A stretch of 64,000 nt of DNA. Source: Crossaster papposus. Taxonomy: Eukaryota; Echinodermata; Asteroidea; Velatida; Solasteridae. Shown in pieces: positions 1-64,000 of the stretch. Under the pieces are notes generated by a model, which saw only the letters and a program-made list of their open reading frames with translations, was not told where the DNA came from and did not search any database. A program made the translations under genes and the position numbers. Location of the stretch: the NCBI GenBank assembly GCA_037893245.1, contig JBAIAA010000415.1, positions 682,001-746,000 of the forward strand, in the 5' to 3' direction. Each line of letters starts with the position of its first letter. Position 1 is the stretch's first letter.

Positions 1-1069
1 TTTTCCGAGGTTTACTTTTTGGAAAATGTGCTGAATTAATTCACGATCCCATGGACCAGTACCTGGAATGTGGTTTTGAAACCTGATACTGCAGGAGAGG
101 TATTTGGTTCTATTGTATCAACTCTGCGGCCAGCCCGGCAGATCTGCGGTCGGCTTTTTTGCTACATTTCGTGTCGGCTCACTCAAAGGATTTAGTTCAT
201 TGAACCTTATTTATTTTGGAAATAGACGTGCCACTGTAGACGTGCAATTATGGGGAGCGGCAAGTCAATTTATTTACAAACATTTATTACAAGCTGAGAG
301 TAAACTCCACGCAATACGGGATCGCTGTTGACAATCTGGCTCTGAAAACCGCGCACTTAACTTATCTTGTTTTGTTTTTTTAACTGGACCGCCAGACTAC
401 TTAGAAAAGGGTTTTGACTAGACCGCATATGTTTTGAGTGACTAGAATTTGTTTGCGTCGAACCCCGAGTTGCAAAGTAGGCCCGTGCATTTGTTTAGTT
501 GCGGAATGCAGGGGAAGTAAGCACGCCATGCCAGCGTGGCAGTCGCGCTGCAGCTTGCTAGTGGAGTGAGCGGGGATGTACATGTACATGCACGTGCCGA
601 CGCGACGCGGTGTATACTTCCGGGTTTTTGTTATGATTCTAATAATAGTCACGGGTGCCCGGGTACCCGCCCGTGACGGGAATAGGGTACCCGGGTCCCG
701 TACTACCCGTAAACGCACACCCTTAATCGGGTACCAACTTTACAAATTACTGAATAGTTTCTCAAACTATGGAAAAAGAAAGGTTTTAAATGCCATTCAT
801 GGGGGATTTAAAAAAAATGAAAAACAGGGACCATGGAAAACCAATATAGATTACATGTTTATGTGTATTTTATAATGCGTGATAGATGACGCTCGGAAAA
901 GTTGCAGTTTGCACCATAAAGCTGTAAAGCCCTTCTGACAACTTCCGGGATTTGAATTTAAGAGTTTTTTGTTTTTACCCAAGTACCAGGGTACCTGTGT
1001 TTTACTTCAGTACTAATGCACACCGTCAATCATAATAGCTTGTGATTTATGTTGTTATTTGTTTCGGCA
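1..1069. other. Non-coding: intron or upstream flank of TIMELESS, no exon recognised
   Basis: All reading frames lack a stretch resembling the missing N-terminal ~150 residues of TIMELESS. The short open frames here show no conserved motif. A GC-rich patch near 650-715 contains repeated GGGTACCCG-type palindromes. The region is presumably the intron before visible exon 1. Confidence 0.5.
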
Positions 1070-1310
1070 TTAACCAGTTTGCGCCGGGATTATTTTAACA
1101 TCACCGAGCCAAGGCGCGATATGATTTTTAACGAAACTCGATCCGAGGCGGGTTGTGGCCGGTGGTACCGGGAAGCACACCCACTCATTTCCGGCCTTGC
1201 TCGCTGCTAACAGACATTTCTGACCTTGCTCGTGACGTGTTTATGCGTCATCCGTTTTGAAGCTGGGGAAGATTTTGCGTGTATATACGTCCTCCGGCGC
1301 GAACTGGTAA
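1070..1310. mobile_element. TTAA-type foldback element, family A, copy 1
   Basis: It begins TTAACCAGTTTGCGCCGGG and ends CGGCGCGAACTGGTAA, an imperfect terminal inverted repeat. The same unit recurs, in either orientation, at 1922, 19805, about 29130 and about 39470. TTAA flanks plus a CC-starting inverted repeat suggest a non-autonomous piggyBac-like element; the superfamily is inferred. Confidence 0.75.
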
Positions 1311-1420
1311 AAAACAATCACATGACATAAACATTTTTTAAAAACAGGACAAAGTTCGAGAGGCATGCCTGAAATTTAAAAAAAAAGGGACCCAAAGGCC
1401 GTCAATTCTAATGCCTCTGT

Positions 1421-1777
1421 GTGGAGTGCCGTGGTCTAGTTGTCTGGAGCCTTGAATATCCATTCTTTGGGTATAGCTGCAGGTTGTGGGTTCGAGTCTG
1501 GCCTGGGACTATGGCAAGGGACAAGGCACTTTGTCACTCATTGCTTCTCTCCACCCAGGAGTAAATGGGTACCTGTCAGGGGCAGAGATGGTTGATGTAG
1601 CTGCTTTGCGCCGAAACGGCAGCATTGACCTGGAGACTCCCCTTGGAGCTGATGAGATGGTATTTGGAATGTTTTGTGGGCCCAATGAGCAGGTGCTATA
1701 ATGATTGCGCCAGGAGTGTCAAATTGGACAGACATGGTGCACTGTAAATGTCCACTATTATTATTATTATTTTATTA
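1421..1777 (+). mobile_element. tRNA-derived SINE
   Basis: The head has an A-box-like GTGGTCTAGTTGTCTGG and a B-box-like GGGTTCGAGTCTGG, the two parts of an RNA polymerase III internal promoter. A ~250-bp unrelated body follows and the element ends in ATTATTATTATTATT. The open frames across it (for example 1486-1701) are part of the element, not a gene. Confidence 0.75.
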
Positions 1778-1921
1778 TGTGAATTTACTAGCATGAGATG
1801 CCCGTTTTAGATAAAAAGTGTTGAGAAAAAGTGATGCCGAAATGTGATTCTCAGATGTTATCGTTGTGTCTTTGTGTATCGGAGTGTAATATTAAGGCTG
1901 GAGAACACATTGAGGGGTTGT

Positions 1922-2172
1922 TTAACCAGTTCGCACCGGAGGTCGTATATACATGTACACGCAAAGTTTTTTCCCAGATTCAAAACGAGTGACGCATTGA
2001 ACACGTCACGAGTAAGGCCGGAAATGTCTGTCAGCAGCAAGCAAGGCCGGAAATGCATGGGTGTACTTTCCCAGTACCATCGGCCTGAACCCGCCTCGAA
2101 TCAAGTTTCGTTAAATATAATCTCGCGCCTCGGCTCGGTGGTGTTAAAATAATACCGGCGTGAACTGGTTAA
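1922..2172. mobile_element. TTAA-type foldback element, family A, copy 2 (inverted)
   Basis: Flanked by TTAA at both ends (1922-1925 and 2169-2172) with inner ends CCAGTTCGC and GAACTGG. Internal segments such as AAGGCCGGAAATG match copy 1 in reverse complement. This copy shows the duplicated TTAA best. Confidence 0.78.
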
Positions 2173-2328
2173 TTGTTAAGACAAAAAAACTCAAACTAAA
2201 CTAAATTTATTTTACAAACCACAAATGGGTAAAAAACTTCCAAACCACAAATTGATAAAAGACGATGTTGGAAATGACCAACAATTTTTGTTTAATAAAC
2301 CAAAACAAAAACACCCAGCTTTACCTTA

Positions 2329-2574
2329 CATACGCACTGTGGACATTCCTTTGTATTCGTGTAGTTAACAAACTTTGACTAAATACTCATTTTTCTCGCT
2401 TCCCCAAAACAAATTTACCCTCAAATTAGGATTATGGGCCTCTCAGCTGTCCCTTCTATCTTTTCTATATATAACCCTAACCCGTTTTTCCTCTAGCGCT
2501 CTTTTTCGGAAACTGAAAAACGGATTGTGGACGTGTGCAAGTCCTATATTGTTCGGAGGTCCACAGTGCGTATG
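2329..2574. mobile_element. Foldback element with CATACGCACTGTGGAC ends, copy 1
   Basis: The terminal inverted repeat CATACGCACTGTGGAC opens and closes (as GTCCACAGTGCGTATG) a ~245-bp unit. A second copy lies at 33812-34091 with close internal identity. It ends 60 bp before exon 1, so its right end may sit near the branch point of that intron. Confidence 0.75.
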
Positions 2575-2634
2575 CAAGACTAACTCACCAAAACACAACC
2601 ATGACAACTAATTGCAATGTGTTCTTTTTCTCAG

Positions 2635-2736
2635 GAGTGGGAAAGTCGTCGCGAGGACCACACCCTTCTCATGGAAAGGATTCTACTCCTCGTGAGAAAC
2701 ATTCTTCACGTTCCTGCTGACCCCGGCTATGAAAAG
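2635..2736 (+). CDS. TIMELESS: TIMELESS exon 1 in window (residues 1-34)
   Basis: The acceptor is a T-rich tract ending TTCTCAG and the donor is AAG|GTACAT; phase is 0 at both ends. It encodes [20 protein letters not shown] and onward to GYEK, matching the vertebrate core segment just after the first ~150 residues. It cannot be the true first exon, because no start codon or N-terminal block is present and the family always has more sequence before it. Confidence 0.96.
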
Positions 2737-5700
2737 GTACATTTTTCATCGGAATCCTACTGCACAAGAACACTGTTTTTAAAATATCTGAATTATATAT
2801 ATTTTTTTTTTCGCAACAATGTTTTGGTAAATTAGGCATGCTATTTTGTAAGGTTAACCCTTGATCTCTCATCAAACCCCCCCCCTCCCCCCCCCCCAAA
2901 CAATTTTAGGGAATTTTGGTAGATATAAAGCCGTGTGTACCAAATTAATCGAAATCTACTACATGTAGCTCAAGTAGTGGATTTCATTGGATTTGGTCCT
3001 GAAGCATTTTGGGAAGCAGAGTGATAGTGATGGATGGCAATCACAAAAAAAACAAAAAACAAGAAAACAACTGCCCGACGCCGGCTATAAACAAATGCCA
3101 TTTTTTTTTTTTTTTCTTGGACAGGTCCGTTAAACAATATTTACTATAAAATACAATCCCCTAAATCCACCCATTCCTGATAAGTCAAGCAATTACCAAT
3201 AATGTATTCTACCTTTCAATATGATGGGTAAAAAAACCCACAAAAACAGAGAACCAGTCACAAGCACAAATGGTTGAATGCCAATTTGGCTGGTAACCTA
3301 CCACAGGTAATATGCTACAGTTGGTTGTCTTTTTATTCATCTCGATGTACAGCGCACTGACGACGATGCTAGCGTGCATGACCAGGTGCTGTGGGCTCTC
3401 AACATGAGCGGCATGGATAAGCTGATACTGTACATTGCCAGCTCAGAGGCTGAACAGCAGTGGTGCATGCATGCTGTGGAAATCATCTCTCTCATGTTTA
3501 GAGAGCAGGTCAGTGATGGAGGTCTTGAGACCTGGTCCCGGTACTCGAGACCTTTTCAAGACTATTATGTGACCTGTCACCACAAAATGAGAGTAAAGTC
3601 GCACAATGTGATTTGGAGATATGACCATCCAAAGTCAAAATATGAAGGGGTGGTCAATTGTGAGATTTTGTGTAATTTGGAAAACCTAAGTCCTCTACAT
3701 ATTCCTATTTTGGGGGTGCAATCAGATGATTGAAAACCTCTTAAATTACATGATTTTGAGTAGTGTTTGCGTAGTATAGTGTTTGGATTAAAGTCCATCA
3801 GTGCTCTAATTAACACAGTAATTAAATATTCAAATAAGGTTTTCGTAACTGTGCCACGTTTTCGAAATGTTGATATTATGTTGATTATACAATAGATTGT
3901 ATGTGTGGTAGATTTCAAGAAGAAATAATGATTAGAACATACCTGTTGCTATGCTCAACCGAACCTTACTTGTCCTGTTGGCAATCTTTTGTGTGTTTTG
4001 TTTAGGATGTTTATAAAGTAAGTTTTCTCACAAACACGTTTTGTGAAACCTGTGACTTTCTGGAGCGCTGTAAAATGTATTTATCGCAAAACCCCCAAGT
4101 GTTATATACCATTGGAAAACTCTCTTTCTCAAGAAATTGAAAATACCAATATCTCAATTTGTCATTTTTCTGACTTTACTCTCATATTGTGGTGACAGGT
4201 CACATATTTGTTAGTTCTTGGTCTTGGTCTTATCCAAGCAAAGTCTGGGGTCTCAAAGGGCTGGTATCAGTCTCGAATGTGTGGGTCTCGGTCTCAGATG
4301 CCACAGTCTTGGGTTTTACACTCGAGGCCCGTTGATCGAGACCACAACAAAATACGTTGCGCCATACAAATTACGTTGCACCATACAAATTACGTTGCAC
4401 CAAAAAAATCTAGTCTTTATTCAGAACATTAATGATTTTGTACGACACTACGTGGAGAGAAAGAGAGGTCAAGTTTGTAAATTAACTCAAATCTGTTCTA
4501 AATCTATCGATATTTGTTTTCAAAGACAACCTGTTACATTATATGTGACCTTGCACAACGAAATGAGCGGGAAGTCGCACATGGCCAAACCGAGTTATTA
4601 GCCGAAACGTCCATTGTTCAAGTTGGAGGTCGGGTTCGAGTTGTTAACGTTTTTCCATAAAAAAAATTCCTTATCATATCCCAAAATTGTATAGCTCAAT
4701 TAAAACTCTAAAGTGTGTTTTTTGTGGCTGAATTGCACTGATTGATATGTGTGTTGGCACGGTTCACAGACTTTGAACTCCGTTTTCTCAAAACAAGGGA
4801 GCATGACTTCAGCTATTTCAGAAAAAGTATAGCGGCGGCTAGGAATAAACTACAGCAACACACACAGGGTTGTAGCTAGAATTTTTTTAGTGTCGGCTGT
4901 TTTCGGGCTTAGAACCACGCGGTCGTACCAGCTCCAACCTCGTTACCATGGCTACGATCTTGCTGCGCCATGTTTTCCCACCATGCCTTGCGCGATCTTA
5001 ACGCGCACGCGCCAATGGCGTTGAGGCTGTATCAGCCATAGCTGCAAGAACGAGGAGCGCGCGCGCTCACGGGTCAATGTACATTGTACATGTACATGTA
5101 CATGTGCATGTACAGTGTACGTACGTACATCATATGGCCAGTTGGACGATGGCACGCCCTCTATGATTGAATAAAAAAAAAAAAACGTAACGTCGGATAG
5201 TCTGGTCCCCTGACCTAATCAACCAGATCTTAGTCAGAATATTTTGGTCTGAGAACCGGAAAACCTGCGAGCGCTCTTATGCATGCGGCCAGTACGCGTA
5301 TGCATCAGCGATTGCGGCATGGAACATACAAATGGACACGTACAAAATTGCGATGCAGCAAAAAAATACAAAATCGCTATGTAATTCAGAAAAATTTGTG
5401 CCGGCCGGCAAGCTTCATTTTTACCCCGAGTGCTGGCCGTTGGTGTTGAGTGCTGGCTACTGCCGGCCGGCACCGGCCAGCGTAGCTACAAATCTGAACA
5501 CACAATACATCATTTTAAAACTTAAGACTTCTTCCTTCTAGAAATGTAATAAAGTTTACTTTTTGTTTTTGCAACTTTCCACCCATTTCGTGGTGCCATG
5601 TCACATACCATATGTCAGCCATAGACTGGTTCCAGTATTTAGAATTGATAATGACTTAAACACCATACATTTTGGGTCTCGGTCTCGGAAGTTGTGGTTT

Positions 5701-8700
5701 TGGTCTTGGTCTCAGCCTGCAAAAGTCTCGGTCTCGGAAGTGTTGGTCTCTGTCTCGGTCGCGGACATGAGCGTCTCAACTGTAACACTCGAGCAAGTAT
5801 GACTAAAAAAGTGTGGCGTCCTGTTAAAGTAACTCCAGCTATTGTTATACTTTTTTAAACATTTTAATATATGGTCAGGCAGATTAGTGAAAAATTTTTG
5901 TATTCAAATGATAAAGGCACAGAATTTGGCACACACTCATATTTATGGCATAAGGAAGACGTTTGGCTATAGGGCCATCGCATATTCGACCTTTGAAAAG
6001 ATATAGGCAGAATAACAAGCAATTTTCTAAATATTTCCATAACTTGGCTACCACTGCATGTTATGCTACCTATATTTTGTAATAGAAGGTCAAATCTAGT
6101 AGCCAAACTTCTTTCTAATGCCATACTCTGACTGTGCGCCAAATTTCATGCTGTTATCATCTAGTGAACAATTCTATCATATTGAACGGTGATTGACCTG
6201 TGACCTCTGGATTGCTGTAGCAATGTTCGACCAACTTAGCTCTTTAGCTCTATAGTTGTTTAAGGGGTGCTAGTCAGAAGCCATAAAAACAGCACAGTAG
6301 AACGCCGCTATACCAAACACCGCTATACCGAACGTTCGGCTATACCGAACACCATCCTTGGCTCTGTTTTTTTTGTGTGTATACAACTTCTGAATACCGA
6401 TTTTGAAAAAAATGTCAACGGAATAACTAAATCCCCCTCCTTGGTTCCTGATTGTTGTGTCCAAACATACTAAAGATTGTTGTTGAAAATATGTAAACAT
6501 ATTTTTGGGTATGTCAACAAATAATTAGGCCGTTATAAATTCCCAAACGTCAAACAGCCGTTGCTTAATATTAAATAGTGACGGGCGGCTGAAAATCGCT
6601 TTTCTAAATGATCGATACACTGAACAAAATTTGTGGATCCTGTGATGTTCGTTATAGCGGCGTTTCACTGTATTTGCCATGTACCCAGGGATCATGCCCA
6701 AATACACGATACTTGGCTACAATACCAATGCTGCAAAACTTAAAAATAGAAAATGTGACCTGCTCTGTGAAAATGATTATGTATAATACCATTAGAAAGA
6801 GTGCACTGTCCTCTTTAATTTGATATATGTTGAAGGTCTGTAGCATGTTGCGTTCTTGTGATACCCCGATTTCAATTTTGATGATTTTGCGAAATCTAAA
6901 AACCCCATTCATGAGAAATCATGCATTAACAAAATTATTTCCCTTTAAGAGATGTATGCAATAGAATACAAAACCAGTTTTTCTCACTAAATCTGATTTA
7001 ATTCAGCTTGTTTTAATGTAGAAATTGAAAATATAGATCCTAACCAAGGTGAAAATCATGAAATAGGAATATCGAATTTTCGTACGAAAACCCCCCTCTC
7101 CGCGTTCGGCACCCAAATCTCGTTACCGCACTGTGCGACATCTGACTCATTTTCACAGAGCAGGTCACCTATATCAAATTAAAGAGGACAGTGCACTCTT
7201 TCTAATGGTATACATCACTCTGTTTGTCAAATTTTCGACATCTGACTCATTTTAGATTTCACAAATAGAAAATGAGGATTTCTTAGAAGAAGATACAGCT
7301 TTTTAAAATTATTACAAACAACTTTTACTCCAAACAAACAACAAAGGAAAACTGACTGCGTACATTATAATGTTTAAAGTTTTCATTGTAAAATTTTGCA
7401 AAAATTCAAAAATATTATTTTAATATTTTGCCAATTTGAACTTTTGTTTCCTTCATACTATAAATGCTAAAAACCTTGCAATTATTTTGTAGACTCCTGA
7501 ACAAGTTGCCAAGGCCGGCGAGGCGCGTCTAGCTAGCGAACGAAAGAAAGATGAACAGGAACTTGAGATGATCAGACAGCAAGAACTGGCCGAGAAGAGG
7601 GCAAAGGTCATGGCAACTAGTGCAAGGTTAGAGGTTAACAAGTTACGTAGTGTAAATGAGGTCATAGGTTAGAACATTACATTGTTGCCAGATATCGAAG
7701 GTTGGAGGTTAAAAGTTGGTAGTACAAATAAGGTCAGAGGTTAGAAAGTTGCATAGTACAAATGAAGTCAGAGGTTGAAAAATTACATGGCCAAAATTAG
7801 GTCAGAGTTTAAAACTTTAATAGTACATACAAGGTCAGAGGTTAAAAAGTTGAATAGTATACAACGTCAGAGGTCAAAAGTTATTCAGTACAAACAAGGT
7901 CCAAAGTTATAAAGTTACATTGTATACAAGGTCAGAGGTTAAAATGTAACATAGAAGAAATGAGGTCAAAGGTTAAAAAGTTACATCGTACCATAAAGCA
8001 ATATTAAATTACTAGAGCACTGGCTCGATGTACAAAGTGATGCCTGCCGGGGCGCATCCATGTTTGTGCACAAACCTATGGAAACCTTAACACTTTGTAC
8101 GGCTTTTGTACGGCTATTTGCATATTATGCGTTTGTATTCTATACAGTGCTTTTCCGAAGCCGATACGCCCAAAACCAAACTTAATGATTAGCAAATGAG
8201 CGCAAATGCGTGTGCGTATCCGCGCGCTGCAGTTGATTTTTTCCTTGACTTTTTGTTTACTTGCATGACGCGCGTAAGTTGTTTGCGTCTATTCTACATG
8301 CTCGCGCGTTGCATTTAGAGTACACTTTCGAAATTCAATCCATCTATTTTTATTATGTTCTACAAGCACGCACATGAATTCAAAAAGTCTGCGCGCAGAA
8401 TGTACTCAAAGTATCTCTGCGCGTAAGAATGAAGAGTTAGCGCTCTAGTAATTTAATATAGCTCTATGCATAGTACACATCTATTGGTTAGATGTTTAAA
8501 AAGTGCATATGGAAGGAAATACGGTACCCTGTGGAGACTTGAACACAATAGTGACAATGGGAGTGAGGTCTCCAGAGAGTAATATAAATAGATGAATAGG
8601 TCTCCACTAGAAATTTCACGAAATAGATTTTTGGATTTTACTCAAATTACTCAAAAACTAGGGTTAGGATGTGGGTTAGGGATTGTGCTTGGGTTAATGT

Positions 8701-11700
8701 TTGGGGTAATAGGGTATAATATAGGGTATATTGTTGTGGTTGAAAAACGTCGATTTTCTAATCATTTTGTACATTTATTTATTAATTTCTTATATTTAAC
8801 CAGGGTTTCCCATTCACAGCAGTATGTGGTCTTCCATGGGGCCCTGTATAATATTATAAAATTACAATAAAACAGTATTTAAATTTAGAAGTAAAACGAA
8901 CATAAAATTAATTTAAAAAGGAAAGTCCAAAATACAATAAGTATAAGAATACTTGATGGATAAAAGCAAATCGATTAAAAGCTAAAATATAACTATAAAT
9001 AAAAATGATAAGAAATACATATATGTAATACTCAAAATGTATAGTACGTAAACATACAAACATACAAACATACAGTACAACCCAAAACGTGTACACATCC
9101 ATACTGAACACGAACGTATTAACTTATTAATTTAAAATACATGTATGTATACAAATCTAAATAAAATAAAAAAATCAAAGGGCAAGTACTATAAACACAA
9201 AATGGACATTTAAAGGGCTGAAGTATTACATGAGAACAAAGCGATGTTTTCACAAGGATACAAAAATGCGGATATGTGTTCACACAAGGTCAGTGGTTTG
9301 TACATTTTCAGTGTCAATATGTCAGAAACCTCCTTTTTTAATGCCGGTTTGTGCTTAACCCTTTGCACGCTATCGGCGACTCCAGTCGCCCAGCGCATTT
9401 ATTCCCACACTGCTATCGGCGACCACAGTCGCCCGCGACAACGTTCTATTTATAAATGAATGAATATGACAAACCATTGACCCCTGACCCTCACCCGGGG
9501 AACCATTGGATAGATGATTACGAGGCTAACTTTGTTCAAACAGAAATTCACACTCGTTTCTTACAAAATTCTCTGCTATTTTCGATTGAAAATCTGTCCG
9601 TTCCACATTTCGAGTGTGCAATGGACGCCGGCGCTGCATTTCAGGAGATTTTCGGAGACTCAGACCCTAGAGATTCGGACTTGGAAGGCCTTTTTCAGGA
9701 CGATTATGTCAACGATAGTGTCGACAATGAGTATGCCAGTGTGTACGAGAACGTGATGAAGGTTCCATTGATGACGATAGTAGTGATGGGGCACAACGCT
9801 ACGATGGCCCCGGTGAATTTCGCCAGCAAGCTGGAGGTAATGCGGCTCCTAACGCGGCTCGGATCGCAGCTCGTAATGATGCATTTTGAAGGGCTTACCA
9901 CCAGGACTAGCTGATCAATTTTAGCCATCCTCACAGCCACCATTGGAAAGGAAATTTCATACTGAACAAATAGTTTATGTTGCATTTTCCTGTAAAACAC
10001 ACCCATCATAGAGTAAAAAGCTTCGGAACATATTAGTGTGCATTACTTAGTGACTTGCACAGGAAACCCAGCGCCATGGGAATACGTGTGTATATGAATG
10101 GTAGCATGCTAAGGGTTAATAGCGATTCCAAAGTTGAACATTTCATCAAATTTGGTACCACTTTAGGAAATTTAATGTGTTTTTTTGTCAATTTGAGGAT
10201 AATGTATGAATTTTTGTTTTCTACGACAGACATTCTCGATTTGGTGGAACGTTTTGCGTGAAGAACATGAAATCTATCAGCGACAATGACATCATATACC
10301 ACGCTGCCATCCAAAACTCTAACAACATCACCTTTGACAAGACGAAGGAGCCCAAGAAAAAACCCAAGAACCGCATGCCAATGAAGGACACGTCAGTCAC
10401 ACGCAGGTATGCTTGCAGGAAATTATTCAATCTTCTTATTTTGGCCTCAGTACCCTTTAAAGTTGTACACCATTGGAAAGATCTGCAGAATCCGAATATA
10501 TTAAAGGTAGGATACACCATTTGCAGATATCAAAAATATTTACTACCGAATTATAAAGAAAAATATCTTACTCATTTGAAATGAAAAAATAATGGTTCTA
10601 GGCATCTAGCAAAATAATTGCGCTAGATATCCTCTAATTATTCCGAAAAATTGAATTTTATAATCGAAAAATGTGTCTCTGAGACACACCTTTGGAAATA
10701 ACATTATTTTGTTATTTTCTTTCAAATTCCAAAGGGAATAATTTCACAGGGAGTTTAAAATCAATCATATCTTTACAACAAGTAAGTTTTTCAACAGTAT
10801 TTTTGTTGGTTACTTTTTGGCTAGGTGCAAAAGTTAATCTTTGAGCTCATTTTGTGGTGACAGGTCACATTTTGTTATGATGCTGGTTCTTTCTCTGGTG
10901 TAGGTCCACCTTGAGTATCCGCCTGTTCCTCAAAGAGTTCTGCACTCTATTCATCGAGAACTGTTACAATCCTCTCATGCATGCAGTTAAGGTTTGTGAA
11001 GTTCCCTTGTTTCTTTAGGCTACGTTCAGACGGAGGCAAAAGGAATTAGCTTTGGAGCCAATTAGATAGGAATTTCTTAATCCAAAATATGCTTACATTT
11101 AGACGAGAAAGCCGGCACTGCGCGGTGAAAAGTAGCTCAAGTTATTCCACTGAGGTTACGCAAAACCAACTGCATTTTCAGACTTTTTGGAAAGCGTGTG
11201 GGAAATTTGCCCTCTAGCACAGCACTAAAATGCAGTGGCGCAACAGCCCACTGTTTGTCGTAATCTTGCAGGAAGTTTTAATAACGAAAGCTAGTCGCCA
11301 AAAGCTGCCTAAATTATTGTAAAAGTATAATAAGATCAATAACTCTTATATATAACGGAGAATGTAAGCCTTAATCTTGCACAACGCCGTGCATAGATGG
11401 ACGCTGAGCTGGCCAACACACTATACCGCAAGCACCATGTGGATTGACCGTAAAACATTTTTCAGAAACAGGCTGTATCGCTTCGAGGACGAGTGTTACT
11501 GAATGTACCTCAAAATTAATTAAAACGGAAAATACAAACTCAGAAAAAAGTGACCACGATCTGAGAACTAACCTTATTGATATTAGTTTGGCATTTTTAT
11601 ATCTTAGTACGGTGTCAAAATCGACCAGTTCGTTCATCCATTTATATTTTCTCACCCCACGCAAATTAGGACCAAGTAAGTCTGCCAAAATCAAATGATT

Positions 11701-14700
11701 TGGGGGAGGATGGAATTTTGAAAAAAATTGGTGTTAAATTTAAAGAAAAACTAAATTGTGCACAACTTTTTTTTTTTAACAAAAAAGGCAGCTTACAAAT
11801 GGAGGACTGAACTTCCATGGCTCGGGAATTATTTTCCCCCGTTTTGGAATTTCTTTAAATTTGTAATCAGATCTAAAATTGTACTGAGTGTTTTCCTGTA
11901 TCTTTGACTTTCATAGGATCACATCATGCACCAGCGTGCCCAGGAAAACGACGACTCGTTCTACCTGTGGGCCATGCGATTCTTCATGGAATTCAACCGA
12001 CTGTACAAATTCAGGGTGGACATTGTCAGGTATCCAATCTTAAACATTAGGGCCACGATTCTTGTAAGATTTGTTCTGTTTTGTTTAGCAAAGATGCTTG
12101 TTAACATTCCACTGGAATTGAACACTTTAAAAAATGCCTTTTAAATTGTTTTACCAGCCTTGTCACATATGTGACCCACTCCACAAAAAGGGGCATATGT
12201 CACACACAAAAAGTCATACACATTGACTTTTTTTGTGTCATGTACATAATACGTCATATACTCAGTTGGCAAGCCCACAGCGTAAGCTTTCATTGGGTAT
12301 ATAATAGAGCTCCATAGCCCCTCCCATTCTGGAGATATGACATGTTTACAAATTGATTACTTCCTTGGAGTTCAAATTACACAACTGAGAAAATAGGCTT
12401 CGAAACAGCCGGCTCTGTTGTAGTTCAACAGAACGATGCACACAAAATGGTGGTTTTTTTTCATTGATTGAAAACTGAAACTGTAGGTATTAAAGATATC
12501 ATTCATGGCAAACAAAAATGGAAATCACATTTTGATGAAAATGTTTACCCTCTCAATGTCGAGTGGGCCATTACATGATAAGGCACAGCACGATTTAATA
12601 CCTTTTTTTGTAGAGCATATGAATGATTTAAATTCTGAATTATATTTTTATTTATTTCGGTTTAAAAGCCTCCAATACAAGCAATTACATTACAATTACT
12701 TGTATATGTATGTATATAAAACCTGTTGCTTAAAAACAAATTAAATTAAAAAAATTTAAGTTTAAACGTACAAAGACTGAACATAATAGTGTGAATAACT
12801 TGTGGGATAGCTGATCTTTGATACATGTATTTGTTTGTGCGACTATAAGGGACAAGAATCCCACTATCTTTGTGGTAATAACGACTATTAGGCTGTTTTT
12901 TCTCTTAGAGATGGGTGGATGAGCTTTAAAATATATTTCTACTTTTTCTACATTTTCTTATTTCTTTCAACTTACTCCTACTTTTGCGACTTGTTTCTTG
13001 AAATTCCTACTAGTTTGTTCCCCCACAGCTCCGAAAAATGAAATTTCATTGAACATTTTTCACAGCATTTTATTACACACTGTCATTATGTCAATAACAA
13101 CAAAAGGCTATGAGCATAGAAGTACTGCAAATGTACTTCCAAGAACTACTAGATGCAGACGGAGAACAATTGTTGTGAGTACAGAACATGTCAAGTGAGG
13201 TTTATGGACGTGGGTGAGTTTTACCCCAAAACTACGCCTGAAAATGTTGTCCTCCAGGGTCCTACATTTGCCCTGCTTTTTTGAAAATGTTAATCGTAAC
13301 ATTTTTCATCAGGGTCTGCTAGAAAGCCTGAATTTGTCACATACTCTCATATCAATTGCAAATCTTTATTTTGCATCGCTTCTTTGTTCAGTGACACATT
13401 GTCTGTGCAGTCGTTCTTCTACGTTCAAACCCAAATCATCAAGTATTTGGACATGATGACAACGGACAAGAAGGAAGCCCCTGTGTGGTCTAAGAGGTAG
13501 GGTAACTCCCTCAAGATTCTAGAAGATCTTGAATTTGTTTGACTTGGTACAATTTGGTATATTTGTTCAACTTGGGTTTGTTTGTTCAAAAGCATTTGTG
13601 ACCTGTCACCACAAAATGAGAGTAAAGTCGCACAATGTGATTCGGAGATATAGCCATCCAATGATTTATACCTTTTAAAGTAGCTGTGTGCACATAAATA
13701 TTAGCATCCGAGCTGTATGTTAACGCTAACTCCCTATTAAAATTGGAGGATTCAGTTTGATGCCTCTCAGGGAGCTGTGAGGATCTATGAAAATGGTCCT
13801 GTGCCCGGATACAGCACTTTATAAATGTGACCTGGCACCACGAAATGAGCGGAAAGTTGCACATGGCCAAAACGAGTTATTGGCTGAAACGTTCGTTTTT
13901 CATGTGGGTGGTCGGTTTCGAGTTGTTAGCGTTTTTACATACCAAAAACCCATCTTTATCATATCCCAAAATTGTATAGCACAATTAAACCTCTAAAGTG
14001 TTTTTTTTGTGTCTGAATTGCACTGAGTATAGTTTGCACGGTTAACAGACTTTGAACTCCGTTTCCTTAAAACAAGGAAACATGACTTCAGCAGTTTCAA
14101 AAGATTATAGCGGCGGCTAGAAATAAGCTACAGCAACACACAATAGACCATTTGAAAGCTTAGAACTTCCTCTTTCTAGAAATGTAATAATGTCAATTTT
14201 GTAATTTTGTTATTTTTCGACTTTTCTCCCATTTTGTGGTGCCAGGTCACAAATGTGCTTCATTATTATATTCAGAGGTAGATGATTGCGATCAATCAGT
14301 GCTAAACACGCTTGCTTTTTTTCTAATTCCCAGAATGCATTTGGGCCTGAAAGCCTACGGCGAGCTGGTAGCCAGTGTGGACGCGATGACGCTCTCCGGT
14401 GACCCCAAGATACGAGAGTCGGCCAAGGTTATCCAGGGCAACATATTCTACGTCATTGAGTATCGCGAGGTGTTCCTGACTCTACTGAAGAAATACAATG
14501 AGGTATATTGCACAAGGTAAACACGGGCACAGTTTAACCCCTGACATTGACCCCTGACCCTCACCCGGGTACCATTGGATAGATGATTACGAGGCTAACG
14601 TTGCTCAACCATAAATTCACACTCGTTTCTTACAAAATTCTCTGCTATTTTTTCGATTGAAAATCTGTGCGTTCCGCTGTCCGAGTGTTCGCTAAAGCAA

Positions 14701-17700
14701 AAGGAGTGTTCAATGCACGATTTTCGGGGACTCAGACTCCGGCGATTCGGACTTTGAAGGCCTTTCTCAGGACGATTATGTCAACGATAGTGACGACAAC
14801 GATGTAGGCCAGTGTGTACAAGAACGTGATGAAGGTTCCATTGATGACGATAGCGGTGATGGGGCACAACGCGACGATGGCCCCGGTGAAGTTCGCCAGC
14901 AAGCGGGAGGTGATGAGGCTCCTAACGGCTCGGGTCGCAGCTCGTAATTATGCATTTCGGAAGGCTTACCACCATGACTGGCTAATCGATTTTAGCCATC
15001 CTCACGGCCACCAATGAAGAGGAAATTTCACACTGAACAAATAGTTTATGTTGCATTTTCCTGTAAAACACACCCATCATAGAGTAAAAAGCTTCGGAAC
15101 ATATTAGTGTGCATTACTTAGTGACTTGCACAGGAAATCCAGCGCCATGGGAATTCTTGTGTATATGAATGGTAGCGTGCTAAGGGTTAAACTCGGATAA
15201 ATAAAAAAATGCATCCGCTGGATATGCATTGGTCTTTTACAATTTTGGGAATTTGCTTTTTCTCAGTTATACTCAAAATGTCTTTGAGAGAAATGAAGAT
15301 TTACAATTGTAGTGCTTCATCAGATGCTATGGTAAGAGAATGACAAAACCTGTATTTAATTTAATTTAGGGATCAAAACAATCTTTTCAATCGATCAGAT
15401 CTGAAAATATATGTGTTGGAGAAACCAAAATGCCTTAAAACTTAAATATTATTTGTTTAAAAAAAATCACCTCCGAGACAATAAACAGCCCTTTACGTAA
15501 AAATGTATTTTCCGACATCAGACTCATTTTTGCAGAGCGGGTCACATATTTCAATCTATAACAAGATCTTCTACAGAGACAAAATGGCTGTTTTGTCATT
15601 TTGTCTATGAAGGAGATCTTGTTAAGATCAAAATATTATTAGGTCCCTTGAACTTATTTGATTTGTATATTTCAGGTCATTTCAGTCAGTAAGCAGTTTG
15701 CAGCAGTTTTCATCTTATTCACATTTCAACTTCGGCGAATGTTTGCAGCGAATGCTTTGTGACGTCAAATTCCCGTCGTATTCGCTTGTGCGTGGAATAT
15801 AAACCAGTTTGTCAACAGTGTGTGTGTCGGGCATTTGTCGGTTTATCTGAGCAAGCAGGAGAAAACAAAAAGTCCATTGCTGGCAGTTTAAGCATTCAAA
15901 TTCAATGTGCATCTTCCTGATATTATTTAATTGGTTGCAAGAGATTTCTCAGTAATATATTAAATGCATTCACTACTTTTATACCTTGAATTTCTTTTGG
16001 ACCTCTTTTTGTTTGTTTTGGTTGCAGATCCTACTTGAAGGACTTGATAGAGACAACACACACTTTCATCAAGATGTTGGAAAGATACTGCAAAGGCAAG
16101 AACACCGTTATGGTCCAGGTATTGAAATCCTAATTGGAACACCAATTACTTAAATATCCCTAATCGCCTTTTTGAGATTTTTTTGAATTCACTGTGAAAT
16201 CTTGAATGATTTTGTCGGATTCTGGGAGGTAGAGCCCATCTACTGTTATAAACCAATGTGTCATATACGCTACCGAAGTCGTAGCATCGCCCGAGGCCAA
16301 CTAGGTGCAGTCATATAGTTACCGTTTCACACAAACTAGCAGCTGCCCATGTGGATACTGAGGGGAGTTTTTTGAAACCTTTGCTAAGGCTTCGTCTCCG
16401 ATTTCCGAATTACTGAGAAGCAAATAGAAATGAAGAAAAGAAGAGAATTCCCACTTTCGGGTTTATATTGTAGCGCAAATTGGTAAACACTTGATTTCTG
16501 GCAGCGATTATCTCCCGATCCTGTTTGCCACTTCGGCGATAGAAAAACTGTGTATTGGGCGCTTTTAGTTGGTCGCATACTTAGCGTGCAAGCGAAGGCG
16601 CATTGTGGTTTTTATTCAGTGTACCAGCGTAGCGCATCGGTGCGATATTAGGCGGTATCGCCCAATACCGCGCTATTGGGCACGCTAGCATTTACTAGGC
16701 GCGTGTAGCGCAGATTTAGGCGCTTTTGGTAGCCCAAACCTTGGCGCGCATTTCAAAGTTGGTAGGGAAAGTTGTTTGAGTTGGCACTTGCCCGAAGACT
16801 GCTGTTGACTGCACACGCATGAAAAAGCTACGCGCTATATCGTAAGTTGACTAAGCCTTATCTTTTCATAGATCCTTCAAGCTATAATTTATGTGGACAA
16901 GTCTAGCTTGGGGATTTGGCTCTGTTGCAGTTTTCCTCGTGAACTGTGTTTTAGAAGACTTTAAGAGTGTGAATTCTAAGGACAAATCTCGAGTCATTTT
17001 GTGAGAGTTTCTGACACCACCTGGAGGTCCGACTTTCACCTCCGGAGGTTCACTGTATTGATTGGAGGTACATGTACCTTCAGTCCTTAGTGTATACTCA
17101 ATAAAGATGATAGTCAGTTACATCGGTGTGCTAGTATTTAATTACTTGTCTGTGTGACTTTAAGGTTTGCCTGCAGGTCGGGATATATTTTCCCCAAACG
17201 GACACACCCCACGGGTTGCTGTGAACCTGCCACCCATAGGAATTCCCACCGCGTGCGGAGCCGCTCCTGTGCGCTTCTATACAAAGTTTTGTGGGAGGAA
17301 AAACACCACAATATCAACTAATTGAATGTTTGTGAAGCATATAAACAGGCACCAGATCTTAAAAAGATTTAAGAAAGGGTTGTGATTTGTGTTCCAGAAA
17401 AAGAAACGTAAGCAGAAGCGGCGAAGACGTCGCCCCACAGCTCAACGACATGCTGAGCAGCCCGGCGAGGTCGACGAAGAACTCAATGCATTGTGGGATA
17501 ACATAACCTCTGACCTGTCGACCATGTTTCAAGGCCGGGACGACATTCCAGAGAACGCCGTACCGTTTGACGCTGCATCCGAGTTACCAGTGGAAGAACA
17601 GAGGTAAAAACAAAATATTTTCATGATTATTGGGTGGAATAGCCTACAAAGTCTTTTGGCTTATTTCCCTTGGGATCTCTTGGGAGAAGATTTGGAAGGA

Positions 17701-20700
17701 AACTACATGTACAGTTTTAGGTGTAGAAGAAAAATCCAAGAATGATATTTGAGGAAAAACAAACAAAATCAGGCAAGCACTGAAAATTCAATCCATTGGC
17801 CCAGGCAGTATTCAAATAAGGGTCACAGCGGTGGAAGTACCACATGGTGTTATATAGAAGAAAATCTATGTTAGCACCTTTCTCTTGGTCATATTCATAC
17901 ACTTCCTATACATTTTATTGACACAATAAATATATTATAATTAACTGGACAGTTAAACAGGGGGCCCTATTAGTCCTGAAGGACTGGTTATGGAGGATTG
18001 ACCAGACACTCGGTGCAATTGTCCTCTCAACACCCGGAGGTATGTGGACCTGTGAAAATACCGGCGGGTCCCGGGCCCTTAAACTGCAAGGAAAATGGCC
18101 GGCCTTGCGGGACCCATTTAGACAGGGTGTCGGGGGGATCCTCCGTGGCCCGCCTTCCACGGGATTCTCCTGGGAAAACTGCCTAGAATCAATCTATCGT
18201 TATACTTCTATACAATAGTTCTTTCATTCTTTTGAAATGTTCTCATTCTTTTCCTATGTGATAATTGTTTCTTCCGTCTCCAAGTTTTTATATTCTACAC
18301 AGTTCACTTGATTGTTTTTTATTACTACCTATTGTCTTATATTTGTACACATTCCTGCCGTGAATATGGCCACTGATGCCGGCACGGCGTTAAACCTAAA
18401 ACTCACTTACTCACTCACTCACTCACTCTCTCGGTCATACTTTGCCAACGACACTGAAGTGTGTTCAAAACGCATGCCTGGTACTAGGGACGTGCTGCAC
18501 TAACATGGCGGCGACGTGGTGCGTGGTTTGCACTCGACCTGCGTACGATTAGCTATGAAAACGACGTAGTAACCGACTTCTTATGGCATTCAGACTGATC
18601 TATTATTGTAAAAGGGGTGTTTGGGATGCAAGAATTGAAGAAGAATTATTGTAAGTTGACATTGTTTCTGAGATAAAGCGACAATTATACAACATTTGAT
18701 TGATGACGTCACTGCCATGTAGTAATTATGCTGCGTTCCAATCACGTCGTGTTTATCGTGTTCACGAGTTCATGAGTCGTATAATGGCGTTCTAATCGCC
18801 TGTTAACTCATGTTCACCAGTGGTGAACTCGAGGTGGAATTTTTGTTCTCTATGTTCACGACTTCCTAACCGAATGGAATACTCGCGCATGCGTGTTGGT
18901 TCACGTACGTGTTCTCGTTCGGGAAATATCCTTACCGCACAGAAATTCACGGTGAACACGATAAACACGACGCGATTGGAACACAGCATTAAACAAAGCC
19001 AAAATGACCTTCGACTGGACAGCGCCCTCTTTTGTTTTTCAACAGACAATAGATTTTCAGTTTTAAGCAATCTGAACGACCGTGACCACTATGCCAACCT
19101 GATCTTCCAATAGAATAGAATAATTTAGCTCATTCATCATTTTAATAGTGTCAAGAAACGTATTTAAAAGAGGTTCTCAATCTGTGAATGTTCCTTTTTT
19201 TGTGTGACTGATTTTCTTGGTTTGTTGTGCAGGGCTGATGCCATGGTGCGTATTCAGCGCAGTCTTCGTACCGGCCAGCCTGGGGATTCCATCGCCCTAC
19301 TCCGTGCCGCTCGGGAGGTGTGGCCAGAGAATGACATCTTTGGGGCGGCAGACATCGGGCCCGAGGATGAATTCATGGCGCTCCGAGAAATCCACTTCAC
19401 AAACCTCAACGGTAAAAGCAAGAGGAAAATAGTTTCACCGTAACAACTCCTGAGAAAAAAAAGGGAAGGGTGGGGGTTGTGGATTCTGATTGGCATCTCA
19501 TGAGCAAACTTGTTGCCATTAAGAAAGCCCCAGCTAGGATAAAAATAATTCATGTCATCATCAAACCTTTATGAATTGAATATTTCACTTCAATTCGTTC
19601 AGTAAGCAGTTTATAGCAGCACCATTTGTGACCCGCTCTAGGAAAAGGTGCACTATGCATTTGTGTATAATGGCCCGCTCAACGTTAAGAGGATGACATT
19701 TCTTCATCAAAATTCCAATGTTTTGGGGGTCTTATTAATATCTAAACTTTCATGTTTAAATAACAACAAGGTTTATTTCGATAAAAGTCGTAAACAAATA
19801 CCTCTTAACCAGTTCGCGCCGGGATTATTTTAACATCACCGAGCCGAGTGGCGGGATTATTTTTAACAAAACTCGATCCGAAGCGGGTTCAGGCCGATAG
19901 TGCCGGGAAGCACGCCCACGCATTTCCGGCCTTACTCGCTGCTGACAGACTTTTCCGAACTTGAACTTGGCGTGTTTATGTGTTTATGTGTTTATGTGTT
20001 TACGTGTTTATGCGTCATCCGTTTTGAATTTGGGGAAAACTTTGCGTTTATAAACGTCATCCGTCGCGAACTGTTTGAGAGTGCACGGTTCCAATGTATT
20101 GTGTTAGTTTGGTTGTTTTTCGAAGCTCTTTTTCTCAGTTGTGTAATTTGAATTCCATAGGAGTTATTTATATGCAAAATGTCATATCACCGGAACGAGA
20201 GGGGCTATGGAGCTGTACTATGTACTGAATTAAAGCTTATAACCTGAACTTTTTACCCTGCGAGCTGCAAAGGTGCCCAGATGGGGGAACCACTTTTTTT
20301 TCTTTTTTTTAACTTTTGAATGAAGCTTTCGCCCAATTCCATTGAAACTACATGTAATCCTCAAGGGAACCTTGTGGTTTGAGATGGTATCATCGCTTTT
20401 CATGTAGGAGTTTAGTCGCAGTCAGCCGATCATAGGGAAGTTGGCCGTTCAGCCAAAGCCCATTTACTTGTGCACAAAATAAGTTCTTTGTTTTTTACCG
20501 CCTAGTTGACTTTGACCTCACAACAACATCATTAATCATGGCCCAGTGACAGCCGTTTAGAGAACTGCTGTTTATAATCACAGAAAAATCTTTAGTCTGT
20601 ATCAGGCCTTCATTTTAATAAATCTGAGGAGAGCTATGCATCGCTCTACTTAAATCAAAAGGTGAATTAAGGAGAGCGATTTTAAAATCGCTCTCTTTAA

Positions 20701-23700
20701 ATCAAAACAATGAATTAAGGAGAGTGATTTGCTCTCGCTTACAAAACGCAAGTTTAAAGGCCTGGACACTATCTGTAGTTACTCAAAATGACAACCAAAG
20801 GTGTCTATGCCTTTAATAAACACATACTCAAGAAAAGGAACACAACATTCACCAGTAGTTCAACTTTTGGTTAAGAGAATGATGGCGCTTTCCCATCCAG
20901 TGACATTTCTCTCTCTGTGACTTGTATGGCTTAATTAAGCGTGAATTAGTCTAGGCCCGTTATGTCCGAAATAAATGGAATGGGCGAACACGAAAGACTA
21001 GATGACCGTTGTTGGTATAAGATAAATCTGATGTGATTTTATTTGGGGGTGCGAGGAGAGAATTGTAATCGCAAATTCTCTTGTGTTAGCAATAGCAATG
21101 CTTTCATGTTATGACACTCGTCAGTTGCAGGTAGGTGATTCCATGGTGAGGAATCGGTTTTAACTCGCAAGGTGTGTGGGTTTGGTGTGGTACAATCAAT
21201 GAACGTGAATTCCAGGTATTTGGAACTTAGCCATTTTATTTATTTTGGGTCCGTATTATTTCTCTTGTAAAGAGAGCAGTATGTTGGGTTTCAACTGTGT
21301 TTGTTTACTGCTTGGTGTTTTAATTGTTACGGTCCGGTGGTTTATGGCTCGGTTGCTGATTGGAATTGGCGTTTTTGCATTCACATTTTCCAGAGAAGAG
21401 GTTTGATATTTGTTGGCTAAGGGATCTCATTGTTACTTTTTTTCGGTTTATTTCTTGCCATGGCTTTCCTATGCGAAAATTGTATATGAATATATTCGGA
21501 TTGTTGGTCAAATTTTTTTATTTTTTTTTAAATTTTTTTTTATATTTTTTTTTATTTTGTTTTCTCTTGTTAAAATTGTAAGGAGCGCTTTTTTTTGCTC
21601 TCCTTAAAATTTTAAGGAGCGCGGAGGAGCGTGAGCGCGATCGCGCTCCTTTAAAATGAAGGCCTGCTGTATACTGTACTGATGCTGTCTCAACTGTTTC
21701 AAACAGTATTTTATACGCGAAATCGAAACTGCCCTCCGCGTGGGCCCCTCCGCGACGCGGCGGTAGTTTTAGGGCTTTGCAGCTTGCAGGGTTAAACCAT
21801 GTATAAAACTGTATATTTTGTTTCCAGATCGGGTAAACAAATCAAATTCTTGAATTGCAAGTGAGTGAGTGCCTACCGAGGGCTAGATAGCTCAGTTTGT
21901 GGAGCACCGGTACGGTATTCTGGGGTTCTTCTAATACTGCCACAGTCCATTTTGTTTTTCAATCTAAAATAGTTTCATTGTTATTTTGTGTTCAACCTTA
22001 TTTTACAGATGCGGCTCCGCAACCGCCTGTGGATGAAGAAGATGGAGGAAATGAAGAGGAATTGGAAGGTGAGCTCATTTCTTATAACCAGGAGATGTTA
22101 ATGATGTTGGTCCAGCGCTAAAGGCGGTAGACAATTTTCTGAAAGGCGTATGGTCCTCAACAACATACATGTGTGTGTGCGTATGTAAACACCGTTGATC
22201 GTGGACAGGGGACAAAGGAATTGTTGGGGAAACAATGCTGTCCACGATTGACACAAGGTCCACGATCTCGACTAGTGTGCAAATCCTATGGAGATCATCC
22301 GAAAACGTTAAAGTATAAACAAAAGAGGGATTACGGTCGGACAATGCCCCGTCCACGATCGAAGGGGTTTACACACTTGTGTGGGTTTGTTTATGGTGTA
22401 AATGGAGAACACATTCCTGACGCCACGTCGGTGAATCGAGGTTATGTGTGTAATCGAGGACGTCCTTGATTGAGATTCGTGTACAAAGCCAATGAGAGCC
22501 GTCAAAAAAAAAAGTACAAATCATCGAGAGGAACAAACAAATTCTTTGATTTACACCATAAACAAATGTACATGTGTGTGTGTTTGGGAGGGGGAAACAC
22601 CTGTATAGGTGACCGGCTCTACAAAAAAGGGTATTAAGTCGCGCTGTGCATTATCATGTAATGGCCCACTCAATGTTGAAAGGGTGAACATTTCAAAATC
22701 AAAATGTGATTTACATTTGTTGTCATGAATGACATCTATAATATCTACAGTTTCAGGTTTCATTCAAAGAAATGTTGATTTTGATGAATACATATTTGGT
22801 GTAAATTTTAACCCAGGAAATTAACCGTGGTTGAAATAGGAGCATTTTTAAGATAAGTCCAAACATTGTGTACATGGGAACAAAGTGATGTCTTCACAGG
22901 TATACAAATTTGCGGAAGTTTGAACAAAATTGTTGGACAATTTTTTAAAAAAATCACTTGTTTTTATGAATGGGAATAAAAATTTGGTTGGCCAGTATTA
23001 AACATTCTTGCCTAAAGACCGGCAAACCACATTATATTTCTTTAATCAGGAGTAAATATGTTGCCCATTTCTTTTCTCCTTTAGATGAAGAAGACGACCT
23101 CTTGGAGGCAGAAAGAGGGGACGACAGAGCAGAGGAGGAATTCATCTTAAAGGCTTTCATCAACAGGTAATTAGTGGTTTTCAAGTGAAGTCCGAGAAGT
23201 TGTTTTAGTGCATTTCTCGGCCTGAAGAGTAGCACTGTAAAACTAACACATTATGCATATCAACTGATATCAACGCACAGTGGTATACCAATATTAATGT
23301 TTGTGAGTGCAATGGAAAGAATAATTATATATTAAAGGTGTCAGGTGGAATGTTATACGAGGTGAAGCTGAGTGGAATGGAACATTCCGTCTGTCACAGA
23401 ATGAAATTATTCTTTCAATACAAATATTATTGTTTGTGAGTGCAATGGTAAGAATAATTATATATTAAAGGTGTCAGATAGAATGTTACACAAGACAAAG
23501 CTATTAGTGGACTGGAACATTGTCACAGAATAAAATTATTCTTTCAATACAAATATTAATGTTTGTGAATGCAATGGTAAGAATAATTATATATTAAAGG
23601 TGTCAGATGGAATGTTACACCAGGCAAAGCTGAGTGGAATGGAACATTCCATCTGTCACCGAATGAAATTATTCCTTTCTATTGCACTCACGTGAAACAA

Positions 23701-26700
23701 TCACGATTTGATTTGATTTGTTTTATACTAAAAACTGAATAAATCAATTTTATCTGATTGGTCAAAGCGTGACCAATGATAATTTGACCATACAATGGAA
23801 GTTATATTCACCGCTAAACATAACTTCAATGCACGTGATCAACGATCCACCAATCAGATGACGGGGATTTGTTTAGGTGTAATACTTTTTTTCTAAGAAA
23901 TATGTGACCTGGCACCACGAAATGAGCGGAAAGTCGCACATGGCCAAAACGGGTTATTGGTAGAAACGTAAATTTTTATAGCTCAATTAAAACTCTAAAA
24001 TAGGCTGAATTGCACTGAGTGATAGTATAGTTGGCACGGTTCATGGACTTTGAACTCCGTTTTCTCAAAACAAGGGAGCATGACTTCAGCAATTTCAGGA
24101 ATAAGCTACAGCCACGCACAATACATCATTTGAAAGCTTAGGACTTCTTCTTTCTAGAAATGTAATAATGTCAACTTTGATATTTTGTGACTTTCCACCC
24201 ATTACGTGGTGCCAGGTTACATATACCCTTTTGAAACTGAATTTGTTATGTCTGTCATATTTGATGTTGGAAACTTTTACATAATCAGGTATGCAACACT
24301 GATTTCTTTACACTAAATATACCGTTATAAACTGGGAAAAAAACCTGCTTAGAATTTTAATCGTCTTGAATTTCAAGACTCATCTTGAAATTCAAGCAAA
24401 TTTGGTCTTGAATGGATTCTTTAAAACAAATCAGTCTTTCACCTATTTTGTTGCAAGCCAAAAATTGGTGAAAAAACAGTGTGCAATGTTTAACTTATAG
24501 GTTCAGCCATCCAGAGGTAATCTGTTGCTATGTGCAGCTCCTTAAAGATTACCGTAGCAACTCGGCCCTCACCAACCACTGCATCGTCAAGATGCTGCAT
24601 CGCGTCTCCTGGGACTGCGACAAGACGGCTTTGCTCTTCCAAATCTCTCTCTTTAGGGTATTTCAGAAGATTGTGAACGACCCCATCGCATCAGCCACCA
24701 GTATGAAGGTATGAAAAGAGAATTTGACATTTGTAGTTTCTGTGTGATTTTTTTTTTGCAGAACAACTTTGATCCCAATGAGATGTATTAAATGATGCTT
24801 AATATGTAGAAATATTAGCCATAGTAATTTTATACAGTAAACTTATTTTTCCTCAAAGTCGGATAGCACGAATCTCTGCTTACCATAGAGTCGCGCATCA
24901 TTCCCGTCAAGAGACGTAGAGCATCTTGAGTACCAGTCTTGGTAGATATGTGCGCTATATGTGACTCGCTCTAGGAAAAGGTGACATATGTCGCAAACAC
25001 TAACAATAGAGTTATGTACATGATTGCAATGTCCAGGATATAAGTTTTCATTTGGTACATAGTACAGCTCCATAGCATTTTTGCATATTAATGGTTCCAT
25101 GGAATTCAAAATACACAACTGAGAAAACAGGCTTCGAAACACAACAAAACTAAGACAATACATTGGTACCATGCACTCCTAAAAAGTTTCGTTTTACTTT
25201 TGTTTATTGAATTCCTGCTTTTTGTTAATTAAATCTGAAACTTTGGATATTAAAGATGTTATTTAAGACAAAAAAATGAAAATCAAATTTTGACAAATAT
25301 ATATACCCTATTACTAACTTTAACAGGCCATTATTCATAAATGCATAGCGCTACTTACAGGTATGTCACTTTTTCCTGAAGTGGGTCACATATAAGAACT
25401 TGCCTATTGTTATTATTATTATTGAAAGTGTTTTGAATGACCTCACATCTATAAGACATGTATTCAAATGTGCCCGGCAGTATGGAGGGAAATATAGGGT
25501 ACCCTGTGGAGACTAGAGGCAGATTGGAACAATGTGAATAAATACATCTCCACAGGGTAGTTTCAACAAAACAGATATATGGATTGACCCAAAATAACTA
25601 TACAAACAAAGGTTAGGGTGTGGGTTAGTGTTTGGGTTAAGGTATAATATGTGACCGGCTCTACAAAAAGGTGTATTGTGTCGCAAAAAAAAGAAATTGA
25701 GTTATATACATGGTTAAAAAGCCCACAACGTAAGCTTTCATTTGGTATTTAATATAGCTCTACAGCCCCTCTCATTTTGGATATATGGTGTGTTTACATA
25801 TTGATTACTTCCTTGTAGTTCAAATTACACAACTGAGAAAACAGGCTTTGAAATAGCCAGTTCTGTTGTACTACAACAGAACGATGCACACAAAATGGTA
25901 GTTGTTTCTACTTTATTCATTAAAATCAACATTTTTTTTAATGAAACCTAAAATTGTAGGTATTAAAGATGTCATTCACATGTGACAAAAAATAAAAATC
26001 ACATTTTGATGAAATGTTTACCATCTCAACGTTAAGCGGGCCATTACATAATAGTGCACAGCGCGACTTAATACACCTTTTTGTAGAGCCAGTCACATAT
26101 AGAGTATATTGGGTCGATATTTCAACCCAGAAAATTAATTGTGGTCGAAATAGGAACGTGTAACCGTTTTTTTTACACGAGAACAAGGATACACAAATGC
26201 GAATGTTTGCGTACACATAGTGTTTGCCATAACAGTTGGTTAATGAATGACGCAGGTCAGATCGCAATAGATTTATGTGACATCTGATGTCATCTCTAAA
26301 CCAAATTCATGTAAAACACGATGTGTGCGCATACCGCCGGGCACATTTTGAATATAGATGTAAACAGAGCGAGGGTACATGGTCTGTAGTCCGCCCCTCG
26401 GGTTCAGGAAAATACAACACACTAATGTCAGTGTATACCAGGATAAAGCGATATCGATTTTCTTTCCCTCCCCACGCAGGAAACGGTGAAGTTTTCTAAG
26501 TTCATCGTGGGCAAGTTCTTCAAGATGGCGACCGCCAATCCCAAGATGTACATGGAGCTGTTGTTTTGGAAGGACGCCCGAGACCTGTTTGAGATCAGCG
26601 AAGGATACGGTGCGGTCATGGACAAAAAGTAGGTTGTCTCTCTGACGGTTCATAGTTTGGTCGTGGTCCTTGCTTCATCTTGGAAACTGTTCATGTAAAA

Positions 26701-29700
26701 AAGAAATTATACATGCATTACATACCATACCATACAGAAAAATAGTACGTTCTATTATATATTCGCATTTATGTTGCCCCTCACATGAACTCGATCACGA
26801 CACCCCCGTGTTAAAATGGTAGATTCTGGCCCCGTATATTATGCTAATGAGGTCACGTGGTGGAAAATGCAGCGTTCTGATTGGTCGTGAAGCCCCGAAA
26901 AATTGGCGGAATTACCTGGGCGGAGATTTTATCAAATGTTGTTTTTAATTAGAAGTCATTTTAACGATCTCGTTTAGCGTTAAACACTGAATCAGCAAAA
27001 AAAATTGTGGTTAAAAATCTACTTAAATTTTTGAAGTTTACTGCAGGCTGAAATATATGGGCAACATGTTCATTATTCTAAAACCACGCTACACGTTAAA
27101 GGTAGGATACACCATTTGCAGATATCGAAAGTTTTTACTATCGAATTATCAAGAAATATCTTACTTATTTGAAAGTAAATAATGATTGTAGGCATCCACC
27201 AAAATTATTGCGCTAGATATCCTTTAATTGCTCTGAAAAATTAAACTTTATAATTACGCCGGCGTTTTTGTTTCTATTTTGCTAATTTTCTTTGTTTTGT
27301 TCTTTTGCATAAAGATTTGTATGTCAACAGTAAAGATTTTGTGCTTCTCTGTAAATGCAGTTTGACAATGCAAACGCGCTGCTGTATAACAAATACAAAC
27401 AATTGGTTATTTCTCAGTTTATTTGAAAGACATTCTGAATATCGTGGGTTTTTTTAGGAGCAAGAAGACGTCAGTTGAGTGGCGGGAGGAGGAGCAACAT
27501 GAGTTGGCTCAGCTGTACGAGGAATACCAGGAGACAATCGAAGGAGGTTAGGGAATACCAATCGCTTCATCTTTGAATCCAATTCGGATGGGAAGGGTGG
27601 GGGGGGGGGGGGGGGGGCAGGCACAGGCAGGTATTATTTGGTCCGGTGCTCGACGCTTGTGTAGCTGCGTTCGGCTAAATAAGAACACTTCCAGAATGCT
27701 GATCATAGAATATTGTTTTCTTGAGAATACACAACACTTGCAGATAAAGCATCGTCAGGTTAGTTGTTGCTGCTTCAAACAATAAAAATGCACAACTGAC
27801 AAATGTGACTGGCTCTACAAAAAAAAGGGGAATTAAGTCGGGCTGTGCTTTATCATGTAATGGCCCACTCTATGTTGAGACGGTCCATTTTTTTCATTCA
27901 TTTTTTTGTCATGAGTGGTGGAATCTTTAATATCTACATTTTTAGGCTTCATTCACAGAAATGTTGATTTTGATTAATAAAGTTTAGGAAAAAAACGACC
28001 ATTTTGTGTGCATCGTTCTGTTGTTTTCCCAACAGAGCCAGCTATTTATATGTATATAACCATGTATATAACCATGTATATAACTGAAAGGTAGAATACA
28101 CCATTTGCAGGTATTGACAAAATTTACTACCGAATTATTAAGAAATATATTACTCATCTGAATGTAAATAATGATTCTAGGTACATGTATCCAGCAAAAT
28201 GATTGCACTAGATATCCGGTAATTATTCTGGAAAATAGAATTCTATAACAAAAAAATTGCCATCGCCTGACGGCGATCGCGAAAAAACACAAATAACATA
28301 AGAATAACTGCTCGACGCCGGTTGAAAACAAACGCTGTTTTTCGTGCTTTTCTCGGCAACCATGATTGTAAAACTTCGGAAAGGTCAGTCAAACGATATT
28401 TACTATAAAATGCAACCCCCTAAATCCACCCATTCATTATAATTCAAGCAATTACCAATGGTGTATCCTACCTTTAATTTTAAAATTTTTGTCGAGTGGG
28501 TCACAAATGGTATCCTGTCACTTTAATAGTCATTTGAATAGTGTTTCAGAACAGTCATTTGTGGAATGAATTAATTCTTCAATTTCTATTTCAGACAAGG
28601 ATGTTGTGGACCACATAATGGAACACATCATCGACGATAGCCGAACAAGGAGACAGGTAACATGTCAAGTTTACAAACCTTGATTCTAGACGGGTTCAGG
28701 CCGTCATCTGTGGGTAGCACAGCATGATATATGTGACCTGTCATCACAAAATGAGCGTAAAGTCGGCAAAATCAAAAATTGAGATATGAGTATTTCTAAA
28801 TTCTGTGGAAACAGAGCTTTCCAATGGTATATAACACTTGGAGGTTTGATACTCAATATTTATTTTTTTTTATTTTTTAGTCTGGAGTCTTAATATAGAA
28901 ATTATGAGAAAACGGGCATTTCTTGCGAGAAATTGTGTGAAAGGCATATAAAGGCATATTCAAAATTGTCTCAAAAACTAATTTTGGGAATTGATTGTTG
29001 GGGATTTAGTCTTAAAAAAAACCATATAATCTCAAAATCGACCACCCCTTCAAATTTTGACTTTGACTGGCCGTACTGGGAAATCACTCCGTGCGACTTT
29101 ATGCTAATTTTGTGATGACAGGTCACATCACATATTAGGCCTCGCTTGTTGCGTGTTTACCCGTCATCCGTTCCGAATACTGCAAAACCTTTGCGTGTAT
29201 ACATGTCATCTGACGCAAAGTGGTTAATACCTGTATCAATATTCATATATGGGTAGCACACCCTGATTTTCCGGCCTCGCTCGCTGCAAGCGGGTCGCTG
29301 ACAGATTTATCCAGCCTCGCTCGTTGCGTGTTTATCCGTCATTTGTTCCGATTATTGCAAAACCTTTGCGTGAATACATGTCATCGGACGCAAAGTGATT
29401 ATTGCCTGTATCAATCTCCATCTGTGGGTAGCACACCCTATTATTTCCGGCTCGCTCGTCGCGTGTTTATCCGTCGTCTTTCCGAATACCGCGAAACCTT
29501 TGAGAGTATACACGTCATCCGACGCGAAGTGGTTTAATACCTGTACCAATCTCCATCCTGATTTTGTCTTCTAAAGTCCTACTTTTTCCCGTTTTTCTTT
29601 TTTTTACACCGTTGTTTTTACTGAAAAGTCACAAAAGAAAAATTTCCTCTCTCCAAAAACAGACAGATTGGACATACATGTACATTTCAGTGAAGATATT

Positions 29701-32700
29701 TAAAATGGGGAAAGGGGAAAAATACCAAATATTCCAGATGTAGGGCAAGGTTTATATTGTTTAGAAATAAAACAGTTCCTGACAATGAAAAAAAGTATGA
29801 AGGTTGTTTATTTTTTGTTGATATTTTATAGATTATAACTCAGCTCCAGAGGCAAGGGATCATCGATAGTGCCGCTGACCTAAAACGAAGAAAGGGGTGA
29901 GAATGGATAACAGTGTTGTATTTGAGACTCTGCAAGTCCTTTCAAAAGTCTTTTCGCAAGTCCTTTCGCAAGTCCTTTCGCAAGTCCTTTCGCAAGTCCA
30001 GTCGCAAGTCCAGTCGCAAGTCCAGTCACAAGTCCAGTCGCAAGTCCAGTCACAAGTCCAGTCACAAGTCCAGTCACAAGTCCAGTCACAAGTCCAGTCA
30101 CAAGTCCAGTCACAAGTCCAGTCACAAGTCCAGTCACAAGTCCAGTCACAAGTCCAGTCACAAGTCCAGTCACAAGTCCAGTCACAAGTCCAGTCACAAG
30201 TCCAGTCACAAGTCCAGTCACAAGTCCAGTCACAAGTCCAGTCACAAGTCCAGTCACAAGTCCAGTCACAAGTCCAGTCACAAGTCCAGTCACAAGTCCA
30301 GTCACAAGTCCAGTCACAAGTCCAGTCACAAGTCCAGTCACAAGTCCAGTCACAAGTCCAGTCACAAGTCCAGTCACAAGTCCAGTCACAAGTCCAGTCA
30401 CAAGTCCAGTCACAAGTCCAGTCACAAGTCCAGTCACAAGTCCAGTCACAAGTCCAGTCACAAGTCCAGTCACAAGTCCAGTCACAAGTCCAGTCACAAG
30501 TCCAGTCACAAGTCCAGTCACAAGTCCAGTCACAAGTCCAGTCACAAGTCCAGTCACAAGTCCAGTCACAAGTCCAGTCACAAGTCCAGTCACAAGTCCA
30601 GTCACAAGTCCAGTCACAAGTCCAGTCACAAGTCCAGTCACAAGTCCAGTCACAAGTCCAGTCACAAGTCCAGTCACAAGTCCAGTCACAAGTCCAGTCA
30701 CAAGTCCAGTCACAAGTCCAGTCACAAGTCCAGTCACAAGTCCAGTCACAAGTCCAGTCACAAGTCCAGTCACAAGTCCAGTCACAAGTCCAGTCACAAG
30801 TCCAGTCACAAGTCCAGTCACAAGTCCAGTCACAAGTCCAGTCACAAGTCCAGTCACAAGTCCAGTCACAAGTCCAGTCACAAGTCCAGTCACAAGTCCA
30901 GTCACAAGTCCAGTCACAAGTCCAGTCACAAGTCCAGTCACAAGTCCAGTCACAAGTCCAGTCACAAGTCCAGTCACAAGTCCAGTCACAAGTCCAGTCA
31001 CAAGTCCAGTCACAAGTCCAGTCACAAGTCCAGTCACAAGTCCAGTCACAAGTCCAGTCACAAGTCCAGTCACAAGTCCAGTCACAAGTCCAGTCACAAG
31101 TCCTTTCATAAAGCCAGTCGCAAGTAACTGCATGTTGACCAATGACAAAGAATTGTCCTTGTTAGCGGTTCATTTCAATAGCTAGTGACTTAACTTGAGA
31201 TTGAAGGACTTGTAATAAACCTTATTCATGGGTCTGCCATCTTAAATTGAAAGTGGAGTAAAATCTTCATTTTTTGAACTTGCAAATAGAAATTAAAGTA
31301 ATGAAATAAAGTTAATTACAAATTAATACCAGTCAGCTACGGTTACAAATTTTGCGATTAATGATACGCACAAGTTTTAAGCCACATTTAAAGAAATAAA
31401 TTGAAAGCGAGAATTGGAACGCATACAAGTAAATAGTCTGGCACCATCTAATTTCAACTGTTTACAAGGCCTTATTTTGTCACGATGTCTCACGTGCGTG
31501 TGTGTAAACAAACAAAATAGTATATGGCGGTTGCCCGACTTTTGAAATTATAAGGCGCACGACTGTCGCGTAATAAAACGCGTTCATTGATTTGTGCGTG
31601 CATATAAATACGCGTGTCTTTAAATACGACGACATTATCGCACAACAAAATTGCGTAGGCCATATGTGATTCAGGGAGCACGATAAAAAAAATGGCTTCA
31701 CCGTGAATAAGGTGTATGAACTAATACAAGGACTCGAATACAACTCTGACTGATAAAACACTACAATGATAAAATGATTAACACAAATTCTACATAAAAC
31801 TCGCTCTGTACAATTGTATGTCTGTAATTTTTTAACATTTCTGATTGTGGAGTTTCATTCATTTTGATTGGTTGATATTTTTTTTGACAGAGCCAAGCGA
31901 GTTACCATTTGGCGGGAGGACCACGAGCTGGAGCTCCGTAATCTGTTTGAGCAACACAAGGGGTCTGACGGTAAGATGGTATCATTTTGCAGTGATCGGG
32001 AAAATATACAACTCTTTGTTGTTTTTTAATGAATATGTCGGAATTAGGACTATCGAGCCGTGGCACTGTTGTTGTTTTTTGGCTCAATGTGCCATCTCTT
32101 ATTGAGAAAAGGAATACTATGAGATTGCCGCACGTTGTTGACTTGTGATGATTTTAGAAGGTTTCTAGAAAACACTTTAATTTAGGAGTTTGAGTTCCAT
32201 ATGTAATCTTGATATCTAGAGCAGCCTATGATATACAAGGGTCGCTCTAAAAAGTATACCATTTTCAAATTTATATTATTGAAAAACTATTAAATAGTTC
32301 AGAAAAAGACAAAGTCTTTGCAAAGGGTAGAATGTCCTTTGTCCACTGGTATACGGTTCATTATGTCCTTGCCATGGATGACTGAACAAACAAGACATTT
32401 ATGAAAGGCACTAAAATCGGCACTGTGACAAGTTGGGATATAAAGTCGGGCGGGAATGACATGAGACCAAGATGCCAGCTATGCATTAACAGGAACGGTG
32501 GCCACTCACCTACCCACCTATCCATCTACCCATCTACCCATCTACCCACCCACCCACCTACCTACCCATTCACCCACACACCCACACAGTCATGTACGGA
32601 CCGGCAATCGTGGACGGGGCATTGTCCGACCGTCTTACCTCTTTTGATGACTGCCATAGGATTTGTACACGAGTTGAGATCGTGGACGTTGTGTCAATCG

Positions 32701-35700
32701 TGGACCCATTGTTTGCATCCCAATTCTTTTGTCAGACGACCACGATTGCCGGTCAATACAAACGCACAAACCCACTCACCCACCCACCCACCCACGCAGC
32801 TCTGTTTTGACCGGCAATCGTGGACGGGGTATTGTCCGACCGTCTTCCCTCTTTTGTTTATACTCTAACGTTTTTTGATGATCGCCATAGGATTTGTACA
32901 TGGGAAAAGATCGTGGACGTCGTGTCAATCGTGGACCCATTGTTTGAATCAATATTCTTTTGTCCGACGACCACGATTGCCGGTCAATACAAACGCACCC
33001 ATTCTTTTGGTACATTGCGTTATGGGGACAACCCATAGGGTTTGTGTGTAAACTGAAATCTCTCATTTCAAACTCAGAACACTCTAAAATTCTAAAATTT
33101 TCAGCATCACCCTAATTTGTCCTTTTCATTTTCTTTCATTATACCATAACCCAATTTTCCCTTGTTCTACCTTTACTGAAGACCCAACGCGCTATGGGGA
33201 CTCGAAAATGTCCCCACTACTCGGTCTGTCTTTTCCGAACAAAAGAGCCTGTTCCCATAACTAGGTGGAGGCTCGTACAGACCTTCGATCGTGGACCGGG
33301 CATTGTCCGACCGTAATTCCTCTTTTGTTTATACAAATCCATAGGATTTGCGCACGAGTCAAGATCGTGGTGGACCTTGTGTCAATCATGGACAGCATTG
33401 TTTCCCCAAAAATTCCTTTGTCCCCCGTCCACAATCAACGATGTTTACACACGCACCAACCCACCCACCAACCCACCCACCTTCCTATACCTTCCTACAT
33501 GTACCTTCCTACATGTACCTTCCTACATGTACCTACCTACCTACCTACATGTACCTACCTACCCACCTATATGTACCATCCCACCCACCCACCCACACAA
33601 GTGGGTAAATGCCGTCAATAGGGGACGGGGCATTGTCCGACCGTCTTCCCTCTTTTGTTTGTACTCTAACGTTTTCGGATGATCGCCATAGGATTTGCAC
33701 ACGAGTCTGAATCGGGGACCTTTGCGGAATAGGGGACCCCATTGTTCCCTTTGTCATACGTCCCCTATTTCAATCAAATACAAACGCACCCACCCACATA
33801 GCTTTACCTTACATACGTACTGTGGACATTCCTTTGTCTTCGTGTAGTTAAAAAACGTTGACTAAATACTCATTTTTCTCGCTTCCCTAAAACAAATTTA
33901 CCCTCAAATTTTGATTATGGGCCTCTCAGCTGTTCCTCCTATCTTTTCTGTATATAACCCTAACCCGTTTTTCCTCTAGCGCTCTTTTTCGGAAACTGAA
34001 AAATGGATTGTGGACCTGGGCAAGTGCACAAACCGTAACCTCTTCCCGCATCGTGTGGACCTATATTGTTCGGAGGTCCACAGTGCGTATGGAAGACTAA
34101 CTCACCCACCTACGTACATGTACATACCTACCCACCCACCTACCTATCTACCTACCTACCCATCTACATGTACCTACCTACCCATCTACATGTACCTACC
34201 TACCCATCTACCTACCTACCCATCTACCTACCTACCTACCTACCTACCCATCTACCTACCTACCTACCTACCCATCTACCTACCTACCTACCTACCCATC
34301 TACCCATCTACCCATCTACCCATCTACCCACCTTCCTACCTACCTACCTACGTACCTACCTACCTACACATCTACCCATCTACCCATCTTCCTACCTACC
34401 TACCTACCCATCTACCCATCTAACTAACTACCTACCTATCTACCCACCTTCCTACCTACCTATCTACCCATCTACCCATCTACCCACCTTCCTACCTACC
34501 TATCTACCCACTTGGCCATCTACCCATCTACCCATCTACCCATCTACCCATCTACCCATCTACCCATCTACCCTTCTACCCACCTACCCACCTACCCACA
34601 TAGCGATCAGAAGCCCATGGTTCATTCCACGCCGATGTAGGGAAAAAAAACCAGTAAACTGATATTGAGTTTTTGTTTGATTGCTCCAGACATTCTTGGC
34701 AACATCATGAACGGCATGGCGGAGAAACGCTCTAGGGCCAAAGTCATCGACAAGCTCCTGGGCCTGGGTTTAGTCCAAGACCGCAAGGAGCTGTACAAGA
34801 AACGAGGCAGCAAAGGAGGCAAGGCTGAGAGGAAGAGACGCGATCGCCGTGGAAACAGCGATGACGATGACGGAGACGATGATGATGATGGAGACGATGA
34901 TGATGATCACGGTGGTCTAGAAAATGTGGGTAGTTATGATTTTGATATAAAGCATTTCCCTTTCAAAGATTCATATTTTTTGTTTCTTTATACTTAGTGG
35001 ATGTGGAACCTTTACCTAACAACCTAACAATAAGCCAGTTCTGTATCCTGATGATATAGTCAAGGTCAAAGGTTATTTAGAATAAAATCAGTGATGTCAT
35101 ATTACACAATGTTAGGCAAACGCGTATTCTGATTGTAATTAACGTGTGTGCGTCGTGCAACCACCTGGCACTTCCATATGTATGAGAATGATATGCACAT
35201 ATGCAGTTTAAATCCCAAACTGTCTTATTCTTCATGATGTTTGTGAAGACAGTTTTTCAGAACCTAAACAGTAATTGGCGCTTATTAAAACTGCTGTCTT
35301 CATGTTATTTCCTATTCGAAATTGCCATTTCTCTAGCAAAACAGAAGTTAATCACTTTTGACTGAGACATCGACCTGAAGAAAAAGCCCTTAAGTTATTG
35401 AATTTTTACTTTTCACTTTTGAATTGTCGGATGCTAGACAATAATTCAGTTTCCAAGGAGTAGGCTGGTTCCCGCCCAAAATCGGTATCGATAATGTACG
35501 GACTGGAGGCCAGTCTGATCACAAAGCAAATCTGTTTGTGCCCAAAACAAAAACCTTTTTGTTTGCCCAAAACAAGAACTTTTTTTAAAGGTTTGCTGTA
35601 TTCATAAATTTAAGAAAAAGAAAAATTAAGTTGGACATTTATTAATTGTTAAACAAAATTGTAATTGTGGGAACAACACTTTGCCGGTCTGCAGAGTCAT

Positions 35701-38700
35701 TGTTGCATACTGGCTGATGATCCTTATCAACCGACTAATTCTGCAGCATTGTACACGAATAGTCTGCAGATGTTGTTGAAGCTTGCCTGAAAAATCTGAC
35801 TAAAGTTTGACCACTTTGTACTGTTTGGAATGATGATCGCGTGGATTTATTTTCATCATTGTGAATAGACTATGATATACAAAACATAAAAAAAACATCT
35901 ATTAACCCTAACTCCCTACCTCATTTTGTGTACACATACATGTAACCTGAATCTTGCAAAATTCTGCAATTCCAAAGTGTTGAAACTTCATGTAGCTTGA
36001 ATCCTGCAAAATCCTCAAATATTTATAGCTGGTGACCACTGCCTGAATCCTGCAAAATCCTGCAGTGGGTTTACCATGGAGCTATAAAGCAGCTAAATAT
36101 GGAACAAACACCTGCTAGCTATAAGTGCCCTATTACAACAAGGGTCTGCCCTGACATGACCCTTGGTATGCAAATGTTTCCAATCATTGACACATAACTT
36201 ACCGGTACATGTTGACTGAAGCTCTATAGAGAATGTGCATAGAGCATGAGCAGTGTAAGAGTACAAAGTATCAAATAACCTCTATCATTCAAAATCTTTA
36301 TTTGGGTTAAACTCCAAACGACCTCAATCCTCAAATTCCTCCGATGCATCAACTTCCAAGTGACCTAACTCCTGCGAAATCCTACAATTTGCAAAAAGGA
36401 TTTTGGAGGATTTGGGATGGTTAGAGTTCATGCCAAGTCATGTCTATGGCTTAAAAATAGAAATTGTTCGTCTCGCTGAAATAATGGCGTATAACATGTG
36501 CCGAATATCCTCAGTGGTTTAATGTGTGATAACTATCAGTGTAACCTCATTAACACTTCATCAAGGTTGTTTTGATGGGGCACGGAATTGAGAAAAAATA
36601 TTCACAGAATATCACAGACACCTTTGCTGTTGCAAATTTTTGGAGCAGCACTTGAGATACTTTACGCTTGTATTGACAAGGGTGATATGATATAAGTTGT
36701 TGTTTTGTTTTATTTCAGAAAAATTTCATTGATGATTTGGATGAAGAAGATGGGTTTGAAGGTAATTAGTTTAGTCTTTATATAGGGTGGCCAAAAACCA
36801 ACCCCGCCACCTCGTACTTCCATTACCCAGTGACCTAAACCATTGATGTATGGCCAGGAAATCTTGTTAGAAAGAAAATGATACCAAAAACAAGAACCAA
36901 CTTTTTGACCTACCGACCCTATTTTTAAAAGGCATGTAATCGGAACAGCATCTTTAATGTTGAGACACTACCTACAGCAGCTTCAATGATGAGGCACTAC
37001 CTACAGCATCTTCAATGCTGAGGCACTACCTACAGCATCTTCAATGCTGAGGCACTACCTACAGCATCTTCAATGTTGAGGCACTACCTACAGCATCTTC
37101 AATGTTGAGGCACTACCTACAGCATCTTCAATGTTGAGGCACTACCTACAGCATCTTCAATGTTGAGGCACTACCTACAGCATCTTCAATGTTGAGGCAC
37201 TACCTACAGCATCTTCAATGTTGAGGCACTACCTACATGTACATCATCTTGAATCTGGGACCTAAAAACATTTCCAATTTTGTTAGGAAATTTTCTCGAC
37301 TATCAATAGACACAACCGCTGTAGTGGCATCAGAATACTAGTCTTTCTCAGGACAATTTTATAGGGTATTTATAACTAGTCTAATCTTCACTTTAATTTG
37401 TTTTTTTGATTTGTTTTGGTTATATTTTGGTTAGGCTTCCTGGAACAGCACAAGCGAGATTCCAAGGATGCATCAGCATACGACAGCGAGACGGAAAGTG
37501 AATCGAGCTCTGCCTCAGGCGATGAGGCAAGGAGTGAGGAAGACGAGGTGGAAGGTACCGGGGAGGGGGATAACCTGGACAGTCTCATCAAGAAGTTGCA
37601 GGAGAAAGGTTAGTTAGCAGGGTTATTTCAGAGTGAACCGAGCGCTGCCTCAGGCGATGAGGCAAGCAGTGAGGAAGATGAGGCGGAAGGTAACAGGGAG
37701 GGGGATAACCTTGACAGTTTCATCAAGGATGTTGCAGGAGAAAGGTTAGTTAGAAGTGTTATTTTAGAGTGAATGGAGCACTGCCTCAGGCGATGAGACA
37801 TGCAGTGAGGAAGATGAGGCAGAAGGTACCAGGGAGGGTGATAACCTGGACAGTTTCATCAAGGATGTTGCAGGAGAAAGGTTAGTTAGGAGTGTTGTTT
37901 CAGAGTGAATCGAGCGTTGTCTCAGGTTATAAGACATGTAGTGAGGAAGATGAGGCGGAAGGTACCAGGGATGGGGATAACCTGGACAGACTCATCAAGA
38001 AGTTGCAGGAGAAAAATGTGTAAAATTTGACTGTGGACTGATGAGACTTGCACGTTGTACATCATTTGAAGTGAAAGTCATTTGAATAAGTTCCGTCTTT
38101 TTTTAATGTATTTCCTTTTACATGTAGGCTTGAAAGAGCAGATTCTCTGGATTCAGAATGGATTGAGAAGCACAGCCGATGACCGAGAAAAAGACGGTAA
38201 GGCTATATTGTGAAGCAACCAAGCAAAATGAGCTTCAAGTCGACCCTGGTCATTTTTGATCTTTTTATATTTTTATTTGAAGGGAGCGTTAAGCTTTAAT
38301 GTGGTGAAAACCCCATGTTGATTCAAACTTGAGGTTCAAAAGGTACGACATGTTAAGTAGTGACACATTGAAAAGAAGAAAATCACACTGACAGTTACAG
38401 TATTAAGTTGTTGAAAAGCACACTTTTGAAACCTGACAGAACAAAGTCCTTAGCTTTGGTACAAGGTATGGCAATGAAACTTAGAATGTTTATAGAACAG
38501 TACATAAAGAAAAACACTGCGTCAAATACCGACATTTCTGGACATTTCTGGACATTTCTGGACATTTCTGGGCCGATAATAAAACTCAGGATTGATAAAT
38601 CACTTTTTTGACCTGTTCCCTTTTCTAATTTTGAATATTCTGGCCCATATCTCAAAACGGGAATTCCTGACTTCCGACTGATTTCGCTGAATCGCATCAC

Positions 38701-41700
38701 ATTATTTGCATCACATTATTTGCTATGTTTCCCATTGCTTCAGTAACCAAAACATCGTCAGAAAGCTACATTAAAACACACGCCTCTGTAAAATAGTGAT
38801 GCTTGACGAACTGTTTGTTGGTAGAGCACAAGTCGGGCATTCTAGAGGTTAAGGTCCGAATCCTGGCTTGGTTAGGTTTTTTTTTCTATTAGCTCTAACT
38901 CCCTGGCCAGTAAAAAATCGTATCGAATATTAAAGATTCCGGACTGATAGCGTTAAAGGCACATATTTACCCCGAGTTAGTTCTTCTTCAGTGTAATTCA
39001 TTTTGATTATAGGAATAACATTTTTCCTGGATTTCTTTTTCTTTAGAAGATGAACAGGCAATACCCGTCGTGCCACTCTCTGAGGAGAATGGAGATGCCA
39101 TGGACAGCAAGCTCTTCCAGCGAATGCTTAAAACTGTTGGAATTTCTCCACCCAATGGACATGAGGTAGATAGATTTTCCAACCCAAAAAGTCTTCTAAA
39201 GGACTGGAGTCTTAAAGATGTCATTTTGATGTGTTAATACATTTTAATTTTATGAGAACAGACCCCTTTTCTTTTAAAATCGCGTATAATTACCTTTTAG
39301 TTGAAATTCGTTTAAGATTTTCTGAAGTACATAGTCACATTTTTAAGATACTAGCCCTTTGGTAATTTTGTTCTAAGATATGGATTCCTGTTCAGAAGAT
39401 GCATCTTTACAGTTTGTAATATTGATTTCCCTGCCAGAATTATTCTCCACACAATATACTTAACTGTGTCGTGGATTCAAAATAAATGACAGATAAACAC
39501 GTCACGAGAAAAGTCGGAAATATCTTTTAGCGACTGGCTCGCAGCGAGCGAAGCCGGGAATATCAGGGGGAATGCTACCCACAGATGGCACCCTGAACTC
39601 GCCTCAAATCGAGATTTGTGAAAAAAATATTCCGCGCCTGTGCCCGGTCAATGTTAAAATAATCCCGGTGCAAACTGGTTATGCGAATTTGCGACCTCAC
39701 AGCAAGTTTTCGTGCTACGAATTTGCAAAAGTTGAACACATTTCAACTCTGACGATTTATTTTGCAGTGCATGCTTTGTGACGCCAAATTCATATCGCAT
39801 TCACTTTCGCGTGAAGTATGAAACAGCTTTTGGTGCTTTGTAAAAGGGTGTGGCTTGCCTCACAACCTTCAATCTCCTGAAAAGTACACACAACTTAGAT
39901 CATTAGCATCCAAGTGATCAGATTGTTGAATTACAGGAAAAGACAAAGGTCACTTTAATTTAACAGCATTGTGAACATTTGGGAGAGTGTCACGTTGTCA
40001 ATCCACACTCACAGGGTTGGTTGTTTATATCCTTCCCCAAGGAAACTTTCTGGCGCATACCAAGCCACCTGGACCCCGGGCGGCTCCGAGAGATGGCGAA
40101 CTCGATCCAGCCTCAAGACGGGGTGGCGGAATCGGCCGCCGTGCGGAAAAAGAAGTCCAACCCCAAGTACAAGGCGCTGAAGGAGATGGCAAGACAGCGG
40201 AGGCAAGAGAAGAAAGCACCCAAGGAACGAGGAAAGAAGAGGGGGAGGAGGGAGCGTGGTCGAGAGGACGTTCCTGTCACCGAGGTGATCAGCCAGGTCA
40301 TGGATGAGGAACGATTGCCGACGGAGATGGCACAAGGCGAGGCGAGTCATTTCGATGACGGAGGCGCGACAAGGGAGAAGGTGTCACCTAGGTCTGGTCA
40401 GAGGAGAAGTCGGGTCAAGCGAGCCCTGCAGAGTGATTCGTCTGATAACGAAAGGTAACTTGTTAAAGCCATACTTCTCGCGAATACAAAGAAAATTTGT
40501 GGTCAAGAAGCATCCGCTGTGAAAATTTGCAGGAGTTGAAATGTGTTCAACCTTTGCAAAGTGAAAACTCGCCGTGACGTCACAAATTCACATTTGCTGA
40601 ACCGACTTTTGCTAGAAGATTTTATTTATTAACCCGTTTTATTCATCATTGAAATTTGAGCAGAATTTCGCACCAAAGAAAGTTCACTTCAAATGGAAGA
40701 TTTCGCCGAGTTTCTTCCAAACTTTCTGTCTCAAAATCACTACTCATTGACATTCACTCGAAGTAAAAAAACAAAATTGCTTTGTTATTGATGTAAATTT
40801 GTATGGATACTTTCCTTTGGGTCGCACTTTTGGCTGGTTTTTTTTTCCCTTGACATAAAGAATGCATTGCACTCAAGTGTCAAGTCTCTCAATAATTACG
40901 ATGCGTCCCTGGCTATACATACTTGTACGTAGCTGGCGAGGATGGGATACTTTTGACGCCGCGGCGGCCGGTCGAGTTGGCAATGATTTCGTATAGCGCA
41001 ATGGAACCATAAGGTGTACACGTACGTACGTATGTGCATGGACGAATCACGCATACAAGTACATACACATCAATACGGACAGTGCCCTAGCCATAGAGCG
41101 CGCGAATGCGCCAAGCGTGCATAAATAACCTTTGACACGACTGTACTGCGAATCTTTCCCACAGCTGTTCATGGAAATCGTGCATGCCATGCCCCACCGC
41201 TCTCTACCGATATTTGGAGTTTGTATACTTGGCACGAGGTTGTCACTGCCAATGATTATGGCGTCGCACTTGTTGCAGTCTGATCGTTGCTGTCCTGAGA
41301 CCAGCCACGCTTTTAGGATTGTAGGTTTAAAATAAACAATACAAGTATGTGTACATTGTTTTTGATACAATTTAACTTTCATCTGATTTTGTTTTTAACT
41401 TGGATTGATCATCAGCAACATGAATAACATTGCTAGTAATACTCAGTTCAGCACACATGTAAAATGTTGAAAAGTACGACTTTGGGGGGAGGGGGGGGGG
41501 GAGAGTTCTTGAAAAGTAGTACTCTCTGTACGACCTTAAAATTGTTGAAAACTTTGGACAGCCCCTTACACGAGCAGCACTCTTTTAAATCACTGTCCAA
41601 AAATGTTCAGTTCTAATCTTACAAAGTGTAACATACCTTCTTAAACTTTTATTACAATTCACAGTATTGTTGAGTCGACTCCATTGGACAATCCGGTTAC

Positions 41701-42426
41701 CAGTGAAACTCAGCTTGTGGGTATCAGCCAGCCAGCTGCCAAGCGCAGTCGTCTGTTACTATCTAGTGACAGTGACAGTGACAGTGACAGTGACAGAGAG
41801 AGTGACACAACTGGGACCAGATCCACCCAGGGGCACTCACAAGGTGAGATACACACTCCTTCTAGAATATCAAATATTTTATCCCTCTATGAACTTCTGT
41901 TAGCTCAACACGTCCATGATTAAAACCTCACAAATCTTGCTTTTGCCTTTAGAAAATGATATGCTAATGTAGTGGAATCAATGCCAATTCAATGGAGCTG
42001 CCACTAAAAATGTTCTTAGCATGAAAAGTTTTCCTTGGCAAAAACGGGGTTTATACAAACTAAATGTTCAGATGATGTATATTGTTTGTGACTGGGATGC
42101 AGCTCGTTTGTGTTTAACATGAAAAACGCATGGTGTTTTGGCTGCTAATTACCTGTTTTTAACTGAGCAACATGTTTGTGTGTGCTTGCGAGCTTACAGT
42201 GCCTCTCAAGGACTCCTTGGTCTTAGTACCAGAAGTATAATGGTAATAATAACAATAATCTTTCTGTGGTTGTCATCAACCAGCACCAACAGACAGTCAG
42301 CCAAACACCTCCTTGCCGACAACGGATCTGACCATGGATTCCGACTCCCAAGACTCGGACGATGACATGCCGCTGCACAGGGTTGCTAAGCGACGCATCA
42401 TCGAGTCCGATAGCGATGAAGATTGA
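2635..42426 (+). CDS. TIMELESS: TIMELESS (Timeout/TIM-1 type) replication fork protection protein, 5'-partial, 27 exons in window
   Basis: Family role (known): with TIPIN, CLASPIN and AND-1 it forms the fork protection complex in the nucleus, couples helicase to polymerase, supports ATR-CHK1 signalling and cohesion, and binds PARP1. Seen here: 27 exons joined in constant phase give 1234 codons and a stop (3705 bp). Landmarks by visible residue are [16 protein letters not shown] (14-29), HSRFGGTF (132-139), [13 protein letters not shown] (about 440-452), [10 protein letters not shown] (near 583), two W-containing helical Myb-like segments (about 679-800), an acidic linker (about 830-927), a PARP1-binding domain (about 929-1012) and a tail with SDSDSDSD. 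The human protein has about 1208 residues; roughly 150 N-terminal residues lie upstream of the window, so this protein would be near 1390. The Timeout-type C terminus argues against the insect circadian paralogue. Coding GC is higher than in the introns. Confidence 0.97.
3059..3225 (-). mobile_element. Family E foldback element, partial
   Basis: It contains CCCTAAATCCACCCATTC and an end resembling TGTATTCTACCTTTC, matching the right end of the complete copy at 28083-28482. Only one end is present here. Confidence 0.55.
3353..3508 (+). CDS. TIMELESS: TIMELESS exon 2 (residues 35-86)
   Basis: Acceptor GTACAG, donor CAG|GTCAGT, phase 0-0, 52 codons. It begins [20 protein letters not shown] and ends SLMFREQ. 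The DDDAS-HDQ-LWA pattern is diagnostic of the TIMELESS alpha-solenoid core. Open reading continues past the donor into a foldback element, which is a frame artefact. Confidence 0.97.
3566..4206. mobile_element. Family C foldback element in intron 2
   Basis: The ends TATGTGACCTGTCACCAC and GTGGTGACAGGTCACATA form a terminal inverted repeat, and the next inner blocks (GAGAGTAAAGTC and GACTTTACTCTC) are also inverted. The TA bounds suggest a Tc1/mariner-like TA target (inference). It starts about 57 bp after exon 2 and extends that exon's open frame artificially. Confidence 0.75.
4208..4345. repeat. Degenerate GGTCTCGGTCTC-type simple repeat
   Basis: Repeats of GGTCTTGGTCT, GGTCTCGGTCTC and similar. 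A related stretch lies at about 5670-5790. There is no coding signal. Confidence 0.5.
4542..5608. mobile_element. Family B foldback element interrupted by another insertion
   Basis: The left part begins TATGTGACCTTGCACAACG and the right part ends CGTGGTGCCATGTCACATA. Intact copies are about 325-430 bp, but this one is 1067 bp because about 630 bp (about 4867-5495, bounded by TTGTAGCTA and TAGCTACAA) is inserted in it. The insert carries a block shared with 52505-52570. Confidence 0.65.
5864..6180. mobile_element. Palindromic element related to 44800-45220
   Basis: Blocks such as AATTTGGCACACACTC recur inverted as GCGCCAAATTTCATGC, with further inverted similarity inside. A related, diverged copy with the same blocks is at about 44800-45220. 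Confidence 0.5.
6293..6672. mobile_element. Pogo/Tigger-like non-autonomous element
   Basis: The ends CAGTAGAACGCCGCTATA and TTATAGCGGCGTTTCACTG are inverted and resemble the CAGT...CCGCTATA ends typical of pogo/Tigger elements. The interior is about 380 bp with no transposase frame. Target duplication is not clean. Confidence 0.6.
6753..7215. mobile_element. Foldback element with ~55-bp arms
   Basis: The segment with AGAAAGAGTGCACTGTCCTC (about 6790) reappears inverted as GAGGACAGTGCACTCTTTCT (about 7183). GAGCAGGTCAC at the right also occurs near 15536, so the family is dispersed. Confidence 0.55.
7493..7626 (+). CDS. TIMELESS: TIMELESS exon 3 (residues 87-131)
   Basis: Acceptor TTTTGTAG, phase 0 in and 2 out. 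It encodes [20 protein letters not shown] and onward to VMATSA plus a split Arg, a charged coiled-coil-like helix matching the family's PEQLA...R block. The donor (AAG|GTTAGA) is the first base pair of a degenerate tandem repeat that runs on into intron 3. Confidence 0.95.
7627..7985 (+). repeat. Degenerate ~37-40-bp tandem repeat with AGGTCA-like direct repeats
   Basis: About nine units of the type AGGTCAGAGGTTAAAAAGTT follow one another from the exon 3 donor. Several contain two AGGTCA-like half-sites one base apart, best at 7963-7975 (AGGTCAAAGGTTA) and 7731-7743 (AGGTCAGAGGTTA). Confidence 0.75.
8001..8460. mobile_element. Foldback element with TTAAATTACTAGAGC ends
   Basis: The left end TTAAATTACTAGAGC and right end GCGCTCTAGTAATTTAA are inverted around ~430 bp. 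The interior is rich in GCGCGC/TGCG motifs and has no long frame. Confidence 0.6.
8461..9354. other. Intron 3 sequence, AT-rich, no gene seen
   Basis: It contains a dispersed segment with GGTACCCTGTGGAGACT (8523) and TTAGGG/GTTAGGG-like bases near 8660-8720. Both are shared with 25480-25640. The rest is A/T-rich with ACATAC microsatellite bits near 9050. Confidence 0.4.
9355..10119 (+). pseudogene. Defective piggyBac-like transposon with 5' remnant of transposase ORF, copy 1
   Basis: Bounded by TTAA at 9355 and 10116 with inverted ends CCCTTTGCACGCTA and TAGCATGCTAAGGG. An ATG at 9621 opens [20 protein letters not shown] and continues [13 protein letters not shown], the acidic N-terminal style of piggyBac transposases. 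A frameshift then breaks the reading before an acidic DDSSDG-type stretch. The DDD catalytic region is entirely missing, so it cannot mobilise itself. It sits in intron 3 just before exon 4. A sister copy lies at 14533-15190. Confidence 0.75.
10230..10406 (+). CDS. TIMELESS: TIMELESS exon 4 (residues 131-190)
   Basis: Acceptor CGACAG, donor CGCAG|GTATGC; it enters and leaves in phase 2. It encodes the hallmark [20 protein letters not shown], then a lysine-rich loop ([10 protein letters not shown]) before SVTRR. The HSRFGG motif is nearly invariant in TIMELESS and Timeout proteins. Confidence 0.97.
10505..10870. mobile_element. Family E element fragment followed by family C end
   Basis: AAAGGTAGGATACACCATTTG at 10504 and the internal ATTGCGCTAGATATCCTCTA match the family E left half. 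GTGGTGACAGGTCACA near 10855 is the terminal repeat of family C. They look like adjacent truncated elements between exons 4 and 5. Confidence 0.6.
10904..10991 (+). CDS. TIMELESS: TIMELESS exon 5 (residues 190-219)
   Basis: Acceptor GGTGTAG, donor AAG|GTTTGT, phase 2 in and 0 out. It encodes [20 protein letters not shown] then YNPLMHAVK, matching the vertebrate LFL-FC-FLENCYN helix. It is too short and too shifted in frame to be seen as a long ORF; it was found by joining phases. Confidence 0.95.
10992..11916. other. Intron 5, no gene seen
   Basis: It begins GTTTGTGAAG and ends TTTCATAG. The open frames on both strands across 11371-11698 have no recognisable motif and overlap each other. No inverted repeat was identified with confidence. 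Confidence 0.4.
11917..12029 (+). CDS. TIMELESS: TIMELESS exon 6 (residues 220-257)
   Basis: Acceptor TTTCATAG, donor TCAG|GTATCC, phase 0 in and 2 out. It encodes [20 protein letters not shown] then [17 protein letters not shown]. The Y-WA--FFM-FNR helix is a strong family match. Confidence 0.96.
12166..12619. mobile_element. Family D foldback element, copy 1
   Basis: It starts TGACCCACTCCACAAAAAGG and ends in a CCTTTTTTTGTAGAGCAT-like block, the inverted end pattern seen intact at 25648-26100. The middle has the family's TAAGCTTTCATT and AACTGAGAAAATAGGCTTC blocks. Confidence 0.65.
12620..13391. other. Rest of intron 6, AT-rich, no gene seen
   Basis: TATATGTATGTATAT-type AT microsatellite near 12705. 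No conserved frame. Confidence 0.35.
13392..13496 (+). CDS. TIMELESS: TIMELESS exon 7 (residues 257-292)
   Basis: Acceptor TTGTTCAG, donor AGAG|GTAGGG, phase 2-2. It encodes [20 protein letters not shown] then [15 protein letters not shown]. The last helix, DKKEA--W-KR, aligns with the family just before the LALKAY segment. Confidence 0.95.
13593..14252. mobile_element. Truncated family C element abutting intact family B element (13823-14252)
   Basis: GTGACCTGTCACCACAAAAT at 13597 is a family C left end lacking its right half. From 13823 an intact family B copy runs from ATGTGACCTGGCACCACG to GTGGTGCCAGGTCACA; its arms are inverted over at least 16 bp. It is the best reference copy of family B in the window. 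Confidence 0.7.
14334..14516 (+). CDS. TIMELESS: TIMELESS exon 8 (residues 292-353)
   Basis: Acceptor AATTCCCAG. It encodes [20 protein letters not shown] and onward through NNIFYV-like [14 protein letters not shown]. There are two possible donors: GAG|GTATAT at 14503 and CAAG|GTAAAC at 14517. Only the second leaves phase 2, which exon 9 needs, and it preserves the spacing of the E-xxxx-RS block in relatives, so 14516 is chosen. Confidence 0.93.
14533..15190 (+). pseudogene. Defective piggyBac-like transposon, copy 2
   Basis: TTAA at 14533 and at 15187. The right end (GTAGCGTGCTAAGGG) and ~600 bp of body match copy 1 at 9355-10119. The left inverted repeat is deleted: the sequence after TTAA already reads CCCCTGACATTGACCC. 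In one frame it keeps an acidic piece ([20 protein letters not shown]) that copy 1 has lost to a frameshift. No catalytic domain is present. Confidence 0.72.
15191..16027. other. Rest of intron 8, no gene seen
   Basis: CATCAGACTCATTTTTGCAGAGCGGGTCACAT near 15516 is a dispersed end shared with 7138-7170. No open frame has conserved motifs. Confidence 0.4.
16028..16118 (+). CDS. TIMELESS: TIMELESS exon 9 (residues 353-383)
   Basis: Acceptor GGTTGCAG, donor CAG|GTATTG, phase 2 in and 0 out. It encodes [20 protein letters not shown] then [10 protein letters not shown]. The LVETTH-F-KMLE-FC helix of the family is clear. Confidence 0.96.
16119..17397. other. Intron 9, no gene seen
   Basis: GC-richer patches around 16560-16760 carry repeated TAGGCG/GCGCTA words, possibly an old foldback element. 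No coding signal. Confidence 0.35.
17398..17603 (+). CDS. TIMELESS: TIMELESS exon 10 (residues 384-452): basic NLS-like tract and [13 protein letters not shown] block
   Basis: Acceptor TGTTCCAG, donor AGAG|GTAAAA, phase 0 in and 2 out. The exon opens with [12 protein letters not shown], a probable nuclear localisation signal at the same place as the basic tract of the human protein. After a variable acidic linker it carries [17 protein letters not shown], one of the best conserved family motifs. Confidence 0.96.
17940..18430 (+). mobile_element. 3' end of a non-LTR retrotransposon (inferred) with ACTC tail
   Basis: A GC-rich segment (17960-18190) resembling retroelement 3' non-coding sequence is followed by GCCGGCACGGCGTTAAACC and a tail of ACTC repeats (ACTCACTTACTCACTCACTC). 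Such a GGCGTTAAAC plus short-repeat tail is common to LINE 3' ends. No reverse transcriptase frame is visible, so this is a 5'-truncated copy at best. Confidence 0.45.
18724..18992. mobile_element. Foldback element with TGCTGCGTTCCAATCACGTC ends
   Basis: The left end TGCTGCGTTCCAATC... and right end ...GATTGGAACACAGCA are inverted over about 38 bp, including CGTGTTTATCGTGTTCAC. The interior is about 190 bp with CACGTACGTGT. The overlapping frames on both strands are consequences of the palindrome. Confidence 0.7.
19233..19411 (+). CDS. TIMELESS: TIMELESS exon 11 (residues 452-512)
   Basis: Acceptor TTGTGCAG, donor ACG|GTAAAA, phase 2 in and 1 out. It encodes [20 protein letters not shown] then [20 protein letters not shown]. 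The A-LLR-AREVWPE-D-FG pattern is diagnostic for the core after the FDAASE block. Confidence 0.97.
19627..20251. mobile_element. Family D element interrupted by family A element (19805-20076)
   Basis: GTGACCCGCTCTAGGAAAAG at 19629 is a family D left end, and matching middle blocks (CCATAGGAGTTATTTATATG, GGGGCTATGGAGCTGTACTA) resume at 20155. Between them lies a family A copy starting TTAACCAGTTCGCGCCGGG. Family A therefore inserted after family D was in place. Confidence 0.65.
20252..21795. mobile_element. TTAA-type element with CCCTGC ends, carrying a nested insertion
   Basis: The left end TTTACCCTGCGAGCTGCAAAG and right end CTTTGCAGCTTGCAGGGTTAA are inverted. TTAA is intact on the right and mutated to TTTA on the left. 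The CCCTGC start and TTAA target fit piggyBac-like elements. A ~1.06-kb second element (20603-21666) sits inside; without it the host would be about 480 bp. Confidence 0.65.
20603..21666. mobile_element. DNA transposon with CAGGCCTTCATTTTA ends and CTGTAT target duplication
   Basis: The perfect 15-bp terminal repeat CAGGCCTTCATTTTA is inverted as TAAAATGAAGGCCTG. The flanks on both sides read CTGTAT (20597-20602 and 21667-21672), a 6-bp target duplication. Subterminal GGAGAGCGAT/ATCGCTCTCC repeats occur at both ends. No transposase frame; the superfamily is not assigned. Confidence 0.72.
21840..22008. repeat. tRNA-like fragment before exon 12
   Basis: CTAGATAGCTCAGTTTGTGGAG at 21886 resembles a tRNA A-box (TAGCTCAGT-G--AGAGC). 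It lacks a complete cloverleaf and B box, so it is a SINE fragment rather than a tRNA gene. Confidence 0.45.
22009..22068 (+). CDS. TIMELESS: TIMELESS exon 12 (residues 512-532): acidic loop
   Basis: A 60-bp exon with acceptor ATTTTACAG and donor GAAG|GTGAGC, phase 1-1. It encodes [19 protein letters not shown], the acidic disordered loop found at this place in vertebrates. Sequence alone would not identify it; phase and position do. Confidence 0.88.
22190..22465. mobile_element. ATCGTGGACGGGGCA-family repeat (family H), inverted copy
   Basis: GATCGTGGACAGGGGACAAA, TGTCCACGATTGACACAAGG and GGTCGGACAATGCCCCGTCC match, in reverse complement, the four tandemly arranged copies at 32599-33780. 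Confidence 0.65.
22606..22790 (-). mobile_element. Half of a family D element
   Basis: GTGACCGGCTCTACAAAAAA at 22609 and GCGCTGTGCATTATCATGTA match the right half of the intact copy at 25648-26100 in reverse; the other end is missing. Confidence 0.6.
23085..23166 (+). CDS. TIMELESS: TIMELESS exon 13 (residues 532-559)
   Basis: Acceptor TCCTTTAG, donor AACAG|GTAATT, phase 1 in and 2 out. It encodes [20 protein letters not shown] then LKAFINR, ending the acidic loop and restarting the helical core (EFI-K-F--R). Confidence 0.93.
23288..23690 (+). repeat. Three tandem ~131-bp repeats in intron 13
   Basis: Each unit contains AATGTTTGTGAGTGCAATGG, then AGAATAATTATATATTAAAG and GGTGTCAG-TGGAATGTTA. 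Unit starts fall near 23289, 23421 and 23552. Copies differ by scattered substitutions and small indels. No frame is maintained. Confidence 0.75.
23901..24224. mobile_element. Family B foldback element, copy 3
   Basis: Starts TATGTGACCTGGCACCACG and ends CGTGGTGCCAGGTTACATA. About 325 bp, shorter than copy 2 owing to internal deletions. Confidence 0.72.
24501..24708 (+). CDS. TIMELESS: TIMELESS exon 14 (residues 559-628)
   Basis: Acceptor CTTATAG, donor AAG|GTATGA, phase 2 in and 0 out. It encodes [20 protein letters not shown] then [20 protein letters not shown]. The [13 protein letters not shown] motif is nearly invariant from worms to vertebrates. Confidence 0.97.
24958..25393. mobile_element. 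Family D foldback element, diverged copy
   Basis: Starts TATGTGACTCGCTCTAGGAA and ends TTCCTGAAGTGGGTCACATA. Shares AACTGAGAAAACAGGCTTC and TAAGTTTTCATTTGGTACAT with the other copies. Confidence 0.68.
25480..25647. repeat. Dispersed segment shared with 8505-8720
   Basis: GGTACCCTGTGGAGACT at 25499 and AGGTTAGGGTGTGGGTTAG at 25611 match 8523 and 8660-8690. GTTAGG-rich text resembles degenerate telomere repeats. Confidence 0.5.
25648..26100. mobile_element. Family D foldback element, intact reference copy
   Basis: Starts TATGTGACCGGCTCTACAAA and ends TTTGTAGAGCCAGTCACATA. About 450 bp. The TA-bounded ends suggest a Tc1/mariner-like TA target (inference). No open frame. Confidence 0.74.
26225..26400. 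mobile_element. One arm of a palindromic family also seen at 55321-55806, unfilled
   Basis: GCAGGTCAGATCGC (26253-26266) and the following TGATGTCATCTCT-AACCAAATT...GGGCACATTT...AGATGTAAACAGAG match 55431-55806, but here without the 242-bp insertion. It supplies an empty-site comparison for the Harbinger-like element there. Confidence 0.7.
26480..26628 (+). CDS. TIMELESS: TIMELESS exon 15 (residues 629-678)
   Basis: Acceptor CCCCACGCAG, phase 0 in. It encodes [20 protein letters not shown] then [20 protein letters not shown]. The donor AAAAA|GTAGGT at 26629 leaves phase 2 and splits a Lys codon shared with exon 16. This is the end of the large helical core; the E-L-FWK and EGYG motifs are conserved. 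Confidence 0.95.
26700..27457. other. Intron 15: one family E fragment, otherwise unique
   Basis: AAAGGTAGGATACACCATTTG at 27099 and GCGCTAGATATCCTTTAATT near 27211 mark a family E left half. A GGTCACGTGGTGG segment with an E-box lies near 26852. No exon missed: phases of exons 15 and 16 join directly. Confidence 0.5.
27458..27546 (+). CDS. TIMELESS: TIMELESS exon 16 (residues 678-708): first Myb-like helix
   Basis: Acceptor TTTTTTAG, donor GAG|GTTAGG, phase 2 in and 1 out. It encodes [20 protein letters not shown] then [10 protein letters not shown]-xEEE-xEL-xLY is the first helix of the C-terminal Myb-like DNA-binding region known in human TIMELESS. The next 60 bases of the intron include a run of about 21 Gs. 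Confidence 0.94.
27803..28482. mobile_element. Half family D element followed by complete family E element (28083-28482)
   Basis: GTGACTGGCTCTACAAAAAA at 27804 starts the family D half. From 28083 a full family E copy runs from AAAGGTAGAATACACCATTTG to CAATGGTGTATCCTACCTTT. A ~19-bp inverted end bounds ~400 bp, with GCGATCGCGAAAAA in the middle. Confidence 0.7.
28595..28656 (+). CDS. TIMELESS: TIMELESS exon 17 (residues 708-728)
   Basis: A 62-bp exon with acceptor CTATTTCAG and donor ACAG|GTAACA, phase 1 in and 0 out. It encodes [33 protein letters not shown] continues the first Myb-like repeat. Confidence 0.94.
28690..29565. mobile_element. Family A remnants with a family C element (28730-29128) inserted
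   Basis: GGGTTCAGGCCGTCATCTGT at 28692 is family A text, cut off by a family C copy (ATGTGACCTGTCATCAC to GTGATGACAGGTCACAT). Family A text resumes with GGCCTCGCTTGTTGCGTGTT. Two further partial family A units follow in tandem to about 29565, each with TCCGACGC(G/A)AAGTG(G/A)TT. Confidence 0.65.
29832..29896 (+). CDS. TIMELESS: TIMELESS exon 18 (residues 729-750)
   Basis: A 65-bp exon with acceptor TTTTATAG and donor AAGG|GTGAGA, phase 0 in and 2 out. It encodes [20 protein letters not shown], the recognition helix of the first Myb-like unit. The giant 12-bp minisatellite begins only about 35 bp past the donor. Confidence 0.94.
29930..31125 (+). repeat. Giant 12-bp minisatellite (CACAAGTCCAGT)n, about 99 units
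   Basis: From about 30060 to 31098 the unit CACAAGTCCAGT repeats without visible change. The left edge has older variants (CGCAAGTCCTTT, then CGCAAGTCCAGT) and the right edge degrades to CTTTCATAAAG and CGCAAG. A 12-bp unit without stops creates three >400-residue artificial ORFs, two forward and one reverse. It starts ~35 bp inside intron 18. Confidence 0.98.
31126..31890. other. Remainder of intron 18, no gene seen
   Basis: Unique AT-rich sequence; no repeat family recognised and no conserved frame on either strand. Confidence 0.4.
31891..31970 (+). CDS. TIMELESS: TIMELESS exon 19 (residues 750-777): second Myb-like helix
   Basis: Acceptor TTTGACAG, donor GACG|GTAAGA, phase 2 in and 1 out. 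It encodes [20 protein letters not shown] then QHKGSD. W-xxD-ELEL--LFE matches the second Myb-like unit of vertebrate TIMELESS. Confidence 0.96.
32599..33780. mobile_element. Four tandemly arranged copies of the ~165-185-bp family H repeat
   Basis: Copies near 32599-32762, 32808-32993, 33285-33440 and 33616-33780 each start AATCGTGGACGGGGCATTGT or similar and carry TTGTCCGACCGTCTTCCCTC. The first two end CGACCACGATTGCCGG, inverted to the start. They are separated by CCCACCCAC/CTACCCAT simple repeats. The ORFs here are repeat-derived. Confidence 0.7.
33812..34091. mobile_element. Foldback element with CATACG(C/T)ACTGTGGAC ends, copy 2
   Basis: Nearly the same as 2329-2574 apart from an extra ~35-bp stretch (GGGCAAGTGCACAAACCG region). 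Ends CATACGTACTGTGGAC and GTCCACAGTGCGTATG. It sits between simple-sequence arrays of intron 19. Confidence 0.75.
34110..34610 (+). repeat. CTAC/CCAT simple-sequence array
   Basis: About 500 bp of CTAC, CTACCCAT and CTACCTAC units with no other content, plus smaller related tracts at 32510-32590 and 33460-33600. Unit length of 4 or 8 bp shifts frames, so the ORFs (long P/T/Y runs) are artificial. Confidence 0.95.
34690..34925 (+). CDS. TIMELESS: TIMELESS exon 20 (residues 777-855): end of DNA-binding region, basic and acidic tracts
   Basis: Acceptor TGCTCCAG, donor AAT|GTGGGT, phase 1 in and 0 out. It encodes [20 protein letters not shown] then [18 protein letters not shown], the conserved end of the second Myb-like unit. 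A basic patch ([13 protein letters not shown]) is followed by a poly-Asp stretch encoded by GATGAC-rich repeats. Such a repeat is likely to vary in length between individuals. Confidence 0.95.
34926..36718. other. Intron 20: unique sequence with a CCTGCAAAATCC-rich patch, no gene seen
   Basis: Between about 35945 and 36065 the phrase TGAATC(C/T)TGCAAAATCCT occurs three times at irregular spacing, with related TCCT-CAAATCCT text near 36320-36420. No conserved reading frame. Confidence 0.45.
36719..36761 (+). CDS. TIMELESS: TIMELESS exon 21, 43-bp microexon (residues 856-870)
   Basis: Acceptor TTATTTCAG, donor GAAG|GTAATT, phase 0 in and 1 out. It encodes [14 protein letters not shown], an acidic piece of linker. 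Its length leaves exactly the phase needed by exon 22, which supports it. Skipping it would break the frame. Confidence 0.88.
36949..37243 (+). repeat. 29-bp minisatellite, about 10 units, in intron 21
   Basis: Unit AGCATCTTCAATGTTGAGGC then ACTACCTAC. Left units carry variants (TTTAATGTTGAGACA, GCAGCTTCAATGATGAGG, two with CAATGCTG), right units are uniform CAATGTTG. The array ends about 190 bp before exon 22. Confidence 0.95.
37435..37608 (+). CDS. TIMELESS: TIMELESS exon 22 (residues 870-928): Ser/Asp/Glu-rich linker
   Basis: Acceptor TTTGGTTAG, donor AAAG|GTTAGT, phase 1-1. It encodes [20 protein letters not shown] then an SSSASGDE-type acidic run and [12 protein letters not shown]. It has many casein-kinase-2-like S-x-x-E/D sites. 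The 3' two thirds, including the donor, are repeated three more times downstream in degenerate form. Confidence 0.92.
37609..38025 (+). repeat. Three degenerate tandem duplicates of the 3' part of exon 22 including its donor
   Basis: The segment CTGCCTCAGGCGATGAGG of exon 22 (37510) recurs at 37645, 37781 and, diverged, 37917, giving a unit of 135-136 bp. Duplicates 1 and 2 keep CAGGAGAAAGGTTAGTTAG, the exon end and splice donor, but contain a one-base insertion (AAGGATGTTGCAGG) that breaks the frame. Duplicate 3 lacks the donor. All are preceded by TTTCAGAGTGAA or TTTTAGAGTGAA, a possible cryptic acceptor. Confidence 0.92.
38128..38196 (+). CDS. TIMELESS: TIMELESS exon 23 (residues 928-951): start of PARP1-binding domain
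   Basis: Acceptor ACATGTAG, donor GACG|GTAAGG, phase 1-1. It encodes [30 protein letters not shown] is the first helix of the PARP1-binding domain in human TIMELESS (C-terminal part, roughly residues 1000-1098 there). Confidence 0.95.
38528..38574 (+). repeat. Four-unit 10-bp tandem repeat (GACATTTCTG)
   Basis: GACATTTCTG is repeated four times in a row in intron 23. Short and intronic; no further meaning seen. Confidence 0.9.
38815..38890 (+). repeat. tRNA-like SINE fragment
   Basis: TTGGTAGAGCACAAGTCGGGC and GGTCCGAATCCTGGCTTGG resemble tRNA A and B boxes separated by ~40 bp. The rest of a cloverleaf does not pair, so this is a SINE head or fragment. Confidence 0.45.
39047..39165 (+). CDS. 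TIMELESS: TIMELESS exon 24 (residues 951-990): PARP1-binding domain
   Basis: Acceptor TTCTTTAG, donor GAG|GTAGAT, phase 1 in and 0 out. It encodes [20 protein letters not shown] then [19 protein letters not shown]. The VPL-EEN--AM motif and the L--VG--PP turn match the family. Confidence 0.95.
39466..39681 (-). mobile_element. Family A element, inverted copy in intron 24
   Basis: Contains CACGTCACGAGAAAAGTCGG, CTCGCCTCAAATCGAGATTT and ends AATCCCGGTGCAAACTGGTTA, matching 1922-2172 in the same orientation. Confidence 0.65.
40042..40454 (+). CDS. TIMELESS: TIMELESS exon 25 (residues 991-1128): end of PARP1-binding domain and basic disordered tail
   Basis: This is the largest exon (413 bp). 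Its acceptor CCCCAAG is slightly weak, but the exon starts exactly at [20 protein letters not shown], the closing motif of the PARP1-binding domain. The rest is Lys/Arg-rich and unstructured ([20 protein letters not shown] and similar). The donor AAAG|GTAACT leaves phase 2. The exon is GC-rich, and long shadow frames on both strands are artefacts of that composition. Confidence 0.94.
40455..41664. other. Intron 25, no gene seen
   Basis: ACGTACGTACGT-type alternating stretch near 41020 and an 11-base G run near 41492. Overlapping short frames on both strands (41047-41382) lack conserved motifs. Confidence 0.4.
41665..41843 (+). CDS. TIMELESS: TIMELESS exon 26 (residues 1128-1188) with SDSDSDSD repeat
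   Basis: Acceptor TTCACAG, donor CAAG|GTGAGA, phase 2 in and 1 out. It encodes [20 protein letters not shown]: a KR-S/R basic patch followed by an in-frame AGTGAC hexanucleotide repeat. Vertebrate proteins end with a similar K-RQLLDSDEE block, which fixes the alignment. Repeat number may vary without breaking the frame. Confidence 0.9.
41985..42195. mobile_element. Degenerate family F (Harbinger-like) element in last intron
   Basis: GGAGCTGCCACTAAAAATGT, CTTAGCATGAAAAGTTTTCC and TTTTAACTGAGCAACATGTT match the interior of the family F copies at 49698-55682; the GGGCCAATTTC ends are eroded. Confidence 0.55.
42284..42426 (+). CDS. TIMELESS: TIMELESS exon 27, last exon (residues 1188-1234) and stop
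   Basis: The acceptor is TCAACCAG, phase 1 in. The exon encodes an Asp/Ser-rich stretch ([11 protein letters not shown]) and ends [15 protein letters not shown] followed by TGA. The KKR-x-I-xx-acidic ending resembles the last residues of vertebrate TIMELESS, so this is the natural C terminus. Confidence 0.92.
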
Positions 42427-42490
42427 TTGACGTGTCATCCAGCCACTCATCGCAAAGTGCCATGCACAATTAACGAATGCACAAATCTTG

Positions 42491-42496
42491 AATAAA
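42491..42496 (+). promoter_or_regulatory. Polyadenylation signal AATAAA of TIMELESS
   Basis: A canonical AATAAA lies 65 bases after the stop codon and is followed by a GT-containing stretch. It would give a very short 3' UTR. A second hexamer (AATAAA near 43128) could serve a longer form. Confidence 0.6.
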
Positions 42497-42787
42497 TTGT
42501 CGTTGAGAAAAGGAAATTGGCAATTAATGAAGAGAATTCCGGGGCCTTTAAGGCCACAAATTGTCTCTTGGCAAACCAGCTTTTGTATTGCATTTTATTT
42601 GATTCTGAGAACAAACCTGAATTAAAAACAAAGATAATTTTCATTTTGAAATGTAAATGTTCATTTCGAGATTTGGTGCCAACATGCTTTGGTGCTAACA
42701 TGTGCAGTCACTAACCCACACGTTCTATTTTCCTTTTAAAAAAAAGGGGGCAATTCTAAGTTGAAAAAGATGTCCGAAGCTGTACTT

Positions 42788-42965
42788 AAAGGTAGGATAC
42801 ACCATTCGCAGATATCAAAAATATTTACTACCGAATTATTAAGAAATGTCGTACTCATTTGAAAGTAACTAACGATTCTAGGCATCCAGCAAAATGATTG
42901 CGCTAGATATCCTGTAATTATTCCGAAAATCTGAATTTTATAAAGAACAATTCGCGATCGCCGTA
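42788..42965. mobile_element. Family E element, partial, downstream of TIMELESS
   Basis: AAAGGTAGGATACACCATTCG then GATTGCGCTAGATATCCTGT. Left half only. Lies about 360 bp after the TIMELESS stop codon. Confidence 0.6.
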
Positions 42966-43957
42966 TTATTGTATTATTGTAGTCATAAATTTTGACATTT
43001 GTGCTTAAAAACAACTATTTACCAAATGTACTAATTAAAGGCAGTCGTTTTAACTACATGTACCTTATTATGAATGATTATGTAAGAGACTGATATATTT
43101 TCCCACAAATTGTAATTTGACGGTTTTAATAAATGTTTATAGGCCTACGTTAAATGTTTTATATTTGTGTTATTTATTGGTGATTTAACGTTGAAGAAAG
43201 AATCATGGTGCATGGTAACAAAATGAAAGGGATTTCTCGGTTTTTTAATACATGCATTGCTCACTTTTCTTTATTTTATTGTTTACCTCCGACTTTGTGA
43301 GCAAGTCGTAAAAAAGACCACAACACAACTTTGGAATCCAGAATTTGAAAAAAAGATGATAATCTAGCCGGTACCGTTGTAGTTTTAAACACGAATAAAT
43401 CACCACGTCAGGGTAAGCCTGCCTTCGAAAGAAATCAAATATAGCTTGACGTGTACCACTTTATAGCAAAAGGCGAACTATGCGTTTGTCTGATTTTTAA
43501 ACATTTTGAATGTTGTAAAAAAATTGCTTTTACATTATTTTGCTAGGGCTTCGTGTAATATGAACGTTAACATTCTTGTGCATTTTAAATCTAGGGTTAA
43601 TAATGTCCCCGCGGGGTTGTGTTTACCCCAGACGAGGCGATAGCTCGTTCAAGCAAGCGTTGATAGAGGAGGTGTTTTGTCAATCAATTATCGCACACAG
43701 GAACTTTGCTCAGTGTGCGCTACACAGTGTAGTTGCTTCGATGGCTTCTTGATGCTGCTAATTGCTGTACTAGGAGAAAAACGTCGAAGAGCCTGTTCAA
43801 GATAGAGCTGGCCTGTCTGCGTAGTTTCTTTGAATACATCAGTGAGACATTTATAGAAATAATGCCTAATGCGCTCTTGTAATCAGACTACGAAGGGCTT
43901 ACCAAGACGACACATACAATAGTGTTTACTTTAGTCAACAGTACACATGAAAGCATT

Positions 43958-44250
43958 CTGGTGGATATTGAGATGAGCTATAGATCGAAAGGTCCCTGGT
44001 TCGAATCCACTGGTACCCACTTTTCTGAGTCAAATTTATCTTTGGGACATGTTTAAATAATGGGATAAGACACCGAGAACACCAAGTACTGTGCAATCAG
44101 TACTTTGTAAATCTGCTTTCAAAATCGGAAACTACAAACCCCTTTGCCCCAAAAGAACATGACAAATTCGATAGTCTGGTGGATAATGTACCTGTCTCGA
44201 TATCCAGGTTGTGGTTTCGAATCCTAGTGTTGCTTTCTTTTCGTTTTTTT
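43958..44250 (+). repeat. Two tRNA-like SINE fragments in tandem
   Basis: CTGGTGGATATTGAGATGAG with CCTGGTTCGAATCCACTGG (near 44007) and CTGGTGGATAATGTACCTG with TGTGGTTTCGAATCCTAG (near 44210) both show A-box and B-box-like words at tRNA spacing. They do not fold as complete tRNAs. Confidence 0.5.
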
Positions 44251-44799
44251 TTTAAAGTTAATGTTGGTGAATTATACACCTAAATAATCTCATCTAGATA
44301 GGGTCTTATAGAAAAAGGTATAAAAGTTGTGCATACGAAAAACTATAGGGACTGTATCCATTTATTTTGTACATGCGGTACGCCCACGTGTGTTTAGTGT
44401 TCTTATCTGGGCGTCTGCAAATTGTAATTGGGTTTTCGATGCAGCCAGTTCTACGTTGTGACGTCATGCACGGAGTGCCTGGCTTATAGCCTCAGTCGTA
44501 CAAACGCCTCTTGTCCGTGGTGATGACGCAGTCACTCTGTCGTTAACTTTCCTGCGCCTGCGCCTGCGCCAATGCAATGAATGTCATCAGCACATTCCGC
44601 ATGCAGACATAACGGCCTGTGTCCACCTAATATAAACTGTTGTTATAAATCATAAGTACAAGGACCCACCAAATTATCTTAATTTGATGACATATCAGGC
44701 GAAGGGGCATGGTTTTAACCTCGTTATAACCTCGCAGATTGCGAATTCAGGTAAAAACCTAGAATGGTGATTATTAATAATAGTAGAGCAGAAAGGTGA

Positions 44800-45220
44800 A
44801 ATGTTTTGGAGAATTGTGCCTTTGATGATAGGCCTACATGCATGAAATTTGGCACACACTCGAGTGTGTCATCATGAGAAAGATATTTTATGGCTATAGA
44901 TGAATCCAACAAAGATTTTTTTAATTTATCATTGGGGGAATGGGGGGGGGGGGGGGGGGGGGGGGGGCATGCGACGTTAATTTCCGTTAGTGATAGTGCT
45001 ACTGGCCCCCAGCAATGTCCGTATGTGCGCGCTCCATCGCATGTGTGATTAATGTGTCTATTGGGGCATCGTAGATTTGTCTTTTACAAATAAAATTGCT
45101 TGTTATTCTACCTATATTAAACTGCGATGGCCCTTTAGCCATAATTTGTATATCATTACAATGACATTCAATGATGACAATGTGCCAAATTTCATTTGTT
45201 TTCTTCCATAGTTCTCCTTT
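44800..45220. mobile_element. Palindromic element with a 26-base G run inside
   Basis: ATGAAATTTGGCACACACTC at about 44841 and its inverted relative TGTGCCAAATTTCAT at about 45180 bound the element, which is related to 5864-6180. A run of 26 Gs lies at 44942-44967. Confidence 0.5.
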
Positions 45221-45543
45221 TTATTCCTAAACAAAGAAATACATGGCTATACGCTTATGGGGTCCCAAGACTTTTAATAATTATTACGTACGAACACCAT
45301 ACTCACATAATTATTTTGCTCGTTTTACATTATGTATCGTACTATGGTAATAAGGGCCACTGATGCCTGACGGGCGATCAAATCGGGTCGATTTCAATCC
45401 CTTGGAAGTCAACACGTGCCATGGCATATATTGTTGACACTGTAGCCTACATGTGATGTAAAAAACAATTAGCTGTGTAGCTGGGCTGAACATGAAGAGA
45501 GGTTACTCGGCAGCCCGATTCATTGGGTGGGGTTTAACCCCCG

Positions 45544-45574
<31 letters not shown>
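45544..45574 (+). repeat. 31-base C homopolymer
   Basis: An uninterrupted C run of 31, followed by GGCCCCCC. It generates a false poly-Pro frame. Confidence 0.95.
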
Positions 45575-45576
<2 letters not shown>

Positions 45577-45924
45577 CCCCCCTTCCCAACACATACTTTC
45601 TGATCGGGTGTTGGTCTTTGAAAATTTGCGAAGATAATAGTTGTTATAAATTGAAATGTATTCTTGAAAAAAAAATTGATTTAGGCTACCACAAGTTGAA
45701 GTATGGTTGAAGATAGTGAATCATCGGTTCTGTTAACACAATTTTGGCCAATAAAAGCATTATAAACAATGGTAGTATGGTAGACAAAACACGCCCACGT
45801 ACACAGCTAACGTCTTTGTATATTGTGCAGCCGACGTCAGTCTTTGTACATTGTTAATACATTTGTGAATACGGTAATACATGTAATTTGATAAATTTCT
45901 CATTCATAAAAACAGGCACGTGCA

Positions 45925-46020
45925 TGTACGTACATGTACAGTACATGTACACACACACTGTACATTGTACATGTACATACATGTACATACATGTACATTG
46001 TACATGTACGTACACATATC
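45925..46020. repeat. TGTACA-rich self-complementary tract
   Basis: Repeated GTACAT/ATGTAC/TGTACA palindromes over ~90 bp. Similar short tracts occur at 5075-5135, 62230-62260 and 63060-63090. Confidence 0.8.
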
Positions 46021-46411
46021 CCCATAATGACTATTTAGTTGGTACATGTACATACTGCTAGGTTTATTCGCTGCATTAAATTGTCTCGTGTTTGGCCGTG
46101 ATTTGAGTACCCATTAACTACCATAGTGGCAGCGTCAGAAACGTTTCCCGTGAACGCATTTTCGGCTCAAAAAGTCAGGGGAAAGTGGCCAGGAAATGCC
46201 TCAGATTGCACCACAAAGCATCGTAAGAGCTTCGCGCTCCGCGCTCGCAGTCTCTGCACCCCCCCCCCCCATAAAAAAAATTAAAAAAAACCACAACATG
46301 TTGTCCCAGTAATTATTTTGCCCCCCCCCCCCCTTTATACAAATCCTCGATCCGCCCCTAATAATAAACTATGAATCAGAATCAGTGTCAAAAAGATCGG
46401 ACGTGTATTTA

Positions 46412-46740
46412 CAACTCGGATGCTTTCCTAATTCGGATGTATTCCTAATTCGGATGTATTCCTAATTCGGATGCTTTTTGCAAACTCGGATGCTTTTCTA
46501 ATTCGGATGAATTCGTAATTCGGATACTTTTTGTAAACTCGGATGCTTTTCTAGTTCGGATGCTTTTTGTAATCTCGAATGGTTTTTTTCTTCGAATGCT
46601 TTTCTAGTTCAGATGCTTTTTATAAACTCGGATGCTTTTTTAATTCGAATGCTTTTCGAGTTTGAATGCTTTTTGTAAACTCGGATGCTTTTTGCAAACC
46701 GAACATATTCGCAACTCGGATGCTTTCCCAATCCGGCACT
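46412..46740 (+). repeat. Degenerate ~20-bp tandem repeat (CGGATGCTTTT...AATT)
   Basis: About fifteen units of CGGATGCTTTTCTAATT or CGGATGCTTTTTGTAAACT. The right end merges into the left arm of the inverted repeat at 46696-46890. Confidence 0.85.
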
Positions 46741-46890
46741 AGGGTGGCCCTGAAAGGACATCACACATCGCATATTCTGCGATATTGCGAATTTGAATGA
46801 TGACAAACAAATATGCGATGTGTGATGTCCTTTCAGGGCCACCCTAGTGCCGGATTGGGAAAGCATCCGTTTTGCGAATATGTTCGGTTT
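46696..46890. repeat. Inverted repeat with ~80-bp arms
   Basis: The left arm (46696-46776) and right arm (46810-46890) pair almost throughout, for example CCGGCACTAGGGTGGCCCTG with CAGGGCCACCCTAGTGCCGG, with a ~33-base loop. It would form a stable hairpin as RNA or cruciform. Confidence 0.9.
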
Positions 46891-47326
46891 ACAAACACTA
46901 ATTGGCCAAATTGCAAGATTGCTTAACTATCAATGAATCCGTTCGTAGGTGTAACGTCACTTCAACTTGAACCACGAGTATTTACGCAGAATCGAACGTA
47001 ACGGCGCTATATGTAATAAGTGGTGCGTGCGCGCGTTTGACCGGCAAGTCACTTACGAACTGGATAGGCCTACAGCATTGTCTACACATAATATTTTGTC
47101 ACGCGCGGTTGGCAAACAAGCTTCGATTGGTTGACTGGTTGATGCTCCACTGGCTGTGTGTTCGTTCAGTCCAGTCAATTTTTCCGTAGGCTAGGCTAGG
47201 TATACGGCACGCACATGCCACACACGTGCGAGTTGGCACTGTGGTACTTTGCGCGGGAAAGCTTTCGTCTGCACGCAGGAATCAGTTGAGCTTTGAATGC
47301 AATAGCCTTGTGTCAACGAGCGAGCC

Positions 47327-47385
47327 ATGGCTACCATAACGTGGATATTATATGCTGTCATCCTGTGGACTTCTGATAAATCCAG
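47327..47385 (+). CDS. Candidate first coding exon with signal peptide, unknown gene
   Basis: The ATG is in a strong start context (GAGCCATGG). The frame reads MATITWILYAVILWTSDKS and breaks at CCAG|GTATAC, a good donor, leaving phase 2. A hydrophobic core (ITWILYAVILW) followed by polar residues is typical of a secretory signal peptide ending near an exon border, a common layout for secreted and receptor proteins. I found no convincing second exon in the remaining 16.6 kb; it could lie beyond the window. Chance occurrence cannot be excluded. Confidence 0.35.
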
Positions 47386-47459
47386 GTATACGTACATTTT
47401 TTTATGCATGCTTTCACAAAATGAATCTGCGTGGACCATTGCTATCACGCTACACTGAG

Positions 47460-48290
47460 GCTTCCCGTGGCAAAAGCATTATCGTGCCGAGCACGTACAG
47501 TGATAGCGGGTTTGGAGTGATCTACCTTTAATTATACCTAATTATACTTAAACCTCACGAAATAAATAGGTGTCCGCGATTTCATTGTGGGCAATATTAC
47601 TCCACAATCAAAACGGCCATCCAATGTAACAATCTACTTCTACAGCGTTTAAAATAGCAATCAAAAAGATTTAGTCAATCAAAATGGTATGCATTCTAGG
47701 AAATTGTTTAACCTTGTGTCAAATTTACCTAGTTAGTTTCCAATACAAAAATATTGGTAACAAAAAACACGATTAACTATAATTACAATGTATGTCGACA
47801 TTTGAAGAAAGTTACAGAATTTCTTTCTTACGAGGTGATTATGATGAACAAATAGAGGCCGACTAAATTGGAAATAAATTATACAAAAAAAACTAAAGTA
47901 TGTTTTTGTAATTGTATTCATGAAATACTGCAGTAAGACTCTTGGCAAGGCACAAAATAGTGTGTGGGCCTGGCAACTCAACTTTTAAAACCAAATTCAT
48001 GAACATTAAATTCAGTTTGAACCGCCAACTCTGATTAGAAATGCAAAGTCTAATGTAGGCCTGGGCTCATTTTATGAAACATCGTACATTTTGTTCAAGG
48101 TGATACCGATTTATGCAAAACACAATGCTGTTTGGGGGCAAGTATATAATCGAACAAAACATTGCCACCAAGGTTAATTGGTAACGCACAGACTAATCCT
48201 GCAAACAAAATTAGAGGCCATTGGATGTTGGGTAGCACCATTGATCAATGGGATAGCGCCACACGGCGGCCACATAGCCTCTCACATAAC
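47460..48290. other. Non-coding, no repeat or gene recognised
   Basis: AT-rich unique sequence, possibly the first intron of the candidate gene at 47327. No conserved frame. Confidence 0.35.
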
Positions 48291-48295
48291 GTCAC

Positions 48296-48713
48296 CGTTT
48301 TCACGAAGGGGCGAATTTCATGAAAAATCGTCTATTTATCGAAATTATTGTTTTTGATGAAAACGACTAAATATTGCAATTTCTACAACTTGGTGAAGTT
48401 ATACATCCAACAAATCATTAAAATCCTAATTAACCTAATAAAAAAATGGGCGAATTGGTCCTCAAGTGCCTTTTTGCGTTTTCACGAAGAGGCGAATTCG
48501 AAATAGCGTTGACTTCAACGTGTTTATAAAGGGGCACTTTGGTGCGCGTATTGACTTTAGCGTTTTCACGAAGAGGCGAATTGGGCGCGTACTGGCTTTT
48601 AGCGTTTTCACGAAGAGGCGAATTTGGGGCGCAATGGGGAAATGTATACATTCTGACTCTCACAGCCATGGGCGAATTTGATGTATCGTTTTTTCGTTTT
48701 CACGAAGAGGCAA
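48296..48713 (+). repeat. Dispersed 21-bp repeat CGTTTTCACGAAGAGGCGAA, five copies
   Basis: Copies at 48296, 48477, 48561, 48603 and 48695 (first with GGGG, last shortened). Spacing is 181, 84, 42 and 92 bp, so intervals look like multiples of about 42-45. Intervening text is partly similar (GCGC(G/A)...TGACTTTAG). Confidence 0.8.
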
Positions 48714-49030
48714 TTCTATTAATTGATTAATTCTGCAAAACTAATCACCTATTTTTCTTAACGTTTGCTATATTTAAGAAGATTGAAATATCTTCTTTCC
48801 CATGATACCTTAATCTTATAAATGGGACAGAGAGAACCCTCCCTCCTTTGTGTTGGTCATTGTGCTTGCGGAATGTTGTGGTTTATTTTTAGGTTTCTAG
48901 GGGGGGGGGTGCGTTAGGTAACAATAGTCTAGGGAGTGTATAGGTATGGGGATTGTCCCTCGGTCTCATTTCTTGCTGGGTATAGCCTCAACCCGGGTTG
49001 CGATCATTGTTTCTGCAGGTAGGTTGGTAC

Positions 49031-49251
49031 ATTAGCCAATCAGAACACAGATGGTGTTGACGTCATCGATGATGTTAGAGTCATCTGGGACAACCCTAAA
49101 CCTAACCCCTAACCCTAACCCTAATCTTAACCCTAATCTTAACCCTAACCCTAAACCTAACCCTAACCCCTTACCCCTTACCCCTGTCAGAGCCCAGACA
49201 ACTTGAGCATCATCGATGACGTCAACACCATCTGTGTTCTGATTGGCTAAT
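49031..49251. repeat. Perfect 44-bp inverted repeat enclosing telomere-like (CCCTAA) repeats
   Basis: The left arm 49031-49074 and right arm 49208-49251 are exact reverse complements, starting ATTAGCCAATCAGAACACAG and including TTGACGTCATCGATGATG. The ~133-base centre holds CCCTAACCCTAA, CCTAATCTTAAC and CCCCTTACCCC. Each arm contains a CCAAT box and a TGACGTCA octamer. Confidence 0.93.
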
Positions 49252-49564
49252 AAATGTACACTATGTACCAACCTACCTGCAGAAAAAAATTATCGCACCC
49301 GGGTTGGGCTAAATCCTTATCGGGTTATCCTAAATACGTTGGTCAAGTTGTTGGGTTGTTTTCGACCGTGTTCAACTCCGTGTCGTTTTACAATTGTTTC
49401 ATGCAAACTGAGCTTATTTTGATCACTATTCTGAGTCCAGAGCAAGAGTTATAAACCCGGGATGAAACAAATCTCAACCTAGACTTAATGACAAGTCGTT
49501 TAGATAGTCGTGTTTCATCCGTGAATTTCAGTCGAAATTCATCGGCACGGCTGGTTTAAGACTA

Positions 49565-50150
49565 GTAACGTGCCGAGTTGCGACCACTGACCTCTATACA
49601 TGGACAGATCATCATTGTTTCATTTTGAAGTCGGCATGCGGAGAAGTGCAACATGGCGGACCCACGACGTCACTCTGTGAGCCAATGAAATGTCCAGGGG
49701 CCAATTTCACGGAGCTGCTAAGCACAAAAATTTGCTTAGCATGAAAATTTGTCCTTGGTAAAAACAAGGTTACAGACCAAATGTTCACGTGATCTTTATT
49801 GTTTTTGATTGATAATCAGCTGTTTGTTTGCTTAGCATAAAAAACACGTAGAATTTTGGCTGATAACTTGTTTTTAATGAGCAAGACATTTTTGTGCTAA
49901 GCAAATTTTTGTGCTTAGCAGCTCCGTGAAATTGGCCCCAGGTGTTGGTACGATACGTATTACGTAATGTTTATAAATACAAAATGTACAGAGTAAATCC
50001 ACTGACCTCTACACCTTGACATTTCATTGGCTCACAGCAGTGACGTCTCGGCTCCGCCATGTTGCACTTCCAGTTCGCGCCGACTTCAAGTGTTAGCACA
50101 GCAGAATATGGACAATGATCCGTCCAGGTGTAGAGGTCAGTGGTTGCGAC
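49565..50150. mobile_element. Palindromic element split by a family F insertion
   Basis: CCACTGACCTCTATACATGG, GAAGTGCAACATGGCGGA and GAGCCAATGAAATGTCCA on the left reappear inverted on the right (TGACATTTCATTGGCTCACA, CCATGTTGCACTTCC, AGGTCAGTGG). The family F element at 49698-49938 sits between the arms. Confidence 0.72.
49698..49938. mobile_element. Family F Harbinger-like element, CAG target duplication
   Basis: Ends GGGCCAATTTCACGGAGCTG and CAGCTCCGTGAAATTGGCCC, perfect inverted repeats of 20 bp. Flanked on both sides by CAG (49695-49697, 49939-49941). The interior is itself foldback (GCTTAGCATGAAAAT). The 3-bp CWG duplication and GG-starting ends fit PIF/Harbinger MITEs. Confidence 0.75.
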
Positions 50151-50427
50151 AGATAACTTCGAACTCTGCACATTGGGAACGAGGCAACCGCAACCTCTCC
50201 CGTGTACATACCGAGTGGACCGCTATTACCGACTTGGCACCAAGTCTAATCTCAACCCTGGTCTGGAGCAGGGTTAAGTTCAACAACCCGGGTTGACGGT
50301 CAATCTCTGAGTTGACGGAGGGTTGGCGCTGGGTTTCAAGTAATGAAACCCCGCACGATTCCAACCCTGCGTCAATCCCCGGATTTAGAGTGACATAAGG
50401 ACTTGGGAGTGATATGCGAACTACCTG

Positions 50428-50666
50428 GGGCCAATTTCATAGAGCTGCTAAGCAAAATAAATTGCTTACCACAAAAAGTCTTGCTCATTAAAAACAGGTT
50501 ACCAGCAAAATTTATACGTGATTTTCATGCTAAGCAAAAAACAGCTGATTATCAATCCAGAACAATAAAGATCAGGTGAAAATTTGGTCTGTAACCTTGT
50601 TTTTGCCAAGGACAAATTGTCATGCTAAGCAAATTTTTGTGCTTAACAGCTCTATGAAATTGGCCC
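50428..50666. mobile_element. Family F Harbinger-like element, CTG target duplication
   Basis: Ends GGGCCAATTTCATAGAGCTG and CAGCTCTATGAAATTGGCCC; flanked by CTG on both sides (50425-50427 and 50667-50669). About 239 bp. Confidence 0.75.
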
Positions 50667-50864
50667 CTGAGGGCGTACACGTGAGCTATAGTGTCACTAC
50701 AGGACATGGCGGCCGTCGGCTTATTTTAGTCTTAGGCGGAGTGTGATGACCGACTACATCACATCGTCTCATCAAGTCACCATTATACAGCAAGTCAAAA
50801 TTAGAATCCTTAATTACCACAGCCGTCCTGGTCCAGCACTGAGTTGTATTAATCGGTTCACTTA

Positions 50865-50940
50865 GAGGTAGCATACGTACACGCACCGTTTGCAAATATC
50901 AAAATGTTTTACTACCGAATAATATGTAACTTATAATAAT
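50865..50940. mobile_element. Family E element, short fragment
   Basis: AGAGGTAGCATACGTACACG and TTTACTACCGAATAATA resemble the family E left end; little else remains. Confidence 0.4.
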
Positions 50941-51046
50941 AATATTTTATCGTGTTAGTAGTAAAACGGAATATTTTTTATCAGCGAATGACAGGATTGA
51001 TTGGAATGGCTTGCGACTTGGAGCGTTTGTGTGATTACGGATTCTG

Positions 51047-51275
51047 TGGTCAATTTCAAGGAGCTGCAAGGCAAAACAACAAATAATTAGTATTGCTTAG
51101 TAAAAACCGGTTATCTGCCAACATCCCATGTGCTTTTCATGCTAAGCCAAAACCAGCTGAATATCAGTAACAACATACATCACCTGAAAATGTGATATGT
51201 AACCCTGTTTTTGCCGAGAAAGAGATTTCATGCTAAGCATTTTTTTGGTGCTTAGCAGATCCGTGAAATTGGCCC
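51047..51275. mobile_element. Family F Harbinger-like element, CTG target duplication
   Basis: Left end TGGTCAATTTCAAGGAGCTG is mutated; right end AGATCCGTGAAATTGGCCC is better kept. CTG flanks at 51044-51046 and 51276-51278. Confidence 0.7.
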
Positions 51276-51396
51276 CTGGTTTAGTAAGAAAAAAACCATC
51301 GAGAAAAATTATGTTTACCCGGTGAAACATTTCCCGGTGATAGTTGACACAAGTTCAATCTAGTCTTGTACGATAACCTGAACAGGTACGCAAGAA

Positions 51397-51791
51397 TAGA
51401 CCAGTTTCTTAATAAGTTTAAATTCACGAACGCGGCGCATAAATAGGCCGGGAGGCAAGAAGCGAAATCGGCACATTGAAAATGAACAGTTGTCCAACAA
51501 GTTTCGTCCATTTTCTCAAAATTGTTCCAGGATTTGTCCCATTTGTCTTTGGAAATGTCCCTAAAATCGTCAATAAAAAATTATTTCGTCTCGCGAGGAC
51601 GAGGTCCACGGGAAAACCAGCAGGGCTCCTTTCCGCCCGATCAGTGCCAATAAATAACCGTGTGCTTCAGGGTACCATCCACATTGCACTATTTGCCGCT
51701 GACCATATTGCAGCGTGATTTTTCGCTTCTTGCCTCCCCGAAGCGCATGATAATGCGTGCATGAATTTGAATTTATTAGAAAACTGGTCTA
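51397..51791. mobile_element. Foldback element with TAGACCAGTTTC ends and ~70-bp arms
   Basis: TAGACCAGTTTCTTAATAA at the left and its inverted partner ending AAACTGGTCTA at the right. Arms also share GGAGGCAAGAAGCGAAA and TTTCGCTTCTTGCCTCC. A 240-bp open frame between them (51476-51718) has no recognised motif. Confidence 0.72.
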
Positions 51792-51799
51792 CATGTATA

Positions 51800-53640
51800 A
51801 TACCCAAGCAATCAGAGACCATACGACAAAAAGCATTTTATTTTCGGAAAGCAGTCCCTAAAATACTGGTTGACTAGACCCGACATCCTCAAAATCATAA
51901 AGTGCAGAAAAAAACATGGGTACATTATTCACCCTACAAAATGTCCAGTATCTTGCCTGTAATTGGTGTGAACAGGCGAGTATAGAATTTCATGACCTGA
52001 TACCTGGTCGTAGCGTATAGCAATTCAGACTACGTTCAAGCACAGTACACGGCACACATTCAGTGTGAAGTCCATTAAAACAGGAGCATTATTTACCAAC
52101 TGCAATCCATAGACCTAATTTCATACCATTGGTGGACTATTGAATGCACGCACATTAAAAATTGAAACTGTGCATTTATACCGCACATCCGGATAAGGAC
52201 TGGGAAATTCCACGGTAACAACGTGACACTTCAGAAGGTAATTTTAAACTTTATGTGAAAACTACAATCATACACATTTTGTTTTGAACAATTATTTTTT
52301 GTTACAGGTTTATTACTACTGTGACAACCTTTAAATACAACAAAATAAAAACAAAGTAACGTCTTGTTTATTTTATATATTTCTACTAGTTGGTTCCAAT
52401 ATCGTTCATAATAATGCGCATGCTCACAGCAAGTGTGTGAGTAAAGAAAACCAACAAACAAAATTGGTTTTGGATTTTGCATGCTTTCTGTTGTGTTAAT
52501 CCAACCTTGTTACCATGGCTACGATCTTGCTGTGCCATGTTTTTCCACCATGCCTTGCGCGATCTTAACCCCTTGAATTGTCTAATTTAAATGTGCCATG
52601 TATTGGCGCATTTAAATTGGGGCTGCAGTCGATGCGTTTAACGCGCGACGCCATGTTTAACATTTTGTAATTGTTATTTTGTGGAATCAATCCTTTCAAA
52701 CATGATATTTATTTTGACGTCGCGTTATTTAGCAAAGATTTATCTCAAATTTACGTACCTCTGTCGTACATCAATAACTTTAGATACAGGTTTTGGGCAA
52801 CAACAATGAGGCTTCCAAAATCCATATTGTATACAGGTAAGGCGCAGATTTAAAGAAAAAAAATCGTACGTGGTGTGCGTTCAGGAGCACGCGCGCGCAT
52901 TACATTTAGGGCGTGCAGTTTACGAAATACCCGCGCAGTACGTACTGAAAAGTCAGCGTCGTTTACGTATTCCCAGAGCCAGGGGTTAGTAAAGGAACGC
53001 GCACGCGCCCATGGAGTCGAGGCTGACCCATAGACCGCCAGGTCCTATTCAAAACTACATGATGATTTCGTGACTTGCGTGGCGCCAGACTAAAACACTA
53101 TGGGCAAATTTACCCCTTGTACAAATCCAAATAGTTCCAGTCAAATAATTATATGAAAGCATTTATCCATTTAAAAGAAAATTACATAATGTTATATCAT
53201 AGGCCATGTAGATTAAGCAAGTCCATTATCCATCTTGAAGTTTCAAGTAAAGAATTTTAGGCCCATTTTTGTGTTTAGCCCGTTGCCCAGTATGATATGC
53301 GCACAGAACGTAAAATGCGCGCGGTGCGTTGCCCGTCAAACGAAAGATACTGTACAAAATTATCTGAACGCGCGTGCATGCAAAGGCGTTGCGCAATAGG
53401 CGCGTAGACCTCGTGCGGTAACGGTTACGCGCTACCATTTACCGACGCGTCGTTTTGCGCATACGTTTTCCACCCACGGTTTTGTGCAAACCACTGGCGG
53501 TCTGTGCGTTTATGTCTGCGTTTATAATACTACATGTACCAAGGAGTCCGGATTTCATGGAGTATATGAAATTCAGGCTATACCGGCACAAGCGCGACGT
53601 TTGAAACAGGCAATCGACTGCACGTAAACAAGTCTACATC
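51800..53640. other. Gene-free stretch with GC-rich repeat pieces
   Basis: 52505-52570 (TTACCATGGCTACGATCTTG and on) duplicates 4943-5005. GAACGCGCACGCGCCCATGG near 52998 recurs inverted near 58770. CGCGCG-rich text dominates 53270-53460. No conserved frame. Confidence 0.45.
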
Positions 53641-53870
53641 TGTAGGCCTAATCAATTCACTTGACGAAATGCATAGTTGAGCGAGGGATCTTCTCAGCTG
53701 ACTTTAAGTAAATAATGTGATACACTCTTTGGATTAACTCGTGTAGTCTGAAGTCTGGAATAAATTTGAGGTCCACGAATAACCTAATACACCGAACAGA
53801 TGCTAAGGTGGAAATAAGTAACTGCGTTTGCTGTAAGTGGGCAAGGGCAGATTCACAACCAGATTGCCAA

Positions 53871-53904
<34 letters not shown>
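53871..53904 (+). repeat. 34-base G homopolymer
   Basis: An uninterrupted run of 34 Gs, the longest in the window, followed by TGTAGGGGTGGAGGGGTGG. It gives a false poly-Pro frame on the minus strand. Confidence 0.95.
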
Positions 53905-53905
<1 letters not shown>

Positions 53906-54049
53906 GTAGGGGTGGAGGGGTGGCCAAGATAGCTCGATTTTTTCCTCAAAAGGTAAAGGGATTAGGTAGTAGCCTATCTTGCACTGTTTCCATATTGTAA
54001 TATTAAAACTAAAAAGTATGTATAAATAATACATGTACGTCTAAATGTG

Positions 54050-54780
54050 TAGATGGTAGCCGGGAGGGAAATACGCAAGATTATTTTGATTTATTTCCTA
54101 ACAAGAGACAATTTAAAACAACAATTCTTCGATGACAAAAATCTGGCCTCTCAGACCCGCTAATATTGGCGGGTACATTATAAGTAGTATGATACATGCT
54201 CCCCGCCTCGTAATAACGAGTTACCGCTTATTATTTGGCATTTTACCACACGCTTTTGACGTATCTGAAAAATATAAACAAATGACTTGCGGTCCTCGTT
54301 TTGTTAGATTATGTACCAATTATACATTTAGTTACCATTCATCGGTGATATAACGAGACATCTTGTGGCGTTAGGGGCAGGAGAGGTGATCAATTTCTGA
54401 CCGTGATGATGACAGTCGACCGGTCCGTGCAAGCAGGCATTCCTGGTAGACAGATTGACGGTACGCAGTATGCTAGACCCTTTTCCTTTCATCTCATTCG
54501 AGCCAAATGCCAACCATCCTCGAAGAATTTGTATCTCTGCCCTTTGCAGAAGTGGGTTACCCTCTAAACTAGCTTCGTGAATGACCACACAGGGAATGGT
54601 ATTACGATGTAAATGGTCGAGCAGGGCAGGGGATAGAAAAATACAGGCGAGTTATTTCAAATCAACAAACGATACTTGCAGGACCGCGAGATCGCAGGGT
54701 CTCATGCGTGCCGGAAACATTCTTGCCATTTCCCTTGTATCGTTATACGACGATCATCAGGGCAAAGATTTGCTAAGTTG
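54050..54780. other. Unique sequence with a 86-codon minus-strand frame, unknown
   Basis: No dispersed repeat recognised, unusual for this part of the window. The minus-strand frame 54328-54588 includes GWLAFGSNEMKGKGSSILRT, which I do not recognise. No clear splice sites define it. Confidence 0.2.
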
Positions 54781-54818
54781 GTCTCCAGAGATTATTTATT
54801 TAAAACTAAGCGTCAGAT

Positions 54819-55125
54819 TAAAGGTAGTATACACTATTTGTAATTGCTTGAATTATCAGGAATAGGTGGATCTGTGGGGTTATAATATTGTTTGACTGAC
54901 GTGACCTGTCCGATGTTTTACAATCATGGATGCCGAGAAAAAAGCAAGAAAAATGGCGTTCGTTTGTAACCTTCGGGCGGTTGTTCTTTGCATTTATGTG
55001 GTTTTGTTCGCGATTGCCGTCCGGCAAATTCAAAATTCCGAAACAATTACCGGATATCTAGCGCAATCATTTTGCTGGATGCCTAGAATAATTATTTGCT
55101 TGTACCCTATACCTTTTAACCTAAG
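54819..55125 (-). mobile_element. Family E element
   Basis: AAAGGTAGTATACACTATTTG at 54820, CAATCATGGATGCCGAGAAA in the middle and ATCTAGCGCAATCATTTTGC near 55057, then a CCTATACCTTTT end. Most of the unit is present, about 305 bp. Confidence 0.65.
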
Positions 55126-55320
55126 TTAGGCTCGGCTATACACAATTAATGCATTAAATCATCATGCAACGCATAATGATCACAACCGAATGCTATATAA
55201 ATGTGATGCCGCCAAACGGTTTTTCTTGAACCGTCAGATCCAGAGCCGGAGGATGGCTCATTAACAGGAATATTTGACAAACTTTACGACTGCAAATTGG
55301 TAGAGTTGTTTCAACAGACA

Positions 55321-55806
55321 GTATAGACGATGTGCCCTCTGACGTCACGTGTTTACATCTGTATTCAAATGTGCCCGGCAGTGATGCGCACCCATCGTGT
55401 TTTACATACAATTTCCTTAAAGACTGACGTCGCAGGTCAGGGGCCAATTTCATAAAACATGTAACCACAAATATTTGCTTAGCATGAAAATTCTTCCTTT
55501 GGAAAAAACAAGGTTACAAATATAATATTCATGTGATGTTTATCGTTTGTGACTGATATTCAGCTGGTTTTTGCTCAGCATGAAAAGCGCATGGAGTTTT
55601 GGCTGGTAACCTGTTTTTACTGAGCAAAACTATTTTTGTGCGAAGCACATTTTTGTGCTTACATGTTTTATGAAATTGGGCCCAGATCGCCTTTGAATTA
55701 TGTGACCTCTGATGTCATCTCTTAACCAAATTTATGTAAAACATGATTCGTGCGCATATTAACGGGCACATTTGAATACAGATGTAAACAGAGGCACATC
55801 GTCTAT
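55321..55806. mobile_element. Palindromic element interrupted by a Harbinger-like insertion
   Basis: TATAGACGATGTGCCCTCTG at the left and CAGAGGCACATCGTCTATA at the right are inverted, with AAATGTGCCCG / CGGGCACATTT further in. The family F element at 55441-55682 lies at its centre. An uninterrupted arm of the same family is at 26225-26400. Confidence 0.75.
55441..55682. mobile_element. Family F Harbinger-like element with verified empty site
   Basis: Starts GGGCCAATTTCATAAAACAT, ends ATGTTTTATGAAATTGGGCC. The flanks are CAG at 55438-55440 and 55683-55685. The related sequence at 26253-26266 reads GCAGGTCAGATCGC with a single CAG, which is the expected pre-insertion site. Confidence 0.82.
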
Positions 55807-56102
55807 ACAAGGTGTTCCAAAAACAGCAACCCTTTTTGCTGAGAAACATATATTTATTTACTTCTTTCAGGAATAACCTGTAACCCCAAGTTTTAGGCCT
55901 TTGTTATAATCATTTGTTGGCTATCTCCTGATCAAATTTAAGCCAAATCGGCAATAAATTGGCTGCAAAATCACCGATTGAATTGCGCAACTTAAAAAAA
56001 ACCACACACAATTTGTGTCAATATTTAACATTCCTGTCTGCTCGATGTTTTTTACAACAAGGATTTCAAATAATCATTGTAACTTTTGTCCACACTGGCC
56101 TG

Positions 56103-56353
56103 GGCCCAATTTCTTGGCTCTGCTAACCACAGAATTCCGCGCTTACGGTCACCATTTTCCGCTAACCGCGCTAGCAGAAACATTATTTGCTTACCATGTA
56201 AGCACAGAATGCTTAGTATTACGGGATGTACGCATGCTCAGAGACCAACATTCCTCGCTAACGCGTGAAATACGTTTACCTTAAGCACCGAATTTTCTGC
56301 TATAGTAAGCAGGGATTTTTCGCTAACGGTAAGCAGAGCCAAGAAATTGGGCC
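56103..56353. mobile_element. Family G Harbinger-like element, CTG target duplication
   Basis: GGCCCAATTTCTTGGCTCTG and its exact inverse CAGAGCCAAGAAATTGGGCC bound 251 bp; CTG flanks at 56100-56102 and 56354-56356. Interior CTTACGGTCACCATTTTCCG and GCGTGAAATACGTTTACC are shared with 61322-61521. Confidence 0.78.
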
Positions 56354-56359
56354 CTGTTC

Positions 56360-58075
56360 GTTTATTTGTAGAATTTACCTTTATTACAATTTAAGTATTA
56401 ATAGTTCTTTTATTGAATTTCACACAAAAAAGAAAAATAATCATCCTAATGAGGCAAATGATAGAAACTTTGCAAATATTGGGTTTTTAAGTTGCGCAAT
56501 TGATTCTGTGATTTCGCAACCAATTTCTTGCCGAGTTTGCTCAAATTTAACCCGGCGATAGCCAAGACATAATTTAACGTTGGCTGCCTTGCAGAAGGGC
56601 ATAATGGGCGTTCTGGGACGAGAAAATCGCTTTCATGAAAATTGCATTAAACGGCTCCAATGCCCCCCCCCCCCCACACGTATTATGAATCCGATGTTCT
56701 CTCACACGTATCATAAATCGTACAAACTTTAACTTTGTCACAAGTCTAAATCCCAATTTTGTGAACAATTTGTGTTAAATTCCGCATAATGCTCTATGCC
56801 GGGCACACAATTATTTACAACATGGTCCACAGCTCAGGGAGATAGACTATTCCCTGGTACGGCCCTCAACAAACAAGTGTTGCGTTTTAGAGGAACACCC
56901 TGTAGTACAGCGGGAAAAAAACAGCTGACCCAACTCACACGCACATAATTCATCAACATTATTTTACCATCGGGAATTTTAATTAACCTTTTTCGGATGA
57001 ATCGCAAGCCCAAATGGCGACAATACCAATACCATTAGATTTGATAGCGTACAGGATACGTATGCGGTTCAAAACAATCGCCTTTTAAATCACCATTTTA
57101 CATTGTTGTCTCATCTGTCTCATTAAAATGTTGAAATATATTTTGTAAGACTGATGAAATCTTTGCGCAAAATGGTGGTTTAAGGCGACTTTTCCCGAGC
57201 CGCATACGTATCCCGTACGCGTATCTAATCTAATGGTCCCTATGTATACCAATACGTACATAACATTATTACTAAACATCACTTGTATTTTCAAAATTAA
57301 CATTATTGTCAACACTTACTACCCGCATATTTCTTGCACTGGTAATGGAAGTGGTTGTTCATTTGTTTTAATGTCGTGATTAATACAAAATCATTGTAAA
57401 TATTGATGGTGTTGTTGAAAATAGATTTTGTACCAATTTGAACTTGCTGGAAATATTATAGCTCGATACAACTCCAAAACACTAAACCGCATTTGTTTAT
57501 CCTTGTGGAGGCATGGCATTGTTCTGTCCTTTGTCCCTGTACTTAAGCATCCCCCCATAGACTCTGTGTACACAATTCCTTGTGAAGACATTCCAGCCCA
57601 TACAATTTACTTGTGCAGACATTTTCATTCTTTTGTCCTCTTTTGTTTATGGGTCGCCACATGGTACTGAATTTATAAACGCAAGAATATTCGAATTACA
57701 AATCATTAAGAATAAAAAAGACGTTTAGGCAATTAGAGTCCAATAAAATGTATACGGACACCGACCTGCCAGATCAAATGTATTAGGGACACAGTGAAAA
57801 TAATAAATACATGTACATGTATATCTCACTTCAGCTAACTCGTACGTATACGACTTATGCATGAAGTATTACTCATTCGGTAACTGTGCACAATTAATTG
57901 TTTTCCGCCATCTTTGTATAACTACTGCCGACCGTTTATTAGAAGGTGGTTAAAATGAGATGACTTAGACTTAGAATTCATAAGTCGTACGTACGAGAAA
58001 TAAGTCATACGTATAAGTTGCACTTTATAAGCCGTGCGTATACGAGATATAAGTCGTACGAACAAGTTACAATCT
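56360..58075. other. Gene-free stretch, no confident repeat
   Basis: Includes a 14-base C run near 56661 and a GTACGTATACGA-type alternating stretch at 57840-58060. Short frames on both strands show no motif. Confidence 0.4.
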
Positions 58076-58076
58076 T

Positions 58077-58380
58077 TTGCAGATATTTTGCGGATATCGA
58101 AAATATTTACTACCGAATTATTAAGAAATATCTTTCTTATTTGAAAGTAAATAATGAATCTAGGCATCCAGCAACATGATGCGCTAATTATCTTGTAAAT
58201 ATTCCGAAAATGAAATTGTATAACAAATAAATTCGCAATCGCCGGACAGCGATCGAAAACCCCCAAAAATAACATAAGAATAACTGTGCGACGCCGGTTG
58301 AAAACAAATGCTATTTTTCGTGTTTTTCTAGGCACCCATGATTGTAAAACTTCTCGGACTGTTCAATTAAACGATAGTTA
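58077..58380 (-). mobile_element. Family E element
   Basis: CAGATATTTTGCGGATATCG, TTACTACCGAATTATTAAGA, GACGCCGGTTGAAAACAAAT and ATGATTGTAAAACTTCTCGG follow the order of the reference copy at 28083. The right terminus is cut off by the hairpin at 58384. Confidence 0.65.
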
Positions 58381-58383
58381 CTT

Positions 58384-58550
58384 AGGTAATAACCGTGCGA
58401 GGACCCGGTTATTACTGCGTGATAATGACCGGGTTGGGGGATGACCGCTGGTAATGGATCGAGCCGAAGGCGAGGTCCATTACCAGCGGTCATCCCCCAA
58501 CCCGGTCATTATCACGCAGTAATAACCGGGTCCCCGCACTGTTATTACCT
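58384..58550. repeat. Near-perfect inverted repeat with ~75-bp arms and 17-base loop
   Basis: Arms 58384-58458 and 58476-58550, starting AGGTAATAACCGTGCG and ending CGCACTGTTATTACCT, differ at only a few positions. The loop is TCGAGCCGAAGGCGAGG. GC-rich and able to form a very stable hairpin. Confidence 0.93.
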
Positions 58551-58794
58551 TTAATAAATACCTTTTTAACGAGAAAAACGGTGAAAATGCTCCACATTTC
58601 GTGACGTTTCTTTCGGCGATATTTCCAGTGTTTTGTTTTCATGTTCAGGGGCCATATTTTAGCGTATGCATGGTACCCTGTCTCTTCAATATGTGTTGTT
58701 ATTATTACCCATATTTTGAGACCAGACTAGCTGACCACTGATGCCCACCGTCAGCCTCGACTCCATGGGCGCGTGCGCGTTCCTTCACTAACAA

Positions 58795-61012
58795 TATTTA
58801 CATCATTATCGGTCTTTTCTTGATTTTTATAAAATAATTGGAAAACAAGACGTTTGAGTTCACCTATAGATATTGATTGGTGTGTCCTTCATCCACACTC
58901 CCGCGGTATAATATAAATTTAGCAATTTAAACATACTTTACAACGTGACAACGCAAACATAAATGATCGGTTGGTTTCCCAACCGTATATGGATAAACGA
59001 GACCCACGTCAACGACTCTGGATAATTAGCGGAACTGATAATTAATGTAAGCTTGTTGTTGTCAGTGTAGTATATGTTTCAAACTCTGAGTGTTTAATTT
59101 ATATATTACGTGGATTATTGGAGTAGGCATTATTATAGGTTGTTTTTTTAATGATATTCCAGTTCATAATCATTATCTTGATTTCAAATTTTCTTTTCGA
59201 TCTTTAGTCTGTTACTTTTGTCTATTGGCCTGTGTTCTGAGGCATATAAATCAAGCCAAGGTTTCTTGGTTTTTTTACACGTGATTGTGTGGTGTTGTTA
59301 ATTTTTCTGTATAGATATTATTTATTTGGACTATTCCAAATTAACATTTTTTTCTATTTATTATATTTCTTTACCCAGGGTGTGCCCAAACCGTTGAAAA
59401 AATGGTTTCCGTTGGGGCCCTGCATACATTCATTAAATATAATAATTACTTACAATACTATAGGTTTTCCCGGCTATTTAAAAAAAAAATCTTCAAATTC
59501 ACCAACTCTCACATTCAATTTCGTTCAAGAACAAATTTCACACGCTTTTACCAAACCAATTTAGTAATTTACCATTTGAATGTTGGTCACTCTATTTAAA
59601 CATCGTCTCTGGAATTATGTCATTACAGATCGAATTCGTCTAACCTGTTTCCGAGAGGCAGTATTCGGAGATCGATTTCGTCTGATGCAGATCAATTTCA
59701 AACTTATGATAAATACATTAGTCTGATGTGTGCTGGACTCAATCACACACCAGACTAATTTACTTAGCATAAGTTTAAAATTATTTCGATCTCTGAATGC
59801 TGCCTTTTGGTAACAGCTTAGACAAATTTGATATGTAATGACGAATATTCCCCCAGGAGTGACCAACATTTGAAATTAAATGGTAAATTACTAAATTGGT
59901 TTGGTAAAAGCGTGTGAAATGTTAAAATAGCCTGAAAAACCTATACATAGAAAAACAACATTTACACAAAAACAAATTGTAGAAAACAAATGTAGAAAAC
60001 ATGTACAGGCGTCGTTATTACATAAAGCCAAATAGTGTTTTATAGGTTTTCCTTTATATAGGCAAATAAGAATCAGAAAACGCATTCAGTGCACATGAAC
60101 GAATTTGAATGTACACGTGTTGAACTGTACACGTGTTGACGTGTTGAACAGAAAATTGAACTCCGTTTGGTGTTCGAATGCTGGTGTATACGTGCGATTT
60201 TAAACTACTTTAAATGGTGCCTGTCTGCATGTGTTAAATTGAACAATTGTTTTATTGAAATTGGCCGGGAAAACCTACAGTATAAGCTTAGCAAAAAAGC
60301 GCGAACCATAATGTGCCTGCTCAGACTTCCAATAGTGTCTTAGCGCTGCTGAGAAAAAGTCAAACGTATTGTATTGGGGACTGCAAAACTCAAGAAAAAC
60401 GGCGTTCGTTTTGTTAATACAAAATTTAAATTTTCGGAACAATTACATAATATCTAGGGCAATCACTTTGATAGATGCCTAGAATCGTTCTTTACTTTCA
60501 AATAAGTAAGATATTTCTTAATAATTCGGTAGTATAATAAATTTACTTTTATAGCTTTATTGAGTATACTGATAGAAATAAAGATAGAAAGAACAATTTG
60601 AAATCAAGATAATGATTATGGACTGGAATATCATTTAAAAAACTTACAATAAAAGAAATATAATAATAGTATTATTATTTGTATTAATACCTAGCCCAAT
60701 AATCCACGTGATATATAAATTAAACACTCAGAGTTTGAAACATATATTACACTGAAGAAAACAAGCTTCCATTAATTATCAGTTCCGCTAATTATCCAGA
60801 GTCATTGGTATGGGTCTCGTTTATCCATACGGCCGATCATTTATGTTTGCGTTATCACGTTGTAAAGTACGTTTAAATTGCTACATTTATAATATACCGC
60901 GGGAGTGTGGATGAAGGACACATCAATCAATATTTATAGGTGAACTCTAACGTCTTGTTTTCCAATTATTAAAAAACACCAAAAACGATAATGATGTAAA
61001 TATTTTTAACAC
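58795..61012. mobile_element. Large imperfect palindrome (~2.2 kb), probable foldback transposon
   Basis: The outer arms (58795-59205 and 60575-61012) pair over ~400 bp, for example AATATTTACATCATTATCG with CGATAATGATGTAAATATT. The inner arms (about 59455-59600 and 59855-59950) and the centre (59610-59850) pair as well. The axis is near 59735. No transposase frame is visible. A family E-like piece lies at 60395-60545. Confidence 0.75.
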
Positions 61013-61321
61013 GTGGTAGTTATCAGGTTGGCCGGTGTATACAAGGGAATACCAATGTGCTTGGTTGATTTTAAACAAGTACTTGGGGGGCCTGGACGCT
61101 GATATTCAGCTCGGGTAGTTATCTCAAATACATTTCAGTCAAAAATAATTCCGCCGTTTTTGTTTCTAAAAATTTTACCTCTAGCTGTTTGTTATGGTAT
61201 GTGCTTCGCGCGGTTCTGCGCGTTGCGCTGAGTACGCGCGGCGCAGGTGGTAATAGACCATAGTATGCGCATTCCGTGTGGGGTTATAAGTTTTATCCAA
61301 TAACAGGCTAAAAAGGACCTG

Positions 61322-61521
61322 GGCCCAATTTCAAGGCTCTGCTGACCACATTTACGGTCACCATTTTGTGAAAACCGCGTGGCAGAAAAAGTATGTGCTA
61401 ACCATTTAAGCACAGAATCCTTATTTCTAACGCGTGAAATACGCTTACCGTAAGAACGGAGTTTTCTGTCACAATAAGCAGATATTTTTCGCTGAAGGTA
61501 AGCAGAGCCAAAAATTGGGCC
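61322..61521. mobile_element. Family G Harbinger-like element, copy 2
   Basis: GGCCCAATTTCAAGGCTCTG and CAGAGCCAAAAATTGGGCC ends; 200 bp. Flanks CTG and CAG, which agree with a CWG target if one flank mutated. Confidence 0.7.
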
Positions 61522-61529
61522 CAGAATTC

Positions 61530-62580
61530 ACAGAAGTACAATGTCATGTGACAATATGGTATTTAAAGCCAGTTGGTGTTGTTATCAACTGTAATAAAAT
61601 CCACCGCACGTGACGTGCCCTCGACCAATAGGAATTTGTAAACTGTGTTTATATGAACAGAAGTTCCAAAGTACAACAAAATCAATCGCCCTGTCATATT
61701 CGATTTGTGTGCGTGTTTTATTTTCAAGGTTTAATTTAAGCAAGTCCCGTGGCGGGTCGTCAATCAAATAGCGCCTTTTACGAAAGCCGTGGAATTGGCA
61801 CGGAAACGCACCCAAGCAGAAAGGTTCGTCCAAGATATGAAATTACACACGTGGCTATTATTGATACTGCGCAGAGCGCGCGTAACAACAATGCATGGCC
61901 TCTCTAGCTCTAGCCCTACGGCCACTACAAGATAAGCGCACGAGGTTGCCTTTTAACGTAATTATAAAGCCGTTCGTAGTGCATAGCTTGGAGGCCACCT
62001 AGTTTCTCGGGGTAGAGTAATCGATGCCTACCCTTACAAGTGCTGCTGCTTCCTGTTATCTATCTGATTATACCCCCCCCCCCCCTCCCCTGTGTTCAAT
62101 CGTTTTGGTGGAAAGTGTTGAATCACCCTGGGGATATTGACTGTGGTCCGTGGACCCTGGTGGAAACGTCTCATTTCTTTTGTTAACTGCTTCTCACTCT
62201 GCTAGATAGGGACGTCATGTGCTGACACTGTATGTACATGTACATTGTATGTACATTGTGGTCAAAGCATTCAAACCTTAACTCCCAACTCTCTAAATGT
62301 AAAACCGCTATATGGCTCTATTAAAAAGAGTGATGTTCGTTCAATCTTTTAGAGTGTTTTTCACTCTAGCTTATAGTAAAAAAACTAAAACACCACTCAA
62401 AAAGGGTGAAAAGTGCTCCATGCCTTTTATAAAGAGTGTTTTTCAACATTTTACATTTATAGAGTATAGGGTGTGTGAGCAGTTGAGGATTTAGGATCGT
62501 TGTTCGCATACAACAATGTACATGTGTGTAGCTTTGAATGCAAGGCTGCGCTGGATACAACGTGCGATCATCGCCACGCA
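61530..62580. other. Gene-free stretch, unique, with possible promoter-like motifs
   Basis: CACGTGACGTGCCC and GACCAATAGG near 61608-61632 combine E-box-, CRE- and CCAAT-like words. No start codon or exon is evident nearby. A C run interrupted by T lies at 62072-62089. Confidence 0.3.
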
Positions 62581-62582
62581 GG

Positions 62583-63885
62583 CAGCGTATATTTTTTTTA
62601 CACCGCAGCGAAGGGTTCACTCTTCATTACGGCCTTGTAACAAGACTACGAATACGTTCAGTAGGCTGGCACTAGTTGCAGCGCTGAGGGCGCAAGACGC
62701 GGTTTTCTATATTATCATATTACACATACGTCTGTATTATTTATTATTTATTTGGCCATGAAACCACAACAAATATAAAGACAGTGTACAGAAAAAACAA
62801 ATGAAAATGCCCCTGACCCCTCCTTTTTGAAAATTCTGAATGGATCCGTCCTGATGAACACAGCTTGTGAATTATACTTCATAAACAATAGTTTAATTTC
62901 ATTTCGTTTATTTATCAGGGCATACACGGTGGCTACAAACATTAATTTTTCAAACCAATATTCATCGTGCTCGACTCAGTTCAGCCATGGGCGTAGTTCA
63001 GCCACGGAGCAAGGAAAACGAATTTAGCTATGGAGCTATAATTCAGCTAGCTTTACGTTAATTGTACAATGTACATGTGGATGTACACATTAATACACGG
63101 TCGTATATTTTCGCGCGCGCTGTGTATACACTGTACTTCGTATTCGTGAGTCTCCTTTCAAGAGTGGAATTGCCAGTGTTACGACAAGAAACCCTTCGCT
63201 GTGGTGTAAAACAAATACGCCGCCAGGCATAGCCCACACTGTATTGTTTTTACACCACAGCGAAGGGTTTCTTGTCGTTACAAGACTCACAAATACGAAG
63301 TACAGTGTACACAGCGCGCGCGAAAATATACCATCGTGTGTGCGTGCATGTGTGTACGTACATGTACATGTAACCCCATCCGCACCCCTAGTCCCCCAAA
63401 CCCTTTCCTTGCCAATGATGTTTTTTTTTAATTTTTATAATCATTACAGTATCCCTTCAAAACTTGTTCCTTCCTCACTCAACTTGTTTCAATTGTTTAT
63501 TTTTCCGTAGTGTAATTACTTTCTTTTACCTTATTGCCCTGTTCAGTATGTTTTTTGTTTTTTTTATTTTTGTTTGTATACTGTCTTTGTATTAGTTGTA
63601 GTTTCATGGCCGAATAATAATAATAATAATAATTTATTCATTTATATTGCGCCCATTACATACAATGTACACACTCAGGCGCATAACACTATATAATTGC
63701 TAAAGCATTAGTAATTAAAAATGTTCACAAAATATTCAGTGAATAGCTTAAAAATATGCTCGAATAAATAATAAATACTAAAAATGTACGTGTAATAATT
63801 ATGATAATATCGCGCGTATTGCGCTGCAACTAGTGCCATCCTACTAAACGTATTCGTAGTCTTGTTACAAGGCCGTAATTTAAGC
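62583..63885. repeat. ~60-bp inverted repeats 1.2 kb apart enclosing a nested palindrome
   Basis: TACGGCCTTGTAACAAGACTACGAATACG (from 62628) reappears inverted at about 63845-63877 with CAACTAGTGCCA. Words from this repeat (ACACC(G/A)CAGCGAAGGGTT) also occur inside the palindrome at 63104-63330. Confidence 0.75.
63104..63330. repeat. Nested palindrome, 227 bp
   Basis: TATATTTTCGCGCGCGCTGT and ACAGCGCGCGCGAAAATATA at the ends. Inside, ACGACAAGAAACCCTTCGCT pairs with AGCGAAGGGTTTCTTGTCGT. Interrupted by unpaired stretches. Confidence 0.85.
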
Positions 63886-63892
63886 CCCTTTC

Positions 63893-64000
63893 ACACTAGA
63901 CGATTTCCCCGGCAATTCCCCGGGGAATTGCCGGGGAATTTCGGTCGGTCTGTTCACACTGCCAAAGAAATCCCCGGGAAACTGCTTTTCCCCGGGAAAT
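63893..64000 (+). mobile_element. Left end of a CCCCTTTCACACTA element, cut by window edge
   Basis: GCCCCTTTCACACTAGACGA followed by stacked CCCCGGGGAA palindromes. The CCTTTCACAC start is common for hAT-like or other foldback DNA elements; assignment is tentative as the right end lies outside. Confidence 0.5.

Follow-up and report, generated by a model that had tools for sequence, protein, structure and literature searches.

A 12-bp minisatellite with a letter-identical core in a TIMELESS intron of Crossaster papposus

Introduction

What does a kilobase of almost perfectly repeated DNA do inside a gene, and how did it come to be there? The question is raised by a tract of 12-bp units in a contig of Crossaster papposus (JBAIAA010000415.1, positions 682,001 to 746,000; these 64,000 nucleotides are referred to as the window). 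A sequence-only reading had assigned the tract to an intron of TIMELESS, explained it by one CpG deamination followed by rapid amplification of the mutated unit, and considered both an effect on splicing and an obstacle to DNA replication. Here, these proposals are weighed against the anatomy of the tract, its host gene and its predicted structure.

Results and Discussion

Extent and uniformity of the array

Read unit by unit, the tract comprised 99 head-to-tail units of 12 bp on the forward strand (29932-31119). The unit ACAAGTCCAGTC made up 88 of the 99, and 87 of these followed each other letter for letter (1,044 bp). Tandem Repeats Finder placed the array at 29932-31107 with period 12 (98.0 copies, 98% matches) and, with periods 24 and 36, at 29957-31125. 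The array is divided as follows:

29932..30051, + strand: left edge; 10 units, nine of them variant (GCAAGTCCTTTC, AAAAGTCTTTTC, GCAAGTCCAGTC) and one ACAAGTCCAGTC
30052..31095, + strand: core; 87 × ACAAGTCCAGTC, by Tandem Repeats Finder and the unit listing
31096..31119, + strand: right edge; ACAAGTCCTTTC, then the degenerate unit ATAAAGCCAGTC

From 29932 onward, the order of units was one GCAAGTCCTTTC, one AAAAGTCTTTTC (also degenerate), three GCAAGTCCTTTC, three GCAAGTCCAGTC, one ACAAGTCCAGTC, one GCAAGTCCAGTC, the 87 ACAAGTCCAGTC of the core, one ACAAGTCCTTTC and one ATAAAGCCAGTC. A partial unit, GCAAGTAACTGC, followed at 31120-31131; its first seven bases match the unit. The earlier count of about 99 copies, identical over ~1 kb, was thus accurate, and the unit given with it, CACAAGTCCAGT, is a rotation of ACAAGTCCAGTC.

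The longest perfect period-12 run amounted to 1,051 consecutive matches, compared with no more than 10 when the window was shuffled 20 times under a first-order Markov model. Both this run, far above shuffle level, and the 99 head-to-tail units of 12 bp identify the tract as a minisatellite, a class defined by units of at least 7 bp in the excerpted text of Eslami Rasekh et al (2021; PMC8096271). Among the arrays listed in the window, it was the longest and had the longest perfect period-12 stretch; some arrays elsewhere in the window were also 100% matched, all much shorter. On both strands of the window, the 11-mers CAAGTCCAGTC and CAAGTCCTTTC did not occur outside the array.

The edges differed from the core in two ways. 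At the left end, 8 of 10 units began with G, and 7 of 10 formed a CG (unit 1 is preceded by T). At the right end, units 98 and 99 carried CA, and CG appeared in partial unit 100 only. The statement that edge units carry CG where the core carries CA therefore applies to most units of the left edge and fails for the complete units of the right. A second variant, with TTTC replacing AGTC, was present at both the left and the right edge and had gone unmentioned.

The host gene and the array-bearing intron

Thirteen exons, bordered by GT and AG and consistent in phase, were read by hand between 14334 and 34925, from the equivalent of human residue 437 onward. Their conceptual translation (563 amino acids) matched human TIMELESS residues 437-954 (7pfo_K, E 1.2e-144) and the solved TIMELESS constructs 6taz_B (E 2e-31) and 6t9q_A (E 8.5e-19); a Pfam search of this fragment returned no family at E up to 0.01. 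Judged by its predicted product, the host gene is TIMELESS, in agreement with the previous assignment. An open stretch at 39019-39234 matched human TIMELESS residues 1040-1077 (7pfo, E 1.9e-06; 4xht, a PARP1-binding-domain construct, E 1.3e-07), so the gene extends at least that far. Upstream of the 13 exons, more TIMELESS-like stretches were recognized by eye. The features around the array are the following (a slash marks the exon border):

29832..29896, + strand: TIMELESS exon before the array; 65 bp, ATAG acceptor, GT donor, in frame with the exons on either side
29897..31890, + strand: array-bearing intron; phase 2, 1,994 bp, donor GGG/GTGAGA, acceptor TTTTTTGACAG/AGCC
31891..31970, + strand: next TIMELESS exon; 80 bp, 26 residues, opens the C-terminal Myb-like half
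34690..34925, + strand: TIMELESS exon finishing the C-terminal Myb-like half; 3′ end placed by eye

The exon before the array encodes 21 residues and two bases of a glycine codon. It is covered by the matches to 7pfo_K and 6taz_B and forms the end of the N-terminal Myb-like half, which bears out the claim that it encodes part of the DNA-binding region. The split glycine aligns with human Gly884 (counted on the 7pfo_K alignment), and the match to 6t9q_A, a structure of the C-terminal domain, begins at query residue 461. According to the excerpted source (PMC7506991), the region of human Gly884 is a flexible linker that joins one Myb-like half of the DNA-binding domain to the other. As the intron splits this linker codon, the array separates the exons for one half from those for the other. 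With the donor GT at 29897 and the first unit at 29932, the array starts 35 bp inside the intron, exactly as had been stated. The length of the intron is within the range of the 11 other TIMELESS introns measured (829 to 2,719 bp; the first, 1,511 bp).

Age and origin of the array

Not a single difference was found in the 1,044 bp of the core, which, assuming independent divergence of the units, limits change to 0.29% per site (95% bound). This indicates that the array was expanded or homogenised recently, and it is in this sense that its description as recent can be upheld. A uniform centre with diverged edges, the gradient seen here, is what slippage and unequal exchange are expected to leave. 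Slippage, unequal crossover and gene conversion are also named as processes of VNTR growth in the excerpted text of Eslami Rasekh et al (2021; PMC8096271). The tract is best read, with a probability of roughly 0.85, as an ordinary intronic minisatellite in which one derivative unit was recently expanded or homogenised and which most likely lacks a function. In the TIMELESS intron, a short array of 12-bp units of the G type (GCAAGTCCTTTC / GCAAGTCCAGTC) would have formed first; the derivative unit ACAAGTCCAGTC would then have multiplied and been kept uniform by replication slippage together with unequal exchange or gene conversion, and older, diverged units would have stayed behind at both edges. 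The array was analysed in a single haplotype, and the support for expansion, homogenisation and neutrality is indirect. By analogy, the length of its alleles is probably variable.

An alternative, considered unlikely, is that assembly or polishing accounts in part for the copy number or for the perfect uniformity; the locus would then carry an array whose true length or mixture of units differs. A series of 87 letter-identical units is unusually uniform, and consensus polishing of a tandem array can yield such uniformity. However, a degenerate unit and single-base variants (A, G, then A) were retained at the edges, so the tract was not flattened throughout.

Because the outermost units begin with G on both sides, G is probably ancestral and the A of the core derived. 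The A at unit 9 precedes a G unit, and A is also found on the TTTC background at unit 98. This interspersion, and the occurrence of A on both the AGTC and the TTTC background, calls for two or more changes, or else for units to have exchanged sequence. The observed/expected ratio of CpG was 1.20 in the rest of the array intron (800 bp) and 0.89 in the window minus the array; CpG-poor 2-kb bins were present in the gene region (0.51 at 24001, 0.53 at 34001 and 0.37 at 36001). As the remainder of the intron is not CpG-poor and some bins of the gene region are, the base composition permits deamination without calling for it; as the source of the core A it is plausible. Thus, of the proposed history of one CpG deamination followed by one amplification, the ancestral state probably holds, but the interspersed A and G units and the right-edge unit combining A with TTTC need more than these two events.

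Splicing of the flanking exons

Splice sites were scored with a simple consensus, not with a trained predictor. The 191 GT sites of the array matched 3-5 of 9 donor-consensus positions, compared with 6-8 in the 13 donors of the gene. Most AG sites of the array (184/191) were preceded by 7-8 pyrimidines in 16 positions, whereas the real TIMELESS acceptors (n = 13) had 9-15; the other seven AG sites, with 9-11, reached into that range. The donor before the array, GGGGTGAGA, scored 6 of 9, the low end for this gene and a score shared by 5 of the 13 donors.

In human ABCA7, the length of the intron-18 VNTR correlates with the skipping of exon 19, longer alleles showing more of it (De Roeck et al, 2018; PMC5954066, as excerpted). 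By analogy, the length of the TIMELESS array might modulate the splicing of its flanking exons, which would be favoured by its position only 35 bp past the donor, by the low-end score of that donor and by the seven pyrimidine-richer AG sites. Unlike in ABCA7, the array excludes the donor site, since the GT at 29897 precedes the first unit. Together with the poor scores of its internal GT sites and of nearly all of its AG sites, and with an intron length that is ordinary for TIMELESS, this makes modulation of splicing improbable, and the earlier suggestion of an effect on the preceding exon gained no support. Given lengths of 65 and 80 bp, skipping of either flanking exon would shift the frame, and intron retention would meet an in-frame stop at TGA 29898-29900, directly after the donor. 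Mis-splicing, if it occurred, would thus disrupt the protein from the C-terminal Myb-like half onward.

A coding role of the array was considered and rejected. The frame of the gene runs into the same TGA before reaching the array, and the internal splice-like sites are mostly poor. The core is free of stops in all three forward frames, which follows from 12 being a multiple of 3.

Predicted structure and replication

The sequence-only reading had called the array a hard-to-copy tract. The folding energy of its DNA at 37°C was 0 (sense) and −6.1 (antisense) kcal/mol per 300 nt, as opposed to −115.8 for (CTG)100, −63.2 for (CAG)100, −38.2 for (CCG)100 and −212.6 for (CGG)100 in a similar calculation; one of 60 random 300-nt windows was as weak as −6.1. 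Relative to its own dinucleotide shuffles, the array was better folded (antisense DNA, z −5.6; sense RNA, z −37.2) because the repeat forms a long, weak ladder; the energies are still very small. Neither strand contained a GGG run, and no G-quadruplex motif was present by the GGG pattern. There were 98 GG runs on the antisense strand, and the longest purine or pyrimidine run was 7. With weak folds, no GGG and runs this short, the array does not qualify as a hairpin, G-quadruplex or triplex former, and the claim that it is hard to copy was not borne out. (GAA)n and (TTC)n repeats can form triplexes, and (GAA)100 and (TTC)100 likewise score 0 (with RNA parameters), so low folding energy alone can neither exclude every obstacle nor prove easy copying.

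The array could be imagined as an obstacle to the replication fork that feeds back on the role of TIMELESS in fork protection and at G-quadruplexes. This model is highly improbable: it is prompted by no more than the coincidence of gene and repeat, and the weak DNA folds and the missing GGG runs, motifs and long purine or pyrimidine runs all argue against it. On its side are the GG runs of the antisense strand, an antisense RNA with the folding energy of average sequence (−73.8 kcal/mol per 300 nt) and the binding of G-quadruplex DNA by a domain of human TIMELESS (PMC7506991, as excerpted).

The sense RNA of the array was unusually unstructured, at −9.4 kcal/mol per 300 nt, whereas 60 segments drawn at random from the same sequence ranged from −40.5 to −126.5. 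Given this property and about 90 near-identical 12-nt sites, the transcribed array may, in a model that we regard as very unlikely, gather one RNA-binding protein before the intron decays; it would thereby serve as a sponge tunable by length, or time the splicing of TIMELESS at the point where the two halves of its DNA-binding domain are joined.

Mobile elements and occurrence elsewhere

In a scan of 29560-31900, two inverted pairs spanned the core. One (29946-29965/31204-31223; 20 nt, 75%) has its left arm inside the array; the other (29911-29926/31733-31748; 16 nt, 88%) flanks it and is weak. Both were taken to be at chance level, by judgement rather than by a shuffled control, and an origin of the array as a mobile element was rejected on these grounds. 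The weak flanking pair does count against the plain minisatellite reading, and a mobile-element frame is held to be unlikely rather than impossible. Within the window, the downstream flank (31126-31890) had no second copy. A query with the upstream flank (29480-29931) gave matches in its first 78 bp only, to the 29139-29458 repeat and to 20035-20076. The array intron also contains an imperfect pair of inverted repeats (31215-31243/31689-31717; 29 nt, 76% complementary, 445 bp apart), which may mark the termini of a small transposon-like element.

A 20-base stretch of the array occurred in one contig (L001) of the viral_contigs collection, in which the repeat finder detected no array, and this match was ascribed to chance. 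A 24-base stretch had no match in genome_contigs, a collection of bacteria and archaea that says little about animals. The literature search found no title on an array within a TIMELESS gene.

Comparison with known repeats

The closest published case found, judged from the excerpted text, is the human ABCA7 intron-18 VNTR (De Roeck et al, 2018; PMC5954066). Each is a minisatellite of a multi-exon gene and occupies the donor end of its intron. According to the same text, the ABCA7 VNTR is a C-rich region of ∼12 to 427 units per allele; its 25-bp unit supplies the GT of the donor site with its first two bases, and its units vary slightly, whereas those of the TIMELESS core are letter-identical. 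The TIMELESS array has a 12-bp unit, begins 35 bp into the intron and contains no strong donor-like site. With human minisatellite VNTRs it shares a unit of at least 7 bp, the association with a gene and the proposed growth processes; as excerpted, the human loci genotyped had to fit, with their flanks, inside one read, and the TIMELESS array measures 1.19 kb with a letter-perfect core (Eslami Rasekh et al, 2021; PMC8096271). Being intronic, of mixed composition and weakly structured, the TIMELESS array is unlike the dodecamer repeat of CSTB (progressive myoclonus epilepsy type 1). The latter is strongly GC-rich. It likewise has a 12-bp unit able to expand, and it lies in the promoter, according to the excerpted source (PMC9655992).

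The TIMELESS array is therefore of an ordinary kind and an unusually uniform example of it, and most likely it has no function. What is notable about this gene-embedded minisatellite is its uniformity and its location, with the exon of one domain half on either side. Possible uses are as a marker of length and as an example in which to study how perfect arrays arise; greater importance would come only with a demonstration that allele length alters TIMELESS splicing.

Other tandem arrays in the gene region

Besides the 12-bp array, four tandem arrays were located between TIMELESS exons, and one lay beyond the exons that were read:

29139-29458: 175-bp repeat; 1.8 copies, upstream of the exon preceding the 12-bp array
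34121-34598: extended, imperfect array of (TACC)n type, one intron downstream of the 12-bp array
36945-37237: 29-bp repeat; 10.1 copies, 97% matches
37497-38014: 136-bp repeat; 3.8 copies, 89% matches
46404-46699: array of ∼17-bp units (TCGGATGCTTTTCTAAT), in which 34-36, 53 and 89 bp also appear as longer periods; past the TIMELESS exons read

The presence of several arrays between the exons indicates that this stretch is generally array-rich and that array growth is locally common. A partial match to the 175-bp repeat lies just downstream of it (29480-29556), where a 42-bp stretch fits 20035-20076 at 81%. ACCTACC/CACC tracts at 32502-32585 and 33450-33589 are related to the (TACC)n-type array. 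The first copy of the 136-bp repeat (37410-37610) is perhaps a TIMELESS exon, judging from its position and a reading by eye; a search for solved relatives, at E up to 0.1, was negative. The repeat includes a portion of an exon-like reading frame of acidic character (30 residues), with donor-like GAAAG/GTTAGTTAG at 37609, 37745 and 37881 and, in copies 2-4, acceptor-like ends in which TTTCAG or TTTTAG precedes AGTGAA. Perhaps it represents a tandemly multiplied exon, the copies of which might be spliced in varying number.
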